From: Halobacteria archaeon HArc-gm2
GTDB taxonomy: Archaea; Halobacteriota; Halobacteria; Halobacteriales; Haloarculaceae
Assembly: GCA_025517465.1 (NCBI GenBank)
Contig: JAOPKE010000002.1
Coordinates: forward strand, 186,001-250,000
Direction: 5' to 3'
DNA: 64,000 bases
Shown here one piece after another: positions 1 through 64,000 of the stretch. Each line of letters opens with the position of its first letter. The stretch's first letter is position 1. The notes beneath the pieces are model-generated. The model did not search any database. It was not told where the DNA came from and worked only from the letters and a program-made list of their open reading frames with translations. The position numbers and the translations under genes were made by a program.

Positions 1-1
1 G

Positions 2-139
2 GGCGCCAAACAGCTCTACCCCGACGTCTTCGGCGAGTGGCCCGACTACGAGGACGGCCAGCACTACCCCGAGATTCCCGAAGAGGAGCAGCTATTCGAC
101 CGCCAGCGACTCGCGGACATCGTCAACGGAGACAACTGA
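2..139 (+). CDS. ABC transporter substrate-binding protein, C-terminal fragment (cut by window edge)
   Basis: Only the last 45 codons are inside the window, open from base 2 to a TGA at 137-139. The visible tail (QLYPDVFGEWP, then PEIPEEEQLFDRQRLADIVN) is nearly the same as the tail of the next gene (PEIPEDEQLFDRQRVADAIN). It is therefore a tandem paralogue of that iron-type periplasmic-binding lipoprotein. Only 2 bases separate its stop from the next ATG, so the two are almost certainly cotranscribed. Function is inferred from the paralogue. Confidence 0.85.
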   Translation, partial: GAKQLYPDVFGEWPDYEDGQHYPEIPEEEQLFDRQRLADIVNGDN

Positions 140-141
140 TC

Positions 142-1380
142 ATGACTGACGACGGCACCGACACGACCGGCGCACCGACGCGACGAGAGACGATCAAGTA
201 CGGCGGGGCGATAGTCGCCGGCGGCCTGCTGGCCGGCTGTTCGGGCAGCGAGTCCGCGCCCGCGACCGACGACGCCTCGACGGCCACCGAGACGGGGACC
301 CAGCGAGCGACCGAGACGGCGGCAGAAACGGACACCGAAGCCACTTCGTACTCGGTGACCATGTCGCCCGTGGGCGAGGTGACCTTCGAGTCGCCGCCCG
401 AGACCGTCTTCACGCGGCTCACTCACCACGCCGACATGGCGTTCGCGCTCGGCCACGGGGACGACGTCACGGCGATGCACGCGCCGGACTACTACGACGG
501 TCTCTGGAACCAGTACGTCGAACGGCTCCCCGGCGTCACGCTGGACTGGACCGGGCTGTACTCCTCCTGGAAACCGAGCAAAGAGAAGCTGTACCAACTC
601 GACAGCGACCTCCACCTCGCCGACCCCGCGTGGATCACGCAGCAAGAGAGCTGGGACCGCGCGGACGTCGACGAGATCGCCGAGAACGTCTCCCCGTGGT
701 TCGGCAACTCGCTCAGCGACATCCACCGCGAACCGACCGGCGAGTGGGCCGACGACTACGAGTACTACGGCCTCTGGGAGCAGTTCGAACTCGTCGCCGA
801 AGTGTTCCGCGAGCGAGCGCGCTACGAGGAACTCGCCGCCGTGCGCGAGGAACTCCGCTCGACGATCGACGCCGACCTCCCGGCCGAGTCAGAGCGCCCG
901 ACGGCGGTGATGATCGCCGCCGCCGACATCCAGGAGATCTACACGTACACGATGAACACGCCGGGGTTCCTGACGGCACACACCCGTCCGCTCGGGCCCC
1001 GGGACGCCTTCGACGGAAGCGTCGAGAGCAACTCCGTCGTCGACTTCGAGGCGCTCCTGGACGCGGACCCCGAGGTCATCCTCCACCTCGGCGGGATGGA
1101 ACCGAACACGAACATGGCCGACCGCCGCGTCGCCTTCGCGGAGGACCCGGTCGCGTCGGAGATCACCGCCGTGAAGAACGACCGCGTCTACGCGCAGGGC
1201 GCCCGCTACCAGGGACCGATTCTCAACCTCTTCCAGCTGGAGATGACGGCCAAACAGCTCTACCCCGACGTCTTCGGCGAGTGGCCGACCTACGAGAACG
1301 GTCCGTACCCGGAGATTCCCGAGGACGAGCAGCTGTTCGACCGCCAGCGAGTCGCCGACGCGATCAACGGCGAGTTCTGA
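142..1380 (+). CDS. ABC transporter substrate-binding lipoprotein, iron-siderophore type
   Basis: 412-residue protein. The N-terminus has a twin-arginine motif (TRRETIKYGG, residues ~14-23), a short hydrophobic stretch and a lipobox ending LAGC, followed by a Thr/Glu/Ala-rich linker. This is the usual haloarchaeal Tat lipoprotein layout, placing it on the outside of the membrane. The body fits the class III periplasmic-binding fold (FepB/FhuD/BtuF-like): a middle DVTAMHAPDYYDG segment, ADPEVILHLGG, and a C-terminal KNDRVYAQGARYQGP. Role inferred: capture of ferric chelate or haem for an ABC importer whose permease and ATPase are not in this window. The ATG at 142 is chosen because it sits just before the Tat signal and 2 bases after the upstream stop. 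Confidence 0.87.
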   Translation: MTDDGTDTTGAPTRRETIKYGGAIVAGGLLAGCSGSESAPATDDASTATETGTQRATETAAETDTEATSYSVTMSPVGEVTFESPPETVFTRLTHHADMAFALGHGDDVTAMHAPDYYDGLWNQYVERLPGVTLDWTGLYSSWKPSKEKLYQLDSDLHLADPAWITQQESWDRADVDEIAENVSPWFGNSLSDIHREPTGEWADDYEYYGLWEQFELVAEVFRERARYEELAAVREELRSTIDADLPAESERPTAVMIAAADIQEIYTYTMNTPGFLTAHTRPLGPRDAFDGSVESNSVVDFEALLDADPEVILHLGGMEPNTNMADRRVAFAEDPVASEITAVKNDRVYAQGARYQGPILNLFQLEMTAKQLYPDVFGEWPTYENGPYPEIPEDEQLFDRQRVADAINGEF

Positions 1381-1410
1381 AGGCGCTCGCTCGCGCTCCT
1401 GGCAGACCGT

Positions 1411-2220
1411 TCAGTCGTCGCCGGCGACCGCGGGCTCGACCGGCTCCGCAGCCGCCCAGGCCTCGCGGAACCGGTCTTCGAGCCGGTCGGCGAGGTCGTC
1501 GTCGCGCACCAGCACTGCCCCCAGCCGCTCGCCGTCGGTGAACGGCGTCGGGACACTCAGATACACCGCGTCGCGGTCGAGCACGTCGTACGTGAGGTTG
1601 ATCCCGGTCGTCGTTCGGACCGCGAAGTCGGGCGCGTCGGCGACGGCTCGCGCCAGCTGGTCGGTCGGCGTCCGGTCGATAAGTTCGGGCGTCGTCAACA
1701 GTTTCACCTCCAGGTCGGTCCGAACCAGGTCCGCGTAGGCCGCTATCTCGTCCCGGTAGGCCTCCAGCGACGCCTCCTGATACGGCGCGGCGACGACCGA
1801 CAGCAGCGACTCCTGGGCGGCGTCGAACTGCTCGCCCATCCCGGCGACGGCGTCCTCGCTCCCGATCGGGATCGACCAGAAGCGACTCTCGCTCGGGACC
1901 GCGGTCGAGAGTTCGGCGCTCACGTCTGCCGCGACCTGTTCGTACCTGGCCCGCTCCTCCCGGAGGGCGGCGCGTCGTTCGTCGAGGAGCCGGTCGACCG
2001 CCTCGTCCGGGTCGACCGCCGCGTACTGTCGCGGTTCGGCTCCGGCCCGGACCTCGACGAGGTCCCGGGCCGCGAGCGCGTTCAGTACGTCGTAGACGCG
2101 TCCCTTCGGGACGTCGCTGGTCTCCGAGACCTGCTGTGCCGTCGCGGGGCCGAGCGTGAGCAGGGCGCGATAGGCCTGCTCCTCGTAGCTGGAGAGACCG
2201 AGTTCGGTCAGGTCGCTCAT
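1411..2220 (-). CDS. TrmB-family transcriptional regulator
   Basis: 269 residues. The N-terminal ~80 residues form a winged-helix of TrmB type (LGLSSYEEQAYRALLTLGPA, QQVSETSDVPKGRVYDVLNAL), followed by a helical linker (LLDERRAALREERARYEQVA) and a C-terminal sensor-like domain (~110-250) ending in an acidic tail. TrmB relatives are sugar or metabolite-responsive archaeal regulators; the ligand here is unknown. Start at 2220 (MSDLTELG) fits the family; an in-frame ATG at 2229 is an alternative. It converges with the substrate-binding genes and diverges from the SMR transporter. Confidence 0.85.
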   Translation of the reverse strand: MSDLTELGLSSYEEQAYRALLTLGPATAQQVSETSDVPKGRVYDVLNALAARDLVEVRAGAEPRQYAAVDPDEAVDRLLDERRAALREERARYEQVAADVSAELSTAVPSESRFWSIPIGSEDAVAGMGEQFDAAQESLLSVVAAPYQEASLEAYRDEIAAYADLVRTDLEVKLLTTPELIDRTPTDQLARAVADAPDFAVRTTTGINLTYDVLDRDAVYLSVPTPFTDGERLGAVLVRDDDLADRLEDRFREAWAAAEPVEPAVAGDD

Positions 2221-2339
2221 CGACACCATCGGCTCGGCCCAGTGACAAGAGTCTGTCCGACCAGAAGCTGTCAGAAAACGTATCTGAAGTCCCCGTCCGT
2301 TTGGAACCGATTTTCCACACCGCACGAGAGCACTCCTGC

Positions 2340-2678
2340 ATGCGCCCGTATCTCGCACTCGCACTCGCCATCGCGTCGGAACTCGCCGGAACGACGGCGC
2401 TGAAGTACTCCGACGGGTTCACGAATCCCCTCCCGAGCGCCGTCGTCCTCCTCGGCTATCTGGGCGCCTTCTACCTGCTCAGTCTCACGCTCCAGGACCT
2501 CGACCTGGGCCTGGTCTACGCGACGTGGGCCGCCGTCGGCATCGTCGGCTCCGTCGCCATCGGCGTGGCGCTGTTCGAGGAGTCCCTCGACCTGGCCGGC
2601 GTCGTCGGCGTCACCCTCGTCGTCGCGGGCGTCGTCGTCCTCAACGTCTTCTCCGAGGCGTACACGCCGGCGCACTGA
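2340..2678 (+). CDS. Small multidrug resistance (SMR/EmrE-type) transporter
   Basis: 112 residues with four predicted membrane helices. The first helix carries the SMR signature: a glutamate in the middle of TM1 (LALAIASELAGTTALKYSDG), matching Glu14 of EmrE, then SxGF-like residues. TM2-TM3 (LLGYLGAFYLLSLTLQDLDL, VYATWAAVGIVGSVAIGVAL) and TM4 (VVGVTLVVAGVVVLNVFS) also match. These proteins work as dimers exchanging protons for cationic compounds or guanidinium. Start at the ATG at 2340 removes an improbable charged N-terminus. It is divergent from the TrmB-like gene, which might control it (inference only). Confidence 0.9.
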   Translation: MRPYLALALAIASELAGTTALKYSDGFTNPLPSAVVLLGYLGAFYLLSLTLQDLDLGLVYATWAAVGIVGSVAIGVALFEESLDLAGVVGVTLVVAGVVVLNVFSEAYTPAH

Positions 2679-2753
2679 GCGCTCGGAGTCGGATCTGAGA
2701 CCAGCGCCGTCGCTCGTGACGGTTCGGTTCGAAAGGGGAACGGAGACGACCGG

Positions 2754-3047
2754 TCAGGCGGGCTCGGGATGCACCACGTCGCCGCACGTGGGACACTCGG
2801 CGAAGGCCGCCGGACCGTCGGTCGTCTCGTACTCGATCAGGAGTCGATGCGTTGGCACGGCCTCGCCACACCGCGGGCACGTGCCGGCAGCCGATGGAGA
2901 CGTAGACACCGAAATCACCTCGTCGGAGGACTGGAGCGTGTTGTATGATTGGGGAACGTTCTCGCCCTCCACCAGTAGCTCTCGTCGGGATGGGTATAAT
3001 ACTCGGCCAAGCGCGGTGAAAGTGTAATCGACGGGCGACAACGGCAT
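2754..3047 (-). CDS. Small zinc-ribbon protein, haloarchaeal hypothetical
   Basis: 97 residues. The C-terminal half has two CxxC knuckles (CPRCGEAV and CPTCGDVV) separated by about 30 residues, predicting one zinc ribbon. The N-terminal half (DYTFTALGRVLYPSRRELL) resembles the short leader found on similar haloarchaeal proteins. The true start could be further in. No function is assigned. Confidence 0.6.
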   Translation of the reverse strand: MPLSPVDYTFTALGRVLYPSRRELLVEGENVPQSYNTLQSSDEVISVSTSPSAAGTCPRCGEAVPTHRLLIEYETTDGPAAFAECPTCGDVVHPEPA

Positions 3048-3153
3048 CCCGGAAAACGGGCGTTGCCATCGCGTCCCTCCTCACCGTTCGACACGATACG
3101 GGCCCTTATGGTTGGGTTTCACCAATGTCTGCCACAACTGGGTGTGGTACGCT

Positions 3154-3996
3154 ATGGGTGTGGATAACCGCGGGTGTCGCGAGCAGGAGGACCGTCGGAG
3201 TGGCATCTCTCGCCGGAAGGTTCTCGCTGGTAGCTTGGCGGCAATTGGTGGAAGTTCCAACCTTGTCGAAAAGGGCACGGCTGCCGCGTTCCGAGATGAA
3301 CAGGCCGCCAGCGGAGACGTCGGTGTCGGTTCGCTGAACACCGCAATTCAGGATCAGAGCGGCTATTTCGTCGGTGTGCAGTACCTCCTCTCCCATCAGC
3401 TACTTCTGGACAGCGGGTTCGACAGAATCGACTTGACCGTCACGAACACGTCCACTGGAGCGACGACATCGTACGGACAGACTGAGACAGAGGGGGTAGT
3501 CTCTCATACGGCGGGCGGTGGTCCCGTTGCCAACGATCACACCTACGAGTTCACGTTCGACTGTTACGTCGACGGTTCGACTGGTCCCGTCTTCAGCGAG
3601 ACGCTGACGGACGTTCCGAACGGATCCGATCCGCCGGACAACGATGACCTAGGTGGTGAAAACGATCCGACACTCGAACAGGTCACTGTCTCGGACCGGA
3701 GTACCGGCCCGTACGTGGCATACGACGTCTCTTACCAGGTTACCGACGCGGACGGATTCGACGGCGCGGTCCGCGTGCGATTCGAGAATACGATTTTCTT
3801 TACGTACGGGAATCGGACGTTTACGAACGACGCCGTCGCTAGCGGCTCAGTCACGTATCCCGAGAGCGAAGGCATCTACAGGAACTGGACGACGTTCGAT
3901 ATCACTGTCGAAGTCGTCAAGGACAACGGCATCGTCGTCGATTCGGGCACCCTCACCGACGAGCCCGACGGGGACGGAACCTCGTGGAGTGCGTGA
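3154..3996 (+). CDS. Tat-exported secreted protein of unknown function (SipW/TasA-like N-terminus), copy 1
   Basis: 280 residues. The N-terminus has a Tat-like signal (SGISRRKVLAGSLAAIGGSS) followed at once by AAFRDEQAASGDVGVG. That resembles the 'A.F.D...ASG..' segment after the signal peptide of TasA/camelysin-type proteins. The rest is beta-rich and holds two repeats ending in similar phrases (DVPNGSD, DEPDGDG), suggesting two beta-sandwich domains (~60-150 and ~165-275). It is a clear tandem paralogue of the next gene. Start ATG 3154 was preferred over an upstream TTG because it directly precedes the signal. Unknown role; a fibre or surface-matrix protein is a guess. Confidence 0.7.
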   Translation: MGVDNRGCREQEDRRSGISRRKVLAGSLAAIGGSSNLVEKGTAAAFRDEQAASGDVGVGSLNTAIQDQSGYFVGVQYLLSHQLLLDSGFDRIDLTVTNTSTGATTSYGQTETEGVVSHTAGGGPVANDHTYEFTFDCYVDGSTGPVFSETLTDVPNGSDPPDNDDLGGENDPTLEQVTVSDRSTGPYVAYDVSYQVTDADGFDGAVRVRFENTIFFTYGNRTFTNDAVASGSVTYPESEGIYRNWTTFDITVEVVKDNGIVVDSGTLTDEPDGDGTSWSA

Positions 3997-4053
3997 TTGG
4001 CTCATCCACCGAGTCGGTTAGTCAATTGACTCGTTCGGGGATCGGCCACGTCG

Positions 4054-4062
4054 CTTATATAT
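4054..4062 (+). promoter_or_regulatory. Putative TATA box for the second secreted paralogue
   Basis: The AT-rich string CTTATATAT stands out in a GC-rich region 40-48 bases before the ATG at 4102, at the spacing expected for an archaeal TATA element with a very short leader. Confidence 0.5.
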
Positions 4063-4101
4063 CTGAATTACCCTCCATCAAGTAGCGAGTTCGCCGCATC
4101 C

Positions 4102-4944
4102 ATGGGTGGGAAGAAACGCCGATTCGACTCTGAGAAGCCTGCCGGGAGCGATATCTCTCGGCGGAAGTTCGTCGCCGGGAGTTTATTGCTCGTCGGCGGG
4201 AGCTCGATGCTGGTCGACGGCAAAACCACCGCAACGTTTCGAGACAGTCTTTCCGCGAGCGGAACGGTCGCCGTCGATGGCAACCCGACGCTGAACTATC
4301 AGATTCAGGACGAATCCAAGAATAACAACGCGGAGTACCAGATAGTATTTCAGGTAAAATGGGTTGCTAACTTCGACCGGATCGAGATCGACGTCGAAAA
4401 TCAGGACGCCCAGCACATCGCCGGCGACACCTTCACACGCTCTACCCTCGAAGGCTCGATCTCGTATCCCGGCGGTGGGAACACTGACGGTGGCGCAGCA
4501 GGCGATAGCTATCAGTTCTCGTTCCGCGTCTACGAGGAAGGGTTGAGTGACCCGGTCATCGCTGAACAGACGACCGACACGGCCGATGGTAGCGGCTCGG
4601 GGGAGGGTAATTTTGGCGACGCGAACAGTCCTCAACTCGAATCATTCTACGTCACAGATGAAACCCTGAACAACAACACCAACTACACGGTCGAGTACGA
4701 GGTTTCCAACACCGAAGAGTTTCAGGAGGTCGTTATTACGTTCGATGACGCCCAGAACAACTGGGCAGATGCAGCTAGAACCAGTACGTCGGCACCGACT
4801 GGGTCGGTTTCGTACTCCCACGGTGGCACAGAGGGCCACGAGTACGAGATTACCGTCGACGTGAAAAATCAAAACGGAATCACGGTCGACTCCGGATCTG
4901 TTGTCGACGTGGCTAACGGCGACGATTCCGAGTGGCCACCGTAA
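4102..4944 (+). CDS. Tat-exported secreted protein of unknown function (SipW/TasA-like N-terminus), copy 2
   Basis: 280 residues, the same length as the upstream paralogue. It shares the Tat signal (DISRRKFVAGSLLLVGGSSM), the post-signal TATFRDSLSASGTVAVD and two beta-rich domains ending DTADGSG and DVANGDD. The body is Asn-rich (KNNNAEYQ, LNNNTNYT), unlike most genes here, and its codons are less GC-biased, hinting at a different history from the neighbours. It has its own TATA box, so the two copies are probably transcribed separately. No catalytic motif was found. Confidence 0.72.
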   Translation: MGGKKRRFDSEKPAGSDISRRKFVAGSLLLVGGSSMLVDGKTTATFRDSLSASGTVAVDGNPTLNYQIQDESKNNNAEYQIVFQVKWVANFDRIEIDVENQDAQHIAGDTFTRSTLEGSISYPGGGNTDGGAAGDSYQFSFRVYEEGLSDPVIAEQTTDTADGSGSGEGNFGDANSPQLESFYVTDETLNNNTNYTVEYEVSNTEEFQEVVITFDDAQNNWADAARTSTSAPTGSVSYSHGGTEGHEYEITVDVKNQNGITVDSGSVVDVANGDDSEWPP

Positions 4945-4997
4945 TCATTCGTCTGCGTACATCTTCACGTGCGAACCGCCTCAATCGCCTCTCGTCG

Positions 4998-5765
4998 TTA
5001 GAACAACCCATCTAGCCCTTCTACTACAGCAACAGGCGTCATGTCGATTGAAGTCAGATCTCCCGCGTCCACGTCGCCGCCAGTCCCGGTCACCAGAATC
5101 CCGTCGATACCGGCCGCGTTCGCACCCACCAGGTCAGCCTGCGGATTGTCGCCGACCATCACTGTCCGCTCTGGCGGCAGTCCCTCCATCGCGATTTCGA
5201 ACAGTCTGGCCTCGGGCTTGCCGACGACGGTCGCCTCGGCGCCGGTGGCCGCCTCGATGGCCGCGACGGTCGCGCCGGTTCCGGGGGCGATACCGTCCGA
5301 CGTCGGGTACCAGCCGTCGGCGTTGGCGGCGACGAGGTCGGCGCCCTCCTCGTATATCAGCTGTGTCGCCCGCTTGAGATCTGCATAGGCAACGGTATCG
5401 TCGTGGCCCACCACGACGGCGTCGACGCCCTCGTCGCGGACGGCAATTCCGTGGTCTCGAATCATCCCGGCGAACCCCTCACCGCCGACGAGCGAGACCG
5501 CCTGGACGCCCCGTTCGGCGAGGTATTCGGCGGTCGCCCAGGCGGCGCTGACCACGTCGTCCGGGTTTGCCTCGATTCCGAACCCCCGGAGGTCCTCGAC
5601 GAGGGCCTCCCGGCTGGCCCTTGAGTTGTTGGTCACGAACCGGACGGTCTTCCCGCGGTCCCGCAGGTCCCGAATCGCGTCGACCGCGCCGGGGACTGGC
5701 GAGTCGCCGACGTGGACCACGCCGTCCATGTCGACGAGGAACGCGTCGTACTGGTCGACGAGCAT
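4998..5765 (-). CDS. HAD-IIA (NagD-like) phosphatase
   Basis: 255 residues. HAD motif I is present as DAFLVDMDGVVHVG (DxDGV, residues ~7-20), motif II as FVTNNSRASRE (T/S plus NNS, typical of the NagD subgroup), and motif IV as RTVMVGDNPQADLVGANAAG (GDxxxxD). The cap between motifs II and III is of the C2 type. NagD relatives hydrolyse small phosphate monoesters such as p-nitrophenyl phosphate, nucleotides or glycerol phosphate; the substrate here cannot be told. It lies convergent to the secreted-protein gene. Confidence 0.88.
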   Translation of the reverse strand: MLVDQYDAFLVDMDGVVHVGDSPVPGAVDAIRDLRDRGKTVRFVTNNSRASREALVEDLRGFGIEANPDDVVSAAWATAEYLAERGVQAVSLVGGEGFAGMIRDHGIAVRDEGVDAVVVGHDDTVAYADLKRATQLIYEEGADLVAANADGWYPTSDGIAPGTGATVAAIEAATGAEATVVGKPEARLFEIAMEGLPPERTVMVGDNPQADLVGANAAGIDGILVTGTGGDVDAGDLTSIDMTPVAVVEGLDGLF

Positions 5766-5848
5766 CTACTCCGGCGAACGGGAGCGACCGCAAAGAGTGG
5801 ACCGACTGCGGGGTTCCCGGTTCGCGACGATTCCGGTCCGCGAGTCGC

Positions 5849-7090
5849 TCAGATGGTCACCGTCTCCCCCAGCTCCGGCGCCGCCGCGTCGAAGCCGTCC
5901 TCGCGCAACTCCTCGGCGAAGGCCGCGGTGCGGTCACCGTGGTTGACGAACACTGGCGTGTCGCGATACGAATCGAGGAAGGAACGCAGGCCGTCTCGGT
6001 CCGCGTGTGCGGAGAAGTCGTACAGTTCGACCTGGGCGCTGACGGGCAGCCGCCGGCCGTCGATCTCGGCGCTCCCGGTGTCCAGCAGGTCCCGACCCGG
6101 CGTTCCCTCGACCTGGTAGCCCGTCATCGCTATCTTGTTCACCGGGAGTTCACGAATCGCCGGGACGTAGGTCATCGCCGGGCCGCCGGAGAGCATCCCC
6201 GAGGTCGTGATGATGACCGTGTTTTGCTCCGCAATTCGCCGGCGCTGGCCGTCTCGACCGTCGACGAAGCGGGCGTGGGAGGTCGCCCGCTGAAGCGCGT
6301 CGGCGTCCCGGAGGAAGTCGGGGTGGCGCCGGAGGAGTTCGGTGACGCGCGTCCCCATCCCGTCGACGTAGCACTCGACGTCGTGGGCCGCACAGACGAG
6401 CATGATCTCCTGGGTCCTGCCGATGGCGAAGGCGGGGACGACGACTGTGCCGCCCTCCCAGATAGTCGTTTGCAGTGATTCGACGAATCGTTTCTCGACG
6501 CTGTCGCGGTCCTCGTGAGAGACGTCGGAGTACGTCGACTCGCAGACGACGGCGTCGGCGTCGGGCCGGTCGGTGGTGCCGGCGACGAGTCGTTGATCGT
6601 CGGTGTGGAAGTCGCCGGTGTAGAGGAGGCGCGTCTCGCCGTCGTCGACCAGCACGTGGGCGCTTCCCGGGATGTGGCCCGCGTCGAAGAACGTCACCTC
6701 GTAGCCCGCGACGGAGAACGACTCGTTCTCGCCGTAGCCGTGAGTGTGGGAGACCTGGCTCATCCGCCGGACGTCGGTCACGGTGAAGGGACACTGCATC
6801 GTCCCGCCGTGGAGCTTCAGGGTGTCCTCGGCGAGCGTCGTCGCCAGGTCACGCGTCGGTGGCGTCCAGTGAATCTCGGGGAGGTCCTCGCCCCTGGACA
6901 TGAGCGACGGCACCGCGCCGGCGTGGTCGAGGTGGCCGTGCGAGACGACGACGGCCTCGGGATCCACGTTCCCGACGGGGTACTGCGGAGGCGACTCGCT
7001 GGCCATCCCGTAGTCGAGCAGCAGCGATCCGTCGACCAGGACGGCGCTCCGACCGATCTCGTCGGCTCCGCCCAGGAACTGGACCTCCAT
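5849..7090 (-). CDS. Metallo-beta-lactamase/beta-CASP nuclease (CPSF2-like RNA processing exonuclease)
   Basis: 413 residues. The metal-binding motif is SHGHLDHAGAVPSL (H51, H53, D55, H56), followed by further ligands in DAGHIPGSAH and LLYTGDFHTDDQR. The beta-CASP part has CESTYSD (motif A region), VVVPAFAIGRTQEIMLV and the C-terminal NHGD. A DFSAHAD segment also fits beta-CASP motif B. The length matches archaeal aCPSF2-type proteins, which lack KH domains and act in RNA 3'-end processing or 5'-3' decay. It is probably a soluble, zinc-dependent ribonuclease. Start at 7090 gives the canonical MEVQFLGGADEIGRS. Confidence 0.9.
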   Translation of the reverse strand: MEVQFLGGADEIGRSAVLVDGSLLLDYGMASESPPQYPVGNVDPEAVVVSHGHLDHAGAVPSLMSRGEDLPEIHWTPPTRDLATTLAEDTLKLHGGTMQCPFTVTDVRRMSQVSHTHGYGENESFSVAGYEVTFFDAGHIPGSAHVLVDDGETRLLYTGDFHTDDQRLVAGTTDRPDADAVVCESTYSDVSHEDRDSVEKRFVESLQTTIWEGGTVVVPAFAIGRTQEIMLVCAAHDVECYVDGMGTRVTELLRRHPDFLRDADALQRATSHARFVDGRDGQRRRIAEQNTVIITTSGMLSGGPAMTYVPAIRELPVNKIAMTGYQVEGTPGRDLLDTGSAEIDGRRLPVSAQVELYDFSAHADRDGLRSFLDSYRDTPVFVNHGDRTAAFAEELREDGFDAAAPELGETVTI

Positions 7091-7175
7091 CGACCGTTCG
7101 TGGTCGCTCCAGGGGTTTTCCTCCGTCGATTCTCGCTAGGAGTGAGAATAGCGATGGCGAACGCCAGCTGATCTT

Positions 7176-7295
7176 CCGCAAACGACAAGAAAGCCCCGAC
7201 CGGTTCGAGTCGGGGAGCTCGCTGCGCGCGCTCCCGGTGGTCGCGTGCTTGCGTCGCCAGCCTTCCTCGAACCGGTCGCCCCTTTCAGTCCCGCC
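7176..7295. repeat. Solo half-unit of the interspersed inverted-repeat family
   Basis: Starts CCGCAAACGACAAGAAAGCC and ends GCCCCTTTCAGTCC, the two ends shared by all family members. In between, GACCGGTTCGAG near the left pairs with CTCGAACCGGTC near the right, and GTGCTTGCG is the conserved internal block. Unlike the other copies, no inverted partner follows. The rest of the 310-base gap between the flanking genes shows no gene. Confidence 0.75.
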
Positions 7296-7400
7296 CGGAC
7301 GTTGATTGAACGGGTTCGGTACTCTCGGTGGTTGTCACGGTCGTGCCCTTCAGACCGGGAAACGGCGCGGACTTTTCACGCCCGAGTGCCAATCCATCAC

Positions 7401-8213
7401 ATGGAGTACGAGACCGCCCGCGGCGTGCGGGTGCCGGCCGTCGGCCTCGGGACCTACGAGCTACGGGGGCGGGCAGGGGTACGGGCCGTCGAGCGCGCGC
7501 TCGACCTGGGGTATCGCCACCTCGACACGGCGGAGCTCTACGAGAACGAGACGGCGGTCGGGACGGCGCTGGGGGAGTCGCCGGTCGACCGCGAGGCGGT
7601 GTTCCTGACGACGAAGGTGTGGAAGACCAACCTCGCCCGCGACGACGTGCTGGCGTCGGGTCGCCGGAGCGCGGAAAAGCTCGGGGTCGACACGATCGAT
7701 CTGCTGTTGATCCACGCGCCGAGTCGCTCGATCCCGATCCCGGAGACCATCGGGGCGATGAACGACCTGCAGGCCGAGGGAACGGTCCGCCACGTCGGCG
7801 TGAGCAACTTCTCGGTCGACCAGTTGCGGACGGCGATGGATGCCTCCGAGACGCCGATTCTGACCAACCAGGTGGAGTACAACCCCTACGAGGACCGGTC
7901 GGCCCTCCTCGAGTTCTGTCTCGAACACGACGTCCTGCTGACGGCGTACAGCCCGCTGGCCAAGGGGAAGGTCGCGAAGGACGGCACGCTCACGGAACTC
8001 GGCGAGCGCTACGGGAAGACGGGCGCCCAGGTCGCACTCCGCTGGCTCGTCCAGCAGCCGAACGTCGTCGCCATCCCCAAGGCCGGCGGCGAGGACCACC
8101 TCCGGGAGAACCTCGACGTCTTCGACTTCGCGCTCACCGACGACGAGATGACGACGGTGGCGGAACTCGGCGGCGGACCGCTCGACCGGTTGCGCTCGCT
8201 GCTCGATTTCTGA
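7401..8213 (+). CDS. Aldo/keto reductase (diketogluconate reductase-like)
   Basis: 270 residues. AKR tetrad regions are visible: YRHLDTAELYENE (Asp and Tyr), VFLTTKVWK (Lys) and LLLIHAPS (His). HVGVSNFSVDQL, NQVEYNPYED and the C-terminal AIPKAGGEDHLRENL are NADPH-binding and barrel signatures. The closest type is the short AKR3/AKR5 group (2,5-diketo-D-gluconate reductase-like), soluble and NADPH-dependent. The ATG at 7401 is chosen because upstream residues are low-complexity and overlap the repeat element region. Substrate unknown. It is one of three distinct AKRs in the window. Confidence 0.9.
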   Translation: MEYETARGVRVPAVGLGTYELRGRAGVRAVERALDLGYRHLDTAELYENETAVGTALGESPVDREAVFLTTKVWKTNLARDDVLASGRRSAEKLGVDTIDLLLIHAPSRSIPIPETIGAMNDLQAEGTVRHVGVSNFSVDQLRTAMDASETPILTNQVEYNPYEDRSALLEFCLEHDVLLTAYSPLAKGKVAKDGTLTELGERYGKTGAQVALRWLVQQPNVVAIPKAGGEDHLRENLDVFDFALTDDEMTTVAELGGGPLDRLRSLLDF

Positions 8214-8245
8214 GCGGGCGCTCCGACGCTCGGGGTATCGCCCCG

Positions 8246-9565
8246 CTAGTCCGGGCCGGTCGCTTGCAGTCGCTCGGCGACGAACGCCGTCGCCGCCGGC
8301 ACCGCAAGCGCCTGGGCCTCGGCGTGGAGAACCTGGACGAACACGCGCTCCGGTCCGCCGTAGAACTGCGATTCTCGCACGCGCCGGTGAGCAGCGCGGA
8401 GCGACAGGAGGGCCGGGTCGGCGATTTCGATGGCGAGTGCCTGCGGCTCGGCGTCCCACGCGGCTTCGAGCGCGTCGATAGCCCGGTCGGTGTGGCGTTC
8501 GAGGTCGTCGACGGTCGGATACTCCCGGTAGTTGCCGTCCTCGACGGCGTCGACGACGGCCTCCAGCGCGCCGGCCGCGACGAACCCGTGCCCGGCCGCG
8601 AGGACTGCCGTCGCGGGGTCGTGGCGCTGGCCCGCTTCGTCCACCTGCTCACGCCGCCACTCGACCGTTCGCGATGCGTCCCTGAACACCGTCTCCGCCG
8701 GCGTGTCCGAGAGGTCGGCGTCGAACGCCTCGTCCGGTTCGACGTCGAGGTACTCCTCCAGGTCGCTCGTGGTGGACGAGAGAGACCGGTCGAGTCGCGA
8801 GGCGGCGCTCGCGAGGCGCTGTCGGTACCCGGTATCGGCGTCCACGCTGCTGCGGTACTGCTCGCGCAGTCGGCCGGCGTCGGTGGCGGTGGCGATGGCC
8901 CCGTCCACGGTCCCGACGACGTCGCCGGCCTGGAAGACCGCTTCGTCCGGCTTCGTCGGGAACGGTGAGTTCGTGTGTAGCTGCCCGCGACACGTCTGTA
9001 CGTAGTCCTCCAGCGTCGCGTGGACGACCGCCGCGTCGATAACGTCTGTCGCCCGGTACGCCCAGTCGGCTTCGAAGGCGGCCAGTCGCGACCTGCCACG
9101 CTCGCCCAACGCGTCGACGTCGCTCCGGTCGATCCCGCCGGTCGCAGCGAGGTGCGTCCCCATGACGGCCGCCGCCTCCTCGCGGCGGTCCCGCCACGTC
9201 TCCAGCCGGTTTCGCGGACGACCAGTGGCGTCCTCGTCCAGTGCCGACGCGGCCGCCGCGCGCTCGTCGGCGACTCGCGAGGCGATGACGCCGTTCGGGT
9301 ATCCGGGCTCGGCGGGGACGGCGTCGACGTACTCGCGTGCCTGGTCGCGATGGTGGTGCTGGAGGGCCGCCGGGATACCGACCGGGAAGGCGTCCGGTTC
9401 CAGCACGTCCTCGACGGGCGCGAGCGCCTGCCGGACGGCGTCGCGGTCGTACTCGGGGCGCTCGTCGGTTTCGTCGCCGAACGCCGGAAGCCCCGAACAG
9501 CCAGCGAGCGCGGCCAGTCCGCCCCCGAAGCCGGTGAGGAGCCGGCGGCGAGTCGGGTCGGTCAT
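8246..9565 (-). CDS. Tat lipoprotein of unknown function
   Basis: 439 residues. The N-terminus (TRRRLLTGFGGGLAALAGC) has twin arginines and a lipobox, so it should be lipid-anchored outside the cell. The body is mostly alpha-helical and acidic, with many Ala-rich helices (VDAVPAEPGY, ERAAAASALDEDA, HRRVRESQF). No catalytic motif was recognised. Its ATG overlaps the stop of the next lipoprotein gene upstream (ATGA, 9562-9565), so the two are translationally coupled. Confidence 0.75.
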   Translation of the reverse strand: MTDPTRRRLLTGFGGGLAALAGCSGLPAFGDETDERPEYDRDAVRQALAPVEDVLEPDAFPVGIPAALQHHHRDQAREYVDAVPAEPGYPNGVIASRVADERAAAASALDEDATGRPRNRLETWRDRREEAAAVMGTHLAATGGIDRSDVDALGERGRSRLAAFEADWAYRATDVIDAAVVHATLEDYVQTCRGQLHTNSPFPTKPDEAVFQAGDVVGTVDGAIATATDAGRLREQYRSSVDADTGYRQRLASAASRLDRSLSSTTSDLEEYLDVEPDEAFDADLSDTPAETVFRDASRTVEWRREQVDEAGQRHDPATAVLAAGHGFVAAGALEAVVDAVEDGNYREYPTVDDLERHTDRAIDALEAAWDAEPQALAIEIADPALLSLRAAHRRVRESQFYGGPERVFVQVLHAEAQALAVPAATAFVAERLQATGPD

Positions 9566-10173
9566 CGCCCATCACTCCCGTTCGCGAGGGTGACGTTGGC
9601 GTCGAACGGCTCGGGGCGAGGCGGCCGGGAGCACGAACTGCTCATCCCCGAACCCATGCCGCTGTGGTTCTCCCCGGTGAACGGGAGCCTGATGGCGTAG
9701 CCGGCGGTGTGTTCGGCGTCGGTCTCGCACTCGACGTCGACGGGCCGGAGGTCGCGACAGAACTGCGCACTCGGGCCGTTCCGATCGACCTCGACGTGCC
9801 GGAGTTCGACGGTGTAACACGCCGGTACCGATTCTGCGAACAGGTAGATCGACCGCTCCTCGAAGTCCGTGGCGGCGCTGAACTCGCGGAGCGTCCGGGC
9901 CGCCGGCACGTCGGCGAAGGTCAGTTCTGCGAGGTGCTCCGTGCTCTTCAGGTGGTGGTAGCCACCGGCGTGGCCGTCCGGGAACTCGTCGTGGCGGGTG
10001 AACAGGGCCGCACCGTCCTCGTCACGCACCCGCTTGACTTCGTAGTTCTCCACGCGTCGTTCGAACCGGTCGGGCGATCCGTCGCTGCTGTCGGTCCCCC
10101 GACACCCGGCCAGCGTGACCGCGAGGCCGCCAGCGAGTGTCGAGAGGGTCTGCCGTCGGGACCAGTCGGGCAT
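9562..10173 (-). CDS. Tat lipoprotein of unknown function
   Basis: 203 residues starting MPDWSRRQTLSTLAGGLAVTLAGC, a Tat signal plus lipobox. The mature part contains HDEFPDGHAGGYHHLKSTEH, a His-rich segment, and four cysteines in all. It is the first gene of a two-gene unit with the overlapping 439-residue lipoprotein. The start at 10173 is chosen over an upstream in-frame ATG because it sits directly before the signal. Function unknown. Confidence 0.72.
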   Translation of the reverse strand: MPDWSRRQTLSTLAGGLAVTLAGCRGTDSSDGSPDRFERRVENYEVKRVRDEDGAALFTRHDEFPDGHAGGYHHLKSTEHLAELTFADVPAARTLREFSAATDFEERSIYLFAESVPACYTVELRHVEVDRNGPSAQFCRDLRPVDVECETDAEHTAGYAIRLPFTGENHSGMGSGMSSSCSRPPRPEPFDANVTLANGSDGR

Positions 10174-10286
10174 TGGCGTGGGTCGCTCCCGCGAGTGCAA
10201 ACCTCTTTCCACTCGGCTGCAGGGTGTCGACCGCGCAATCTCGTCTCTGATACCGGTGTCTGCGTCCTGTGTGCCGTCTAACCGGC

Positions 10287-10296
10287 AAATTTATGG
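10287..10296 (+). promoter_or_regulatory. Putative TATA box for the MATE transporter gene
   Basis: AAATTTATGG lies ~32-41 bases before the GTG at 10328 in otherwise GC-rich DNA, at archaeal TATA spacing for a nearly leaderless message. Confidence 0.45.
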
Positions 10297-10327
10297 TTGG
10301 TAACGGAAACGATACCGGCAACTACCA

Positions 10328-11764
10328 GTGTTTTCGCTCAATCCCGTCCGTCTCGCGCTCGGCCTCGTCGGGGCCGTGCTCGTCCGGGTGGGGCTCATCG
10401 AACGCGCGCGGGTCGAACACTCGCTCGACCTGGCGTCTCCACGAATCGTCACCGGCCTGGCCCGGATGTCGAAGTCGACTGCCGACGTCGCGATGGTCGG
10501 GATAGCGCTGGGTCCCGCCGCAATCGCGGGCGTGGGCTACGCCGCGCCGTTCTGGGGCCTCGCGTTCGCGCTGGGCGGCGGCGTCGCCGGCGGGACCATC
10601 GGCCTCGTCTCCCAGCGCTTCGGCGCCGGCGCCCACGAGGAACTCGCCCAGTCGGTGAAGGTGAGCGTGGCGCTCGCGGTGGCTATCACGCTTCCCATCA
10701 CACTGCTGTATGCTCTGGTGCCGGGCTTCCTCGTCGACCTCATCGGCTCCGGCGCGTCGGCGACCGCCTTCGGGACGGACTACCTCCGCGTCGTCAGCGT
10801 CGGCGTCCCGTTCGCGGCGCTCAACCTCGTCGGCAGTCGGACGCTCGTCGGGGCCGACGACGCCTGGTCGCCGATGATCCTGCGGGGCGGTGGCGCCGTC
10901 GTCAACATCGTCGTCAACGCCGTCCTCATCTTCGGCCTGGGGATGGGCGTCGTCGGCGCGGCCATCGGCACCGTCGTCGCCAACGTCCTCGTGACGACGG
11001 GGTTCGCCGTCGGCCTGGCTCGCGGCGAACTCCCCGGCGTCGGTGACCTGCCCGTCCGGATTCCCCTCTCGGGACCGCACCTCGACCGCGATCTGTTCGC
11101 GGACCTCCGTAAGATGTCGGCGCCGCTCATCGCGACGAACCTCGCTCGCAGCGGCGGCCAGTTCCCGAAGATATTCATCGTCGGTCTGTTCGGACCCAAC
11201 GTCGTCGCGGCGTACGTCGTCGCCATGCGCGTCCGCGGGCTCATGGATACCCCGAACTGGGGGTTCAGTATGGCCTCGTCCAGTCTCGTCGGCCAGGCAC
11301 TGGGCCAGGACGACGAGCGCGAGGCCGGCGCGTGGGCCAGCGACATCATGCGGTTCTCGCTGGCCGCCTACGCCCTCATCGCTGTCGGCGTCCTCGTCTT
11401 CGTCGACCCCATCGCCCGGGTGTTCGTCGACGAACCGGCCATCCTCCCGCTCGTCACGACGTTCCTCTCCGTCGCCGCGGTGAGCATCCTCTTCAACGGG
11501 GTCTACGGCGCTTCGACGGGTCCACTCCGGGCGAGCGGGGACACCCGCTGGCCGATGTACGCCCAACTGGCCGGCCTCTACCTGTTCACGCTCCCGGTCG
11601 CCTACCTCGGCGCCGTTACCTCGATCGGAATCGCGGCGCTGTACGCGGCCATCGTCCTGGAGATGGCGGTGCCCGCGGCCATCACGTACTACCGCTACCG
11701 CAGCGACACCTGGAAAGTCGTTAGCCGCGACTATCGCCCCGACGCCGCCACCACGACCGACTAG
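10328..11764 (+). CDS. MATE-family efflux transporter
   Basis: 478 residues with about 12 hydrophobic segments in two halves. MATE features include the ASPRIVTGLARMSKSTADVA opening, an intracellular VSQRFGAGAHEELAQSVKVS loop matching the 'G...G....a....' MATE signature, and a second copy in LVGQALGQDDEREAGAWASD. It probably exchanges Na+ or H+ for organic cations. Starts at GTG 10328, just after a TATA-like element. It stands alone between the lipoprotein pair and the lut operon. Confidence 0.92.
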   Translation: MFSLNPVRLALGLVGAVLVRVGLIERARVEHSLDLASPRIVTGLARMSKSTADVAMVGIALGPAAIAGVGYAAPFWGLAFALGGGVAGGTIGLVSQRFGAGAHEELAQSVKVSVALAVAITLPITLLYALVPGFLVDLIGSGASATAFGTDYLRVVSVGVPFAALNLVGSRTLVGADDAWSPMILRGGGAVVNIVVNAVLIFGLGMGVVGAAIGTVVANVLVTTGFAVGLARGELPGVGDLPVRIPLSGPHLDRDLFADLRKMSAPLIATNLARSGGQFPKIFIVGLFGPNVVAAYVVAMRVRGLMDTPNWGFSMASSSLVGQALGQDDEREAGAWASDIMRFSLAAYALIAVGVLVFVDPIARVFVDEPAILPLVTTFLSVAAVSILFNGVYGASTGPLRASGDTRWPMYAQLAGLYLFTLPVAYLGAVTSIGIAALYAAIVLEMAVPAAITYYRYRSDTWKVVSRDYRPDAATTTD

Positions 11765-11828
11765 ACGCCGTCTCCTCGCCGTCCTCGCCACGTCGGTGCT
11801 CCGCCGGCCTCGCCGCCGCACGCGTTAA

Positions 11829-12374
11829 GTGACCGAACCACCATGTGACACCAGAACAGTGGCCACTTCGCTCACCCGCTTCGAGGACGCGCTGGTCGAC
11901 CACGACTGCGATGTCACGCGGACGTCGGTCGCGGAGTTCGACGGGGCCCTCGCCGACGCCGTCCGGGAGCCGGCAGTCGGCGTGGCGCTGGACGATCAGG
12001 ACCTGTCGCTGCCCGCCGCCGTCGAGACCGACCCCACGCCCGCACAGCTCCAGGCCGCCGCTAGCGGCGTGACGCCCGTCGCCTTCGCCGTGGCAGACCA
12101 CGGGACTGTCGCGATTCCCTCGACGGCGACCGCCGTCGAGCCCGTGAGCCTCTACCCGGACCGCCACGTGGCCGTCGTCCGGGAGGAACAGCTCGTCCCC
12201 GATACGGACGCCGCCTTCGACGAGCTCGGCCCGACGCTGGCCCGAGAGCGTGACTCGGTGATCATGGCCACCGGCCCGAGCGCGACGGGCGACATGGGCG
12301 CGCTCGTCCAGGGCGTCCACGGTCCGAGCGAGGTCCACGTGGTCGTCGTCGAGTCGGAGGTGACCCAGTCGTGA
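11829..12374 (+). CDS. LUD-domain protein, LutC-like lactate utilisation subunit
   Basis: 181 residues, one LUD domain. Diagnostic parts are VTPVAFAVADHGTVAIPST and DMGALVQGVHGPSEVHVVVV (the LutC/YkgG C-terminal signature). In bacteria LutABC (LldEFG) oxidises L-lactate to pyruvate in the cytoplasm. Its stop overlaps the GTG of the LutB-LutA fusion gene (GTGA, 12371-12374), so it is the first gene of that operon. GTG 11829 is the longest start; GTG 11859 is also possible. Confidence 0.87.
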   Translation: MTEPPCDTRTVATSLTRFEDALVDHDCDVTRTSVAEFDGALADAVREPAVGVALDDQDLSLPAAVETDPTPAQLQAAASGVTPVAFAVADHGTVAIPSTATAVEPVSLYPDRHVAVVREEQLVPDTDAAFDELGPTLARERDSVIMATGPSATGDMGALVQGVHGPSEVHVVVVESEVTQS

Positions 12375-14614
12375 GCAGGTCCGACGACCGGCAGGCGAAG
12401 GCGGCCCACATCCGCCACCTGCTGTCGACCGAGTCCGAGACCATCCACGAGAACACCGGCCACATGAACAGCGAACGGTACCGGGCCATCGAAGGGTTCG
12501 ACTACGACGCCCTGCGAGACGAGGCCCGGGCGATCAAGGAGGACGCCATCGCGCGCCTACCGGAACTCATCGAGCAGGTGAAAGCGTCGGTCGAAGAGAA
12601 CGGCGGCACCGTCTACGTCGCCGACGACGCCGCCGACGCCAACCGCTACGTCGAGGACGTGATGGCCGACCGCGACGCCGAGACCCTGGTCAAGAGCAAG
12701 TCGATGACCACCGAGGAACTGGACCTCAACGACCACCTCGGCGAGGCGGGCTACGACGTCTTCGAGACCGACCTGGGCGAGTTCGTCATCCAGGTCGCCG
12801 AAGAGGCGCCCTCCCACATCGTCGGCCCGGGCCTCCACAAGTCCAGCGAGGAAATAGCGGACCTGTTCAACGCCCACTTCGACCCCGACGAGGACCTGGC
12901 GACGGCCCAGGACCTGACCCGCTTCGCCCGCGACTACCTCGGCGAGCGCATCCGCGAGGCCGACGTCGGGATGACGGGCGCGAACTTCGTCGTCGCCGAG
13001 AGCGGGACCATCGCGCTGGTCACCAACGAGGGCAACGCCCGCAAGTGCGCGGTGACGCCGGACACGCACGTCGCCGTCGCCGGCGTCGAGAAGATACTGC
13101 CGACCGTGGCGGATCTGCAGCCTTTCTCCCAGATAATCGCCAAGGCTGCCACTGGCCAGGACGTCCCGCAGTACTTCTCGCTGCTGACGCCGCCCGTCGA
13201 CTCGCCGACGCTGGACTTCGACGAGCCGGACGTGCCCATCACCGAGCAGTCCGGCGGTGGGGCGGAGGGGGACGGCGACGGAGACAGCGGCGGCAGCGAC
13301 GCCCGCGACTTCCACCTCGTGCTCGTCGACAACGGCCGCTTCGCCATGCGCGAGGACGACGAGTTGCGCGAGACGCTGTACTGCATCCGCTGTGGCGCCT
13401 GCGCCAACTCCTGTTCGAACTTCCAGCACGTCGGCGGCCACGCCTTCGGCGGCGAGACCTACACCGGCGGCATCGCGACGGGCTGGGAGGCCGGCGTCCA
13501 CGGCCTCGACAGCGCCGGCGAGTTCAACGATCTGTGTACGGGCTGTACCCGCTGCGTCGACGCCTGCCCGGTGAACATCGACATCCCGTGGATCAACACC
13601 GTGGTCCGGGACCGACTCAATCGGGACGAAGCGCCATCGGAGTTCGACTTCCTCGTCGAGGGGCTCACGCCCGACGAGGAACCGGGCGGGCTGGACCCCC
13701 AGAAGCGCCTGTTCGGTAACGTGGACACGCTGGCGAAACTGGGGTCGGCGACGGCGCCCGTCTCCAACTGGATTGCACGCACGCGCCCGGCACGACTCCT
13801 CGTGGAGCGCGTCGCCGGCGTCGACCCGCGCCGGGACCTGCCGGCGTTCCGACGGGACACGTTGCGAAAGTGGGCCGCCGACCGGGACACGGCGACTCCC
13901 ACCGACGCAGGCCGGGAGGTCGTGCTGTACCCGGATCTGTACACCAACTACGTCCAGGTCGAACGCGGCAAGGCGGCGGTCCGAGTGCTCGAAGCGCTGG
14001 GCTGTGCGGTTCGCGTCCCGGATATCCCGGCCTCCGGCCGCGCGCCGCTCTCCCAGGGGATGGTGTCGACGGCGCGCGAGCGGGCCGAGGCGGTCAGCGA
14101 GGCCCTCACCCCCCACCTCGACGCCGGCCGCGACGTCGTCGTGGTCGAGCCCAGCGACGCCGCGCTGTTCCGCCGCGAGTACGAGCGCCTGCTGTCCGAC
14201 GAGGAGTTCGACCGGATCGCTGGCAACTCGTACGAGATACTGGAGTACGTCTACGGCCTGCTGGAGAACGGCGCCGACGCCGACGCGCTGGCCGCTGGTG
14301 AGGGACAGTCCGTCTCCTACCACAGCCACTGCCAGCAGCGGACGATGGATCTCGCGGTGTACACCGAGGCCGTCTTATCGGACCGGGAATTCGACGTCCG
14401 GACCTCTGACCAGGAGTGCTGCGGGATGGCGGGGAGCTTCGGCTACAAGAGCCAGTACTACGAACTGAGCGTCTCCGTGGGTGCGGAACTCGCCGACCAG
14501 TTCGCCGACGCCGAGCGCGTCGTCGCCTCGGGCACCTCCTGCATGGAGCAACTCGACGACCTGCTGGGGCCGACGCGCCATCCCGTGGAGTTGCTCGACC
14601 CAGCCGCCGAGTAG
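12371..14614 (+). CDS. Fused LutB-LutA iron-sulfur protein, lactate oxidation
   Basis: 747 residues joining two bacterial subunits. Residues ~60-290 are the LutB LUD domain (VKSKSMTTEELDLNDHL, GMTGANFVVAESGTIALVTN). At ~335-410 are two 4Fe-4S motifs, CIRCGACANSC and CTGCTRCVDACP. Residues ~515-740 are the LutA-like cysteine-rich domain (LYPDLYTNY, SYHSHCQQRT, QECCGMAGSFG), which normally binds an unusual cluster. A Gly/Asp-rich hinge (~295-310) separates the LUD and ferredoxin parts. Start GTG overlaps the LutC stop. Inferred role: L-lactate dehydrogenase feeding electrons into respiration. No lactate permease was seen nearby. Confidence 0.9.
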   Translation: MSRSDDRQAKAAHIRHLLSTESETIHENTGHMNSERYRAIEGFDYDALRDEARAIKEDAIARLPELIEQVKASVEENGGTVYVADDAADANRYVEDVMADRDAETLVKSKSMTTEELDLNDHLGEAGYDVFETDLGEFVIQVAEEAPSHIVGPGLHKSSEEIADLFNAHFDPDEDLATAQDLTRFARDYLGERIREADVGMTGANFVVAESGTIALVTNEGNARKCAVTPDTHVAVAGVEKILPTVADLQPFSQIIAKAATGQDVPQYFSLLTPPVDSPTLDFDEPDVPITEQSGGGAEGDGDGDSGGSDARDFHLVLVDNGRFAMREDDELRETLYCIRCGACANSCSNFQHVGGHAFGGETYTGGIATGWEAGVHGLDSAGEFNDLCTGCTRCVDACPVNIDIPWINTVVRDRLNRDEAPSEFDFLVEGLTPDEEPGGLDPQKRLFGNVDTLAKLGSATAPVSNWIARTRPARLLVERVAGVDPRRDLPAFRRDTLRKWAADRDTATPTDAGREVVLYPDLYTNYVQVERGKAAVRVLEALGCAVRVPDIPASGRAPLSQGMVSTARERAEAVSEALTPHLDAGRDVVVVEPSDAALFRREYERLLSDEEFDRIAGNSYEILEYVYGLLENGADADALAAGEGQSVSYHSHCQQRTMDLAVYTEAVLSDREFDVRTSDQECCGMAGSFGYKSQYYELSVSVGAELADQFADAERVVASGTSCMEQLDDLLGPTRHPVELLDPAAE

Positions 14615-14699
14615 CGCCGTGCGTCGCCGGCAGCCCGTCGGGACCAAACCACTTTGGGAATACCCCTATCGTACGCAGCGGCGTACCTGTCGGTGTCCA

Positions 14700-14903
14700 A
14701 TGTCTGACGTTACGAGCCGCCCCGTAGACCGGCACACGTCCCAGCTGACTGTCGGAGCGCTCGCGTTCCTGAGTGCGGGACTCTCGGTCGCGATTTACGC
14801 GGTGAGCGGCGAGTGGCCGGCCGGGTTCTGGGGCCTCGAAGCCGTCTTCTTCGTCGTCCTCGGAGTCGTACTGGTCGGGTACACCCTTGCCGCTCGGCTG
14901 TAG
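14700..14903 (+). CDS. Small two-helix membrane protein, hypothetical
   Basis: 67 residues starting MSDVTSRPVDRHTSQ with two strongly hydrophobic helices (LTVGALAFLSAGLSVAIYAV and a second starting GLEAVFFVVLGVVLVG). Composition and small size suit a haloarchaeal integral-membrane protein. No known family recognised. It sits between the lut operon and an aldo/keto reductase on the same strand. Confidence 0.6.
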   Translation: MSDVTSRPVDRHTSQLTVGALAFLSAGLSVAIYAVSGEWPAGFWGLEAVFFVVLGVVLVGYTLAARL

Positions 14904-14959
14904 CCGACGGATCGCCTGGTGACCAACGCTCAAGGGCGTCCAGCCCGTCGTCTGCGACG

Positions 14960-15808
14960 ATGGCTACCGAGAACCAGAGCGACACGTTCGACGTCGGCGG
15001 GGAGTTGACCGTCCACCGGCTTGGCTTCGGCGCGATGCGACTCACCGGCGAGGACATCATCGGCCCGCCCGACGACGAGGAGGAGGCACGCGACGTCCTC
15101 CGCCGGGCCGACGAACTGGGCGTCGACATCGTCGACACCGCGGACTCCTACGGCCCCGGCGTCTCCGAGCGCCTCATCGGCGAGGCGCTGGACACCGACC
15201 GCGACGACCTCGTCGTCGCGACGAAGGCCGGACTCCTGCGGAACACGGACGGTGACTGGAAGCCTCTCGGCGACCCGGACTACGTCCGCAACGCCGTGCT
15301 CGCAAGCCTCGACCGTCTACAGACCGACCAGATAGACCTGTACCAGTTCCACCGCCCTGACCCGGACACACCCTTCGAGGACTCTGTCCAGACCTTCGCC
15401 GAGCTGAAGGACGAGGGGCTGGTGAACCACGTCGGCCTCTCGAACGTCTCCGTCGAGCAACTGGAGACTGCCCGCGACATCGTCGATATCGCCACCGTCC
15501 AGAACGAGTACAACGTCGGCAACCGCGAATCGGAGGACGTCCTCGAAGCCTGTGAGGAGTACGGTATCGGCTTCATCCCGTGGTTCCCGCTCGGCGCCGG
15601 CGACCTCGGCGAGAAGGAGGAGGCCGTCGCGGACGTCGCCGAGAGCCACGACGCGACCGAGTACCAGGTCGCGCTCGCCTGGTTACTCCACCACTCCGAC
15701 GTCGTCCTGCCCATCCCCGGAACCTCCAGTATCGACCACCTGAAGGAGAACGTCGCCGCCTCGGCCATCGACCTCTCCGCGGACGAGGTGGCCCGGCTAA
15801 CCGAGTGA
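14960..15808 (+). CDS. Aldo/keto reductase (oxidoreductase of the MocA/YajO-like group)
   Basis: 282 residues. AKR signatures: VHRLGFGAMRLTGEDI, VDIVDTADSYGPGVSERLIG (Asp and Tyr), VVATKAGLL (Lys), LYQFHRPDPDTP (His), NHVGLSNVSVEQL and PIPGTSSIDHLKENV. This subtype is often NADP(H)-dependent with broad substrates; none can be assigned. ATG 14960 begins the conserved region; the preceding in-frame stretch is Arg-rich and not protein-like. It is quite different from the other two AKRs in the window, so these are not recent duplicates. Confidence 0.9.
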   Translation: MATENQSDTFDVGGELTVHRLGFGAMRLTGEDIIGPPDDEEEARDVLRRADELGVDIVDTADSYGPGVSERLIGEALDTDRDDLVVATKAGLLRNTDGDWKPLGDPDYVRNAVLASLDRLQTDQIDLYQFHRPDPDTPFEDSVQTFAELKDEGLVNHVGLSNVSVEQLETARDIVDIATVQNEYNVGNRESEDVLEACEEYGIGFIPWFPLGAGDLGEKEEAVADVAESHDATEYQVALAWLLHHSDVVLPIPGTSSIDHLKENVAASAIDLSADEVARLTE

Positions 15809-15901
15809 CGGCGCCGTCACTGATTTGTTAGCAACCGTTCATGTTACGGTATCGCATATCACATAAACATTCATTATGATACGGTACGAAGAAGAACGTG
15901 T

Positions 15902-16018
15902 ATGGCGACACGCCAGTCGACATCGACGTATCACACGTGCAGCTGTGGTGAACGATTCGACACCACGGACGAGCTCCTCGAGCACGCACGGGACGAACAC
16001 GGGCTGTCGGTATTCTAG
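15902..16018 (+). CDS. 38-residue C2H2-type zinc-finger microprotein
   Basis: A short open frame MATRQSTSTYHTCSCGERFD continuing to HARDEHGLSVF and TAG. It has the spacing Cys-x-Cys, then about 13 residues, then His-x4-His, one classical zinc finger and nothing else. Haloarchaea encode many such microproteins, some affecting biofilm or swarming. The preceding ~60 bases are AT-rich, consistent with a promoter. Strength rests on the complete finger plus start and stop; expression is not shown. Confidence 0.65.
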   Translation: MATRQSTSTYHTCSCGERFDTTDELLEHARDEHGLSVF

Positions 16019-16020
16019 AC

Positions 16021-16200
16021 GGCTGGCGGGTGGAGGGCGCGCGAAGCGCGCCCTCGGACTTGCGAACGGCGACCAGCGGGAGCCGTGAACAGGGAGGTCT
16101 GAACGCAGTGAAGACCTCCGAACGAGCGAGCGGGGAACGGAGTGACCCGCGAGCAGGAAGGTTCCGACCGCAGGGAGGAACCTTCGGACACGTGAACGGC
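16021..16200. repeat. Cluster of short perfect hairpins in intergenic DNA
   Basis: At least three hairpins follow each other: GAGGGCGCGC-gaa-GCGCGCCCTC (about 16034-16056), GGAGGTCT...AGACCTCC (about 16095-16121), and GGAAGGTTCC...GGAACCTTC (about 16156-16186). They are separated by GAACGGAGTGA-style strings. The segment fills the gap between the zinc-finger microprotein and the next minus-strand gene and encodes nothing recognisable. Confidence 0.6.
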
Positions 16201-16255
16201 GAGCAGAATTCTCTCGCCGGTCCGTTATCGGACGGAGAACGGCCAGCGCGACGGC

Positions 16256-16534
16256 CTACTCCACCAGGTCCTGGCGGACGTGGAAGCGCTCGTACCCGCC
16301 GTGGGAGAGTTCGAGCGCGTTCATCCACCAGTTCCACCGCTGGGCGAGCGAGTGGTCGTCGGGGGCGTCGGCGAGGTTCGCCAGGACGTCGTCGACGGTC
16401 AGGTCGAAGCCGAAGTCGTCGGTGATGCGTTCGGAGTCGGCCAGGTCCTGGACCTGGCGGGCGACGACGCGACGCGTCTCCTCGTCTGCGTCGTACTGGT
16501 CGGCGAACTCCGATTCGAGGCGCTGGCGGTCCAC
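16256..16534 (-). CDS. Conserved-looking haloarchaeal hypothetical protein
   Basis: 92 acidic residues, mostly helical (RLESEFADQYDADEETRRVV, DDVLANLADAPDDHSLAQRW). The C-terminus is Trp- and His-rich (WNWWMNALELSHGGYERFHV). No signal peptide, membrane segment or known motif was seen. The acidic composition and clean start support a real soluble protein; family not recognised. Confidence 0.65.
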   Translation of the reverse strand: MDRQRLESEFADQYDADEETRRVVARQVQDLADSERITDDFGFDLTVDDVLANLADAPDDHSLAQRWNWWMNALELSHGGYERFHVRQDLVE

Positions 16535-16620
16535 ACGTCATTCAGGGCGCGGATCCTAATCAACGTGTGGGCAGTGATAGCAGGAAAATCGCACGAGAAA
16601 CCGATACCGGAGGTACCGTA

Positions 16621-16883
16621 GCGAACAACCCGAAAGCTCTGGCCGCTTCGAGTCCCGGGCCTCGCTGTGCTCTTCGGACTTCGTCCTGCGGTGTTGGCTT
16701 AGTCCGGGTTCCTCGAAGCGGCCGCCCCTTTCAGTCCCACCTATCGGCGAATTGATCGGGATAAACGGGCGGACTGAAAGGGGCCGTTGGCTCTGTGGTG
16801 CCCCGACGAAGCAAGCACCGAACGAAGTGAGGCGCGCAGCGAGTCGCGGCCCCAGAGCCAACGGGGGCTTTCGGGTTGTTCGC
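16621..16883. repeat. 263-bp inverted-pair repeat element (short form)
   Basis: The outer ends are a perfect 17-bp inverted repeat, GCGAACAACCCGAAAGC at 16621-16637 and its complement at 16867-16883. Inside are two half-units facing each other. The left has the stem GGCCGCTTCGAG/CTCGAAGCGGCC and the right the stem CCGTTGGCTCTG/CAGAGCCAACGG. At the centre CCCCTTTCAGTCC faces GGACTGAAAGGGG across ~27 bases. GTGCTTG-like and GCAAGCACC blocks mirror each other. Open frames crossing it are not protein-like. Confidence 0.8.
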
Positions 16884-16944
16884 TGTCACAGTTATTGCCG
16901 TTCTCACGACAATACAGAAGAGAACGTAGTTACTCGCGCATCGA

Positions 16945-17318
16945 AAGCGGCTGAGGGGAGTAAGCCCCCTTCTGTTCGGCCCGGCATTCGGCTGAGCGTC
17001 CGCGCCCACGCGCCCGAAGGCGCGGGAACCGGGCTACCTGTCGGCGCGGACTTGCACCGGTGAGGATTCGCCGTTCCATCCGTTCTCCGCAGTCAGTCCT
17101 CGGTGGGTTAGCTCCCCGTCTCTTATCGGCCGAAGCCGCGTCGGTCCGGGTTCGCGCACCTCATCGGTCCTGCGGAGCGGTCTCGTTTCTGTTCCATAGC
17201 CGACGGTCTCCCGCCCCGGACTTGCGTCCGGTCACCTGCCCGGCTGGTGGGGGGACTTTCCTCATCGCCCTAGCGCATAGCGGTCCGGGCGACGGAGGCC
17301 GGGCTCCCTCTGCCGAGT
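16945..17318 (-). ncRNA. rnpB: RNase P RNA
   Basis: Read on the minus strand, the universal 5' core GATGAGGAAAGTCC is at ~17254-17267, and the 3' core ACAGAAGGGGGCTTAC is at ~16960-16975. Flanking ends GGCAGAGGGA (from 17314) and TCCCCTCAGCC (to 16949) can pair as helix P1. The ~370-base span and the GC-rich stems between the cores fit archaeal type A RNase P RNA. It processes tRNA 5' leaders with protein subunits encoded elsewhere. Exact termini are estimated; reading frames over this stretch are spurious. Confidence 0.95.
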
Positions 17319-17394
17319 CAGTCTAGTAAATCCGGGAGAATAAGGCGTTCGGTCCGGCGCACGCCCGGAACGTCATCCCGTCGGGATCAGGACA

Positions 17395-17673
17395 TCACTC
17401 CCGTCGCGAGCCGGCGTAGCGGTCTTCGAGGTAGTCGACGACGTCGTCGCTCCCCAGGAGAGTCTCCCCGTGCTGGTGGTCGACGAGGAAGGGGATCTGG
17501 TCCTCGCCGGCGACGGCCTCCATCTCGGCCTGGACCTGCTCGTTCAGGACCTCGTCACCCTCGTTGCCGGGTCGGCGCGGGTTGTGGACGACGTAGGACA
17601 GCCCCAGGTCGGTCATCGTTTCGCGAACCGTTTCGGAGTGGGGACAGCCCTCGGCCTGGTAGAGTTCGAGCAT
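17395..17673 (-). CDS. Glutaredoxin-like / GST N-terminal domain protein
   Basis: 92 residues with a thioredoxin fold: MLELYQAEGCPHSETVRETM carries a CPHS active-site motif (one Cys, monothiol type), IPFLVDHQHGETLLGSDDVV has the cis-Pro after beta-3, and the end DYLEDRYAG is helical. The ESD-like 'LLGSDDVV' motif matches the glutathione or thiol-binding turn. Haloarchaea use gamma-glutamylcysteine, so the thiol partner is uncertain. Located just beyond the 5' end of rnpB on the same strand. Confidence 0.82.
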   Translation of the reverse strand: MLELYQAEGCPHSETVRETMTDLGLSYVVHNPRRPGNEGDEVLNEQVQAEMEAVAGEDQIPFLVDHQHGETLLGSDDVVDYLEDRYAGSRRE

Positions 17674-17896
17674 GGCGGTGGAGCGTACGGCCGAACGGCC
17701 CTTTGGCGTGTTCGCCGGGTGGCCGTCAACTACTCCGGTTCGTCGGGGTCCGTCGCCGTCTCTAGACGGTCGATAAGTCCCCGATCGTTGGCCGAGACAA
17801 CTCGATATCGGCGCTCTTCGCGGGTATTGCGGGCGTCGCGGCCACGTCTGAGCGTCTCGCCTTAGCTGGCGTTTATTCCCGCGAAACCGTCTTCGG

Positions 17897-17905
17897 GGTA
17901 TAACC
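17897..17905 (+). promoter_or_regulatory. Putative TATA box for the 264-residue lipoprotein gene
   Basis: GGTATAACC lies 23-31 bases before the ATG at 17928, the spacing of a leaderless haloarchaeal transcript. Confidence 0.5.
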
Positions 17906-17927
17906 GTCGTCCGGGGAAGGGCCGACT

Positions 17928-18722
17928 ATGGACGAGAAGCGTCAGTTCACTCGACGCGGAGCCGTGCGAACGATCGGTGGCGTCGCGCTGGCCGGCCTCG
18001 CCGGTTGCGGTGCGTTCGGCGACGGCACCGCCGACGAACCGACGGACGCGTCGTCCGGTTCCCCCACAGACGTCGAGGGGACGACGGACGCGGCGACCGA
18101 GAGCGGAACGCCGTCACGGAGCGAGACGGAGACTGGAACCCAGGACGACGGCAACGGACACACGGAGAGCACGCCGTCGGTCGACGTGACGTTCGTCGAG
18201 AACCCGACGCAGGTCCACGCCACGCTCGTCGAGGCCACGTCCGCGCCGGACGACGAGGTGCTCGTCGGCTTCCGCCTCGAGGACTCCTCGTTACCGTTCA
18301 CGACGGAGGTCTACCCCGCGGCCGAGGACGCCGCGATCCACGACACCGAGACCTACGACACGCAGGACCTCTCGGACGTGCCCCTCGTTCCGGATCAACC
18401 CGAGGCCCTGCCGACCGTCGACACCGAGCACGAGGACGTCCACTACGGGACGACGCCGGTCGGCGAAGCGCTCGCAGTGACCCTCGTCGCGCGGCACGAC
18501 GGCGACCGGGACCTCGACTGGAGCGCGTGGGAGCGGACCGGGCATCCGCACGACGGCCACCGGGAGACGGACCCGTACCTCTCGGTGGCCTGCTACTGCG
18601 GCGGCGAGAACTACACCGCACCGTCGGGCGGCACCTGGGCCCGCGTCATCGCGGTCACGCCGACCGACCGCGTCGAGGCCGGCACGACCGTCGCCGTGAA
18701 CTGGACGTCGAGCAGACTGTAG
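17928..18722 (+). CDS. Tat lipoprotein of unknown function
   Basis: 264 residues. Signal FTRRGAVRTIGGVALAGLAGC has twin Arg and a lipobox, then a Thr/Asp/Glu-rich linker of about 60 residues. The mature domain (from ~85) is beta-rich, with HEDVHYGTTPVGEALAVTLV, a single CYCGGEN motif and a terminal VEAGTTVAVNW strand. No known family recognised. It is convergent with pncB. Confidence 0.7.
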   Translation: MDEKRQFTRRGAVRTIGGVALAGLAGCGAFGDGTADEPTDASSGSPTDVEGTTDAATESGTPSRSETETGTQDDGNGHTESTPSVDVTFVENPTQVHATLVEATSAPDDEVLVGFRLEDSSLPFTTEVYPAAEDAAIHDTETYDTQDLSDVPLVPDQPEALPTVDTEHEDVHYGTTPVGEALAVTLVARHDGDRDLDWSAWERTGHPHDGHRETDPYLSVACYCGGENYTAPSGGTWARVIAVTPTDRVEAGTTVAVNWTSSRL

Positions 18723-18751
18723 ACCCGCATTCTCACGCCCACTCGTCGCTT

Positions 18752-19909
18752 TCACACCCTCTCGTCGCCGAACCCGACCCGCTCGGCGTCTACCCCGGCC
18801 CGCTCGCTGGCCTCGTCGACGTCGAACTCTCGGACGATTTCGCCGTCGCGGATCAGCGGTTCGAGCAGCGCCTCTCCGTCTTCCGGGCCCTCCCGACTCG
18901 CGAGGCCGACGTGGTGGCCGCCGTCCGGCGTGCGGTACACCTCCTTCTTCCCGGTCAGCTTCCCGCGCTTGGCCGCGGGCTCGCCGTCGAGTTCGACGAT
19001 GTCGAGCGCGAAGTCCAGCGGGTCGGCGTTGCTGACGTGGCTCCCGACGCCGAACCCCTCGACGACGTCCCGGAGGTCGCGAAGCTCCGCCGGTCCGAGC
19101 CCGCCGCTGGCGAAGATGCCGACGTCGTCGTGGCCGTGGGCGTCGAGCGTCCAGCGCACCTCCCGCAGGATGTGGCGGAAGTCGCCCCGGCGGGACCCCG
19201 TCGTGTCGATGCGGATGCTGTCCAGGTCGTCGATGGTCGCGGCCGCCCGGAGCGACTCGTCCACTTCGTCGGAGTAGGTGTCACACAGCGCGACGCGGGG
19301 GACGTCCGGGCCGACGCCCTCGTCGAAGGCGGTCCAGGCGTCCTCCTGGTTCCCGCGACCGAAGGCGATTACCAGGGCGTGGGGCATCGTCCCGCTGGCT
19401 TCCTTTCCGATGATCTCCCCGGCAGCGACGTTGGAGATGCCGTCGAGGCCGCCGATCAGCGCCGAGCGCTCGACGACGGCGCCCAGCGACGGGTGGACGT
19501 GCCGGGATCCGAAGCTCAGCACCTGCGAGTCGGGGGCGGCGCGTCTGACTTCGAGTGCACTCGTCGCGATGCCCGTGGCGTGGGAGAGGAATCCGAGGAG
19601 GGCAGTTTCGAGCCGACAGAACTCCAGGTACTCGCCCTCGATTCGCATGACTGGTCCGCCGTCGAACAGCCGCCCCTCTCGGACGGCGTCGACGTCCACG
19701 TCGTACCCGGCGAGGAGATTTGCGGCGTCCTCGACTCCTGCGAGGAGATTCCACTCGCCCGTCGGGAACTGGTCGGCCGTCACCTCCGCGACGACGTCCG
19801 GATTTTTGCCCGCGTGTTCCAGCGCCTCGACCGTCCGGTCGAAGTAGGCGTCGGTCGCCCGCCCCGCCGCGATGGCTTCGGGCGGGACGACGTCGAATGC
19901 CTGGTCCAT
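18752..19909 (-). CDS. pncB: Nicotinate phosphoribosyltransferase
   Basis: 385 residues. Core features of the archaeal NAPRTase/QAPRTase fold: a helical N-terminal domain with TDAYFDRTVEALEHAG, then LSHATGIATSALEVRRAAPD, SFGSRHVHPSLGAVVERSAL, LCDTYSDEVDESL and the phosphate-binding FASGGLGPAEL. A C-terminal KREV-like part (GKLTGKKEVYRTPDGG) carries Lys residues near the active site. It makes nicotinate mononucleotide from nicotinate and PRPP in NAD salvage. The nicotinamidase-like gene 5 kb away could supply its substrate. Confidence 0.93.
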   Translation of the reverse strand: MDQAFDVVPPEAIAAGRATDAYFDRTVEALEHAGKNPDVVAEVTADQFPTGEWNLLAGVEDAANLLAGYDVDVDAVREGRLFDGGPVMRIEGEYLEFCRLETALLGFLSHATGIATSALEVRRAAPDSQVLSFGSRHVHPSLGAVVERSALIGGLDGISNVAAGEIIGKEASGTMPHALVIAFGRGNQEDAWTAFDEGVGPDVPRVALCDTYSDEVDESLRAAATIDDLDSIRIDTTGSRRGDFRHILREVRWTLDAHGHDDVGIFASGGLGPAELRDLRDVVEGFGVGSHVSNADPLDFALDIVELDGEPAAKRGKLTGKKEVYRTPDGGHHVGLASREGPEDGEALLEPLIRDGEIVREFDVDEASERAGVDAERVGFGDERV

Positions 19910-20055
19910 ACCGCCGCTTTGCCCGCCTGTGAGAAAAAAGGGACCTACTCGGGCGTTGCTTGCTGGGTTTGCTCATGTGAGGTTGACTGTGGAGGAGTGA
20001 CCGGATGAACAACTTCGCCCCGATCGCGAGCAGTCAAGAAAGTCACTGCCAAGAA

Positions 20056-20625
20056 GTTGAAAGCCCTCGGCGCGCTCGACTCGTGCGACTCGCTGCGCTC
20101 CTCACTCCGTTGCGGTGCTTGCTTCGTCGGACTTCGTCGACCCCGCCTCGCCCTTTCAGTCCTCCAGGCCAGCGTTGCTCGCGCCACAGGGGCGCTCGCG
20201 GTTGACTCCCCACCCCTCCCCGGTCGCGCCTGGCGGCGCGACACGCTTCCTTCTGCAACCGCGCGGTGGTCGGCCGGGAGCGCGTTTCATCGCGCGACCC
20301 ACCGAAAGACTCGGCACACCTCGTTCGGCCGGGAGCGCGTTTCATCGCGCGACCCACCGAAAGACTCGGCACACCTCGTCTTTCGAGCCCACACTCGCTT
20401 CGCTCGCGTGGAAGGGGAAGGGAAGGGCTGCGGTGCTGTGCTGACCTGGTGTCCTGCTGAGCGAAGCAAAGCAGGGCTCGGAAGACGAACGGAGTGAGTC
20501 TTCGGGTGGACTGAAAGGGCGAGGTTCGGTCGGCGAAGCACGGACCCGCAAGCACTGGAACGAAGTGAAGCGCGCAGCGGCGTCCGCGCGAGTCGAGCGT
20601 GCCGAGGGCTTTCGACCTGTTGGCG
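20056..20625. repeat. Long-form inverted-pair repeat element with internal core
   Basis: Left end GAAAGCCCTCGGCGCGCTCG at 20059 mirrors the right end CGAGCGTGCCGAGGGCTTTC ending ~20613. Inner marks CGCCCTTTCAGTCC (~20148) and GGACTGAAAGGGCG (~20508) also face each other. The ~345-base core between them is shared with the elements at 36.4 and 40.1 kb. The core contains a perfect 55-base tandem duplication. It fills most of the 772-base gap between pncB and the surface-protein operon. Open frames crossing it (up to 204 codons) are repetitive, on both strands, and not protein-like. Confidence 0.78.
20270..20379. repeat. Perfect 55-bp tandem duplication
   Basis: Unit 20270-20324 is repeated exactly at 20325-20379. 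The unit begins TCGGCCGGGAGCGCG and ends GGCACACCTCGT. A single diverged copy is in the element at 40.3 kb, so the duplication happened inside this copy. Confidence 0.9.
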
Positions 20626-20681
20626 GTAGTCGTCTCGTGTGCTGGGGATTGTGGATATTCTCGCCCGATCCAGTATCTTAC

Positions 20682-22112
20682 TCACTCCTCTACAGGCGCG
20701 TGAATCTCGGACAGGTCCGAACGCGCCGGCGCGTTGACGATGGTGACGGTCGTCCCGTCCCGACTCACGCGGAAGGCGTCGCCGTAAGGGTCGGATTCGG
20801 GCAGGACGTACACGTCCTGTCCTGCGCTCGCGTTGGCCCGGTCGGCGAGGATGGACCGGTAGGCGTCGTCGAACTCCCGGGCGTCCTGTTCGGTGTCCCA
20901 CTCTAGTTTCCAGACGTAGCCGTACGTTTCGGACTCGCTGCTCTCGTTGGCGTCGACGGTCCCGTTGTGGTAGGGCACGAGCGCGTCACCCGCCCAGCCG
21001 GCAGAGGGGGCCCTGGAGTAGTTCCGGGTGCCGTTCAGGGCGTCGTTGTCGTAGAAGGTCACGTAGAGGATGGATTCGCCCAGCGTCTGGGCCACGGGCT
21101 CGTGGTCGAAGCGGGACCACTCGTCGGTCGAGCGGTCCTCGACGGTGACGTTCACCGGCTTCTCGTCGGGGTACTTCTCGGCGTGGATCACCTGCTCGGT
21201 GCTCGCGGGGTAGTTCCCGTGGAGATCGTTCACGGCGTCCCAGCCGCCGTCGTCGTGGACGCCCTCGACGAACTCGGGGCCGATCCGGTAGGGCTGGGCG
21301 AACGTCAGCATGTAGCCCTGGTCGATATCCGGGCCGTTCTCGCAGTCCGGGAGGAACTCACAGACGAGCAGCTCGCTGAGCTGGACGAACGCGTCGAAGT
21401 CGAGCCCCTCACCGACCGATCCCGCACAGGACCAGTTGTGGCCACAGCGGTCGACGTAGCGCGACTCCACGGCGTCGGCGTCGCCCTCGATGACCATCGT
21501 CCGGGCGCGCGAGCTGTCGCGGACGGCGGGGTCCCCGGAGAGGTCGAACTGCTGGTCCTGGACGGCGTGGGTGAGTTCGTGAGCCAGCGTCGCCGTGTCG
21601 AGAGTCTCGTTGCCGACGACGACGATTTCGCCGGACGAGGGATCGTAGTAGCCGGCGACGGCCTCCGAGGAGACGCTCTGGCGGGCCTCGGACGGCGAGG
21701 TGTCCTCTCCGAGGATGAGCGCTGCCTCCCACACCTGCGCGTGGTAGGCGTCGTGGCGCGCCGAGAGGCTGTGATTGCCCGTCCCGCGCTCGCGGTGTTC
21801 GGCCTGGCTGACCAGTTCGACGGAGACGTCCTCCTCGAACTCGAGGTCCCGGATCACCTCGATGCGGGCCATCGTCCGCGCGGCGACGGCCTCGATCTCG
21901 GACTCGTTGTAGCCGTCACTCTCGTTGATCGATACGGGGTCGTCGTGCCAGTAGCCGTCCTCCCAGCCGAGCCGATCCGACTCGGGGTCCGGTCGCTCGA
22001 CGTGGGTGACGCCGTCGCCGCCGTCCGACCCGGACTGGCAGCCGGCAAGCGCGAGGAGGACGGCGAGACAGCACAGGAGCAGGAACCGTCTCGTGGGGCG
22101 TGGGAGGCGCAT
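20682..22112 (-). CDS. Hvo_1808-like surface lipoprotein with HEXXH motif, copy 3
   Basis: 476 residues. The N-terminus is a Sec-type lipoprotein signal (RRFLLLCCLAVLLALAGCQSG). The family opening DPESDRLGWEDGYWHDD and ESEIEAVAARTMARIEVIRD follows, then TATLAHELTHAVQDQQFDLS, a HEXXH zinc-protease-type motif at ~185. The C-terminal domain ends with DVYVLPESDPYGDAFRVSRD and TVTIVNAPARSDLSEIHAP. Last of three paralogues; 79 bases from the second. I recognise it as an Hvo_1808-type surface protein; peptidase activity is inferred from HEXXH alone. Confidence 0.82.
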   Translation of the reverse strand: MRLPRPTRRFLLLCCLAVLLALAGCQSGSDGGDGVTHVERPDPESDRLGWEDGYWHDDPVSINESDGYNESEIEAVAARTMARIEVIRDLEFEEDVSVELVSQAEHRERGTGNHSLSARHDAYHAQVWEAALILGEDTSPSEARQSVSSEAVAGYYDPSSGEIVVVGNETLDTATLAHELTHAVQDQQFDLSGDPAVRDSSRARTMVIEGDADAVESRYVDRCGHNWSCAGSVGEGLDFDAFVQLSELLVCEFLPDCENGPDIDQGYMLTFAQPYRIGPEFVEGVHDDGGWDAVNDLHGNYPASTEQVIHAEKYPDEKPVNVTVEDRSTDEWSRFDHEPVAQTLGESILYVTFYDNDALNGTRNYSRAPSAGWAGDALVPYHNGTVDANESSESETYGYVWKLEWDTEQDAREFDDAYRSILADRANASAGQDVYVLPESDPYGDAFRVSRDGTTVTIVNAPARSDLSEIHAPVEE

Positions 22113-22191
22113 TCGCTAGACTCCTCTCGCCGAACGCTTCAAAAAAGTTTCACCATCGCGGCGGCCGGCGGGAGTCGCTGGAACGTGTGGC

Positions 22192-23541
22192 TCATCCGCT
22201 CCTCGCGTGAATCTCCGACAGGGCCATCCGGGACGGCGCGTTGACGATGGTGACGCGCTGGCCGTCCCGGACCACGCGGAAGGCGTCGCCGTAGGGGTCG
22301 GACTCGGGCAGGACGTAGACGTTCTCGCCCGGTCGTTCCGCGGCGCGTCCCTCCAGGATGGACCGGTAGGCCGACTCGAACTGGCGGGCGTCCCGTTCGG
22401 TGTCCCAGCGGGTCTCCCAGACGTAGCCGTAGCCCGCGGCGTCCGCCCCGTCGCCGGAGCCGTTGTGGTAGGGGACCAGCGCGTCGCCCGCCCAGCCAGC
22501 CGACGGCCGACTCTCGTACTCGTACACCTCGTCGCGGGGGACGTTCGCCTCTCCGTGGACGGTGAACATTCCGTAGATGGACGCTTCGCCGATGGTGTCC
22601 GCCACCGGGTCGTGGTCGAAGCGGGACCACTCCGCCGACGAGCGGTCGGCCACGGTGACGTTCGCCGGCTGCTCGTCGGGGTACGACTCTGGGTGGATCA
22701 CCTGTTCGGTGCTGTTGGGCGGCGTGTCGTAGAGGTCGGTCACCGCGTCCCAGCCGCCGGACTGGCGAACCTGGTCGACGAACGCCGGCCCCGTCGCGTA
22801 GGGCTGGTAGATGACCAGGAAGACGCCGTCGGTGGCCTGGCCACCGCTCGATGCCCCTCTCGGCGGCTTCTCCAGGCACTGCCAGCGGCCGCTGTCGCAG
22901 CGATTCCTGTACTGCGCCTGCACGTAGTTCGCTTCGCCCTCGGTGACCGACTGGCTGGCGAGCTGTCGGTCCTGCGTCGGCGGACTCCCGGCGAGGCCGC
23001 CCTCCTGGTCCTGCAGCGCGTGGACGAGTTCGTGTGCCAGCGTCCCCCGGTCGATGGTCGGCGTCTCCGAGTCGCTGACGATGACGATGCTGTCGTTGCC
23101 CGGCGCGTAGTAGCCCTGGACGGAGCTGTTGAACGTCTCGCCGAAGGCGTCCTCGACCTGGCGGTCCTCGCCCACGAGGAGCAGCCCCTCCCAGACCTGC
23201 TCGTTCCACGGGTCACCCGAGACGCCGAGCCCGGTCGAGCGGTTGCGGTACTCGTCGCGGCTGATCACCTCCAGGGTGACGTTGCCCTCGAACTCCAGGT
23301 CGCGGATCTGTTCGACGCGGGCCATCGTCCGGCCGAGCACGGCCTCGCGCTCGCTCTCGTTGAGCCCGTCCTCGGTCGTCACGTCGACGGACTCGTCGTA
23401 CCAGTAGCCGTTCTCCCAGCCGACCTGGTCCGTCGCGGGGTCCTGTCCCAGTGGCTGGTGGACCGCGCTGTCGAGGCCGCCACAGCCGGCCAGGACGGCC
23501 AGGACCGCGACGCCGACGAGTAGCGCCGAGTTCCTACGCAT
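22192..23541 (-). CDS. Hvo_1808-like surface lipoprotein with HEXXH motif, copy 2
   Basis: 449 residues with a lipoprotein signal (LLVGVAVLAVLAGCGG). It shares with its neighbours DQVGWENGYWYDESVDV, REAVLGRTMARVEQIRDLEF, the LAHELVHALQDQEGG motif and the end YVLPESDPYGDAFRVVRDGQ. Its start overlaps the stop of copy 1 by 8 bases, so it is translated from the same mRNA. Two cysteines (CDSGRWQC) sit in the middle region, also present in the paralogues, suggesting a conserved disulfide outside the cell. Confidence 0.82.
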   Translation of the reverse strand: MRRNSALLVGVAVLAVLAGCGGLDSAVHQPLGQDPATDQVGWENGYWYDESVDVTTEDGLNESEREAVLGRTMARVEQIRDLEFEGNVTLEVISRDEYRNRSTGLGVSGDPWNEQVWEGLLLVGEDRQVEDAFGETFNSSVQGYYAPGNDSIVIVSDSETPTIDRGTLAHELVHALQDQEGGLAGSPPTQDRQLASQSVTEGEANYVQAQYRNRCDSGRWQCLEKPPRGASSGGQATDGVFLVIYQPYATGPAFVDQVRQSGGWDAVTDLYDTPPNSTEQVIHPESYPDEQPANVTVADRSSAEWSRFDHDPVADTIGEASIYGMFTVHGEANVPRDEVYEYESRPSAGWAGDALVPYHNGSGDGADAAGYGYVWETRWDTERDARQFESAYRSILEGRAAERPGENVYVLPESDPYGDAFRVVRDGQRVTIVNAPSRMALSEIHARSG

Positions 23542-25045
23542 CGTGCACCTCCGAGAGCCCGTCGCGGTCGGGCGCGTTGACGACGGTCACGGTGTCCCCC
23601 TGTTGCCGGATTCGGACGGCGTCGGCGAACTGACTGTCGCGTATCCCCCAGACGTTCTGGCCCACTCGTTCGCCGCCCCAGTGCTTGACCACGGCCGTCC
23701 ACGAGGAGGCGAACTCGCGGGCCTCGTCGGGGCTCTCCCACTTCGTCCGCCAGACGTAGCCGAGTTCGCCGGCGCCGTTCTCGTAGACGTACATCTTCCC
23801 GCCCGCCCAGCCCGCCGCCGCGCCGACGTCGTAGTCGAAGGGGTCTCTGGAGTCGACGCTGCCGTTCTCCCGGTAGTTGATGACGTCCGTCGGCCGGACG
23901 ACTGCCGCGTCCTCGTAGTCGTCGGCGAGCGTGTACGCGAGTGTGGCGACGATGGCCGACTGGCCGGGGACGGCGTAGTTCGGCCGGTTCGGCGGCTCGA
24001 CGCGCTCCCAGTCGTCGCTCGACCGGTCACGCAGTTCGACGTCGGCCGGCTCCCACTCGCTGTACCGGTCGGGATAGATGACCTCGGGCGAGCCGTCGGG
24101 TTTGTCGTCATAGGCGTCGTTCACGGCGTCCCAGCCGCCCTCGTCGTACAGCGACTGGACGAAGCCTGGCCCGTCGCTGTAGGGGAAGTACATCAGGACC
24201 TGGATGCCGAGGTGGCCGGGCGCGCTGTCGGATTGCTCGCCGGCGTCTTCACTCCCTTCCTCGCCTCCGCTTTCGGCGGCGCCCAGACACTCCCACGCCT
24301 CGCCGCAGTGGCTCGCGTACCGTCGCTCCGCGAACGAGGCGTCGCCCTCGATCAGCCCGTTGCGGCCCTGGTGGGCGTCGCGGGTCCGCACCGGGTCGGC
24401 CGCAAGGTCGAAGTGCTGGTCCTGGAGGGCGTGGACGAGTTCGTGGGCCAGCGTCCCCTCGCCGTCGAGCCGGGGGGTCTCGCTCTCGGAGACGACGACG
24501 ATTTCGTCGCGCGAGGGGCTGTAGTAGCCCAGCACGCTCTCGCCCCGGGCCGACTCCTGGCTCTCGATGGAGTCGTCGCGCTCGCCGACGAGGAACAGCG
24601 CCTCGAACTTCGCGTTGTCGAAGCGCGTCAGCGCCTCGCTGTGGTTTCCGCCCGACTCGTTCCGGTACTCCGTCCGGTCGATGACTGTCACCGGTACCTC
24701 CTCCTCGAACTCCAGCCCGCGGACGAGTTCCATCCGGGCCATCGACCGCGCGACGACGGCGTCGAGTTCGCTCTCGTTGTAGCCGTTCGCGGAGGTCACG
24801 GCGACGGACTCGTTGTGCCAGTAGCCGTTCTCCCAGCCGAGCCGGTCGCTCTCGGGGTCCTCGGGAACCTCGCCACCGGTGGGGATCCGGTCGTTTCCGG
24901 TGGAATCGGACGAGGAAGCACTATCGGTCGTCGTGGGTCCGTCGCCAGGCTCGGTGCCGGAGTCGGCACCCGGCGACCCGGGGAAGCCCGGCGCCTGGCA
25001 GCCGGCGAGGACGAGCAAAAGGGCGAGCAGGACGGCGCGCAGCAT
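23534..25045 (-). CDS. Hvo_1808-like surface lipoprotein with HEXXH motif, copy 1
   Basis: 503 residues. MLRAVLLALLLVLAGCQAPG is a lipoprotein signal, followed by a ~50-residue Ser/Thr/Gly/Asp linker. It has DPESDRLGWENGYWHNESVA, DAVVARSMARMELVRGLEFE, and LAHELVHALQDQHFDLAADP (HEXXH). The end is less similar: QNVWGIRDSQFADAVR replaces the VLPESDPYGDAFR of its paralogues. An acidic insert (GGEEGSEDAGEQSDSAPG) also sets it apart. First gene of the three-gene unit. ATG 25045 is chosen because it directly starts the signal. Confidence 0.82.
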   Translation of the reverse strand: MLRAVLLALLLVLAGCQAPGFPGSPGADSGTEPGDGPTTTDSASSSDSTGNDRIPTGGEVPEDPESDRLGWENGYWHNESVAVTSANGYNESELDAVVARSMARMELVRGLEFEEEVPVTVIDRTEYRNESGGNHSEALTRFDNAKFEALFLVGERDDSIESQESARGESVLGYYSPSRDEIVVVSESETPRLDGEGTLAHELVHALQDQHFDLAADPVRTRDAHQGRNGLIEGDASFAERRYASHCGEAWECLGAAESGGEEGSEDAGEQSDSAPGHLGIQVLMYFPYSDGPGFVQSLYDEGGWDAVNDAYDDKPDGSPEVIYPDRYSEWEPADVELRDRSSDDWERVEPPNRPNYAVPGQSAIVATLAYTLADDYEDAAVVRPTDVINYRENGSVDSRDPFDYDVGAAAGWAGGKMYVYENGAGELGYVWRTKWESPDEAREFASSWTAVVKHWGGERVGQNVWGIRDSQFADAVRIRQQGDTVTVVNAPDRDGLSEVHDA

Positions 25046-25153
25046 TGACGGATGGTGGGGACCCACGCTCAAAAAGGGCGCGCAGTCTCTCCCGACTACT
25101 CAGTCCTCGTTCGCGGCGCAACGCTGTTTGGGGTCCGCGTCGAATCGTCGCGT

Positions 25154-25747
25154 ATGACCCAGTTCGACCCCGACAGCACCGCCGTGGTCGTCGTCGACAT
25201 GCAGAACGGCTTCTGTCACCCCGACGGCAGCCTCTACGCGCCCGGCAGCGAGGACGCCATCGAACCCTGCGTCGACCTCGTGGAGCGCGCCCGCGAGGCC
25301 GGCGCCAGCGTCGTCTTCACCCGCGACGTCCACCCGCCGGAGCAGTTCGAGGACGCCCACTACTACGACGAGTTCGAGCGCTGGGGCGAGCACGTCCTCG
25401 AAGGGTCCTGGGAGGCCGAACTGGTCGAGGAACTGGAGCCGCGAACGGACCGCGACGAGGAACTCGTCGTCGTCAAGCACACCTACGACGCCTTCTACGA
25501 GACTCAGCTAGAGGGGTGGCTCGACGCCCACGGCATCGACGACCTCCTCTTTAGCGGCACGCTCGCGAACGTCTGCGTCCTCCACACCGCCGGCAGTGCC
25601 GGTCTCCGGGACTACCGCCCGGTGCTGGTCGAGGACCCCATCGGCTACATCGAGCAGGCTCACCACGAGTACGCGCTGGACCACGCCGACTGGTTGTTCG
25701 GCGACGTGGAACCCCTAGAGGACGTGGCGTTCGAGACCGACCGATGA
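25154..25747 (+). CDS. pncA: Isochorismatase-fold hydrolase, probable nicotinamidase
   Basis: 197 residues. Catalytic elements of cysteine hydrolases: Asp in AVVVVDMQNGFCHPDGSLY, Lys in VVVKHTYDAFYETQL, and Cys in SGTLANVCVLHTAGSA. The cis-peptide bond region (TLANVC) and FTRDVHPPEQF are also present. Nicotinamidase turns nicotinamide into nicotinate, which the nearby pncB product could use. However, the metal-binding DxHxxxH of classical PncA is only partly matched, so another isochorismatase-type amidase is possible. It overlaps the DUF4385 gene (ATGA). Confidence 0.82.
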   Translation: MTQFDPDSTAVVVVDMQNGFCHPDGSLYAPGSEDAIEPCVDLVERAREAGASVVFTRDVHPPEQFEDAHYYDEFERWGEHVLEGSWEAELVEELEPRTDRDEELVVVKHTYDAFYETQLEGWLDAHGIDDLLFSGTLANVCVLHTAGSAGLRDYRPVLVEDPIGYIEQAHHEYALDHADWLFGDVEPLEDVAFETDR

Positions 25748-26223
25748 ACGACGTCGTCCGGGGCGACGTCGGAGAAGTCGACGACGGCCCGGAGTACGAC
25801 GTGAACTTTCGCGACGAGCCCGGCCGGTACCGTCACACCCCCGACGAGCGCGGCGTCTTCAAGATCGAACCGTACCAGTCAGAGCTGTTGCCGCTCTGGG
25901 CCATCACCGACCTGGGGGCGGCAACGGAAGCCGCAGACGCCATCTGCGACCGGTACCGCGAGTACCGCGACGCTGGCGACTTCGTCGGCATGGACGTCGC
26001 GCGCAAGTACCTCCAGATGGGATGGACGCGAGCGATGCGCTACGCGAAGTACCCAGGTGGCCGGAAGTACGAGGACGGCGAGGAGCGCGAACCCCAGGAG
26101 TGGTACGACCAGGAGAAACGAGACGTCGCGCTGGCCTATCGCGGCTCGCTCGACGCGGTGCGCGAGGACGACGCGTACGAGCGCCTGAAGGCGGCCCACC
26201 ACGAGCGCTATGGCGAGGAGTGA
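25744..26223 (+). CDS. DUF4385 family protein
   Basis: 159 residues. The whole length matches what I know of DUF4385: YDVNFRDEPGRYRH, VFKIEPYQSELLPLWAITDL, GDFVGMDVARKYLQMGWTRA and MRYAKYPGGRKYE. It is soluble and basic-acidic mixed, with no known activity. Start overlaps the upstream stop by 4 bases. Its last 16 bases overlap the end of the convergent M23-like gene. Confidence 0.85.
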   Translation: MNDVVRGDVGEVDDGPEYDVNFRDEPGRYRHTPDERGVFKIEPYQSELLPLWAITDLGAATEAADAICDRYREYRDAGDFVGMDVARKYLQMGWTRAMRYAKYPGGRKYEDGEEREPQEWYDQEKRDVALAYRGSLDAVREDDAYERLKAAHHERYGEE

Positions 26224-27062
26224 TCGACGACCGAGACGGTCACCGCCTCGCCCACCGTGAGGTCCACCGCCTCACCGACGAGTTTCACGCCGAAGGAGTC
26301 GCGGGCACAGAAGAGCGCGATGCCGGTCACCGGGTCGCCGTTTGCGAGAACATCGACGTCGTTCCAGTGGACGTTGCGGCCCCTCGCCGTCCCGACCTCG
26401 GTTCCCGCGACGGCAACCCGGCTGCCGTCGTCACCGAACAGCAGTCCGCCGCCGTCGTAGTGGGGAAGGCCGCCGTCGAGGACGCCGGCGTCCGAGCCAG
26501 CACCGAATCCGTTTGCCAACCCGACGAATCGCTCGCCAGACGCAGGATGCGCGGGTTCATCGAGGCGCGCCCACGTATCGCCCGTCTCGACCACCGTCCC
26601 GGTGCCGTCCCAGGGAAGCGGTTCGACGTCGACGGCGACGGTCAGGCGCTCCGAACCGCTCGCGCGGTAGGGATCCATCCCCGAATCGCGAAACTCCAGG
26701 TGGACGTGGTTCGGAACCCACGGGGCGAAAAAGCCAGCCCGAACCAGGCGACCCAGCGGATCCCCGAACCCAACGCTGTCTCCCGGTTCAACGGTCGGCT
26801 CGACGTGGAGGATCCGGGCGACGTACTCGCCAGTGTCCACCAGCACGAGCCAGTCGTGTTCGGCGGCGTAGGCCTTCGATGGCGCTCGCACGCGCTTCAC
26901 GTCTACAACCTCGCCAGCGACTGGTGACGGTGCCGTCTCACCCTCGGGATAGAGGTCGATAGCGCGCCCGTCGTCGTGGGCGACGAACGGCGAGTTGTAG
27001 AGCGAGAACCGCCGGTACTGGTCGAGTACCTCGGCGTGGAGCGTCACCGGCGACTCGGGCAT
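26208..27062 (-). CDS. M23/LytM-like domain protein, haloarchaeal hypothetical
   Basis: 284 residues without a signal peptide. Residues ~20-125 have the LytM order: FVAHDDGRAIDLYPEG (H..GxAxD), PVAGEVVDVKRVRAPSKAYA, YVARILHVEPTVEPGDSVGFG, and NHVHLEFRD (HxH). This lysostaphin-type beta fold normally cuts peptidoglycan, absent in archaea, so here it is either a different peptidase or a binding domain. The C-terminal ~150 residues are unrecognised. It converges with and overlaps the DUF4385 gene by 16 bases. Confidence 0.72.
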   Translation of the reverse strand: MPESPVTLHAEVLDQYRRFSLYNSPFVAHDDGRAIDLYPEGETAPSPVAGEVVDVKRVRAPSKAYAAEHDWLVLVDTGEYVARILHVEPTVEPGDSVGFGDPLGRLVRAGFFAPWVPNHVHLEFRDSGMDPYRASGSERLTVAVDVEPLPWDGTGTVVETGDTWARLDEPAHPASGERFVGLANGFGAGSDAGVLDGGLPHYDGGGLLFGDDGSRVAVAGTEVGTARGRNVHWNDVDVLANGDPVTGIALFCARDSFGVKLVGEAVDLTVGEAVTVSVVDHSSP

Positions 27063-27255
27063 CTACCCCCCAGTCGGTCCTGGCCGGGCTTCAACCTCCC
27101 GACGCCGAGGGTTCAAGTACGAACACGGGGCCAGCCCGGACCATGTCTTGACCAGTGAGGCGGCGCGTCCGCGGGAGCGTGGACCAGCGCGTCGCGACAC
27201 CGGGAGTCCACCTGCACGCCACATCGGTTTTGTCGACAGAGCGGGAAGCGTAGGT

Positions 27256-27921
27256 ATGCGCCTGCTCCGCGGTCGAGCGAGTGACCCCGAGACCGACCAG
27301 CGGCGCACCCGCGAGATGGTCAGCGACGCCGCCGACACCGACGAACCGGCCCTCAGAGTCTGGACGCCCCATCGCCAGGTCGTCTTCGGCCGGCGCGACC
27401 GCCGTAGCGACGGCTACGAGCGGGCCAGGGAACTCGCACTACAGCGGGACTTCGCCGTCCGCGAACGCGAGGTCGGGGGCCGGGCAGTCGCATACACCGG
27501 GACGACCGTCGCGTTCGCGCTCGCCGAACCCGTCGACGACCACCGGCGCGGCATCGGTGCCCGCTACGACCGCGCGCTCGACGCACTCCAGAGCGCCCTC
27601 GTCGACTGCGGCGCCGCCGTCGAACGCGGCGAACCGCCGAACTCGTTCTGTCCGGGGAGCCACTCGCTACAGATAGACGACGGCAAGGTCGCCGGCGTCG
27701 CCCAGCGCGTCCGCCAGGACGTCGCTGTCGTGGCAGGCGTGGTGGTCGTCACCGACGCCGCGGCGATTGCCGACGTTCTCGACTCCGTCTACGACGCGCT
27801 CGACGTGCCGTTCGACCCGGCGAGCGTCGGAAGTCTGACCGCGTCGACTGACGGCGAAACCACTCCGGAGAGAGTGGTCGACGCCGTCGCGAGGGCGTTC
27901 GGCGCGGAGTCCGAACGATAG
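27256..27921 (+). CDS. Lipoate-protein ligase / biotin-lipoyl transferase fold protein
   Basis: 221 residues. LplA/LipM-type features: PALRVWTPHRQVVFGRRD, REVGGRAVAYTGTTVAFALA (the RR.GGG.. substrate loop), and SHSLQIDDGKVAGVAQRVRQ, whose Lys fits the position of the conserved catalytic/binding lysine. It may attach or transfer lipoyl or octanoyl groups. Compared with typical ~250-residue enzymes it is short, without the C-terminal accessory domain. ATG 27256 starts right before the conserved fold. Confidence 0.83.
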   Translation: MRLLRGRASDPETDQRRTREMVSDAADTDEPALRVWTPHRQVVFGRRDRRSDGYERARELALQRDFAVREREVGGRAVAYTGTTVAFALAEPVDDHRRGIGARYDRALDALQSALVDCGAAVERGEPPNSFCPGSHSLQIDDGKVAGVAQRVRQDVAVVAGVVVVTDAAAIADVLDSVYDALDVPFDPASVGSLTASTDGETTPERVVDAVARAFGAESER

Positions 27922-27993
27922 AATTGCTTCGGAGGGCCGTCAGCAAGGGGCCGTGGAGGGACCGCGAGCAACCCGCGAGAGACGAAACCGCGT

Positions 27994-28179
27994 TCAGTCC
28001 CGTTCGAGGGCTCGAATCGCGTTCCGTACCTCTTCGTCGGTCGCTTCGCTCCGCTCGTCCGACCGCGACGAGACGAGGCGCAGGTACTCCGCGAGGGCCG
28101 AGCGGACGCGCGTACCGAGCCCCTCGTCTCGGGCGGTGTCGACGACGGTTTCGTGGAGGGTGGACGGGGACATAGCCAT
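27994..28179 (-). CDS. Small helical hypothetical protein
   Basis: 61 residues (MAMSPSTLHETVVDTARDEG...), amphipathic helices with many Arg and Glu, ending NAIRALERD. It is 9 bases after the DUF7123-like gene on the same strand, so it may be its operon partner. No domain recognised; the acidic/basic helix pattern and good spacing are the only support. Confidence 0.5.
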   Translation of the reverse strand: MAMSPSTLHETVVDTARDEGLGTRVRSALAEYLRLVSSRSDERSEATDEEVRNAIRALERD

Positions 28180-28188
28180 TCTAGCACC

Positions 28189-28473
28189 TCAGGCGGACTG
28201 CGCGGTCGTTACGCGCCAGGTGGTCGCGCTCGTGTAGGACCACTTCTCGATCTCGAGGTCGGGCGCCGACTCCTGGAGACGGATCATCAGCTGTCCGATC
28301 GCCTGGGGCGACATGTCGACGTCGTCGGCGATGAACTTGCCTTTGACGTAGAGTTCACCCTGGTCTGCGGTCTCTTCGGCCAGGTACGTACGCAGGCGTT
28401 CGAGCTTGGAGTCGCTCTCGGCGCAGTCGGCGGGCGATTCCTCGACAGCCGCGGGGGGTGCTGTTGCGCTCAT
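28189..28473 (-). CDS. DUF7123-like winged-helix-type small protein
   Basis: 94 residues. The core (SDSKLERLRTYLAEE, ELYVKGKFIADDVDMSPQAI, LEIEKWSYTSATTWRV) matches a haloarchaeal family I know as DUF7123. It looks like a helix-turn-helix fold (DVDMSPQAIGQLMIRLQE as recognition helix). A regulatory role is likely, target unknown. It has a good TATA box 32-40 bases upstream. Confidence 0.78.
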   Translation of the reverse strand: MSATAPPAAVEESPADCAESDSKLERLRTYLAEETADQGELYVKGKFIADDVDMSPQAIGQLMIRLQESAPDLEIEKWSYTSATTWRVTTAQSA

Positions 28474-28848
28474 TGGCTTCGGTCTCCGCTTGCACCCAGT
28501 GGATGTTATATACGCGAGTCGCTTTGCTCTATTTAGCGACGGTTCGGAACAATTAACCCGATTTCGACGATCGAATTCGTTTCATCCCCATTTTACGACC
28601 GCCTGAGACGAGCCGAGAAACTTTACGGTTCGATTTGACGTGGTCTCTCTGGTTACGTGGTACGTACGATCGACGTGCCGATACGCTACCATTCGTTTAC
28701 ATGATGGCCGCTGAGATGTACGCTACAGGGGACGCTTGACGAGCGGCCCCCTGTGAAACTGCGTCGAGCGGTCGTGGCACGCAGACACATCACCGTCCGC
28801 GGTCGCGACTCCGAAACACGTAGGTCTGGCCGCCGAGGAGCCAACCAT
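28474..28848. other. 375-base intergenic region, no gene seen
   Basis: It separates a minus-strand HTH gene from plus-strand pyrC. It contains one TATA-like element for the minus gene and stretches of lower GC (28540-28660). No repeat of the interspersed family, RNA gene or credible short ORF was seen. The pyrC promoter should lie towards its right end but no strong TATA motif was picked out. Confidence 0.5.
28505..28513 (-). promoter_or_regulatory. Putative TATA box for the DUF7123-like gene
   Basis: Minus-strand GTATATAAC, 32-40 bases before the start codon at 28473; flanks are GC-rich. Confidence 0.5.
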
Positions 28849-30138
28849 ATGCTCATTCGGAACGCCACGCTCCCAGACGGGTCCGAGCGCGACGTCCGCG
28901 TCGAGGGCGAGACCATCGCCGCCGTCGAGTCGGCCCTCGAACCCCACGACGACGAGCGCGTCGTCGACGCGACGGACAGGCGGCTCTTCCCGGGGATGAT
29001 CGACGTCCACGTCCACTTCCGCCAGCCCGGCTACTCGCACAAGGAGACGTGGGCGTCGGGCTCGCGCTCCGCTGCAGCGGGCGGCGTCACCACCGTCGTC
29101 GACCAGCCCAACACCGACCCGCCGACGATCGACGCCGACGCGGTCGCGGCGAAGGACTCCCTTGCCGGGAAATCCGTCGTCGACTACGGCATCAACGGCG
29201 GCGTCACCGAATCGTGGGACCCCGACGGCCTCCTCGACCAGCCGCTGTTCGCCCTCGGCGAGGTGTTCCTCGCCGACTCGACGGGCGACATGGGCATCGA
29301 CGCCGACCTGTTCGAGGACGCGCTGGTGAGAGCCACCGAAACGGGTCGAACCGTCACGGTCCACGCCGAGGACGCGACGCTGTTTAGCGAGGAAGCGAAA
29401 GAGCACGACGACGCCGACGCCTGGAGCGCGTTCCGGACGGCCGAGGCCGAGGAAGTCGCCGTCGAACGAGCCTGCGGCGTGGCCAGCGAGCACGACGCCA
29501 CCATCCACGTCGCGCACACGAGCACGCCCGAGGGTATCGATATCGCCGCCGACGCGGGGATGACCTGCGAGGTGACGCCCCACCACCTCTTCCTCTCGCG
29601 CGACGACCTGGCGGAACTCGGGACGTTCGGCCGGATGAACCCGCCGCTGCGGAGTGCAGAACGCCGTGAGGCGGTGTACGACCGGGTCGTCGACGGGACC
29701 GTCGATATGATCGCGACGGACCACGCGCCCCACACGCGCGAGGAGAAGGACGCCTCGATCTGGGACGCGCCGTCGGGCGTCCCCGGCGTCGAGACGGCGC
29801 TCCCGCTCCTCCTCGAAGAGGCGAGGCAGGGGAACCTCTCCTACGAGCGGGTCCGCGACCTCACCGCGGCGAATCCCGCCGACGTGTTCGACCTGCCACG
29901 GAAGGGGGCTATCGAAGTGGGGAACGATGCCGACCTGGTGCTCGTCGACCCGGACGACGACCGCGAGATCCGCGGGGAGAACATGCACACGAAGGTCGAC
30001 TGGACGCCGTTCGAGGGGTTCACCGGCGTGTTCCCGGAATTGACGATGGTCCGGGGCGAAATCGTCTACGAGCGGGACACTGTGAGCGGCGACGAGACGT
30101 TCACCGACCACCAGGGCGAGAACGTGCGTGAGCGGTAG
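28849..30138 (+). CDS. pyrC: Dihydroorotase (cyclic amidohydrolase)
   Basis: 429 residues. Metal-binding HxH is in PGMIDVHVHFRQPGYSHKET, carbamylated-lysine and His regions follow (TVTVHAEDATLF, ATIHVAHTSTPEGI), and the catalytic Asp is in MIATDHAPHTREEK. PPLRSAERREAVYDRVVDGT and the C-terminal amidohydrolase strand (GAIEVGNDADLVLVDPDDDR) complete the family. It closes carbamoyl-aspartate to dihydroorotate in pyrimidine synthesis (cytoplasm). Of the two dihydroorotase types this is the long AllB/PyrC class I. Start ATG 28849 removes an Arg-rich upstream extension. Confidence 0.92.
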   Translation: MLIRNATLPDGSERDVRVEGETIAAVESALEPHDDERVVDATDRRLFPGMIDVHVHFRQPGYSHKETWASGSRSAAAGGVTTVVDQPNTDPPTIDADAVAAKDSLAGKSVVDYGINGGVTESWDPDGLLDQPLFALGEVFLADSTGDMGIDADLFEDALVRATETGRTVTVHAEDATLFSEEAKEHDDADAWSAFRTAEAEEVAVERACGVASEHDATIHVAHTSTPEGIDIAADAGMTCEVTPHHLFLSRDDLAELGTFGRMNPPLRSAERREAVYDRVVDGTVDMIATDHAPHTREEKDASIWDAPSGVPGVETALPLLLEEARQGNLSYERVRDLTAANPADVFDLPRKGAIEVGNDADLVLVDPDDDREIRGENMHTKVDWTPFEGFTGVFPELTMVRGEIVYERDTVSGDETFTDHQGENVRER

Positions 30139-30185
30139 AACTACTGGGTTGAGCAGTAGGGGTAGGGACGCGCACAGGAGTTACT

Positions 30186-30450
30186 GACAACAGCACGAAA
30201 GCCCCCTCCCGCTCGGTGGCTGCGAACCGCGCTGCGCGCGGCCTTCGGCCGTGCTTGCGGGTTCTCGCTCACCGAGCGGTCGGCCCCTTTCAGTCCACCC
30301 ACTTCGGCTGGTTCGTCAGGAGAAATAGGCGGGACTGAAAGGGGCGGCTGGCTCCGGGAACCCCGGCGTAGCAAGCACCGAGCGAACGGAGTGAGCGAGG
30401 CGCGCAGCAAGCCGCGGGACCGGAGCCAGTCGGGGCTTTCCTTTGTTGTT
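30186..30450. repeat. 265-bp inverted-pair repeat element (short form)
   Basis: Left end GACAACAGCACGAAAGCCCC and right end GGGGCTTTCCTTTGTTGTT are near-complementary. Left stem CCGCTCGGTG pairs with CACCGAGCGG; right stem GGCTGGCTCCGG pairs with CCGGAGCCAGTC. The centre is GCCCCTTTCAGTCC facing GGGACTGAAAGGGGC. It has the same layout and almost the same length as the element at 16.6 kb but different stem sequences. It occupies most of the 404 bases between pyrC and the next gene. Confidence 0.8.
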
Positions 30451-30542
30451 CCCGTTCGGGGTTGCGTTCTCAGAACGACCTGCTCAACACAGTAGTTGAC
30501 TCCCTCAGCAGATAGAACGCAGAGACGCACCCTCACTCCGCC

Positions 30543-31034
30543 TCACTCCTCTTGGGCGCGTCCCTTCCAGGCCTTCTCCTGGGCCCGTTCGGCGACGTGG
30601 CGGTCGCCGTCGGCGAGACGCTCGCGCGCTCGCTTCTCGAAACCCTCGGCGTCGTCGAGCAGGCCGGCCTGGAACGTCTCCAGCACGTCGTAGGACCAGC
30701 GGTCGTCGAGCACGCCGCAGGGGAGAAAGTCGTCGCGGAGTTCGTCCGCCAGTTCGTCTTCACCCTGGTCGCGCAGCAACGCCTCGGCGGCGGCGAAGTG
30801 GTCCATCGCGTGACCGGTGTTGTGGTGGAAGGCGACGAGGTGGCCGTGGGCGCGGTGGAACCACTCCAGGCCGAGTTCGACGCGATGGAGGGCCTCGACG
30901 GCAGGGTCCTCGGAGTGATGGGGCTCTGCGACGCGCTGCTGGTCGTCGACTTGCGTCGGGTCCTCGGTGTGGGCGGCGTCTTCGGTGGTGGTTCGGTCGT
31001 CGGCTCGCGGTCCGTCGGTCGGATCTGACGCCAT
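30543..31034 (-). CDS. Haloarchaeal hypothetical helical protein
   Basis: 163 residues. A ~50-residue acidic, disordered N-terminus leads to a helical domain (AVEALHRVELGLEWFHRAHG, HLVAFHHNTGHAMDHFAAAE, LADELRDDFLPCGVLDDRWS, AGLLDDAEGFEKRARERLA). The His-rich helix pair looks like a bundle that could bind metal, but no known ferritin-type motif is present. Start ATG 31034 follows the acidic start; an in-frame upstream ATG exists. Confidence 0.65.
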   Translation of the reverse strand: MASDPTDGPRADDRTTTEDAAHTEDPTQVDDQQRVAEPHHSEDPAVEALHRVELGLEWFHRAHGHLVAFHHNTGHAMDHFAAAEALLRDQGEDELADELRDDFLPCGVLDDRWSYDVLETFQAGLLDDAEGFEKRARERLADGDRHVAERAQEKAWKGRAQEE

Positions 31035-31157
31035 ATGCACAGTAGGGCGCCGGGACACCTCTGTCTGTCGCTCGTATCACAGTAGCCACACGTTCGTCGG
31101 CACGGTCCGCTGCAGACGAGCGCAACGTTTCTACGTTCGGACGCCCCAGTGTGGGAC

Positions 31158-32546
31158 ATGCATCGCCGGTCGTTCCTCCGGGCTGCGTGTGGAAGCGCCG
31201 TCCTCGGGAGCGTCGGGACGGCCAGCGCACACCCGAAGGGGTCCGGCGGGGGGGAGGGGACGCCGGTCTCCGAGACGCCGACGGGGCCGGACCCGCTCGG
31301 ATCGCTCCGCCTCACGGGCGCCAAGGAGGCGGTCGTCCGGGACGGGACGACCGTCTTCCTGGCGACGACCGACGGGTTCGCCGTCGTCGACGCGAGCGAC
31401 CCGGTCGACCCGACCGTCGTCTCCCGGACGGATTCGGTTCTCGACGACCAGGAAGACGGCCCGATGGAGGGAATCTGGGACGTGAAGGTCGATGGCGACC
31501 GTCTGCTCGTCGTCGGGCCGGCCAACGGCGGTCGCGACGCCGTCCACGCCGCCGTCGTCTACGACGTCGGTGATCCCTCCGACCCGGAACGCGTCGCCGT
31601 CCACGAGACGGAGTATCCCATCCACAACGCCTTCCTCACCGACGGCGTCGCCTACCTGACGGCCAACGACTTCGAGTCGAACTGGCTGGTGACCGTCGAC
31701 GCCGACGCGGGCGACGAACTGGGCAGGTGGTCGCTGCTGGACCACGACGACGCCTGGGCGGACGTCGAACCCGTCATGCGCGTCCTCCACGACGTGTGGG
31801 TCGCCGACGGTCTCGCCTACCTGGCTCACTGGGACGCCGGCACCTGGATCCTCGACGTGTCGGACCCGGCCAGTCCCGCAGTCGTCTCGCGCGTCCGCGG
31901 TCGGCCTGTCGAGGAACTCGCCGCCGTCGAGAACGCCTCCCGGGAGGCGACGGCGCTGCCCGGCAACGACCACTTCGTCACCGTCGACGACGGAGGAACC
32001 GTGCTGGGTGTCGGCGTGGAGTCGTGGGCCGCCGACGACGGCGCGGACGACGGCCCAGGCGGCATCCACCTCTACGACGTTGCAGACCCGACCGACCCGC
32101 GCAAACGGGGTTCGATCCACCCGCCGCCGTCACCCGACCCGACCCGGTCGGGCGTCTGGACGACGGCCCACAACTTCGAACTCGCCGACGACCGGTGCTA
32201 CTCCTCGTGGTACCAGGGCGGCGTGAAGGTCCACGACGTCTCCGAGCCGTCGACGCCGCGGGAGCTGTTTCACTGGCGCGACGGGAGCCAGACGAAGTTC
32301 TGGACGGCCCAGCGGGGCGTGCCCGGCGAGTTCTTCCTCGCCAGCAGCTGGGAGTCCCCCGGTGACGAGGGCGGCGCCGGCGGGCTGTACCTCTTCCCGG
32401 ATCCAGCGACAACGGAATCGACGACGACGGAGTCGGGGGCGACCGACTCGGCCGACGACGGAATCGGCTCACTCGTCGGTCTCGGCGCGCTCACCGGCGC
32501 CGGCCTCGGTGCGCTGGGATTCAGCGCCTGGCGCGCTCGGCGATAG
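31158..32546 (+). CDS. LVIVD-repeat surface protein, Tat-exported
   Basis: 462 residues. MHRRSFLRAACGSAVLGSVG is a Tat signal. The body has repeated beta-propeller blades of LVIVD type, e.g. VFLATTDGFAVVDASDPVDP, DRLLVVGPANGGRDAVHAAV, GLAYLAHWDAGTWILDVSDP, CYSSWYQGGVKVHDVSEPS. The C-terminus has a Thr/Ser/Glu linker and a TM anchor (GIGSLVGLGALTGAGLGALG) followed by ARR. So it is an outward-facing, C-anchored propeller. The role is probably adhesion or binding, unproven. Confidence 0.85.
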   Translation: MHRRSFLRAACGSAVLGSVGTASAHPKGSGGGEGTPVSETPTGPDPLGSLRLTGAKEAVVRDGTTVFLATTDGFAVVDASDPVDPTVVSRTDSVLDDQEDGPMEGIWDVKVDGDRLLVVGPANGGRDAVHAAVVYDVGDPSDPERVAVHETEYPIHNAFLTDGVAYLTANDFESNWLVTVDADAGDELGRWSLLDHDDAWADVEPVMRVLHDVWVADGLAYLAHWDAGTWILDVSDPASPAVVSRVRGRPVEELAAVENASREATALPGNDHFVTVDDGGTVLGVGVESWAADDGADDGPGGIHLYDVADPTDPRKRGSIHPPPSPDPTRSGVWTTAHNFELADDRCYSSWYQGGVKVHDVSEPSTPRELFHWRDGSQTKFWTAQRGVPGEFFLASSWESPGDEGGAGGLYLFPDPATTESTTTESGATDSADDGIGSLVGLGALTGAGLGALGFSAWRARR

Positions 32547-32608
32547 CTGCGGCTCGGTCCGTCAGTTGTCGGGCGAAAGAACGTCTGGAAGCGACTGCAG
32601 AGCGGCGG

Positions 32609-33457
32609 TTACTGGACGGTCCAGTCGCCGCCGTCGTCGACGACGACGCGGCTGTCGAACAGGTCGGTTACCGCCGACACCGTCTCCTCGCCGAACGGCT
32701 CCGGGTCGAAGTGGTAGTGTGCGACCGCGTCCGCCGTGGCCATCCGGTCGGTCGTCGCACGGAGGAACTCCAGCGCCTGCTCTCGGGGCGTGGTCTGCAG
32801 TAACCTGGTCACCGAATCGAAGCAGACGACGAGCTGTCGGTCGCTCGCCGCCAGCGCTCCCAGGCGCTCCGTAATCGTCGCCGCCAGCTCCGGGAGGTCG
32901 CTCGCGTCCGGGATGTACGAGAATGATTCGGGGCGCCCACTCGCCGCTCCCAGGGTGGTCGCGGCGGCCGACGACCGGGGGAAGTCCCCGAGGTTGATCG
33001 CGGCGGTGTCTGCCGGTCGTTCGTCCATGTACTGTTCCCAGGCGGAGACGCGGCGATCGAACGACTGCGCGTGCAGCACTCCCAGCAGGTTCTCCTGGTC
33101 GTACGGCGCGACGGACAGGAGGTCCACGCAGGCCTCGTGCGAGTGCGAGTGCGTCGTCAGGAGGACGTTCGCCGCCCCGTCGATCGACTCGTGGATGAAC
33201 GCGTCGGGCGTCGTGTCGGCGACGTAGATGTCGCCGGCGGAGGTCACCTCGACCTCGAGGCCGTCGACCGTGAACGAGACGGAAACGCCGCTCGAACCGG
33301 ACACCAGCGTGTCCAGGGCGTCCGGGTCGACCACGCGTCCGAGGGGTTCCAGTTCGAGGGCGTCCCGGCCCTTCACGAACTGGACCGCCTCCAGTACTCC
33401 ACCGAACGGATCCGCGTCGTCGATCCTGAAGTGGTACGTCTCTGTGTCGGCGTCCAT
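32609..33457 (-). CDS. HalOD1 output domain plus RecA-like (DUF7504-type) protein
   Basis: 282 residues. Residues 1-~95 match the haloarchaeal HalOD1 output domain (YHFRIDDADPFGGVLEAVQF, DALELEPLGRVVDPDALDTL, VSFTVDGLEVEV). From ~100 a RecA/KaiC-like fold follows (NVLLTTHSHSHEACVDLLSV, LVVCFDSVTRLLQTTPREQA) without a clear Walker A, so ATP binding is doubtful. Such proteins are thought to act in signal output. It is preceded by a TATA-like GATATATAAC at 33534-33543. Confidence 0.8.
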   Translation of the reverse strand: MDADTETYHFRIDDADPFGGVLEAVQFVKGRDALELEPLGRVVDPDALDTLVSGSSGVSVSFTVDGLEVEVTSAGDIYVADTTPDAFIHESIDGAANVLLTTHSHSHEACVDLLSVAPYDQENLLGVLHAQSFDRRVSAWEQYMDERPADTAAINLGDFPRSSAAATTLGAASGRPESFSYIPDASDLPELAATITERLGALAASDRQLVVCFDSVTRLLQTTPREQALEFLRATTDRMATADAVAHYHFDPEPFGEETVSAVTDLFDSRVVVDDGGDWTVQ

Positions 33458-33533
33458 CAGTGTGTGCTCCCCTTCGGTGTCATTGCGATGTCGGTGCGAG
33501 ACCGTACCCCACTGAACAGAACATGAGGTCTCG

Positions 33534-33543
33534 GATATATAAC
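33534..33543 (-). promoter_or_regulatory. Putative TATA box for the HalOD1-RecA-like gene
   Basis: Plus-strand GATATATAAC reads GTTATATATC on the minus strand, about 77-86 bases before the ATG at 33457. It lies in a locally AT-rich patch. A ~50-base leader would result. Confidence 0.45.
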
Positions 33544-33719
33544 TATTTACTGGATAGGTGCGCCCGGTGATGGATTTGACAGTTTTCAACGCGACCTTTC
33601 ACCGACCGGTCGGCGACTCCTCGCAACCATCCGGTGACCTCGTCGGGGGAAGCTGACGAGTTTGGCGGAGGGCCAGTCGGTCGCGCCGCACCGGTCGGCG
33701 AGACGGGCGCCCCTTCGGG

Positions 33720-35135
33720 TCACGACTCGCTCCCGTCGAGCCCGTGGACGAGTGACGCCGCGACGTTCCGGGCCTTCTCCGCGAGCGCCTCGGAGACGTG
33801 GCCGGCCTCGACCGCGTCGTCGAGTTCGTCGTCGTCGACGCGCTCGACCGTCCCGTCGGCGTGTTTCACCACGTCCACGTGGAGGTCGACGTAGCGAACT
33901 TCGCCGGGGAACACCTCGACGGGAGTGCAGACGTTGACGTACGTCCCGCGGCGCTCGCCGTCCGACCCCTCGTAGGTTGTCGGGTACCACCAGCGACCCT
34001 CCGTGACCTTGGTAATGGCGACGTCACCGGCCTGCCGATCGACGCCGAGGCCGTCGTACTGGCCGCCCGGCGTCATCTCCCGCCGGAGCGTCACCGTCCC
34101 GTCCGCCTCGACCGAGTCGACGGCCGCCTCGCCGAGCGTGAACAGGCGGCCGTCGGGCTTGCCGTGGGCGATGTCGACCGCGTCGCCGGCCTGCGGGCCG
34201 AACTGGCGCGCGACCACGTCGAAGGGGAAGTCACTCTCGCCGGTGTCGACGTCCCCGTCGTCGACGAGCGCTTCGACCAGGTCGACCGCCCCCGACGCGC
34301 TGTTCGTCCCCGCCTTCGTCCGGTGGTGACCCGGCATCGTCGTCGTCACCTCGCGACGCACCTCGTCGAGCGCGAACCGGCTCTCGCGGCCGAACCACAC
34401 CCACGTCGTGGCCTCGTCGGTAAAGTACCGGTGTGGCGCGACGGCGGCCTGGTCGGGCGCGTCTCCGTCGGCGAGCGCGTCGTCGACGGCCGCGGCCCGC
34501 TCGTTCAGCGTGTCGAGCGCGTCCGAGAGCGCGTCGAGGTCGGCGTCGTCACTCGCCGCGTCCCACCGCGCGCCCCAGCCCTCGCGGGGGTCCGTCGGGA
34601 GGATGTCCGCGAGCGCGGGGCCGTTGGTCGCCGCCGTGCCGCCGCGGACAAGCGTCGCCAGCGATCCCTGGACGCGCATCGTCGCGTCGAGCACCGGCCG
34701 GTCGTCGCCCCACGGCGGCGCCGGTTCGGTCACCTGAACCCGGAGGTTGTCGCCGTCGTCGACCCGTTCCGGGCTGTTCGAGTACGGCAGGAACCCCTCG
34801 CTCCCTTCGCCAAGGTCGACGACGGCGCCGCTCCCCAGCGTGTCCACGACTTCGCCGGCGAAGACGGCGCCCCGGGGCGTCGAGTCCTCCCACGCGAGCG
34901 CGTCGCGACCGAGCGACTGGAGGTCGTCGGCCACCTGCGCGACCGTCCCGGCGTCGCCGACGATGCCGACGCCCTGCCGATCGCCCGTCGTCGAGACGAC
35001 GGCGTCGGCCTGTTCGGGCTGGAACTCGGCGTCGAATCGCTCGCGGATGGGCTTCGACGCCTGGACGACGCCCGGGTCGTCACGGAACAGCTCCGTCAGC
35101 GCCGTCGCGTAGATGCCACGAACCTGGACCGTCAT
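33720..35135 (-). CDS. FAU-1-type RNA-binding protein / probable RNase (S1-like + DUF402)
   Basis: 471 residues starting MTVQVRGIYATALTELFRDD. Residues ~90-160 are S1-like (AVFAGEVVDTLGSGAVVDLG, EGFLPYSNSPERVDDGD). The C-terminal ~330-440 is the DUF402 fold (WWYPTTYEGSDGERRGTYVN, CTPVEVFPGEVRYVDLHVDV). FAU-1 (AU-1) binds AU-rich RNA and has been linked to 5S rRNA maturation; that is known for the family, not shown here. The start overlaps the stop of the upstream gene by ATGA. Confidence 0.88.
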   Translation of the reverse strand: MTVQVRGIYATALTELFRDDPGVVQASKPIRERFDAEFQPEQADAVVSTTGDRQGVGIVGDAGTVAQVADDLQSLGRDALAWEDSTPRGAVFAGEVVDTLGSGAVVDLGEGSEGFLPYSNSPERVDDGDNLRVQVTEPAPPWGDDRPVLDATMRVQGSLATLVRGGTAATNGPALADILPTDPREGWGARWDAASDDADLDALSDALDTLNERAAAVDDALADGDAPDQAAVAPHRYFTDEATTWVWFGRESRFALDEVRREVTTTMPGHHRTKAGTNSASGAVDLVEALVDDGDVDTGESDFPFDVVARQFGPQAGDAVDIAHGKPDGRLFTLGEAAVDSVEADGTVTLRREMTPGGQYDGLGVDRQAGDVAITKVTEGRWWYPTTYEGSDGERRGTYVNVCTPVEVFPGEVRYVDLHVDVVKHADGTVERVDDDELDDAVEAGHVSEALAEKARNVAASLVHGLDGSES

Positions 35136-35506
35136 AGGGCCTCTCGGTCGGCGGCGAAGCGCACCCGCCCGTCGACCGTCGGACCGAGACTGAGTTCGAC
35201 CACGTCCCCGGAGAGGACGCGCCCGCCCTCGACGGGGACGCCCCAGGTGTCGAAGCGGAGGTACCCCCTGATGTCGTCGGCGTGGGTGAACAGGTCGAGG
35301 TAGTCGACGGTGTGCTCCTGGACGTCGCTCGAACTGTGGGCGACGTCCATGTCGGAGTAGACGGTCTCCCGGTCGGCGAAGAAGGCCTCCAGGTCGGCGG
35401 CGGCCTCGTCGGTCAGTTCGACGACGGTCTCCGAGGCGGCGTCGATCTCGTCGGTCGAGAGGCCCGCCTCGCGCAACGCTCGCTGTTCGCGCTGGGTGAA
35501 GTGCAT
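35132..35506 (-). CDS. Haloarchaeal hypothetical protein upstream of FAU-1
   Basis: 124 residues, acidic and helical at the N-terminus (MHFTQREQRALREAGLSTDE) and beta-rich later (DIRGYLRFDTWGVPVEGGRV, SLGPTVDGRVRFAADREAL). Its stop overlaps the FAU-1 start, so translation is coupled and the two probably act together in RNA handling (inference). No motif known to me beyond a haloarchaeal family of unknown function. Confidence 0.75.
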   Translation of the reverse strand: MHFTQREQRALREAGLSTDEIDAASETVVELTDEAAADLEAFFADRETVYSDMDVAHSSSDVQEHTVDYLDLFTHADDIRGYLRFDTWGVPVEGGRVLSGDVVELSLGPTVDGRVRFAADREAL

Positions 35507-35593
35507 ACGGACCGTTCGGATTCGAACCGTGAAAACGGTTGTACTGTCGGCCGAACTCGCGCGACGAACCGTCGCCGCGGCGGCGCCCGCCGC

Positions 35594-35749
35594 TCAGAAG
35601 GTGTTCAGGATGAGGACGAGGAACCCGAACATCGCGCCGAAGGCGACGATGGTACGGGGGTCGATTCGGATGGTGTTGCGGTCTTCCGCGTCGAAGTACC
35701 GGACCAGGCCGGCACTGGACATCAGCCCGCCGCCGTCGTTGCTGCTCAT
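35594..35749 (-). CDS. Sec61-beta / SecG subunit of the protein translocase
   Basis: 51 residues, [20 protein letters not shown] at the start, a cytoplasmic segment with [15 protein letters not shown], and one C-terminal TM helix ([17 protein letters not shown]). Length, topology and the GLVRYFD sequence are those of archaeal Sec61-beta. It is a non-essential partner of SecYE. ATG 35749 is the only fitting start. Confidence 0.92.
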
Positions 35750-35915
35750 GGTCCATGCTGCACTCCGCGCGGGAGTAAGCCTTTCCCTTTCGCGACCGGT
35801 CGACGGTGAAGTGGTGACGACCCCACCGCCCGTCGCCGGGAACGCCGAATAGCTGTCGGCGAACCACCAGAAGACGGACGCGCCAGTCACCAGCGTGTCG
35901 ACTGCTCGGTGAAAA

Positions 35916-35926
35916 TCCTTATCTGG
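35916..35926 (+). promoter_or_regulatory. Putative TATA box for the thioredoxin gene
   Basis: TCCTTATCTGG, ~31-41 bases before the ATG at 35957. Moderately AT-rich; a weaker case than the others. Confidence 0.35.
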
Positions 35927-35956
35927 TCCGCACGGTTAGCTTTGGGCGAACCAGCA

Positions 35957-36223
35957 ATGACAGTCACGCTCAAGGACTTTTACGCAGACTGGTGTGGCCC
36001 CTGCAAGACCCAGGACCCGATCCTGGAGGATCTCGAAGAGGACTGGGGCGACGTCGAGTTCGAGAAGATCAACGTCGACGAGGAACAGGACGTCGCCAAC
36101 GAGTATCAGGTGCGCTCGCTGCCCACGCTCATCGTCGAGAACGACGACGGCATCGTCGAACGATTCGTCGGCGTCACACAACACGACGACCTCGAAACCG
36201 CGCTCGACCAGGCCAACGCGTAA
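35957..36223 (+). CDS. Thioredoxin
   Basis: 88 residues with the classic active site ADWCGPCKTQDP (Cys13, Cys16), the conserved cis-Pro in VRSLPTLIVENDDG, and a final helix QHDDLETALDQANA. Because it is ~20 residues shorter than typical thioredoxins, the first beta strand and helix are reduced. It should be a cytosolic dithiol reductant or redox regulator; reductase not in the window. Confidence 0.92.
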   Translation: MTVTLKDFYADWCGPCKTQDPILEDLEEDWGDVEFEKINVDEEQDVANEYQVRSLPTLIVENDDGIVERFVGVTQHDDLETALDQANA

Positions 36224-36377
36224 TCGGTTGCTTTTCGCAGTTTTCGGGCTCTCGAGCGGATGGCTTTGACGAGCTGGAGTGACGTTTTTCTCCGGTCGAT
36301 AGCGATGGGTATCTCGATCAGTAGGGGTGTGTATGGAACGGGTGGTTCGTCGCTATCTCGATGGAAGATAGGAGACC

Positions 36378-36856
36378 GCTAACACCCAGAAAGCCCTCGG
36401 CGCGCTCCGGTCCCGCGTCCCCGCTGCGCTCCTCACTGCGTTCCGGTGCTTGCGGGGTCGGGGTTCCCGGAGCCCGCCTCGCCCTTTCAGTCCTCCGAGG
36501 CCCGCATAGCACCACAGCCCTGCCCTTCCCCTGGTCGCAAGTACCTCGCTATCGCTCGGCCACTTGCTCCCGGCCGAGCGGTTGCCGAGCGGTCAGGACG
36601 CGTGTCGCGCCGCCAGGCGCGACCGGGGAGGAGTGGGGAGTCAACCGCGAGCGCCTCTGTGGCGCGAGCGAGGCAGTCCCTGGTGGACTGAAAGGGCGAG
36701 GCGTGGTCGGCGAAGCACGGTGACGCAAGCACCGAACGAAGTGAGGCGCGTAGCGAGCCGCGCGAGTCGAGCGCGCCGAGGGCTTTCGACGTGTTGTTGG
36801 CGGTCGTGATTCCGAGTCCAGAGAGCGCGCCGAGGGCTTTCGACGTGTTTTTGTCC
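36378..36856. repeat. Long-form inverted-pair repeat element with reversed core
   Basis: Ends GAAAGCCCTCGGCGCGCTC (36389-36407) and GAGCGCGCCGAGGGCTTTC (36769-36787) are perfect complements, and inner GCCTCGCCCTTTCAGTCC faces GGACTGAAAGGGCGAGGC (~36473-36490 and ~36684-36701). The ~190-base core matches the cores of the elements at 20.1 and 40.1 kb but in opposite orientation. The right end is partly duplicated: GAGCGCGCCGAGGGCTTTCG recurs at 36823. It fills most of the 761 bases between thioredoxin and the F420 reductase gene. Confidence 0.8.
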
Positions 36857-36984
36857 TCAGTCACGTCGACAATTCGAACCCCACAGATCGCTCACTACAC
36901 ACACTATACGCAACGTCCGTATCGTCGGTCAGCGAGTCGCGACGAGCGAGAGGAACCCCGACAACACACCAACTCGACGGCTCC

Positions 36985-37653
36985 TTACCGGAACTCGACG
37001 CCCAGGTCGTGCATCCCGTCGTTGTGGCGGGCGACGTTGATGAGCAGCGGCGTGACGCTCTCGACTTCGGCGGCGTTGGCGAGCGGGCCGCCGTCGAGCG
37101 GGCGGAGGCCCTCGATGTCGTCGGCGAGCCCCATCACCGTCTCCTTGGCGTCGTGGTCGTCGCCGACGACGATGGTGTCCCACTCGACGTCGGCGTCCAG
37201 GTCCGCGAGGCGGCCAGCGGCGAGGTTGTGGAAGGCGCCCACGACCGGGACGTCGTCGGGGGCGGCGCGGGCGGCCAGCGCGGTGACGCTCCCCGTACCG
37301 GGCCGATTGTAGTGGAAGCCCGCCTCGTCGCGTTTCATCCCGACGGCCGGGGAGACGAGGACGTTCCCCTCCGCCAGCGCGTCGGCGACGGCCTCGACAG
37401 TGTCGGTGAGGTGGTAGGCGGGGACTGCCGCCACGACGACGTCGGCCCGTTCGGCCGCCGAGCGGTTGTCGGTGCCGTCGACGGTCGCGTCGCCGCCGCG
37501 ACTGTCGAGTTCAGCCTCGTACTCGTCGGCCTTCGCCGCCGCGCGGTCGGCGTCCCGAGAGCCGACGACGACGTCGTGGTTCGAGTCCATCGCCCAGCGC
37601 AACGCCAGTCCCTCGCCGATGTCGCCGGTGCCCCCGAGCAAGGCAATTTGCAT
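36985..37653 (-). CDS. npdG: F420-dependent NADP reductase (NADPH:F420 oxidoreductase)
   Basis: 222 residues. The Rossmann opening MQIALLGGTGDIGEGLALRW, then HDVVVGSRDADRAAAKADEY, DVVVAAVPAYHLTDTVEAVA, NVLVSPAVGMK and VPVVGAFHNLAAGRLADLDA define this family (the FNLAA-type segment is characteristic). It passes hydride between F420H2 and NADP+, linking the deazaflavin to NADPH pools. Start ATG 37653 opens directly on the nucleotide-binding strand. It is divergent from the HTH/zinc-ribbon gene. Confidence 0.9.
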   Translation of the reverse strand: MQIALLGGTGDIGEGLALRWAMDSNHDVVVGSRDADRAAAKADEYEAELDSRGGDATVDGTDNRSAAERADVVVAAVPAYHLTDTVEAVADALAEGNVLVSPAVGMKRDEAGFHYNRPGTGSVTALAARAAPDDVPVVGAFHNLAAGRLADLDADVEWDTIVVGDDHDAKETVMGLADDIEGLRPLDGGPLANAAEVESVTPLLINVARHNDGMHDLGVEFR

Positions 37654-37745
37654 AGCTGTTGGGTGGGCCGAGCGCCGAATAAACGTTGTTACTGGTCGCG
37701 TCGCGCCCACCAACGCTTTTGACGGCCGGGGGCGACAGTCGAGCT

Positions 37746-38660
37746 ATGAGCAGGGCCGACACCATCCTGGAGTGCGAGGACTGCGTGGCCCCCGCCGACG
37801 CCTTCGCGCTCGTCAGCGACGAGACGCGACTGTCCATCCTGGAGGCGCTCTGGCGCCTCGACGACCCGGTCCGGTTCTCCGAACTCCGGAGCGAGGTGGG
37901 CGTCCGCGACAGCGCGCAGTTCAACTACCACCTGACCAAACTGACCGACCAGTTCGTCCGCAAGGTCGACGGTGAGAACTCGGCCGGCGAGACGAGTTCC
38001 GATGCCGAACCCGCCGGCTACGAACTCCGCACCGCCGGCGAGCGTATCGTCCAGGCCATCCTCGCCGGGTCGTTCACCGAGCACCCGCGCCGCGAGATCG
38101 ACATCGACGACGCGTGCACCCAGTGCGGCGCCGAACTCGCGGCCCGCTACGACGACGAGGTGCTCGCCATCGATTGCCCCGACTGCGGCCACGGCCACGG
38201 CGAGTACCCGTTCCCGCCCGGCGGGCTCCACGACCGCTCGGACGCCGAGATCCTGGAGGCGTTCGACCAGCGCGTGCGCCACCTCCACTGTCTCGCCAAG
38301 GACGGCGTCTGCCCGGAGTGCAGTGGTCGGATGAACACGACCATCGAGCGCGCGGGTGAGTGCTGCCTGGGCACCTCGCTGCGGGCCGACCACGTCTGCG
38401 AGCAGTGCAACCACCAGCTCTGCTCGGCGGTGGGCCTGGGCCTGCTGGACCACTCCGACGTCGTCTCGTTCTACGGCGACCACGACGTCGCGCTCTCGGA
38501 GACGCCCTACTGGCGCCTCGAGTGGTGCGTCGACGACGAGTCGGTCACCGTCCTCGAGGAGAACCCCTGGAAAATCCGCATCGACATCAGCGAGAACGAG
38601 GAGACGCTCCGGGTCACCGTCGACGGCGATCTCTCCGTCGTCGACACCGAACGCGTCTGA
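37746..38660 (+). CDS. ArsR-type winged-helix regulator with zinc-ribbon C-terminal region
   Basis: 304 residues. Residues ~15-75 are an ArsR-like HTH (AFALVSDETRLSILEALWRL, DDPVRFSELRSEVGVRDSAQ, FNYHLTKLTDQFVRKVDG). Then come several CxxC pairs (CTQCGAEL, CPDCGHGH, CPECSGRM, CEQCNHQLC), giving two predicted zinc ribbons, and a beta-rich C-terminus. I believe it belongs to a haloarchaeal family with a C-terminal DUF7351-type domain. Probably a DNA-binding regulator sensing metal or redox; target unknown. Confidence 0.85.
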   Translation: MSRADTILECEDCVAPADAFALVSDETRLSILEALWRLDDPVRFSELRSEVGVRDSAQFNYHLTKLTDQFVRKVDGENSAGETSSDAEPAGYELRTAGERIVQAILAGSFTEHPRREIDIDDACTQCGAELAARYDDEVLAIDCPDCGHGHGEYPFPPGGLHDRSDAEILEAFDQRVRHLHCLAKDGVCPECSGRMNTTIERAGECCLGTSLRADHVCEQCNHQLCSAVGLGLLDHSDVVSFYGDHDVALSETPYWRLEWCVDDESVTVLEENPWKIRIDISENEETLRVTVDGDLSVVDTERV

Positions 38661-38799
38661 GCCAGTCCGTCGGTACGATTTTCGCCGTTTCGTCACCGAT
38701 TGTATCAGATCCGTTACTCGAACACAGTACAGTAACTCGCGCTACAAAAATATCATTCAGATTATAGTTATCCCGTCGGCGACCCGACGTTCACCTGTG

Positions 38800-39027
38800 A
38801 TGAGGATCCCGACGCCGACCCACCTCGACCCGGCGCCGTGCGAGGGAGCGGCACTCGAATGTCTCGCCTGCGGAACGGCCATCGTGGCCCTCGTCCCGCT
38901 CGCGCTGTGGGCCGTCGCCAACCCGGTCGTCGCCGCTGTCGTCACGGCGACTGCCGTCGTCGCGTTCGTGACGCTGGCCGGCCTGGCGCGGACCGGCGAA
39001 GTTCGAGTCGGCGGCGAGGCGGAGTAG
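38800..39027 (+). CDS. Small membrane protein, hypothetical
   Basis: 75 residues, two hydrophobic segments (ALECLACGTAIVALVPLALW and VVAAVVTATAVVAFVTLAGL). One CxxC lies in the first. N- and C-termini are charged (MRIPTPTHLDPAP... GEVRVGGEAE). Upstream 38700-38780 is AT-rich (CTACAAAAATATCATTCAG), a likely promoter. Family not recognised. Confidence 0.55.
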   Translation: MRIPTPTHLDPAPCEGAALECLACGTAIVALVPLALWAVANPVVAAVVTATAVVAFVTLAGLARTGEVRVGGEAE

Positions 39028-39060
39028 CGCTCGAACCGCCGACCGACTTTTCCCGACTGG

Positions 39061-39927
39061 TCACTCCAGCAAGTCGGGCAGGTCGTTGACCGTCTCGACG
39101 ACGGCGGCGGCGCCGGCCGCGCTGTACTTGCGCCGGCCGTCGTCACCCGTCAGTCCGCCGGTCAGGACCCCGACGCCGTAGTACACCCGGTCGTCGTCAG
39201 CGGCGTCGGCGTTGACCGCCGTCCGGATGTCGTCCAGCGTGTCGCCGGCGAACGCCACCCGCTCGGCGCCGAAGCGCTCGGCGACCGTCCGGAGCGCGTG
39301 CGGGTGGGGCTTGCCCTCCTCCCAGTCGTCCATCGTGAACCGGTGCTCGTCGGCAACGGACAGGCCCACGCGGTCCATCGCGATGTCGGCCTCCGCGGCG
39401 GGTCGGCCCGTGACGACGCCGACGTCGTAGCGCTCCTGGAGCGCTTCGATGGTTTCGGGCTCGACCAGCACCGGCTCGTCGTTGACGAACCCCGCCGTCT
39501 CCAGCTCGGGCTCGCCCCCCTCCAGTTCGCGATACAGGTCGCTTCCGAGGTACAGCTGCTGGAACACGTCCCGGAGTCGTTCGGGGTCCCAGGCGTCGAA
39601 GACGGCCGCCGCGGCGTCCTCGTCGAGTGAGTCCCGAATCACCGCCTCCGCCGCGTCGAGACCGCCGCCGTGCTCGGCGATGCCGTCGGTGAACCCGTCG
39701 ATATCCAGTGCCATGCCCTCCCGCGACCCGAGCAGGTACAGCGCCGCCGCGTAGGTGAGCTCCCAGTCGTCGTTGAACCCGCCCGCGTCCTTGAACTGCT
39801 GGATGGCGGCCTTCGGGATAGTCTCGCCGTACACCGACTCCAGGGACTCGACGATGGCCCGCCGATAGGAGTCCGCCACGTCCACCAGCACGCCGTCGAC
39901 GTCCAGCACGACCGCGTCTACGTTCAT
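39061..39927 (-). CDS. HAD-superfamily hydrolase (TIGR01548-type)
   Basis: 288 residues. Motif [21 protein letters not shown] (DVDGVLVD), motif [17 protein letters not shown], motif [23 protein letters not shown], motif [23 protein letters not shown] helical cap lies at ~25-175. The layout is the halophile group TIGR01548 with a large cap. A small-molecule phosphatase is inferred; the substrate is unknown. ATG 39927 is used (MNVDAVVLD); upstream ATGs add a His-rich tail. Confidence 0.87.
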
Positions 39928-40087
39928 GTGGTGCTCGTGGTGGCGGGTCCTCATTTCGGTTCCCCTTCTGTTCTGGCTCGGTCTATTTCTAGTCTGGTCC
40001 ACCCCTTCATCTGCGAGCTATCGGTACAGAAAGGGCGTGTCTGTAACGATCTGGGAATTTCTGAGTTCTGGCACAGTACCGTCACGA

Positions 40088-40552
40088 ACACGTCGAAAGC
40101 CCTCGGCGCGCTCGCGGTCGCTCAGCGGGATACCCTCACGTCCGTTCGGGTAGGGCCCGCTGAGCGACTGCCTTCCAGCGCGAGCCCACCTCGCCCTTTC
40201 AGTCCTCCAGGGACAGCCTCGCTCGTGCGATGAAACGCACTCACGATTGAGTCCGCCACTCCTCCCCGGTCGCTCGCCGTCCGGCGAGCGACACGCGTCC
40301 TGACCGCCCCGCAACCGCTCGGCCGGGAGGCCGTCTCGTCGGCCGACCCACCGAAAGACTCGGCACACCTCGTCTTTCGAGCCCACACTCGCTTCGCTCG
40401 CGTGGAAGGGGGAGGGCAGGGCTGCGGTGCTGTGAGGCCCCTGGAGGATTGAAAGGGCGAGGCGGGGTGGAGGAAGCACGGACCCGCAAGCACCCACGGA
40501 GCGCAGCGTGGTCCGCGCGACTCCAGCCCGCCGAGGGCTTTCTGGTTGTTGC
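40088..40552. repeat. Long-form inverted-pair repeat element
   Basis: Left end GAAAGCCCTCGGCGCGCTCG from 40095, right end CCGCCGAGGGCTTTC ending ~40542 and followed by TGGTTGTT. Inner marks CTCGCCCTTTCAGTCC (~40189) and GGATTGAAAGGGCGAG (~40446) face each other. The core carries CCACCGAAAGACTCGGCACA, as in the element at 20.1 kb, in the same orientation. It fills the gap between the HAD hydrolase and the UPF0146 gene and holds no credible protein. Confidence 0.78.
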
Positions 40553-40659
40553 CCTCTCTGTTCCCCCCCCAGCACCCGTTCTCACAGAACCATCTGATCG
40601 TTACAGAAGCAAACTGTACCGAACCTGCGGGCTCGGGTCGAGCGGGACTTCTCTCACAC

Positions 40660-41073
40660 TCAGCCCCGGCGATCTCCCGGGACTCCCTCCATCGCGACGA
40701 ACAGCGTCTCGCCCTCGGGAAGCGTCTCCCGCTGAACCGGAACCTGGGGCTGGTCGCCACCGAGCGTGGTGAACAGGAAGTCCGCGTCGAATTCACGAGC
40801 CACGTCCCATGCCGGCCGATGGAGCTCCGGCGGGAGGTTCAGCCCGTACACACAGTCGGCGTCCGAATAGATACCAGGATCAGGCTCGGTGACGTCGTCG
40901 ACGACGAACCCAACCTCGTCGGAAACCGAACGCTTGACCACGTCAGTGGCGGTCACCGCACAGCCACGTTCGGCTAGCGCTTCGGCCACGTCAGGGCGTC
41001 GACCCACGCCGACCTCGACGAGTCGGTCGTACTTCTTCAATCGGCCGACGAGGGCCTCACGTGCGGTGGTCAT
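40660..41073 (-). CDS. UPF0146 family protein
   Basis: 137 residues. LKKYDRLVEVGVGRRPDVAE, CAVTATDVVKRSVSDEVGFV, ADCVYGLNLPPELHRPAWDV, FLFTTLGGDQPQVPVQRETL: a small Rossmann-like domain similar to truncated methyltransferases. GVGRRPD resembles an AdoMet-binding loop. No activity known. The start is 39 bases from the oppositely transcribed archaemetzincin. Confidence 0.87.
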   Translation of the reverse strand: MTTAREALVGRLKKYDRLVEVGVGRRPDVAEALAERGCAVTATDVVKRSVSDEVGFVVDDVTEPDPGIYSDADCVYGLNLPPELHRPAWDVAREFDADFLFTTLGGDQPQVPVQRETLPEGETLFVAMEGVPGDRRG

Positions 41074-41080
41074 GGCGGGA

Positions 41081-41089
41081 TGTTTATGC
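41081..41089 (+). promoter_or_regulatory. Putative TATA box for archaemetzincin
   Basis: TGTTTATGC, 24-32 bases before ATG 41113, giving a leaderless transcript; the same 39-base gap must also serve the divergent UPF0146 gene. Confidence 0.5.
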
Positions 41090-41112
41090 CACACCCATGC
41101 ATATGCGTTCCT

Positions 41113-41634
41113 ATGCACGTCGATATCGTGCCGGTGGGTGACGTCCCCGCGACGGTCAAGCGCGAGGCCTCGGACGGCCTGCGTTCCGTCTACGACTGCG
41201 ATGTCTCCATGCACGAGCCCCGTTCTATCCCCGCCGGTGCGCACGACGAATCCCGGGACCAGTACCGGGCCGAGGAATTCATCGACCTGGCACAGCGGGT
41301 GGGCAAGGGCGACAAGAACATCGCCATCACCGGCAAGGACCTGTACTACCGCCGGCGCAACTACGTCTTCGGCCTCGCGTACCTCTCGGGCAGCGGCAGC
41401 GTCATCTCCACCTACCGCCTCCAGACCTCATCCGACGGCGGCTTCTCCAACCGCTCGGCGAGCGACATCTTCGCCGACCGCGTCCGCAAGGAAGTGGTCC
41501 ACGAGATCGGCCACACCATCGGCCTCGAACACTGCGACAACAAGCGCTGCGTGATGAACTTCTCACCGACCGTCCGGGAGGTAGACGTCAAGGAACCGTC
41601 GCTGTGTGGTTCCTGCCAGCGCGACGTTATCTGA
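41113..41634 (+). CDS. amzA: Archaemetzincin, zinc metalloprotease
   Basis: 173 residues. The full archaemetzincin signature is visible: HEIGHTIGLEHC (H130, E131, H134, H140, C141), C146, Met148 of the Met-turn, then C165 and C168 in LCGSC. This fits HExxHxxGxxHC-x4-CxM-x17-CxxC, with one catalytic and one structural zinc. The N-terminal half starts MHVDIVPVGDVPATVKREAS. Probably an aminopeptidase-like cytosolic enzyme; the physiological role in archaea is unclear. Confidence 0.95.
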   Translation: MHVDIVPVGDVPATVKREASDGLRSVYDCDVSMHEPRSIPAGAHDESRDQYRAEEFIDLAQRVGKGDKNIAITGKDLYYRRRNYVFGLAYLSGSGSVISTYRLQTSSDGGFSNRSASDIFADRVRKEVVHEIGHTIGLEHCDNKRCVMNFSPTVREVDVKEPSLCGSCQRDVI

Positions 41635-41711
41635 TTCTCGCCGCGTCCGTTCGGATGCCAAATCTATTAGGCATCAACGGTATCCACTGTGTGCCTCTAT
41701 ACCAAGGTGCG

Positions 41712-41918
41712 ATGAGTGAAAGTCAATCCACAACCAGGGTCGACGAACTGAGCGACATCTTCGTATCAGTGACGGGGGACGACTCGGTGACGGAGGCCCA
41801 GGAGGAGGTCCACAGCGACCGCGAACTCCCCGCTGACGAGGCAGTCGACGTCGACGACGGCCTCGAGGACGCGGTCGCTGGCGCAGAGACGGGCAGCACC
41901 TCGGACCCGGCCGCCTGA
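41712..41918 (+). CDS. Small acidic protein, hypothetical
   Basis: 68 residues starting MSESQSTTRVDELSDIFVSV, very acidic, ending TGSTSDPAA. An N-terminal helix (TRVDELSDIFVSVTG) followed by a disordered tail. No domain recognised. It follows archaemetzincin by 77 bases. Support comes from the typical acidic composition and start. Confidence 0.55.
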   Translation: MSESQSTTRVDELSDIFVSVTGDDSVTEAQEEVHSDRELPADEAVDVDDGLEDAVAGAETGSTSDPAA

Positions 41919-42006
41919 GAACGCTTTTTCGAGTCTGTTTTCGACGCGACGATGGCCCGCCAGCCGCGGGTCCCCAACGCGATCGCGACCATACGACCGC
42001 CAGTGG

Positions 42007-42165
42007 TCAGTCCTCGACCACCGACAGTTCGAGCGTGTGGCCCGACTCCGTGCCGTGCATCTCGACGGTCTCGTACGGATTCTCACCGTCCGCCGGGCTC
42101 ACGACCGTCGCGAACTCGCAGTCGGTACACTCGATCCGCATCGTCGGTGGGTTGTCGGATGACAT
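42007..42165 (-). CDS. 52-residue zinc-finger-like protein
   Basis: MSSDNPPTMRIECTDCEFAT has a CxxC and, further on, EMHGTESGHTLELSVVED gives two His, i.e. Cys-x2-Cys ... His-x5-His. That predicts a single zinc finger, similar in logic to the microprotein at 15.9 kb but a different family. Start ATG 42165; no operon partner. Confidence 0.6.
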   Translation of the reverse strand: MSSDNPPTMRIECTDCEFATVVSPADGENPYETVEMHGTESGHTLELSVVED

Positions 42166-42339
42166 TGGTGGCTGTGGATACCGTCGTGAACTGTGGGACG
42201 TTCGTTGCCTTCTCACAGGCCGTGCCGGTGGTGGCCCCGCTGGTCGACCGCGCCCGAACCGCGAGCGTCTCCATCTACAACGTGTCACTCCACGCTAATA
42301 ATGGCGTCCATCGGACCGACGTCTGCCGGTTCTGGGTGC

Positions 42340-42775
42340 TGTAACGGTCGCCGCTACTTCGCTCAGACCAGCCTCCCTCACGGGTCGCTACGCTCCCCGT
42401 TCGGTGTTAAGATGGCCTCGCTACGCTCGCCCCATCCTCGCCTCGCGTGTCGCTCCCTGCGGTCGCTCTCACGGCTCGCTTCGCTCACCGTTCGAGCAAC
42501 CGCGGTCGCTACGCGACCGCTCCGCTCCCGCTCGGCGTTAAGGTGGTTCTCGCTCCGCTCGCCCCATCCTCGCCTCGCGTGTCACTCACTCCGTTCGCTC
42601 CCGCTCGGCATTTAGCTGGTCTTCGCTTCGCTCAGACCAGCCTACGGCTCACGGCTCGTTGCACTCGCCGTTCGCCAGTAAGTTGGCGCTCACTACGTTC
42701 GCGCCAACCTACCTCACGGGTCACTTCGTTCCCCGTTCGGTTTCAAGATGCCCCCTCGCTTCACTCGGCGGCATC
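42340..42775. repeat. Low-complexity block of CTTCGCTC/CTACGCTC motifs with a ~62-bp repeat
   Basis: For ~430 bases short strings such as GCTACGCTCG, CGCTTCGCTC and CCGTTCGGT recur. Two longer near-identical segments start at ~42418 and ~42549; both contain CGCTCGCCCCATCCTCGCCT followed by CGCGTGTC. The region has plus-strand open frames, but they are Ser/Leu/Arg-rich and repetitive, not like proteins. It lies directly after the stop of the RLI gene. Confidence 0.7.
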
Positions 42776-44605
42776 CTATGGCGCGTAGTAATACTCTCCA
42801 TCCCGCTTTTGCTGCCTGTCCAACTGACTCCCGGGCTTGTTGATACGCGGTCGGGAGGTCCGCTCGTCGCGCCTGAAGGTCACGTCCAGGTTCGCGAGGA
42901 ACTCGTTCATCCCTTCGCGCATCCCCACGGGGGGACTGGCCTGACCGTGGTGGGCGGGCTCGCCGTCGAAGACGAGCAGGCGGTCCGACAGCAGGTCGAT
43001 CATGTAGATGTCGTGGTCGATGACCATCGCCGTGGCATCGTGGTTCTCGGCGTAGCGGCGGATGGCGCTGGTCGCGAGCACGCGCTGCTCGACGTCGAGG
43101 TGGGCCGACGGCTCGTCCAGGAGGTAGAGGTCGGCGTCCTTCGACAGGCAGGCGGCGATGGCGACGCGCTGGCGCTCCCCGCCGGAGAGGTCGTCGAGGT
43201 TCTGCTCCATGATGGAGCTGAGCTGGAGGGGCTGGGAGATCTCGGTGTTCCAGTACGACGAGCCGAAGTCGTCGGTGATGGATGCCAGGAACGCGTCGAC
43301 GCGCATCGGCTGGTCGATCTCGATGTACTGGGGCTTGTAGGCGATGTCGAGTTCCGTGTCGACCTCGCCCTCGTCGGGTTCGAGACGGCCGGCGAGCATC
43401 TTGGCGAACGTCGACTTCCCGATGCCGTTCGGGCCGACGACGCCGAGCACCTCGCTCTCGCGGATGTCGCCGCCCTCGACTTCGAGCGAGAACTCGCCCT
43501 CGCCGTAGGACTTGACGAGGTCGGGGTACTCGATGACGACGTCACCGGTCGAGGTCGAGCGCGGAGCGTGCTCCTCGAACTCGATCTCCGTCTGCCGGAT
43601 CCGCATGTTCTCGTTGTCGAGGTAGCCGCCGAGGTACTCGTTGATGCCGCCCTTCGTCGACTTCGGGCTGGTGATGATACCGTAGGCGCCCGGCTCACCG
43701 TAGGCGACGTGGAGCGCGTCCGTGAGGAGGTCCAGAATCGCCAGGTCGTGCTCGACGACCAGCATCGAGCGGTCCTCCTCCTCGGCGAGTTCCTGGATGA
43801 GCTGTGCGGCGGTCATCCGCTGGCCGATGTCGAGGTACGGCGTTATCTCGTCGAGGAAGTAGAAGTCGGCGTCGCGGGCCAGCGTGGCGACGAGGGCGAC
43901 GCGCTGCAACTCGCCGCCGGAGAGGTTGTCGATGTGGTTGTCCAGCACCGGCTCGATACCGACCCGCTCGACCAGGTCGTCGAGCGCGCCGCGCTCGTCG
44001 GTCGCTTCGAGCAGGTCCCGCGTCGGGCCGTCGAACTGGTCGGGGATCTGGTCGACGTACTGGGGCTTGCGCGCGACGGTGACGTCGCCCTCGCGCAGGT
44101 CCTCCAGGTAGTTCTGGAGCTCCGTCCCGCGGTAGCGGTCGAGCACCTCGTCCCAGGACGGTTCCTCGCCGTACTTCCCCAGATTGGGGGCCAACTCGTC
44201 GGCGAGGATGTGGACGGCGGTCGTCTTCCCGATGCCGTTCGGTCCCAGAATACCGGTGACGCGCCCTTCCTGGGGCGCGGGCAGACCGTACAGCGCGAAG
44301 GAGTTCTCGCCGAAGCGGTGGACCGGCTCGTCGTTCAGTTCCTGCGGGAGGTTGATGATCTCGATGGCGTCGAAGGGGCACTTCTCGACGCAGATCCCAC
44401 AGGACTCGCCAAGACAGATCTCTTCGGAGATGCGGACCTGGTCGGGGCTCCCCTCGAATTCCTCGCCCTCCTCGTACGTGTCGCCGCGCTTGACGATGCA
44501 CTCCTTGCCCGTCCGGTTGGGCGGGCAGAAGTTCATGCACTCGTAGTTACAGCGGTCGGGCTGGCACCTGTCCAGGTCCACGACCGCGATGCTGTCGTCC
44601 GCCAT
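42776..44605 (-). CDS. Ribosome recycling ATPase RLI/ABCE1
   Basis: 609 residues. Two 4Fe-4S clusters at the N-terminus (CQPDRCNYECMNFCPP and CLGESCGICVEKCP), then ABC domain 1 (Walker A GPNGIGKTTAVH at 121-132, signature LSGGELQRVALV) and ABC domain 2 (GPNGIGKSTFAK, LSGGERQRVAIAA, LLDEPSAHLD). Splits 70S-like ribosomes after termination with aRF1/Pelota. An essential, universally conserved archaeal protein. It is followed 1 base upstream by the EMC6-like gene in the same operon. Confidence 0.97.
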   Translation of the reverse strand: MADDSIAVVDLDRCQPDRCNYECMNFCPPNRTGKECIVKRGDTYEEGEEFEGSPDQVRISEEICLGESCGICVEKCPFDAIEIINLPQELNDEPVHRFGENSFALYGLPAPQEGRVTGILGPNGIGKTTAVHILADELAPNLGKYGEEPSWDEVLDRYRGTELQNYLEDLREGDVTVARKPQYVDQIPDQFDGPTRDLLEATDERGALDDLVERVGIEPVLDNHIDNLSGGELQRVALVATLARDADFYFLDEITPYLDIGQRMTAAQLIQELAEEEDRSMLVVEHDLAILDLLTDALHVAYGEPGAYGIITSPKSTKGGINEYLGGYLDNENMRIRQTEIEFEEHAPRSTSTGDVVIEYPDLVKSYGEGEFSLEVEGGDIRESEVLGVVGPNGIGKSTFAKMLAGRLEPDEGEVDTELDIAYKPQYIEIDQPMRVDAFLASITDDFGSSYWNTEISQPLQLSSIMEQNLDDLSGGERQRVAIAACLSKDADLYLLDEPSAHLDVEQRVLATSAIRRYAENHDATAMVIDHDIYMIDLLSDRLLVFDGEPAHHGQASPPVGMREGMNEFLANLDVTFRRDERTSRPRINKPGSQLDRQQKRDGEYYYAP

Positions 44606-44606
44606 C

Positions 44607-44906
44607 TTAGAGTGCAGACGCCAGGAGGATGCCCCACGAGACGAACCACAGCGCGAAGGTCATGAACGCGACGTAGACCTTGTCCTTCGTCCCGAGGCCG
44701 TCGTATTCGATCCCGAGCACGTGCAGGATGGGGAACTGGACGAGGATCGCGATCGCGAGGACCCCGATGCCGATCTGGCTCTTCGGGTCACCCCCGGCGA
44801 CCGCGTTGGACGCGACGCCAGCCGCGAGCCCCGCCACCGCGGCTATCGTCGTGACCGTGAGCCCGCGCATGTGCGCGCTCATCTCGTCGACCGTTTCCGT
44901 AGCCAT
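44607..44906 (-). CDS. EMC6-like membrane protein
   Basis: 99 residues with three hydrophobic helices (TVTTIAAVAGLAAGVASNAV, GIGVLAIAILVQFPILHVLG, VYVAFMTFALWFVSWGILLA), a short cytosolic N-terminus. Layout and position next to RLI match the haloarchaeal protein usually called EMC6-like, a possible insertase partner. Its stop is one base from the RLI start, so they are cotranscribed. ATG 44906 is the fitting start. Confidence 0.78.
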   Translation of the reverse strand: MATETVDEMSAHMRGLTVTTIAAVAGLAAGVASNAVAGGDPKSQIGIGVLAIAILVQFPILHVLGIEYDGLGTKDKVYVAFMTFALWFVSWGILLASAL

Positions 44907-45064
44907 GGTGGTGTCTCGGCTACGAGGCACCAAAAGCCGCCCGATCCGTGCGAGCGCTGTCGACCCCGTCGAACACTCCCATCGTCGTAGAAACCTGCAC
45001 CCTCCCCGACGACGCGACCCCACGATCACCCACTCGCGACGGGTTCACCGGCCTGACTCCTCAA

Positions 45065-45073
45065 TCTTTATGG
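45065..45073 (+). promoter_or_regulatory. Putative TATA box for the winged-helix gene
   Basis: TCTTTATGG, 22-30 bases before the ATG at 45095; typical leaderless spacing. Confidence 0.5.
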
Positions 45074-45094
45074 AGCCTGCGCCTCTCCGACCAG

Positions 45095-45367
45095 ATGATG
45101 ACTGATTCCGACGGGGAGGCCATCGCAGACCTTCCACCGAGCGCGAAGCTCGTCTACAAGGTTCTGGAGTACGACGGCCCGCTTACCCAGAAGGGCATCG
45201 TCCAGGAGTCGATGCTCTCGGCGCGGACCGTTCGCTACGCCCTCGAACGCCTCGACGAAGTTGGCGTCATCGAGGAGGACGTCTACTTCGCCGACGCCCG
45301 ACAGAACCTCTACGAGATCGTCGAACCGGACGAGGCCGAACAGGCCGACGCGGCCGTTTCCGACTGA
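45095..45367 (+). CDS. Winged-helix (MarR/HTH) regulator, small
   Basis: 90 residues, all one winged helix: LPPSAKLVYKVLEYDGPLTQ, KGIVQESMLSARTVRYALER, LDEVGVIEEDVYFADARQNL. The tail is acidic (DEAEQADAAVSD). Common in haloarchaea as a single-domain HTH protein. It diverges from the RLI operon and converges with the USP gene. Target unknown. Second ATG at 45098 is an alternative start. Confidence 0.87.
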   Translation: MMTDSDGEAIADLPPSAKLVYKVLEYDGPLTQKGIVQESMLSARTVRYALERLDEVGVIEEDVYFADARQNLYEIVEPDEAEQADAAVSD

Positions 45368-45381
45368 CGCGACCGGCTCTC

Positions 45382-45891
45382 TCAGACTGCTTCTTCTACT
45401 TTCACGCCGCCGCAGCTGTTGCACTTGGTTATCTCGGTCTCGGTGTAGTAACGTTCGCCACACGACGCACAGACGAAGGTGGGGGCGCCGGCGACGTCGT
45501 CGCCGGTGATAGTCACCGGGAGGTCCGCGCCGAGCGTCACCGCCTGGCTGACGCTGCCGAACAGGAGCGCGCCGACTCGCGACCGCTTTCGCCCGCCCAC
45601 GACGATGGCATCGGCGCGTAAATCCTCGGCCGCGGCGAGGATCTCGTCGACGGGGTCGCCCGCCGCGCTCTCGCGTCGGACGGCGATTTCCTGGTCCTCG
45701 AGTATCTCCCTGGCTCGCTTACCCGCGGTGAGTTGCGTCGGCGTCGTGTCGTCGGCGCGCTCGTCGTCGTCGAAGACGTGCAAGAGTACCACTTCCACGC
45801 TCTCGGCCGCGTCGGGAAGCGTCGTCACGGCACGGGCCTGAGAGGCCGCCCGTTCCTCGTTCGTGTCGATGGGCACCAGTACGCGGTACAT
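45382..45891 (-). CDS. Universal stress protein fused to a zinc ribbon
   Basis: 169 residues. The USP fold covers ~1-135 (MYRVLVPIDTNEERAASQAR, VEVVLLHVFDDDE, DAIVVGGRKRSRVGALLFGS, SVSQAVTLGADLPVTI), with the ATP-binding pattern G-x2-G-x9-G(S) partly seen (VVGGRKRSRVGALLFGSVSQ). A C-terminal zinc ribbon follows (FVCASCGERYYTETEITKCN, then SCGG). The added ribbon may bind nucleic acid or a partner. Likely a soluble stress adaptor. Confidence 0.88.
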   Translation of the reverse strand: MYRVLVPIDTNEERAASQARAVTTLPDAAESVEVVLLHVFDDDERADDTTPTQLTAGKRAREILEDQEIAVRRESAAGDPVDEILAAAEDLRADAIVVGGRKRSRVGALLFGSVSQAVTLGADLPVTITGDDVAGAPTFVCASCGERYYTETEITKCNSCGGVKVEEAV

Positions 45892-46053
45892 ACGACACGT
45901 TGGCGTGTGACACACTTCGTTATACAGCGGGGTCGCGAGAGTAACGTGTGGTTAGCGACTCAGGCGGGTCACGCTACGTCCTCGCCCGCCGCCGCGCTGG
46001 CCGCCGCCACGGAGTGTGGTACGTTTACGGGACAGCCGGTGCAAGGGTAGCCC

Positions 46054-47028
46054 ATGGAAACGACTCCGCTCGGAGCGACCGGTGAACAGGTCAGTGCGCT
46101 GTGTCTCGGAACGATGTACTTCGGCTCCAGCGTCGACCGCGAGACCTCGTTCGACATCCTCGACCGCTACTACGAGGCCGGCGGTCGCTTCCTCGACACC
46201 GCGAACATCTACGCGACGTGGGTCGACGGCTACGACGAGCCCGAGAGCGAACCCCTCGTCGGGGAGTGGCTCGCCGACCGGGGCGTCCGCGAGGAGATGA
46301 CCGTCGCCACCAAGGTCGGCTTCGGCTACGGCGACGTCGACCGGGAACTCGACCCCGAGACGGTCCACCAGGAGGTCGACCGCAGTCGCGAGCGCCTCGG
46401 CATCGAGACCATCGACCTCCTCTACGCGCACGTGGACGACCCCGACACACCCCAGACCGACGTGATGGGCACGTTCGCCGACGTCGTCGACGACGGGGCG
46501 GTCCGCCACCTCGGCGCGAGCAACTTCCCCGCCTGGCGGATCGCCCGCGCCAACCGCATCGCTGCCGAACGAGACTGGCCGCGCTTCGAGTGCGTCCAGC
46601 CCCGCTTCTCCTACCTGATCCCCGACCGCGACGCTGACTTCGACGCCCAGCTCCCGACGACGGACGAACTCGTCGACTACTGCGCCCAGGCCGACCTGAG
46701 CGTCCTCCCGTACTCGCCGACGCTCCAGGGGTGCTACGGCCGCGACGACCGCTCGATTCCGGAGGGCTACGTCCGCACCGAGAACCGCCTGAAGATGCGG
46801 CTCGTCTCGGAACTCGCAGAACGGAAGGGCGTGAACGGCAACGCCGTCGCCCTGGCCTGGATGGTCGGCCGCGACCAGCCGACGGTCCCCGTCGTCGGCT
46901 GTAGCTCGGTCGACCAGTTCGAAGAGAACCTCGCCGCGCTGGACGTTTCCTTCACCGACGAAGAGCAGCGCCGCCTCGACGCTATCGAGCGCTACGGCTT
47001 CGACGAGTGGGACCTGCGCGAAGTGTAG
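46054..47028 (+). CDS. Aldo/keto reductase, long (AKR11/YghZ-like) type
   Basis: 324 residues. LGATGEQVSALCLGTMYFGS, GGRFLDTANIYATWVDGYDE (Asp and Tyr), VATKVGFGYGDVDREL (Lys), IDLLYAHVDDPDTPQTDVMG (His), HLGASNFPAWRIARANR, VPVVGCSSVDQFEENLAALD. The length and the GCSSVDQ motif set it in the group of NADP-linked reductases with an extended C-terminus. Third AKR of the window. It stands alone, upstream of the large secreted protease. Confidence 0.92.
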   Translation: METTPLGATGEQVSALCLGTMYFGSSVDRETSFDILDRYYEAGGRFLDTANIYATWVDGYDEPESEPLVGEWLADRGVREEMTVATKVGFGYGDVDRELDPETVHQEVDRSRERLGIETIDLLYAHVDDPDTPQTDVMGTFADVVDDGAVRHLGASNFPAWRIARANRIAAERDWPRFECVQPRFSYLIPDRDADFDAQLPTTDELVDYCAQADLSVLPYSPTLQGCYGRDDRSIPEGYVRTENRLKMRLVSELAERKGVNGNAVALAWMVGRDQPTVPVVGCSSVDQFEENLAALDVSFTDEEQRRLDAIERYGFDEWDLREV

Positions 47029-47186
47029 GATCGGTACACCGGGAAACCGGATTCGCTCGTCTCTTCTGACCGTTTCGCGTTTTCGTCGGTGAGCGGCCGC
47101 CACCGCCGACCGTCGTGTCGTCGCTGAATCTCCGGGGCGCCTCTCAGCATTCCCTAAGACGTCCGTGTGTTGAATCCGAACGATAA

Positions 47187-47195
47187 GATATTAAT
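47187..47195 (+). promoter_or_regulatory. Putative TATA box for the giant subtilase-like gene
   Basis: GATATTAAT in an AT-rich stretch (47180-47230) 36-44 bases before ATG 47231. This is the strongest local AT enrichment in the window's promoters. Confidence 0.55.
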
Positions 47196-47230
47196 ACAAA
47201 TGGCAATAAGACAACATCTACTTGACATAT

Positions 47231-50200
47231 ATGACAACTCAACTGGAAAATGTGTCTACGTGTGCGTTCGCCTGCCTGCTGGTCGTGGCAGCGATGGCGG
47301 GATCAGGTGTCGCGACCGGAGCGTCGGCGACCCCGGCGTCTGCGGTTGAGGACACGACCCAGCCACCATCGTCGAACCACGCTCAGGCCGTCCAGGCGAG
47401 TCCGGAGACCGACTCCGGTGGCGAACCAGCACGAAACGAACAGAGCGCAAACGCTTCCGTCGAACGCGTCACGCTGATAACAGGCGACACTGTGGTCGTG
47501 ACCGAACGGTCGAACGAGACGACCTATCGGGTGCTCGGGTCTAACAACACGACGACGTACGACTCCTCCGAGGGAACGTACGTCATCCCTCACGGCGTCA
47601 ACCTCACCAGGTTCGACCGGGCGCTGTTCAACGTGGACCTGCTCCGTCAGCAGGGGTACACGGACGCGGAATCCGACGCAATTCCGCTCATCGTCCGCTG
47701 GTCGAACCGGACGAACTTCGCCGAGAACAACGAATCCGTGACGCGGTCACGCCGGACCGCGCGTCACCACCTGTCGCTGCCGAGCATCAACGGGACGGCG
47801 ATTCGCGTCAACAAGACCCGGGCGGGTTCTGTCTACCGAAAACTGGCGGCGAGCCCTGACGTCCAGACGGTGTACTACGACGCGAAAGTCAGGTCATCGG
47901 CCACGCCCGCGATCGAAGCGGTCGGCGCCGACCGGGCGCGCGAACAATTCGACGTGACGGGTGAGGGAGTCCGCGTCGCCGTCCTCGACTCCGGCGTCGA
48001 CGAGACCCACCCGGCGATCAACGGGTCGGAAGTCGGCGAAGTGGACCTGACCGACGAGGGGACGACCCGTGACCTCGCCGGGCACGGAACGAACGCCGCG
48101 AGCATTATCACCGGCAACGACACGACCGGAAACGAGACCTTCGTTGGTGTCGCACCGGATTCGTCGATACTCGACGTCCGCGTGCTGGACGAACATGGAT
48201 ACGGGTCAGTTTCTAACGTGATCCTGGGCATCGAGTACGCCACCAGCAACGACGCGGACGTCATCTCGATGAGCCTCGGAATGCCGCCGAACACGACTCG
48301 AAGTGAGGACGTGACCAGGGAACAGGTGAAGAAAGCCGTCAATCGTAACATCACCGTCGTCGCGTCCGGGGGCGAATTCTCCGGTTACGAGAAAGTCACC
48401 TCGCCGGGAACGCTCAACGAGGTGCTTACGGTCGGCATCGCTACGGCTGCCGGTTCCGTCCCCGATGGGACGCCCAAGGGGCCCACGCCGCTGGGACAGT
48501 ACGTAAAGCCGGACGTGGTTGCGCCCGGTGATGACGTGCGCAGTGCCCGGGCCGGTTCGGACGGGTACGAATCCAGAGACGGAACGTCGTTCGCAGCGCC
48601 AGCAGCGTCTGGGACCGCCGCACTGGCCACGGAGGTACATCCGAACTGGACTCCCGACCGGATCCGGAACGCGATCACCACTAGCGCCGATCCAATCGAC
48701 GACGAGGACGTCTACTCGCAAGGCGCCGGCCAACTTAACGCGACTGCGGCTCTCGACGTGGAAATCGTCGCCGACCCGGCGACGGTGGATTTCGGGCGAA
48801 TCTCGCCGAACGAGTCGGCGACGAGAACGGTGACCGTGCACAACCTCGGCGAGGAGACGAAGACCATCGAACTCTCTGCCACGGCGACGGAGATCGATTC
48901 AGGTGAACGGGGTCATGTCGCTGTCAACCGGTCGACGCTCACGATAGCGCCGAACGGTTCGGCCCGGTTCGAACTGGCGGCGAACACGGACGAAGTGGAC
49001 GATGGTACGTACTCCGGACGTATCGATCTCGGCGACGCGACGGCCGTCTTCGGATACGTGATAGATCCCGAGCGGAGCGAGGAAACGACCGTCACAGTCA
49101 CCAAACGCGGACTGGGGAACGTCAGCGGTGATAGCGTCTCGCTCCTCCACGAGGAGAGCATGACGCTCTATGGACCGAAGCCGATCGACGGCGGCTACGT
49201 CACCTTCAAGACCGATTTGTCCGGCAACTACACCGCCTTCTCGACGGGCACTCACGACGGCCAACCCGTGATTACGGTCGCCCACGGGACGGCAGAGGGA
49301 ACGGTCGTCTTGGACGAGCGAGATACCGTCGAGCGAGACCTCGATGCGTCATCCCTCTCTGAATCGGGAGCATCGGTCCACAATCGAACAGTCGGCGTGG
49401 TCGCGACATACGGGTCGGAACTCGACGCCCAGGTCGCAGTCGATGACGCAGACGCCGCCGCTGTCCGCGTCAGCCCCGATACGGGAGCGACCTACACTGT
49501 CCGTCGCGTCCTGACTGTTGGGTCTAGAGGGGCTGGCTTCGATACGCCGAAGATCTACCACCTGAAGACAGTCGACGGAAACGTGACCGAATCACGGACA
49601 CGTTCGGTGGACGTCGACGAACTGGCCACGTACAACGTCAGTTACTACCGAGGGAATCCGAACGAGTCGTATTCGGCAACGGTCTCTGCCGATCAACTCT
49701 ATCCGGACTGGTACGAGGTATCCGATACCTCCGACAGCGTGGGATCCCGGTTCCAGCAGACCATCTACGTCTCCCCTAACGTGGCCCAGTATCACGCCGC
49801 CAGCGGCGATGCGTGGGTGGCCGATTCGGTACCGCTCGTCCGAACGTTCGAGGGTAGTGACGCGGTCTCCGCGTCCGTTCGCAAACACCCGTTCCGGTCG
49901 AAACTGGGCTCGTGGTCGGTGAACGACTCGGCGTTCAGCGCGGAGGTCTTTCCCACTGTCGGGCAAGGTCCCGGCGGGTACGTCGTCGATAATAATCCTG
50001 CGGAGCGATACGAGGTCGGGATAAACGGAGACCGAGTCTCCTCGTTCGAACTGAACAGGCCGACGGCGTCTGTGTCCGAGACACACGAAGACATCGAGTC
50101 GGTGTCGCTCACCGTCCGCGACCGCAACGCCGTCTCACCGCTCTCGAATCGAACTGTCACGACGTTCAGCGCGACGACTGACGGCGAAGACGACCGACCG

Positions 50201-51688
50201 CCTGCCGTCCCGGACGTCTCCTTCGAGTCCCAGAGCGCGAGCAACGTCGTGCCGAATGAAACACTCGCGATGGACGTCTCCGCCACTGACGCCGGCAGCG
50301 GGGTCGAGAACGTCACCACCTACGTCGCGGAGCGAGACAGCGATGGGAGTCCGTCGACGACGCCATTCGAGAACGAAAGTGGGTGGCGGGAAGTGGAACT
50401 GACGCGCACTGGTGAGGGCCAGTACACGGCTCACCTCGACGAGTCGAACTACCGCGGCGCACTCAGCGTTGCCTTGCGCGTCACGGACGAGGCCGGCAAC
50501 GCCGTCGAGACGACTGCCATCGACGGGGTCGTCGTCGGGAGCCGCGTCCCGACCGCGACCGGTCGGCCGAACGCCACGCTGGTCGGCGTCGACGACCCGA
50601 CCGTTACGCTGGACGCGAGCGGGTCCTACGACGACGCGTCCATCGAGCGGTACGAATGGGACGTCGACGGCGACGGCGAGGTCGACGAGACGACGACGGC
50701 GCCGGCAGTGACAGGCGCGTTCTCCGACACGGGAACGACGGAGCCGACGGTGACGGTCGTCGACACGCACGGCTTCGAGCACACGACAACGCTCGCGCCG
50801 GTCACCACCGTCGAGTCGGTTCCCACGAACGTGACCGACTCGCCGCAGGTGCTCCTCGCCGACGCCACCGCTGTCGGCGAGCGGCTGGCCGCAGACCACG
50901 CTGCCAGCGACGACCCGCACGTCTCGCGCGCCCTCGACGAGATCCGGGACGCGCGGTCGGGCTACGGCGACCCGGTGCACGCCGAATCGACTGACCCGCT
51001 CGTCGACCAGTCCCAGGCCGTCCAGGCGCTGCTGGCCGGCAGTACCAGCGGCGGCGAGACGACCGCCGAACGGGCGGACGGCGTCCGCCGGATGGCGGCG
51101 CTCGTCCACGAGGCGGCTCGAACCACGGTCGCGATGGAGCGCCACGAGACGCGTCGACAGCTCGAACGCAGTCGAGACGACCTCTCGTCGGGGACGGCCG
51201 ACGAGGTAGAGCGCAAACTCGACGCCGCCGACCGCGCGGTCGAGCGGGCCGAGCAGATCCGCACCGAGGCCGACTCGGCCGACGCGGACCTGACGTCCAG
51301 CCTGCGTGCGTACAAGCGCTCCGTCGACCAGCTAAAGGTCGCCTGGGAGCGCGTCCACCAGGCCCAGGAGAAACTCGACCGCGACTCCGAAACTCCGACG
51401 GCAACCGAGGTCGGCACAACCGAACCGCCGGGAACCACCACGCCAACGGACCGAACACCGGCGACGACCACCCAGGAGAACGAGACCGACGTGACAGAGA
51501 CCGAAACGGAAACGCCGACCCCGCCGACCAGGACGCAGACGCCGACCGACGTGACCGAGACAGCCTCGGAAACGACGACCGTCGACGAGACCACGACGAC
51601 TGCCACACCGACGCCGCCGGAGAACGTGACGTCGGCAGAGAGACCGACAGCAGAGGACGACGGTACCCGGACGACCGCCGCAGGCTAG
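47231..51688 (+). CDS. Secreted subtilase-like (S8) surface protein with PKD and coiled-coil regions
   Basis: 1485 residues. Sec signal (CAFACLLVVAAMAGSGVATG), then a propeptide-like region (~45-225). The S8 domain has Asp253 (VAVLDSGVDETHPAI), His285 (DLAGHGTNAASI) and Ser453 (DGTSFAAPAASG). The usual oxyanion-hole Asn (A/S-G-N) is replaced: VVASGGEF gives Gly381. Beta-sandwich domains follow, including a DUF11-like 'TVTVHNLGEETKTIELSA' block and a PKD-like fold at ~1110-1195 (VTLDASGSYDDASIERYEWD). The C-terminus is helical (~1260-1390) and then Thr/Pro/Glu-rich. Neither a C-terminal TM helix nor PGF motif is seen, unusual for such a tail. It may be released or bound to the S-layer. Start ATG 47231; TTG 47222 is an unlikely alternative. 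Confidence 0.9.
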   Translation: MTTQLENVSTCAFACLLVVAAMAGSGVATGASATPASAVEDTTQPPSSNHAQAVQASPETDSGGEPARNEQSANASVERVTLITGDTVVVTERSNETTYRVLGSNNTTTYDSSEGTYVIPHGVNLTRFDRALFNVDLLRQQGYTDAESDAIPLIVRWSNRTNFAENNESVTRSRRTARHHLSLPSINGTAIRVNKTRAGSVYRKLAASPDVQTVYYDAKVRSSATPAIEAVGADRAREQFDVTGEGVRVAVLDSGVDETHPAINGSEVGEVDLTDEGTTRDLAGHGTNAASIITGNDTTGNETFVGVAPDSSILDVRVLDEHGYGSVSNVILGIEYATSNDADVISMSLGMPPNTTRSEDVTREQVKKAVNRNITVVASGGEFSGYEKVTSPGTLNEVLTVGIATAAGSVPDGTPKGPTPLGQYVKPDVVAPGDDVRSARAGSDGYESRDGTSFAAPAASGTAALATEVHPNWTPDRIRNAITTSADPIDDEDVYSQGAGQLNATAALDVEIVADPATVDFGRISPNESATRTVTVHNLGEETKTIELSATATEIDSGERGHVAVNRSTLTIAPNGSARFELAANTDEVDDGTYSGRIDLGDATAVFGYVIDPERSEETTVTVTKRGLGNVSGDSVSLLHEESMTLYGPKPIDGGYVTFKTDLSGNYTAFSTGTHDGQPVITVAHGTAEGTVVLDERDTVERDLDASSLSESGASVHNRTVGVVATYGSELDAQVAVDDADAAAVRVSPDTGATYTVRRVLTVGSRGAGFDTPKIYHLKTVDGNVTESRTRSVDVDELATYNVSYYRGNPNESYSATVSADQLYPDWYEVSDTSDSVGSRFQQTIYVSPNVAQYHAASGDAWVADSVPLVRTFEGSDAVSASVRKHPFRSKLGSWSVNDSAFSAEVFPTVGQGPGGYVVDNNPAERYEVGINGDRVSSFELNRPTASVSETHEDIESVSLTVRDRNAVSPLSNRTVTTFSATTDGEDDRPPAVPDVSFESQSASNVVPNETLAMDVSATDAGSGVENVTTYVAERDSDGSPSTTPFENESGWREVELTRTGEGQYTAHLDESNYRGALSVALRVTDEAGNAVETTAIDGVVVGSRVPTATGRPNATLVGVDDPTVTLDASGSYDDASIERYEWDVDGDGEVDETTTAPAVTGAFSDTGTTEPTVTVVDTHGFEHTTTLAPVTTVESVPTNVTDSPQVLLADATAVGERLAADHAASDDPHVSRALDEIRDARSGYGDPVHAESTDPLVDQSQAVQALLAGSTSGGETTAERADGVRRMAALVHEAARTTVAMERHETRRQLERSRDDLSSGTADEVERKLDAADRAVERAEQIRTEADSADADLTSSLRAYKRSVDQLKVAWERVHQAQEKLDRDSETPTATEVGTTEPPGTTTPTDRTPATTTQENETDVTETETETPTPPTRTQTPTDVTETASETTTVDETTTTATPTPPENVTSAERPTAEDDGTRTTAAG

Positions 51689-51834
51689 TCGCCTGCCATC
51701 CCGTTTCTACGCGTTCGACTGCTGGATCCGTCGTCTCGTAGAAAGCCCAGAGCTCCGCCGGAAATATCGCCGGAAACAGTCCGAATCCGAAGTTCGCGAG
51801 GACGACGTTCGCTCCGCTCGCGGTATGCTCGTCG

Positions 51835-53739
51835 CTACGACGGCACGACGGTGATGGTCTTGCCGCGGTCGATGGCCTGCTCCATCTCCTCGGCGATGGC
51901 GCTGCCCCGGGAGATCTGGATCTCGCCGCCGCGGGAGACCGTCGCGGTGAAGAGGTACTCGCCGTCGGCCTGGACCTCGACGGTGTCGCCCGAATGCCCG
52001 TCCATCGGGACGACGACGTGGCGGGAGGTGATCTCCGGGGTGACGATTTCGCCGGGCTGGCCGGTGGCTGCACCGCCGCCACCACCACCCGAGTTTCCGC
52101 CTGCGGAGGCGGGCTTCTCGGAGAGCGTGCGGACGTCGATGTCGATGCCGAGGCGGTTCTCGACGTCGGTGATGCGGCCGCCGCCCTTGCCGATGACCTG
52201 GGAGATGTCGTTCTCCTCGACCCAGACGACGGCGGTGTCGGGGCTCTTGAGGTCCACTTCGACGTGGCCGTGGGCGATGGAACGGATCTCCCGTTCGATC
52301 TCCTGTTTGGCGATGCGGTCGACGCCCGAATCTTTGCCGGGTCCGCTGTCGCCGTCGGCGTTCTCGCCGAGCGGAACGGTGACGACCTGGCGGTTGAACG
52401 TGTATATCTCGTAGGCGGGCTGGCCGGTCTCGAAGTCGCGGATGAGGATGACCGGGCGGGCGAGATCCTCCTCCATCAGGCCCTCGGGGACCTTGACCTC
52501 CGTCGTCACGTCGTAGACGGTGTGGACCTCGCCGGCCTCGATGTAGATGACCGTGTCGACGACCTGCGGGATGAGGCCGAGTTCGACGCGGCCGATGAGG
52601 CGCTGGAGCGCGTCGATGGCCCGGGTGGCGTGGACGACGCCGACCATCCCGACGCCGGCGAGGCGCATGTCGGAGAACACCTCGAAGTCGTCGGTCTTCC
52701 GGACCTCGTCGTAGATGGTGTAGTCGGGCCGGACCATCAGCAGGGAGTCGGCGGTCTTGGCCATCGAGCCGCCCAGCGCGGTGTACTGGGTAATCTCCGG
52801 GCCGACCTGGAGGTCCCGTGGCTTCTCCATCGTCTTGACGGCGTAGTCGGCCTCGGTGAGGAACTCGGCGACGGCCTGGGCGAACGTGGACTTCCCGGCG
52901 CCGGGTGCCCCGGAGATGAGGACGCCGCGCTGGTGGTCGGTGAGCCGCTCGCGCAGTTCCTCGGCGTGTTCGTAGTCGTCCATGTCCGTCTTGACGATCG
53001 GACGGACGGCGGTGATCTCCGTCGCGTCGGAGAACGGCGGCCGGGCGACGGCGATACGGAAGTCGCGGAACTGGACGATGGTCATCCCCGGTTCGTCGAG
53101 TTCGACGAATCCCTCGGGGCTGGCGCGAGCGCCGTCCTCGATGTCGGCGACGTACTCCTTGATCTCCGCCTCCGTGACGACGTCGTCGCGGATGGTCTGG
53201 TAGTGCATGTCGCCGATGGAGCCGCGCTTGGCCATCGGTTTGGCGCCGACTTTGAGGTGGAGACTCATCGTCCCCTCGTCGAAGAAGTTCTCTATCTGCA
53301 GGCGCTCGACGTCGCGACCGCGGGGTTCGACGTACTCGACGGTGATGCCCTTCGAGCGAGCGACCTGTGCTTGCACGTCGTCACTCGTGAACAGCGTCGC
53401 GTCCTCCTCCTGTGCGACGTCGCGGATGAGCGCGTCTATCTCGCCTTCGCCGGCGTCGCGCTTCTCCAGCGCGTCCGGTCGGCGACCGACGTACTCGACG
53501 TCTATCTCGCCGTCGTCGTCCAGGTCGACCAGCCGCTGGAGCTCTTCGAGCCCCTCCCAGCCGGTCTCGCGGCCGTCGTTGGCCTGCGATTCGAGTTCGC
53601 CGACGACCGCCTCCGGGATGATGACGGTCGCGCCGGCGAAGCCCTTACCGCTCGCCGTCGACTCCGCGTCCGCGTCGGCGTCGATCTGCTCGGACACGCG
53701 GCCGTCGATGACCACGCTCGTGTCCGGAACGATGTTCAT
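51835..53739 (-). CDS. PIN-domain/AAA-type ATPase with KH domain (PINc/VapC family ATPase)
   Basis: 634 residues. Residues 1-~150 are a PIN nuclease-type domain (MNIVPDTSVVIDGRVSEQID, IIPEAVVGELESQA, IDALIRDVAQEEDATLFTSD) with the acidic residues in place. At ~270-460 is a type II/IV secretion-like ATPase (Walker A GAPGAGKSTFAQ at 277-288; VRPDYTIYDEVRKTDDFEVF). At ~505-540 a KH-like fold (WVEENDISQVIGKGGGRITD). A Gly-rich linker (GGNSGGGGGGAATGQPGE) leads to a final beta domain. Haloarchaeal members probably handle RNA, but biochemical function is unknown to me. Start ATG 53739. Confidence 0.92.
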   Translation of the reverse strand: MNIVPDTSVVIDGRVSEQIDADADAESTASGKGFAGATVIIPEAVVGELESQANDGRETGWEGLEELQRLVDLDDDGEIDVEYVGRRPDALEKRDAGEGEIDALIRDVAQEEDATLFTSDDVQAQVARSKGITVEYVEPRGRDVERLQIENFFDEGTMSLHLKVGAKPMAKRGSIGDMHYQTIRDDVVTEAEIKEYVADIEDGARASPEGFVELDEPGMTIVQFRDFRIAVARPPFSDATEITAVRPIVKTDMDDYEHAEELRERLTDHQRGVLISGAPGAGKSTFAQAVAEFLTEADYAVKTMEKPRDLQVGPEITQYTALGGSMAKTADSLLMVRPDYTIYDEVRKTDDFEVFSDMRLAGVGMVGVVHATRAIDALQRLIGRVELGLIPQVVDTVIYIEAGEVHTVYDVTTEVKVPEGLMEEDLARPVILIRDFETGQPAYEIYTFNRQVVTVPLGENADGDSGPGKDSGVDRIAKQEIEREIRSIAHGHVEVDLKSPDTAVVWVEENDISQVIGKGGGRITDVENRLGIDIDVRTLSEKPASAGGNSGGGGGGAATGQPGEIVTPEITSRHVVVPMDGHSGDTVEVQADGEYLFTATVSRGGEIQISRGSAIAEEMEQAIDRGKTITVVPS

Positions 53740-53862
53740 ACCTTAATGCAGCGGTCGTGCGGTGATAAGCGCCCGGATACCGGACGGCCTTCGCGGTGCC
53801 CAGGGACCCCGCGAGCCCGCAATCCAGCCGCTCGGTCGGCCGACGGTTTTCCCTCGCCTCCC

Positions 53863-54870
53863 TCAGACCGTTTCGAGGTCGATGTCGACGGCGTACCAGT
53901 CCAGCACGAGGACGATGACGGCGCCGACGACGGCGGCGCCGCCGAAGAGCAGTATCGTCTCCTGGCTCCAGGTGTACCCTTTCTGTCCGATCTGGAAGAC
54001 CGGTGCGCGGAGCGCGCCGACGACGAGGGCGACGAGGAAGGCCAGCGTCGCCCCGTGGTTGGCGTCGAGCGCGCGCCTGATGATCCGGGCGATCGTCAGG
54101 ACGCCGATCAGCCCGCCGACGATGAAGGCCACGACGACGCTGCCGGACCCGACGACGTCGGCCGGGGAGCCGCCACTCACGATCCCGGTGAGCGCACCGA
54201 GAAACGCGTGCAACTGCGCCGAGAGGTACGCGTGCAGTCCCAGGATGACGAGCATCAACGACCCCGAGATGCCGGGGAGGATCATCGCGCTGACCGAGAA
54301 CGCGCCGGCGACGAACACCAGCAGGAGGCTGCTATCGCCGCCGCCCGAGTTGATCCCCGACGCCAGAAACGCCACCGCGAACCCCGCGACGGCGGCGGCT
54401 ATCTCGTCGGTTCCCTCGATATCGATGGCGCGGAGCAGGATGACTGCGGAGGCGGCGATGAGGCCGAAGAAGAAACCCAGCAGTTCCCGCGGGTGGTACT
54501 CGTTCGCCCACTCGACCACGCCGGTGACGGCGATGACTGCGGTGAAGATGCCGCCGAGCAGGGCGATGAGGAACCAACCGTCGACGTCCTCCCACACGTC
54601 GAGCGCCCGGGGAATCGAGACCCCGCCGCGAATCGGGAGCAAGGCGGTGACGCCCCGGACGAACCGCCCGGGCGTCACCGCGGTAACGGCCGAAATCAGC
54701 CGTTCGTAGATGCCCGCGATGAGCGCGATGGTCCCGCCGGAGACGCCCGGGACGGCGTCGGCGGTGCCCATGAACAGGCCGATGACGTACACGCGCAACC
54801 ATTCTCGGAGGGGCGGGACGGAGCCACGCACAGTGTAGTCCTCTGTGGCGTGGTCGGAGGGGGTACTCAT
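53863..54870 (-). CDS. DUF368 membrane transporter (PopT-like polyprenyl-phosphate transporter)
   Basis: 335 residues with about nine membrane segments. The family motif VYVIGLFMGTADAVPGVSGG is at ~27-46 and repeats in reverse logic in SVSAMILPGISGSLMLVILG, the two re-entrant halves. DUF368 proteins in bacteria were shown to return undecaprenyl phosphate across the membrane (PopT); in archaea the cargo would be dolichyl-type phosphate for glycoprotein synthesis (inference). Start GTG or ATG near 54870 begins MSTPSDH. Confidence 0.9.
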   Translation of the reverse strand: MSTPSDHATEDYTVRGSVPPLREWLRVYVIGLFMGTADAVPGVSGGTIALIAGIYERLISAVTAVTPGRFVRGVTALLPIRGGVSIPRALDVWEDVDGWFLIALLGGIFTAVIAVTGVVEWANEYHPRELLGFFFGLIAASAVILLRAIDIEGTDEIAAAVAGFAVAFLASGINSGGGDSSLLLVFVAGAFSVSAMILPGISGSLMLVILGLHAYLSAQLHAFLGALTGIVSGGSPADVVGSGSVVVAFIVGGLIGVLTIARIIRRALDANHGATLAFLVALVVGALRAPVFQIGQKGYTWSQETILLFGGAAVVGAVIVLVLDWYAVDIDLETV

Positions 54871-55004
54871 TGCGTTACCGTTCGCCTATCGTCGGGAAGT
54901 TCTTTGTGGAAGGGGGTGGCGAGCGACAGTCGTCGTCGGTGCTCGCCGCGCGGTCGGTCCCCGAGCGAGCCACGTTTTTTGCCGACAGGCGCTGACGATG
55001 GAAC

Positions 55005-56147
55005 ATGAACGTCGCAGACCTCACGCGGGAGCTCGTCTCGATTCCGAGTCACGAGGACGAGACGGCCGCGGGGGACTTCGTCGAGGAGTGGCTCCGCGAC
55101 CACACCGAGGCCGCAGTCGAACGGGACGAGCACGGTAACGTCTTCGCGCGCGTGGGCGAAGGCGAGACGACGCTCGCGCTCGCGGGCCACCACGACGTGG
55201 TCCCACCGGACGACTCACAGGTCGACGGGCGTGGTGAGTACGTGGTCGAACGGCGGGAGGGGAGAGCGCCCGAGCGAAGTGAGGGCGCGGACAGCGCGAA
55301 CGGGAGCGAAGCGACACGTGAGCGCCGCCTCTACGGTCGGGGCACGGCCGACATGAAGGGCTGCGTCGCGGCGGCGATGTGCGCACTGCGGGACGTGGAC
55401 CCAGCCGTCCTCAACTGCGAACTCGTCTTCGTCTCCTTCGTCGCAGAGGAGTCAGGCTGTCTGGGTTCGGCGGCCGCCGTCGAGGACGGGTTCGCGCCGG
55501 ATTACGCCGTCGTCGGCGAGGGGTCGACGGGCTACTCCGCCGAAGGAGTCACCGACGTCGCCGTCGCGCACAAGGGCCGTCGCGGAAGCACCGTCACCGC
55601 CCGCGGCACCGCCGCCCACGCAAGCGAACCCGAATCGGGCGAGAACGCCATCTACCGCGCCAGCGACGCCGTCGGCGTGGTCCGGGACCTGGACTTTCCG
55701 TCGACGGACGTCATGGGCCACGAGGTGGCCGGGAGCGTGGCCGTCACGGAGATCGAGGGCGGGTCGGCCTGGAACGTCATCCCCGAGCGCTGTGAGGTGA
55801 CCGTCGACGAGCGGACGGTCCCCGGCGAGCGCGCCCCCATCGAGCGCGTCGAGGAGATTCCAGGCGTCGAGTGGACCGTCGACCAGGACCTTCCGCCGAT
55901 GGCCTGTGAGGACGCAGCGTTCGCCGACCTGGTGCTGGACGTCGCCAGCGAGTCGCAAGATGGGGCGCCAGAACACGTCGTCAAACCCCACGCTACCGAC
56001 GCCGGGAACCTCGCCCGAGCAGGGACTCAGTGCGTCGTCGTCGGCGCGGCGGAACCGGGAGAGGCCCACACCGCCGAGGAGAGCGTCTCGGTCGACGTGC
56101 TGGAGCGCTGCTACCGGATCTACCGCGGCGTCGCGGAAGGGCTGTAA
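55005..56147 (+). CDS. M20-family metallopeptidase (ArgE/DapE-like)
   Basis: 380 residues. Metal-binding HHDVVPPDD (first His/Asp), GRGTADMKGCVAAAMCAL (bridging Asp), VSFVAEESGCLGS (Glu pair), YAVVGEGSTGYSA and GEAHTAEESVSVD (final His). A dimerisation domain at ~195-300 contains HKGRRGSTVTARGTAAHASE. Between the first two motifs is a ~24-residue insert (~83-106, GRAPERSEGADSANGSEATR) that looks like translated intergenic-type repeat DNA. Otherwise length is normal. The substrate (acetylated amino acid or dipeptide) is not assigned. Confidence 0.9.
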   Translation: MNVADLTRELVSIPSHEDETAAGDFVEEWLRDHTEAAVERDEHGNVFARVGEGETTLALAGHHDVVPPDDSQVDGRGEYVVERREGRAPERSEGADSANGSEATRERRLYGRGTADMKGCVAAAMCALRDVDPAVLNCELVFVSFVAEESGCLGSAAAVEDGFAPDYAVVGEGSTGYSAEGVTDVAVAHKGRRGSTVTARGTAAHASEPESGENAIYRASDAVGVVRDLDFPSTDVMGHEVAGSVAVTEIEGGSAWNVIPERCEVTVDERTVPGERAPIERVEEIPGVEWTVDQDLPPMACEDAAFADLVLDVASESQDGAPEHVVKPHATDAGNLARAGTQCVVVGAAEPGEAHTAEESVSVDVLERCYRIYRGVAEGL

Positions 56148-56150
56148 CGC

Positions 56151-56534
56151 TCAGCAGACGATGACAGACCTCTCCAGCCCCCCGCTGGTGACTTCGATGG
56201 TCGAATGAGCGCAGCCGGTCGCGCCCCAGGGGAATCGGAGCGTTCGGTTCCCCTGTTCGGCCATCAGTCGGTACTTCCCGTGGGGGGCCAGATCCTCGAT
56301 CTCGGTCTGTTCCCCGGGATTGACGCTCGCGTTCGCCGTCGCGACGGTCGCGCCATCCTCCCGAACGGTGACGGCCACGGCGACCCGTTCAGAAAGTTCG
56401 TTCTCGATGGTGAGGTCGTTGGCGGAGTCGGTGGACCGGAACTGGATCCAGAGGTCGTCGGCCGTTGCGGCGACGAGACCACCGCCCGCCACGAGCACCA
56501 CCACAATCACTAAACCCCACGTCGCCCGATGCAT
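56151..56534 (-). CDS. Membrane-anchored hypothetical protein
   Basis: 127 residues. One N-terminal TM helix (TWGLVIVVVLVAGGGLVAAT) and an exported beta-rich domain (ENELSERVAVAVTVREDGAT, NPGEQTEIEDLAPHGKYRLM) ending CAHSTIEVTSGGLERSVIVC with two Cys. Start ATG 56534 places the TM at the N-terminus; upstream ATGs (up to 56600) add residues but are less likely. Convergent with M20. Family unknown to me. Confidence 0.6.
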   Translation of the reverse strand: MHRATWGLVIVVVLVAGGGLVAATADDLWIQFRSTDSANDLTIENELSERVAVAVTVREDGATVATANASVNPGEQTEIEDLAPHGKYRLMAEQGNRTLRFPWGATGCAHSTIEVTSGGLERSVIVC

Positions 56535-56626
56535 GTTCCGGAGGTCGATGAAATTACACATGTTTGTTTGCATTTCCGTCGCGCTAGACGTCACGCTCAT
56601 TTGGCCTCCGCTCCTCTGATCGACCG

Positions 56627-57223
56627 ATGGCTGGTCTCCGCGCGCTCACGGTCCGTACGCTCGCGATGCGGACCCTCACTGCGGCGGGGGCCACCGTCGG
56701 CCTCCTCCAGACGTACGGGCTCCCCTTCGCGTGGAACGTCGGCCCCGCCGGCCGGCGGTGGGAACCCGTCCGTCGCACCGCTTCGCGGGCGCTCGGCACC
56801 GCGCTCGACTACCGTGCCGGCCCGCGCCCCATCACGGAGGGGGAGTACGCCGGCACCTATCCGGGCGACCGCGGCGAATTCGAGGAACTGCTCTGGCGGG
56901 AGGAGTTCGTCCGCAATCCGTTCTCGCGGCTGAAGGTCCGCGAGGACGGCCCGGAGGTCGGTTCCTGGGTGACTCGCGACTCGCCGCTTGCGGACAGACA
57001 GCTCCACCTCATGCTGTTCCCGGGCGAGGATGGCGTCGACGTCTACGCCCACGAGGAGATATCGAGCGTCAACCCGCTGCTCGGCCCGGCGCACTTCGAC
57101 GGGGCGGACCAGCGGGTCGCGCTGGGCGTCGAGATGGCCCGGGAGCGCTTCCCGATCGAACCCCGCCGACCGTGGATCGAACCCCCGGAGGGCGCCTGGG
57201 ACGAGAGCCCCGACGTCGCGTGA
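56627..57223 (+). CDS. Haloarchaeal hypothetical protein
   Basis: 198 residues. Basic-hydrophobic N-terminus (RTLTAAGATVGLLQTYGLPF), perhaps a weak TM or amphipathic segment, then an acidic soluble part (EGEYAGTYPGDRGEFEELLW, DGVDVYAHEEISSVNPLLGP, HFDGADQRVALGVEMARERF). No known domain recognised. It looks a real gene on composition and start. Confidence 0.6.
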   Translation: MAGLRALTVRTLAMRTLTAAGATVGLLQTYGLPFAWNVGPAGRRWEPVRRTASRALGTALDYRAGPRPITEGEYAGTYPGDRGEFEELLWREEFVRNPFSRLKVREDGPEVGSWVTRDSPLADRQLHLMLFPGEDGVDVYAHEEISSVNPLLGPAHFDGADQRVALGVEMARERFPIEPRRPWIEPPEGAWDESPDVA

Positions 57224-57390
57224 GTCGACATTCGGTGGACCCCACTCGTCCCCGACGACGGCCGCACCTGCCTCGACGGCGGGCCAGGGTCGACCAGCGC
57301 CGAGTTCGCGGCGCGGTCTACGGCGGGTGGTGTCGGCTGATAGATACGTAGCGGGCCGGACGAAGGTGGTTTCGGACGGCAGAGATACAG

Positions 57391-57399
57391 GTTTATTAG
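57391..57399 (+). promoter_or_regulatory. Putative TATA box for the membrane protein at 57425
   Basis: GTTTATTAG 26-34 bases before ATG 57425, leaderless spacing. Confidence 0.5.
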
Positions 57400-57424
57400 C
57401 CACCGATCCGAGTCGCCCGTATCG

Positions 57425-57895
57425 ATGGGGGCACCACAACCGATCACGGTCGTCGGGTTCCTCGGGGGGATCCTGGGAACGATCGTGATGACGGCGTTGA
57501 TGCACACACTGGCAGACACCGAACCGCTCGGCGCGAAGTTCCTGGGTACGGTCACGGGGAGACGGCCCCGGTACCTCGTCAGGTCCGGGCTGGTGATCCA
57601 GATCCTCTATGGCGGTCTCGCCGGGGCGCTCGTCCCGTGGATCGTGGTCGGCCTCGCTGGGCTTCCGGGCGAGGTCGTGACCACCCTCCCGAGCGCCCTC
57701 GCCGTCGGACTCGCGGTCGGCGTCGCGCTGTTCGCCGTCATGGCCCTCCTCGTCCGGACCGACGTGACGCCGCTCGCACTCGTCGGGACCGGCGACTGGG
57801 CCGTGTTCGCGGGCCTCCACGTGGCCTACGGCGTCGTGTTCGCAGTCGTCCTCGGCCTCAGCCGGACCGTCTGGTATCCGCTGGCCGGCGTCTGA
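57425..57895 (+). CDS. Four-helix membrane protein, hypothetical
   Basis: 156 residues with four hydrophobic helices (TVVGFLGGILGTIVMTALMH, LVIQILYGGLAGALVPWIVV, LPSALAVGLAVGVALFAVMA, AVFAGLHVAYGVVFAVVLGL) and few charges inside. No transporter motif recognised. Stands alone with its own TATA-like element. The MITE-like palindrome follows its stop. Confidence 0.65.
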   Translation: MGAPQPITVVGFLGGILGTIVMTALMHTLADTEPLGAKFLGTVTGRRPRYLVRSGLVIQILYGGLAGALVPWIVVGLAGLPGEVVTTLPSALAVGLAVGVALFAVMALLVRTDVTPLALVGTGDWAVFAGLHVAYGVVFAVVLGLSRTVWYPLAGV

Positions 57896-57972
57896 CTCCG
57901 GGCCGAGCCGCAGGTGGGGCTCTGAAACGAGAGCCCCGACGCCGAGTGAGTCGGGACGCCGCGGGCGTCCTC

Positions 57973-58054
57973 ATAGTGGTCGTTGTAACTTTTTACCGGC
58001 GTTCGCCGGTACCGTCCACGTCGAACGCCGGTACGGGCTTACAACGACCACTAT
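57973..58054. repeat. 82-bp nested palindrome
   Basis: The ends ATAGTGGTCGTTGTAA (57973-57988) and TTACAACGACCACTAT (58039-58054) are perfect complements over 16 bases. Inside, TACCGGCGTTCG and CGAACGCCGGTA form a second perfect 12-bp pair. The right end touches the stop codon of ridA. Confidence 0.9.
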
Positions 58055-58443
58055 CAGTCCTCGACGACCGCCGCGGCCTCTATCTCGACGAGCATGTCCG
58101 GGTCCACCAGCGCCGCGACCTCGTACATGCTCGTCGCCGGCCGGATATCGCCGAAGGCCTCGCCGTGGGCGCGACCGATTTCGTCGTAATCATCGACGTC
58201 GGTGACGAACATGCGCGTTCGGACCACGTCTTCGAGCGAGGCGCCGGCCTCCTCCAGCGCGCTCTCGATATTGTCGATGGCCTGGCTGGCCTGGGCGTAC
58301 GGGTCACCGACGCCGACGATTTCTCCTTCGTCGTCCGTCGCCGTCGTACCGGACACCTCGACGCGGTCGCCGACGCGGACGGCCCGCGAGTAGCCCACTT
58401 CCCCTTCCCACACCGTATCGCTGGAGACTGTCTGTCGGGTCAC
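58054..58443 (-). CDS. ridA: RidA/YjgF family enamine deaminase
   Basis: 129 residues starting from a GTG ([20 protein letters not shown]). YjgF features: [40 protein letters not shown], and the C-terminal [20 protein letters not shown]; Arg in [20 protein letters not shown] is the substrate-binding arginine, and [12 protein letters not shown] the conserved strand. Detoxifies reactive enamine/imine intermediates. An upstream in-frame ATG at 58632 would overlap a repeat element and is rejected. Confidence 0.88.
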
Positions 58444-58544
58444 GTGCGAGGGTGTGCCTGGTTGGATTATGAAGATGGCGTGGTCGGTACAGTGTGTGTA
58501 GTGAGCGATTTGGTGCGTGAGCATTTGCGGCGTGATAGTGGGCA

Positions 58545-58692
58545 ACAACACCTCGAAAGCCCTCGGTGCGCTCGCCTCGTGCGACTCGCTGTCGTCCGAA
58601 AATCGGAGATTTTCCAGCAGCTCGAAAGCCAAGCGAGTCTTTCGGTGCCGGAGCGCGTCGAGGGATTTCTGGGTGTTGGCGGTCTCCGTTCT
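58545..58692. repeat. Degenerate, deleted member of the inverted-repeat family
   Basis: Left end GCAACAACACCTCGAAAGCC and right end TTTCTGGGTGTTGGCGGTC mirror each other, but the central TTTCAGTCC blocks are missing. It keeps CTCGCCTCGTGCGACTCG, as in the element at 20.1 kb. This is a deletion derivative of the long or short form; it lies upstream of ridA and of the M32 gene in a 389-base gap without other features. Confidence 0.65.
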
Positions 58693-58832
58693 TCCAGCGC
58701 TATCCCATCAAAACACCCGTTGAACTCACCCTCACAGGGACCAGAAACACTGATCAGAAGACCACCTCGCCAACCGCCACCAACGGACCATCGAGCGCGG
58801 CAGTTTTACCGCGCCCCGTCCAATCACGGGCC

Positions 58833-60350
58833 ATGACGACAGACGCCGAAGCAGAGGCGGAAGCCGACGCCGACGACACCTACGAGCGCTTCGAAAACCA
58901 CGTCCAGCGGTATCACTACGTCGGGGACGCCGGGGGCGTCATCCAGTGGGACCAGGAGGTGATGATGCCCGACGAGGGGACGCCCGCCCGCGCCAAGCAG
59001 CTCTCGACGCTGTCGACGGTGAGTCACGAGATGCTCACGGACGACGACCTGGCGGGGTGGCTCGACGAACTCGACGGACAGGATCTGGACGAAGGGCAGC
59101 AGGCCAACGTCCGGGAGACTCGCCGGGAACACGAGCGGGCGGTGAAGGTCCCCTCGGACCTCGTCGAGCGCATCTCCGAGACCACCTCGAACGCGCTGCC
59201 CGTCTGGAAGGAGGCCAAGGCAGAGGACGACTTCGACGCCTACGCCGACACCCTGGAAGAGATCATCCAGCTCAAGCGCGAGTACGCGGAGGCCATCGAC
59301 CCCGACCGGGACCCATACGAGGTGCTGTTCGAGGAGTACGAACCCTACCTCGGTCTGGACACCGCCGAACAGATCCTCGAACGCCTGCGCGACGAACTCG
59401 TGCCACTCATCGACGACATCGACGACAGCGACGTCGAACTCGCCGACCCGTTCTCGGGGACGTACGACGAGGCCGACCAGGAGGAACTCGTCCGGGCCGC
59501 TCTCGACACGCTGGGCTACGACTGGGACCGCGGCCGCCTCGACACCGCGCCCCACCCGTTCTCGACGGGGACGCAGTTCGACGCCCGCGTGACGACGCGG
59601 TTTCAGGCCGAGGACCCGCTCGACGCCGTCGGGTCGACGATTCACGAGTTCGGCCATGCGACGTACACCCAGGGCCTGCCCCGCGAGCACTACGGCACGC
59701 CGCTGGGCGACTCCCGGGACCTCTCCGTCCACGAGTCCCAGTCACGCCTCTGGGAGAACCACGTCGGCCGCTCACGGCCGTTCTGGGACCTGTTCGCCGA
59801 CACTGTCGACGACCACCTCGGCGTCGACGCCGCGCCCGGCGAGTTCTACGAGGCGGCCAACACCGTCCACCCGGACAACCTGATCCGGGTCGAGGCTGAC
59901 GAACTCACCTACCACATGCACATCGTCCTCCGCTTCGAGATAGAGCGCGACCTCATCCACGGCGACCTCGACGTGAGCGAGGTGCCTCAGGTGTGGAACG
60001 AGAAGATGGAGGAGTACCTCGGCGTTCGCCCGGACACCGACAGCGAGGGCTGCCTGCAGGACATCCACTGGACCCACGGCTCGTTCGGTTACTTCCCGAC
60101 GTACTCGCTGGGGTCGGTGCTCGCAGCACAGCTCTACGCAGCCGCGGAGGACGATCTGGGCAGTCTCGACGGCCAGATTCGCGAGGGGAACTTCGACCCC
60201 ATCCACGACTGGCTCACCGAGAACGTCCACGCCCACGGCAGCCGCTACACGACGGACGACCTGATCCGGGAGGCGACTGGCGAGGAGTTCACCGCCGACT
60301 ACTTCCTCGACTACGCCGACGCGAAGTACCGCGACCTCTACGACTGCTGA
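58833..60350 (+). CDS. Carboxypeptidase M32 (thermostable carboxypeptidase type)
   Basis: 505 residues. Zinc motif HEFGHA (H271, E272, H275), then the family's HESQSRLWEN (H300, E301) and DELTYHMHIVLRFEIERDLI. The N-terminal helical part (YERFENHVQRYHYVGDAGGV, WDQEVMMPDEGTPARAKQL) and WTHGSFGYFPTYSLGSVLAA are also M32 signatures. It releases C-terminal amino acids in the cytosol. An acidic N-tail (TTDAEAEAEADADD) is a halophilic addition. ATG 58833 chosen; upstream frame crosses a repeat. Confidence 0.93.
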   Translation: MTTDAEAEAEADADDTYERFENHVQRYHYVGDAGGVIQWDQEVMMPDEGTPARAKQLSTLSTVSHEMLTDDDLAGWLDELDGQDLDEGQQANVRETRREHERAVKVPSDLVERISETTSNALPVWKEAKAEDDFDAYADTLEEIIQLKREYAEAIDPDRDPYEVLFEEYEPYLGLDTAEQILERLRDELVPLIDDIDDSDVELADPFSGTYDEADQEELVRAALDTLGYDWDRGRLDTAPHPFSTGTQFDARVTTRFQAEDPLDAVGSTIHEFGHATYTQGLPREHYGTPLGDSRDLSVHESQSRLWENHVGRSRPFWDLFADTVDDHLGVDAAPGEFYEAANTVHPDNLIRVEADELTYHMHIVLRFEIERDLIHGDLDVSEVPQVWNEKMEEYLGVRPDTDSEGCLQDIHWTHGSFGYFPTYSLGSVLAAQLYAAAEDDLGSLDGQIREGNFDPIHDWLTENVHAHGSRYTTDDLIREATGEEFTADYFLDYADAKYRDLYDC

Positions 60351-60404
60351 GGTCGACGCGTGCCGGTCGGCCTGCCAGTCGGTGACCACGCCGCCTTCCT
60401 CTGG

Positions 60405-60800
60405 ATGGCCGTCGCCACACACGCGCTCGTGGGATACACCCTCGGGAAAGTGCTCGTCGACGAGCCGGCCTGGGGCCTGCTGGGCGGCGTCGCCGCCGAC
60501 ATCGACCTGCTCTTCCCGCTGGCGTGGCAGCCGCCGCTCGTCCACCGCGGGATCACCCACACCGCGCTGGCGGCTGCTCTCCTGACGCTACTGGTCGCCC
60601 GCTGGCGGCGGTCAGCCGGCCTCGCGGTCGGCGTCGCCTACGCCTCGCAACTGGCCATCGACGCGACGACGCCCGCCGCAGTCCCGCTCCTGTACCCCAT
60701 CACGACGACTCGCGTGGGCGTCGAACTCGGAGGCCACTCCTGGCCGGCGACGGTACTCCTCTGGGCTGGCTGCCTCGCGGCGCTGTCTCGGTGGCGGTGA
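60405..60800 (+). CDS. YdjM/PF04307-type membrane-bound metal-dependent hydrolase
   Basis: 131 residues. MAVATHALVGYTLGKVLVDE starts with the conserved His; AADIDLLFPLAWQPPLVHRG carries DxD and the HRGITH motif, with four membrane segments. This is the PF04307 layout (metal ligands at the membrane face). Start: ATG 60405 gives the normal N-terminus; GTG 60360 is an alternative. It follows M32 by ~55 bases. Activity unproven. Confidence 0.82.
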   Translation: MAVATHALVGYTLGKVLVDEPAWGLLGGVAADIDLLFPLAWQPPLVHRGITHTALAAALLTLLVARWRRSAGLAVGVAYASQLAIDATTPAAVPLLYPITTTRVGVELGGHSWPATVLLWAGCLAALSRWR

Positions 60801-60833
60801 GGCACGAGAACCGGTTGACGGGACCGGTGAACG

Positions 60834-61148
60834 TTAGTCGACCGTCACGCAGACCGTCTCCCCGCCGCGAACAGTGACCAGGTGGTCCGCGTACGAGAAC
60901 TCGATGGAGACGGTGTCTCCGGGGCCAGCGCACCCGGATTCGACGATACAGTCGAGCGCCTCGGGGTCGATGCTCTCTGCGAGCGGTTCGAGCGAGTCCG
61001 TTCCTGTGCCAGCCCCGACGGGGTCGCGCCCGGACGCCGCAGCGACGGCACGCACGACGGCGAGCGAGGGCGCCTCGTCCGGTCTGACTCGGCACGTTGT
61101 GGTTCCGTCTGGCAGTTCGGCGGCTGGATCGTTACAATCAACAGTCAT
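60834..61148 (-). CDS. Stand-alone HalOD1 output-domain protein
   Basis: 104 residues: TTTCRVRPDEAPSLAVVRAV, GTGTDSLEPLAESIDPEALD, GDTVSIEFSYADHLVTVRGG. This is the HalOD1 fold alone, with no sensor domain. The same domain is fused in the protein at 32.6-33.5 kb. A TATA-like CACTTAAAAG (minus strand, ~61207-61216) lies ~60 bases before its start. Works presumably as a signalling output by protein binding. Confidence 0.8.
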   Translation of the reverse strand: MTVDCNDPAAELPDGTTTCRVRPDEAPSLAVVRAVAAASGRDPVGAGTGTDSLEPLAESIDPEALDCIVESGCAGPGDTVSIEFSYADHLVTVRGGETVCVTVD

Positions 61149-61216
61149 CTACTACCGCCTGGTACGCCCCACGGGCACGAATGGGTGCGTGTTGTTCCTG
61201 GCCAACCTTTTAAGTG

Positions 61217-61873
61217 TCACCGCTCGCCGAGTGTGTGTTCCAGCAGGTTCTTCTCCCCGCGGCGGAGCAGGGTCGATACCGCCTGTCCCGAGACGTCGAG
61301 CGTGGCGGCGATTTCGCTCACGGAGGTCTCACGGGGAACCTCGAAGTAGCCCAGTTCCAGCGCCTTGCTCAGGGCCTCGTACTGGGGTTCCGTCAATCCG
61401 TACTCCATTCCACCACTCGCGTCGTCAGACGTTCCGTCCTCGTACAGCCGGTTCAACCGAAATCCGACGCCCTGATTCCCACAGGCCGCCGCGTAGGCCC
61501 GCAACGAGTCGCGCGAGGGTATCCGAGCGACGAACCGCATGCCGTCAGCCGAAACCGTCAGGTCGAGGACGACGATGTCCGCCTCGGCGGCGGCCAGGTA
61601 CGTCGAGACGTCCTGGCCCGTCTCCGAGAGCGTGAGCCGGTAGAGCCGACGGTCGTCGGTGCGAGTGAGGTGCCGGAACGACCGGACCGTCTCGTCGGTC
61701 GCCACCGCCGCCTCGAACCCAGGGAGGTGTCGTTCCGCGACCCACACGAGAAATCTGAGTCGCTCGTCGGGAATCGACCGTATCTCCTCGAGTTGTAACT
61801 CCGCGTCGTCGAGTTCGGCGACCGTCGCCGAGAGGATGGGTGTGGCGAGGACGCCTTCGCCGACGAGTGCCAT
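61217..61873 (-). CDS. Bacterio-opsin activator-type HTH regulator
   Basis: 218 residues. The C-terminal ~55 residues are an HTH_10 domain (GLTEPQYEALSKALELGYFE, VPRETSVSEIAATLDVSGQA, VSTLLRRGEKNLLEHTLG). The N-terminal ~150 residues are a sensor-type region (LVWVAERHLPGFEAAV, RRLYRLTLSETGQDVSTYLA, MRFVARIPSRDSLRAYAAAC). Such Bat-like regulators respond to oxygen, light or unknown cues. Start ATG 61873. It precedes the HalOD1 gene on the same strand with a 68-base gap. Confidence 0.88.
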   Translation of the reverse strand: MALVGEGVLATPILSATVAELDDAELQLEEIRSIPDERLRFLVWVAERHLPGFEAAVATDETVRSFRHLTRTDDRRLYRLTLSETGQDVSTYLAAAEADIVVLDLTVSADGMRFVARIPSRDSLRAYAAACGNQGVGFRLNRLYEDGTSDDASGGMEYGLTEPQYEALSKALELGYFEVPRETSVSEIAATLDVSGQAVSTLLRRGEKNLLEHTLGER

Positions 61874-61998
61874 TGGCGACTGTGTGCCTGCCACTCTAAA
61901 GCCGGTTGTGGCCAGTTGCGTACGCCGTACACGGACGGTCGTCGGCGTCGACGCCGCGGACCCGCACCCCTTTTGGCCCCCGGCAGCGACGCTCACGC

Positions 61999-62808
61999 AT
62001 GGTCGACCTCGACGCCACGCAGCTCGACCGCTATTCGCGCCACGTCATCATGGACGACGTGGGCCCGGCGGGCCAGGAAGCCCTGCTCGAGGCGAGCGTG
62101 CTCGTCGTCGGCGCGGGCGGCCTGGGGTCGCCGGTCCTGCAGTACCTCGCGGCCGCCGGCGTCGGCACCCTGGGAATCGTCGACGACGACGTCGTCGAGC
62201 GCTCGAACCTCCAGCGCCAGGTGATCCACGGCGACGCGGACGTCGGCCGGCCGAAGGTCGAGAGCGCCCGGGAGTTCGTCGCGGACCTGAACCCCGACGT
62301 CACCGTCGAGACGTACGAGACGCGCTTCGACAGCGAGAACGCCGCCGAACTCGTCGGACAGTACGACCTCGTCGTCGACGCCTCGGACAACTTCCCGACG
62401 CGCTTCCTGGTCAGCGACGCCTGCACCGTCGCCGGCGTCCCGTTCTTCCACGGCGCTGTCTACCGCTTCGAGGGGCAGGTTACGACCTTCTCCGGCGAGG
62501 GGCCGTGTTACCGCTGTCTCTTCCCCCAGGCCCCGCCGGAGGGCACCGTCCCCGACTGCTCGACGGCCGGCGTGCTCGGCGTGCTCCCCGGCACCGTCGG
62601 CTGTCTCCAGGCGACGGAGGTCGTCAAGTGGATCGTCGGCGAAGGCGAGTCCCTCGACGGGCGTCTGCTCGCCTTCGACGCCTCGGCGATGTCCTTCGAC
62701 GAGGTGCCGGTGAACCGGAACCCCGACTGTCCGGTCTGCGGCGACGACCCGAGCGTCGAGTCCGTCGCGAGCGTCTCCTACGAGGGCCGCTGCTCGCTGT
62801 CGGACTGA
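61999..62808 (+). CDS. ubaA: SAMP-activating E1 enzyme (UbaA/MoeB/ThiF)
   Basis: 269 residues. Adenylation fold: VLVVGAGGLGSPVLQYLAAA (ATP loop, 35-54), DDDVVERSNLQRQVIHGDAD, and the catalytic cysteine C187 in PDCSTAGVLG. Zinc ligands C170/C173 (CYRC) and C244/C247 (CPVC) complete it. UbaA activates SAMPs for protein tagging and for Mo-cofactor and tRNA thiolation in haloarchaea (family knowledge). It lacks a rhodanese domain, as expected. Starts ATG 61999. Confidence 0.95.
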   Translation: MVDLDATQLDRYSRHVIMDDVGPAGQEALLEASVLVVGAGGLGSPVLQYLAAAGVGTLGIVDDDVVERSNLQRQVIHGDADVGRPKVESAREFVADLNPDVTVETYETRFDSENAAELVGQYDLVVDASDNFPTRFLVSDACTVAGVPFFHGAVYRFEGQVTTFSGEGPCYRCLFPQAPPEGTVPDCSTAGVLGVLPGTVGCLQATEVVKWIVGEGESLDGRLLAFDASAMSFDEVPVNRNPDCPVCGDDPSVESVASVSYEGRCSLSD

Positions 62809-62938
62809 CCTCGTCGTTCTTGCCCGCTTCGGCTTCGGGGTCTGAGTGGGGTGTCGCGGCGCACCGTTCGCTCACAGTCGACTGCATCGTCCGTTGGGCA
62901 GACCTGCGAAAGTGGCCGGATGACCTTCACTCTCCCAT

Positions 62939-62948
62939 ACATTTATCC
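62939..62948 (+). promoter_or_regulatory. Putative TATA box for the 80-residue membrane protein
   Basis: ACATTTATCC, 24-33 bases before ATG 62972, leaderless spacing. Confidence 0.5.
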
Positions 62949-62971
62949 TGTGGGCGAGCCCATCGCAGTAT

Positions 62972-63214
62972 ATGGTGTATAACCGGCAGAGTGCGAACGT
63001 ACCATCGACGTGGGGGCAACTGAACGCCAGCGCAGTCGAGTTGCTGTTCGCTGTGGCGCTGCTCATCGGGTCAGCGTCTCTGGTTTCGATGGCGAGCGGA
63101 GACCCCGAAACGATGGCACTGGTTGCACTGACCGGTATCACGGTCGTCCTACTCGGGCTGAGTCTCGTTCGACTCTCCGAGTACCTTCGAAGGACCGACC
63201 TCTCCTCCTTCTGA
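62972..63214 (+). CDS. Small two-helix membrane protein, hypothetical
   Basis: 80 residues with helices AVELLFAVALLIGSASLVSM and MALVALTGITVVLLGLSLVR, short polar ends. Codon use is less GC-rich than the neighbours. No family recognised. Confidence 0.6.
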   Translation: MVYNRQSANVPSTWGQLNASAVELLFAVALLIGSASLVSMASGDPETMALVALTGITVVLLGLSLVRLSEYLRRTDLSSF

Positions 63215-63243
63215 GATCCTCGTAACGACGTCCGCGAAAAAAA

Positions 63244-64000
63244 TCAGCGCCGCGCCGCCGCCAGCGACTGCACCGCGTCCGCTGGCGGCCGGTCGAACTC
63301 GTCGGGGTGGATCAGCGCCGCCAGAAACTCCAGCGTGTCGACGAGGCGCGGCCCCGAGCGGTTGACGTAGTGGTGGCCGTCGACGAGGTGGACCCGCCCG
63401 CTCTGGACCGCGCTCAACTCGTCCCAGCCCGGCCGCTCGGTCACGTCGGCGAGGTTCTCACGGGTCTGGTCCAGGTCGAACCCGCAGGGCGCGACGACGA
63501 GCACCTCGGGGTCGTACGCCCGAACCTCCTCCCACTCTCGCGGGCGCGAGTGTGCGCCTGCGTCTTCCATTTCGTATATTCCACCTGCCTTCTCCACCAT
63601 CTCCGGGACCCAGTGGCCGGCGACCATCACGGGGTCGAGCCAATCCAGCACTGCAACACGGGGACTGTTGTCATCATTGCTCGCGGACGTCTCGGCCGTC
63701 GTCTGTTCGACTGCCTGGACGCGCTCCCGCAGGCTCCCGACCAGTTCAGTGGCGGCCTCGCGTTCGCCCACGGCCTCGCCGATGTGCTCGATGCTCTCGA
63801 ACAGGTCCGCCAGGCTGTGGACGTCCATCGTCAGCACCTCGGCGTCCAGACCCAGGTCGGCGACGGCCTCCTCGACGAGGACGTGGTCGACCGCGCAGAC
63901 GTCGCAGACGCCCTGGGTGACGACCAGGTCCGGGTCGACCGCGGCCAGCGCCTCCCGGTCGACCGCGTAGACTCCGTCGCCGGCCTCCGCCTCGGCCACC
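63244..64000 (-). CDS. Cobalamin-type ABC substrate-binding protein, N-terminus cut by window edge
   Basis: At least 251 residues, open to the right edge, so the signal peptide is missing. The fold matches class III binding proteins of the cobalamin/iron group: LAAVDPDLVVTQGVCDVCAV, VLTMDVHSLADLFESIEHIG, VAVLDWLDPVMVAGHWVPEM, LVVAPCGFDLDQTRENLADV, and the C-terminal GRVHLVDGHHYVNRSGPRLV. The CDVCAVD motif and length resemble the haloarchaeal BtuF-like proteins. Transporter genes would lie beyond the window. Confidence 0.87.
   Translation of the reverse strand, partial: VAEAEAGDGVYAVDREALAAVDPDLVVTQGVCDVCAVDHVLVEEAVADLGLDAEVLTMDVHSLADLFESIEHIGEAVGEREAATELVGSLRERVQAVEQTTAETSASNDDNSPRVAVLDWLDPVMVAGHWVPEMVEKAGGIYEMEDAGAHSRPREWEEVRAYDPEVLVVAPCGFDLDQTRENLADVTERPGWDELSAVQSGRVHLVDGHHYVNRSGPRLVDTLEFLAALIHPDEFDRPPADAVQSLAAARR

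Follow-up and report, generated by a model that had tools for sequence, protein, structure and literature searches.

A three-armed inverted repeat beside a haloarchaeal RNase P RNA gene is a copy of a dispersed hairpin-unit repeat

Layout and setting of the element at 16620-16884

Positions 16620-16884 of the window (the whole stretch of 64,000 nucleotides of Halobacteria archaeon HArc-gm2 that was analysed) raise the question of whether a closed structure with three arms is a unique functional object, a part of its neighbouring gene or a member of something more widespread. The initial annotation had described exact 17-bp terminal repeats around three stems, reminiscent of a cloverleaf, with no flanking gene. 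The outer repeat is indeed perfect and is one base longer than that, because the left arm AGCGAACAACCCGAAAGC (16620-16637) and the right arm GCTTTCGGGTTGTTCGCT (16867-16884) match over 18 bp. The three stems proposed inside it were all found and are perfect. The left arm (16641-16723) is closed by the stem GGCCGCTTCGAG (16641-16652)/CTCGAAGCGGCC (16712-16723), the central stem GCCCCTTTCAGTCC/GGACTGAAAGGGGC (16724-16737/16771-16784) has 14 bp around a 33-nt spacer, and the right arm (16784-16864), closed by the stem CCGTTGGCTCTG (16784-16795)/CAGAGCCAACGG (16853-16864), carries the conserved apical part GACGAAGCAAGCACC..GGCGCGCAGCGAGTC. Each strand, when folded, gave a closed outer stem with three arms (-158.9 kcal/mol, z -10.6, for one and -167.6 kcal/mol, z -10.7, for the other), and none of 200 dinucleotide shuffles folded as well.

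Genes do flank the element, contrary to the initial annotation: a 92-aa ORF on the minus strand (16256-16534) lies on one side and, on the other and outside the element, the archaeal RNase P RNA gene (16949-17314, minus strand; Rfam RF00373, 171 bits), an order of ORF and RNA gene that is the same in the congeners examined. A gap of 64 nt separates the element from the 3' end of the Rfam RNase P match, downstream of which it lies, as would suit a terminator or 3'-processing signal of this gene. Such a role is extremely improbable, given that the element is absent from the rnpB site in all six congeners and that other copies adjoin unrelated genes in all orientations; any RNase P-linked function was rejected because the site is not conserved in the congeners. 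For the same reason, 16620-16884 is not part of the RNase P RNA gene.

The element is built from a ~112-nt hairpin unit, GGACTGAAAGGGGC-arm-GGGGCTTTC, present in two inverted copies, the left unit at 16623-16737 on the minus strand and the right unit at 16771-16881 on the plus strand (100.8 and 108.6 bits, respectively, with covariance model R1). The central stem is formed by the inner ends of both units facing each other and the outer stem by their outer ends. A unique cloverleaf is thereby rejected: 16620-16884 is a copy of a dispersed haloarchaeal repeat.

A hairpin unit that changes in sequence and keeps its shape

A GAAAG/CTTTC foot and G-rich internal loops are fixed in the unit, and its irregular apical part, GACGAAGCAAGCACC..GGNGCGCAGCGAGTC, is conserved; the stem, 10-13 bp long, varies in sequence from copy to copy and retains its complementarity. 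It was described by a covariance model of 112 positions trained on 31 units from the window's genome. Units occur singly or, usually, as inverted pairs with their outer ends pointing outward, like two transposon ends, and this outward inverted order holds for 78 of 80 neighbouring units. The gaps within pairs are mostly either 20-40 nt (the three-arm, short-spacer class, to which 16620-16884 belongs with its gap of 33 nt) or ~170-350 nt (the long-spacer class). Among the 14 short-spacer elements of the window's genome, 8 have a perfect outer repeat of at least 12 bp, counted from CTTTC, and the 18-bp perfection of 16620-16884 is thus typical of its class and not exceptional. Members of the family have terminal inverted repeats and no coding capacity and are shorter than ~600 bp, some nested copies being longer. 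The copies examined in the window and across 400 kb of the nearest relative, G064, are intergenic, between ordinary ORFs, and the elements examined had no preferred orientation relative to neighbouring genes.

The pairing of the unit is conserved far beyond its sequence. Across 146 distinct units, standard pairs filled 96.4% of paired cells, compared with 73.9% in shuffled and 31-44% in slid controls; double-sided changes were found at 24 of the 29 pairs, and 0 of 500 shuffles reached the observed values. The covariation score was 0.524, compared with 0.138 (shuffled) and 0.04-0.06 (slid), and 19 pairs with double-sided change were already present in a 31-sequence MAFFT alignment that was not fitted to the structure. 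This covariation of the stems supports the initial proposal of strong selection, or else another mechanism that keeps the arms paired. Further, because the shape is constant while the stem sequence is free, the results suggest that a folded hairpin is what is recognised.

We also compared the ends of each element with those of its own partner and of other elements in the window's genome. The outer ends of short-spacer elements fit their own partner better than the ends of other elements (P<=0.0002), with matches of 0.75 compared with 0.49 over the first 4 positions (P<0.0002) and P=0.0002 over the first 8; own-partner matching was found neither for inner ends nor in the long-spacer class. Because the outer ends covary in this manner, the closed outer stem genuinely characterises the three-arm class. 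The cloverleaf of the initial annotation therefore stands in so far as the closed three-arm layout recurs in the genome, but a single cloverleaf is a doubtful candidate for the functional object, because solo units occur and the long-spacer class lacks outer-stem covariation.

Wobble pairs differed between the strands. On the GGACTGAAAGGGG..GGGGCTTTC strand, we counted 93 G.T pairs and 16 A.C mismatches, and 75 and 31, respectively, in an independent named set. The resulting strand preference is positive overall but weak, because it is carried mostly by two or three pairs, and it is gone from the independent set once the two strongest are left out. Taken with the RNA-like irregular hairpin, its conserved internal loops and the massive covariation, a G.T excess by which the fold of one strand seems to matter would fit a structured RNA or RNA regulator transcribed from this strand, with the genomic copies forming a multigene or SINE-like family. 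We regard this reading as unlikely: the excess rests on few positions, and wobbles make up only ~2% of pairs; every inverted pair has a unit on both strands; the orientation to neighbouring genes is not fixed; and Rfam 15 gave no match at the curated score at the element or related loci. A known RNA family was rejected on this last ground.

Distribution of the family and its presence or absence among relatives

A BLAST search of the window's genome placed the element at ~40 sites, where copies spanning most of it are 69-75% identical and partial ones mostly <85%. In this genome, the covariance model recovered at least 150 units, the weakest among the matches listed having an E value of 5e-16, and 11 of the units lie in the window, at six loci. 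BLAST-type matches were present in 64 of 96 sampled genomes of the same taxonomic family, and covariance-model matches in 167 of 194 Halobacteria genomes, some Halobacteria genomes having zero or one unit. Among 295 genomes drawn from the phylum, 47 had a match and every one of these belongs to the same order, and the archaea sampled outside Halobacteriales gave no match. Consistent with this, the exact foot pattern, searched over the GTDB collection, came from a haloarchaeon in every record among the matches listed. Within the searches made, the family is confined to haloarchaea. Neither the exact foot pattern in viral contigs nor the element in phage records gave a match, and a virus-borne element was rejected accordingly.

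The other loci of the window, compared with the orthologous regions of G064, were found in several states. The long-spacer sister at 20050-20622 (units 20050-20162, minus, and 20508-20622, plus) lies within 718 bp (19958-20675) that are absent in G064, where 1 bp separates the flanks; these flanks are too diverged for a target-site duplication to be called, and synteny is lost in the other congeners, which therefore do not fix the direction of the difference. Inside this sister, a ~120-bp stretch (~20325-20450) is 92-99% identical to several other places in G000 and G064 and, being far more alike than its host element, is probably a recently spread nested repeat. The long-spacer sister at 36380-36796 is likewise absent in G064, which has 51 bp of unrelated sequence in place of a region spanning 36233-36976, and the G064 alignment continues through a third long-spacer element at 40086-40551. 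A solo unit on the minus strand (7180-7291, compared over 7134-7362 of the window) has lost its arm almost wholly in the G064 orthologue. Conversely, ~58485-58720 is a remnant of a family element, and the orthologous site in G064 is intact (units L099 19559-19675 and 19874-19988).

The inserted element beside rnpB probably spans 16584-16931, counting ~40-50 nt of outer flank on each side, and this stretch has no homology to G064. We note that G064 carries there, between the 92-aa ORF and rnpB, a VOC/glyoxalase-like ORF (L078:784-1492, identified by eye), and because of this different insert the site is not a clean empty site.

Where copies are common to relatives, they change in blocks. The three-arm sister at 30188-30449 is present in both the window and G064, with conserved flanks; between G000 and G064 its right stem has changed blockwise on its two sides and is still fully paired, and the inner part of its left arm is replaced. 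In another genus, a single site compared in eight species had complete, arm-deleted, nested-insert, remnant and absent states, and the stems of the complete elements differ between species in a compensated manner. Random decay of the stems at a common site was not seen; what occurred was compensated change or outright loss of an arm. Such blockwise compensated changes with few wobble intermediates would also be produced by neutral upkeep of the palindrome, in which template switching alone copies one arm onto the other and no function is served. This is very improbable, as sequence conservation of the foot, the internal loops and the apical part extends over the whole class and as the family multiplies, which arm repair by itself would not achieve. 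The block-wise mode of change, in which wobbles are few, speaks for some contribution of arm-to-arm copying and of whole-arm exchange to keeping the arms paired.

The recent activity read from the perfect ends by the initial annotation is borne out only in part. It agrees with the absence of the element from the orthologous site in the six congeners and with the empty site of a sister element in G064, but other copies are common to several species, and perfect ends are no evidence of youth because orthologous copies alter their stems in a compensated manner. Several copies are old, and the family is therefore inactive at least in part.

Several copies retained at one site across species, together with the intergenic and class-wide occurrence of the family, might instead point to a site that shapes DNA or binds protein, kept for a host function (nucleoid, replication, recombination or supercoiling) and spread by gene conversion and not by transposition. 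Genomes with none or one unit, the many copies missing at orthologous sites and the free deletion of arms in relatives make this reading quite unlikely.

Smaller repeats were also seen in these elements. Arms of the hairpin-unit family contain insertions of another small palindrome of ~60-115 bp, with two hairpins around TGATGA, at L042 ~880-940, L052 ~935-1000, L060 ~895-960 and L069 ~735-800 and also in G056; in L052, L060 and L069 the insertion is at an identical position of the apical part. On the Haloarcula rara chromosome (L230:1493-1830), the flank/arm of an element contains several tandem copies of a ~50-bp sequence.

A probable mobile-type repeat, its plasmid form and its relation to known elements

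The family combines multiplicity, conserved structure, the inverted-pair rule, intergenic placement and presence or absence between related genomes. Because its units are inverted and point outward, end in terminal repeats, reach high copy number and differ in presence between relatives, we infer a mobile-type element: 16620-16884 is probably a two-unit copy of a non-autonomous, structure-recognised repeat of SMR/REPIN/MITE-like type. In this mechanism, the ends, folded as single-stranded nucleic acid, would be recognised chiefly through the shape of their hairpins, and a putative enzyme supplied in trans would mobilise the element. Selection for shape would keep the arms paired, possibly helped by arm-to-arm templated copying or by cassette exchange between copies, and the copy beside rnpB would have arrived within the window's lineage. 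The class-wide persistence and covariation of the family would fit a host function as well.

Neither a mobilising enzyme nor an autonomous copy was found, an autonomous partner with the same ends having been sought in three genomes. A candidate in Haloarcula rara (L230), with units 1.9 kb apart, was rejected as an autonomous copy because it is two elements with host genes between them. In some elements, an additional outer terminal repeat, CGTGAGNGG..AACTACTGTGTTGATCA, lies 40-50 nt beyond the hairpins. With at most 2 mismatches, AACTACTGTGTTGATCA has 18 matches in G000, G064 and G076; those followed up (G000 and G064) all lie at elements of the hairpin-unit family, with no transposase beside them, and the end of a known transposon was rejected as the identity of this repeat because these matches fall only there. 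Similarly, seven genomes with at least 15-19 units each (G036, G100, G103, G105, G109, G023 and G025) gave no match to Y1_Tnp (PF01797), and a resident RAYT/HUH transposase as a requirement for high copy number was rejected because these high-copy genomes lack this domain.

The nearest relatives in kind are the SMR, PATE and MITE elements of Haloquadratum (PMC3119063). SMR-A of Haloquadratum walsbyi is ~110 bp long, has terminal repeats, makes no target duplication and inserts into palindromes near the ends of PATE/IS605 elements (Dyall-Smith et al. 2011, PMC3119063). Like SMR-A, the hairpin unit is haloarchaeal, ~110 bp, non-coding, ended by inverted terminal repeats and present in tens of copies, with no transposase assigned and an enigmatic mobilisation. 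However, copies of SMRs are commonly >95% identical (PMC3119063), whereas hairpin-unit copies are only ~70-84% alike, occur mainly as inverted pairs, have stems free in sequence and occupy ordinary intergenic DNA; the palindromes nested in the arms at L042, L052, L060, L069 and in G056 are more SMR-A-like than the unit itself. PATEs (palindrome-associated transposable elements) are likewise haloarchaeal, non-coding and heterogeneous, with palindromes near their ends, and host small nested repeats, but they lack terminal inverted repeats and have ends in common with IS605-type transposons, in contrast to the inverted-repeat ends of the hairpin-unit elements. The family resembles REP/REPIN sequences, doublets mobilised by RAYT, in being intergenic, in exceeding 100 copies and in having a palindromic unit that is single or in an inverted pair; it differs in the length of that unit (~112 nt compared with 20-40 nt for REP), in its free stem sequence and in the lack of Y1_Tnp from several genomes rich in units. 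As in MITEs, the elements are short and non-coding, have terminal inverted repeats and are present or absent between relatives, although no autonomous partner sharing the ends was found in three genomes. No description of the hairpin unit was found in Rfam or in the open-access papers searched.

In several genomes with a single hit, an OB-fold gene has upstream of it a unit fused with a non-coding block of ~200 bp that is nearly invariant. This plasmid-form stretch matches 158 haloarchaeal plasmids in PLSDB, 85 of them over at least 80% of its length. Plasmid-form loci (L127:1500-1810, L123, L128, L129, L131, L118 and L133) come from many haloarchaeal genera, and the OB-fold gene is a 'DNA-binding' one. 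The single-hit genomes had been considered as carriers of a single-copy ancestral gene, and this was rejected in its simple form because these genomes differ in the kind of hit, and many of the hits are plasmid-type units. Unit and block together are a candidate origin, transfer or single-strand promoter region, and the plasmid form would fit a role in transfer, replication or single-strand promotion. There is a small chance that the unit is at root a signal used by haloarchaeal plasmids, read through its structure in folded single-stranded DNA or RNA, and that it has since spread over chromosomes. If so, the chromosomal stems diversify with their shape kept, and the mode of recognition would be comparable in principle to that of integron attC sites.

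Overall, the hairpin-unit family is structured and non-coding, is abundant in the window's genome and is present through most of the Halobacteria sampled. Its free stem and fixed shape provide hundreds of natural variants for studying how mobile repeats are recognised by shape, and the same variants are useful for studying how archaea keep palindromes perfect. The plasmid form may be the best route to the function of the family, which is testable in genetically tractable haloarchaea.
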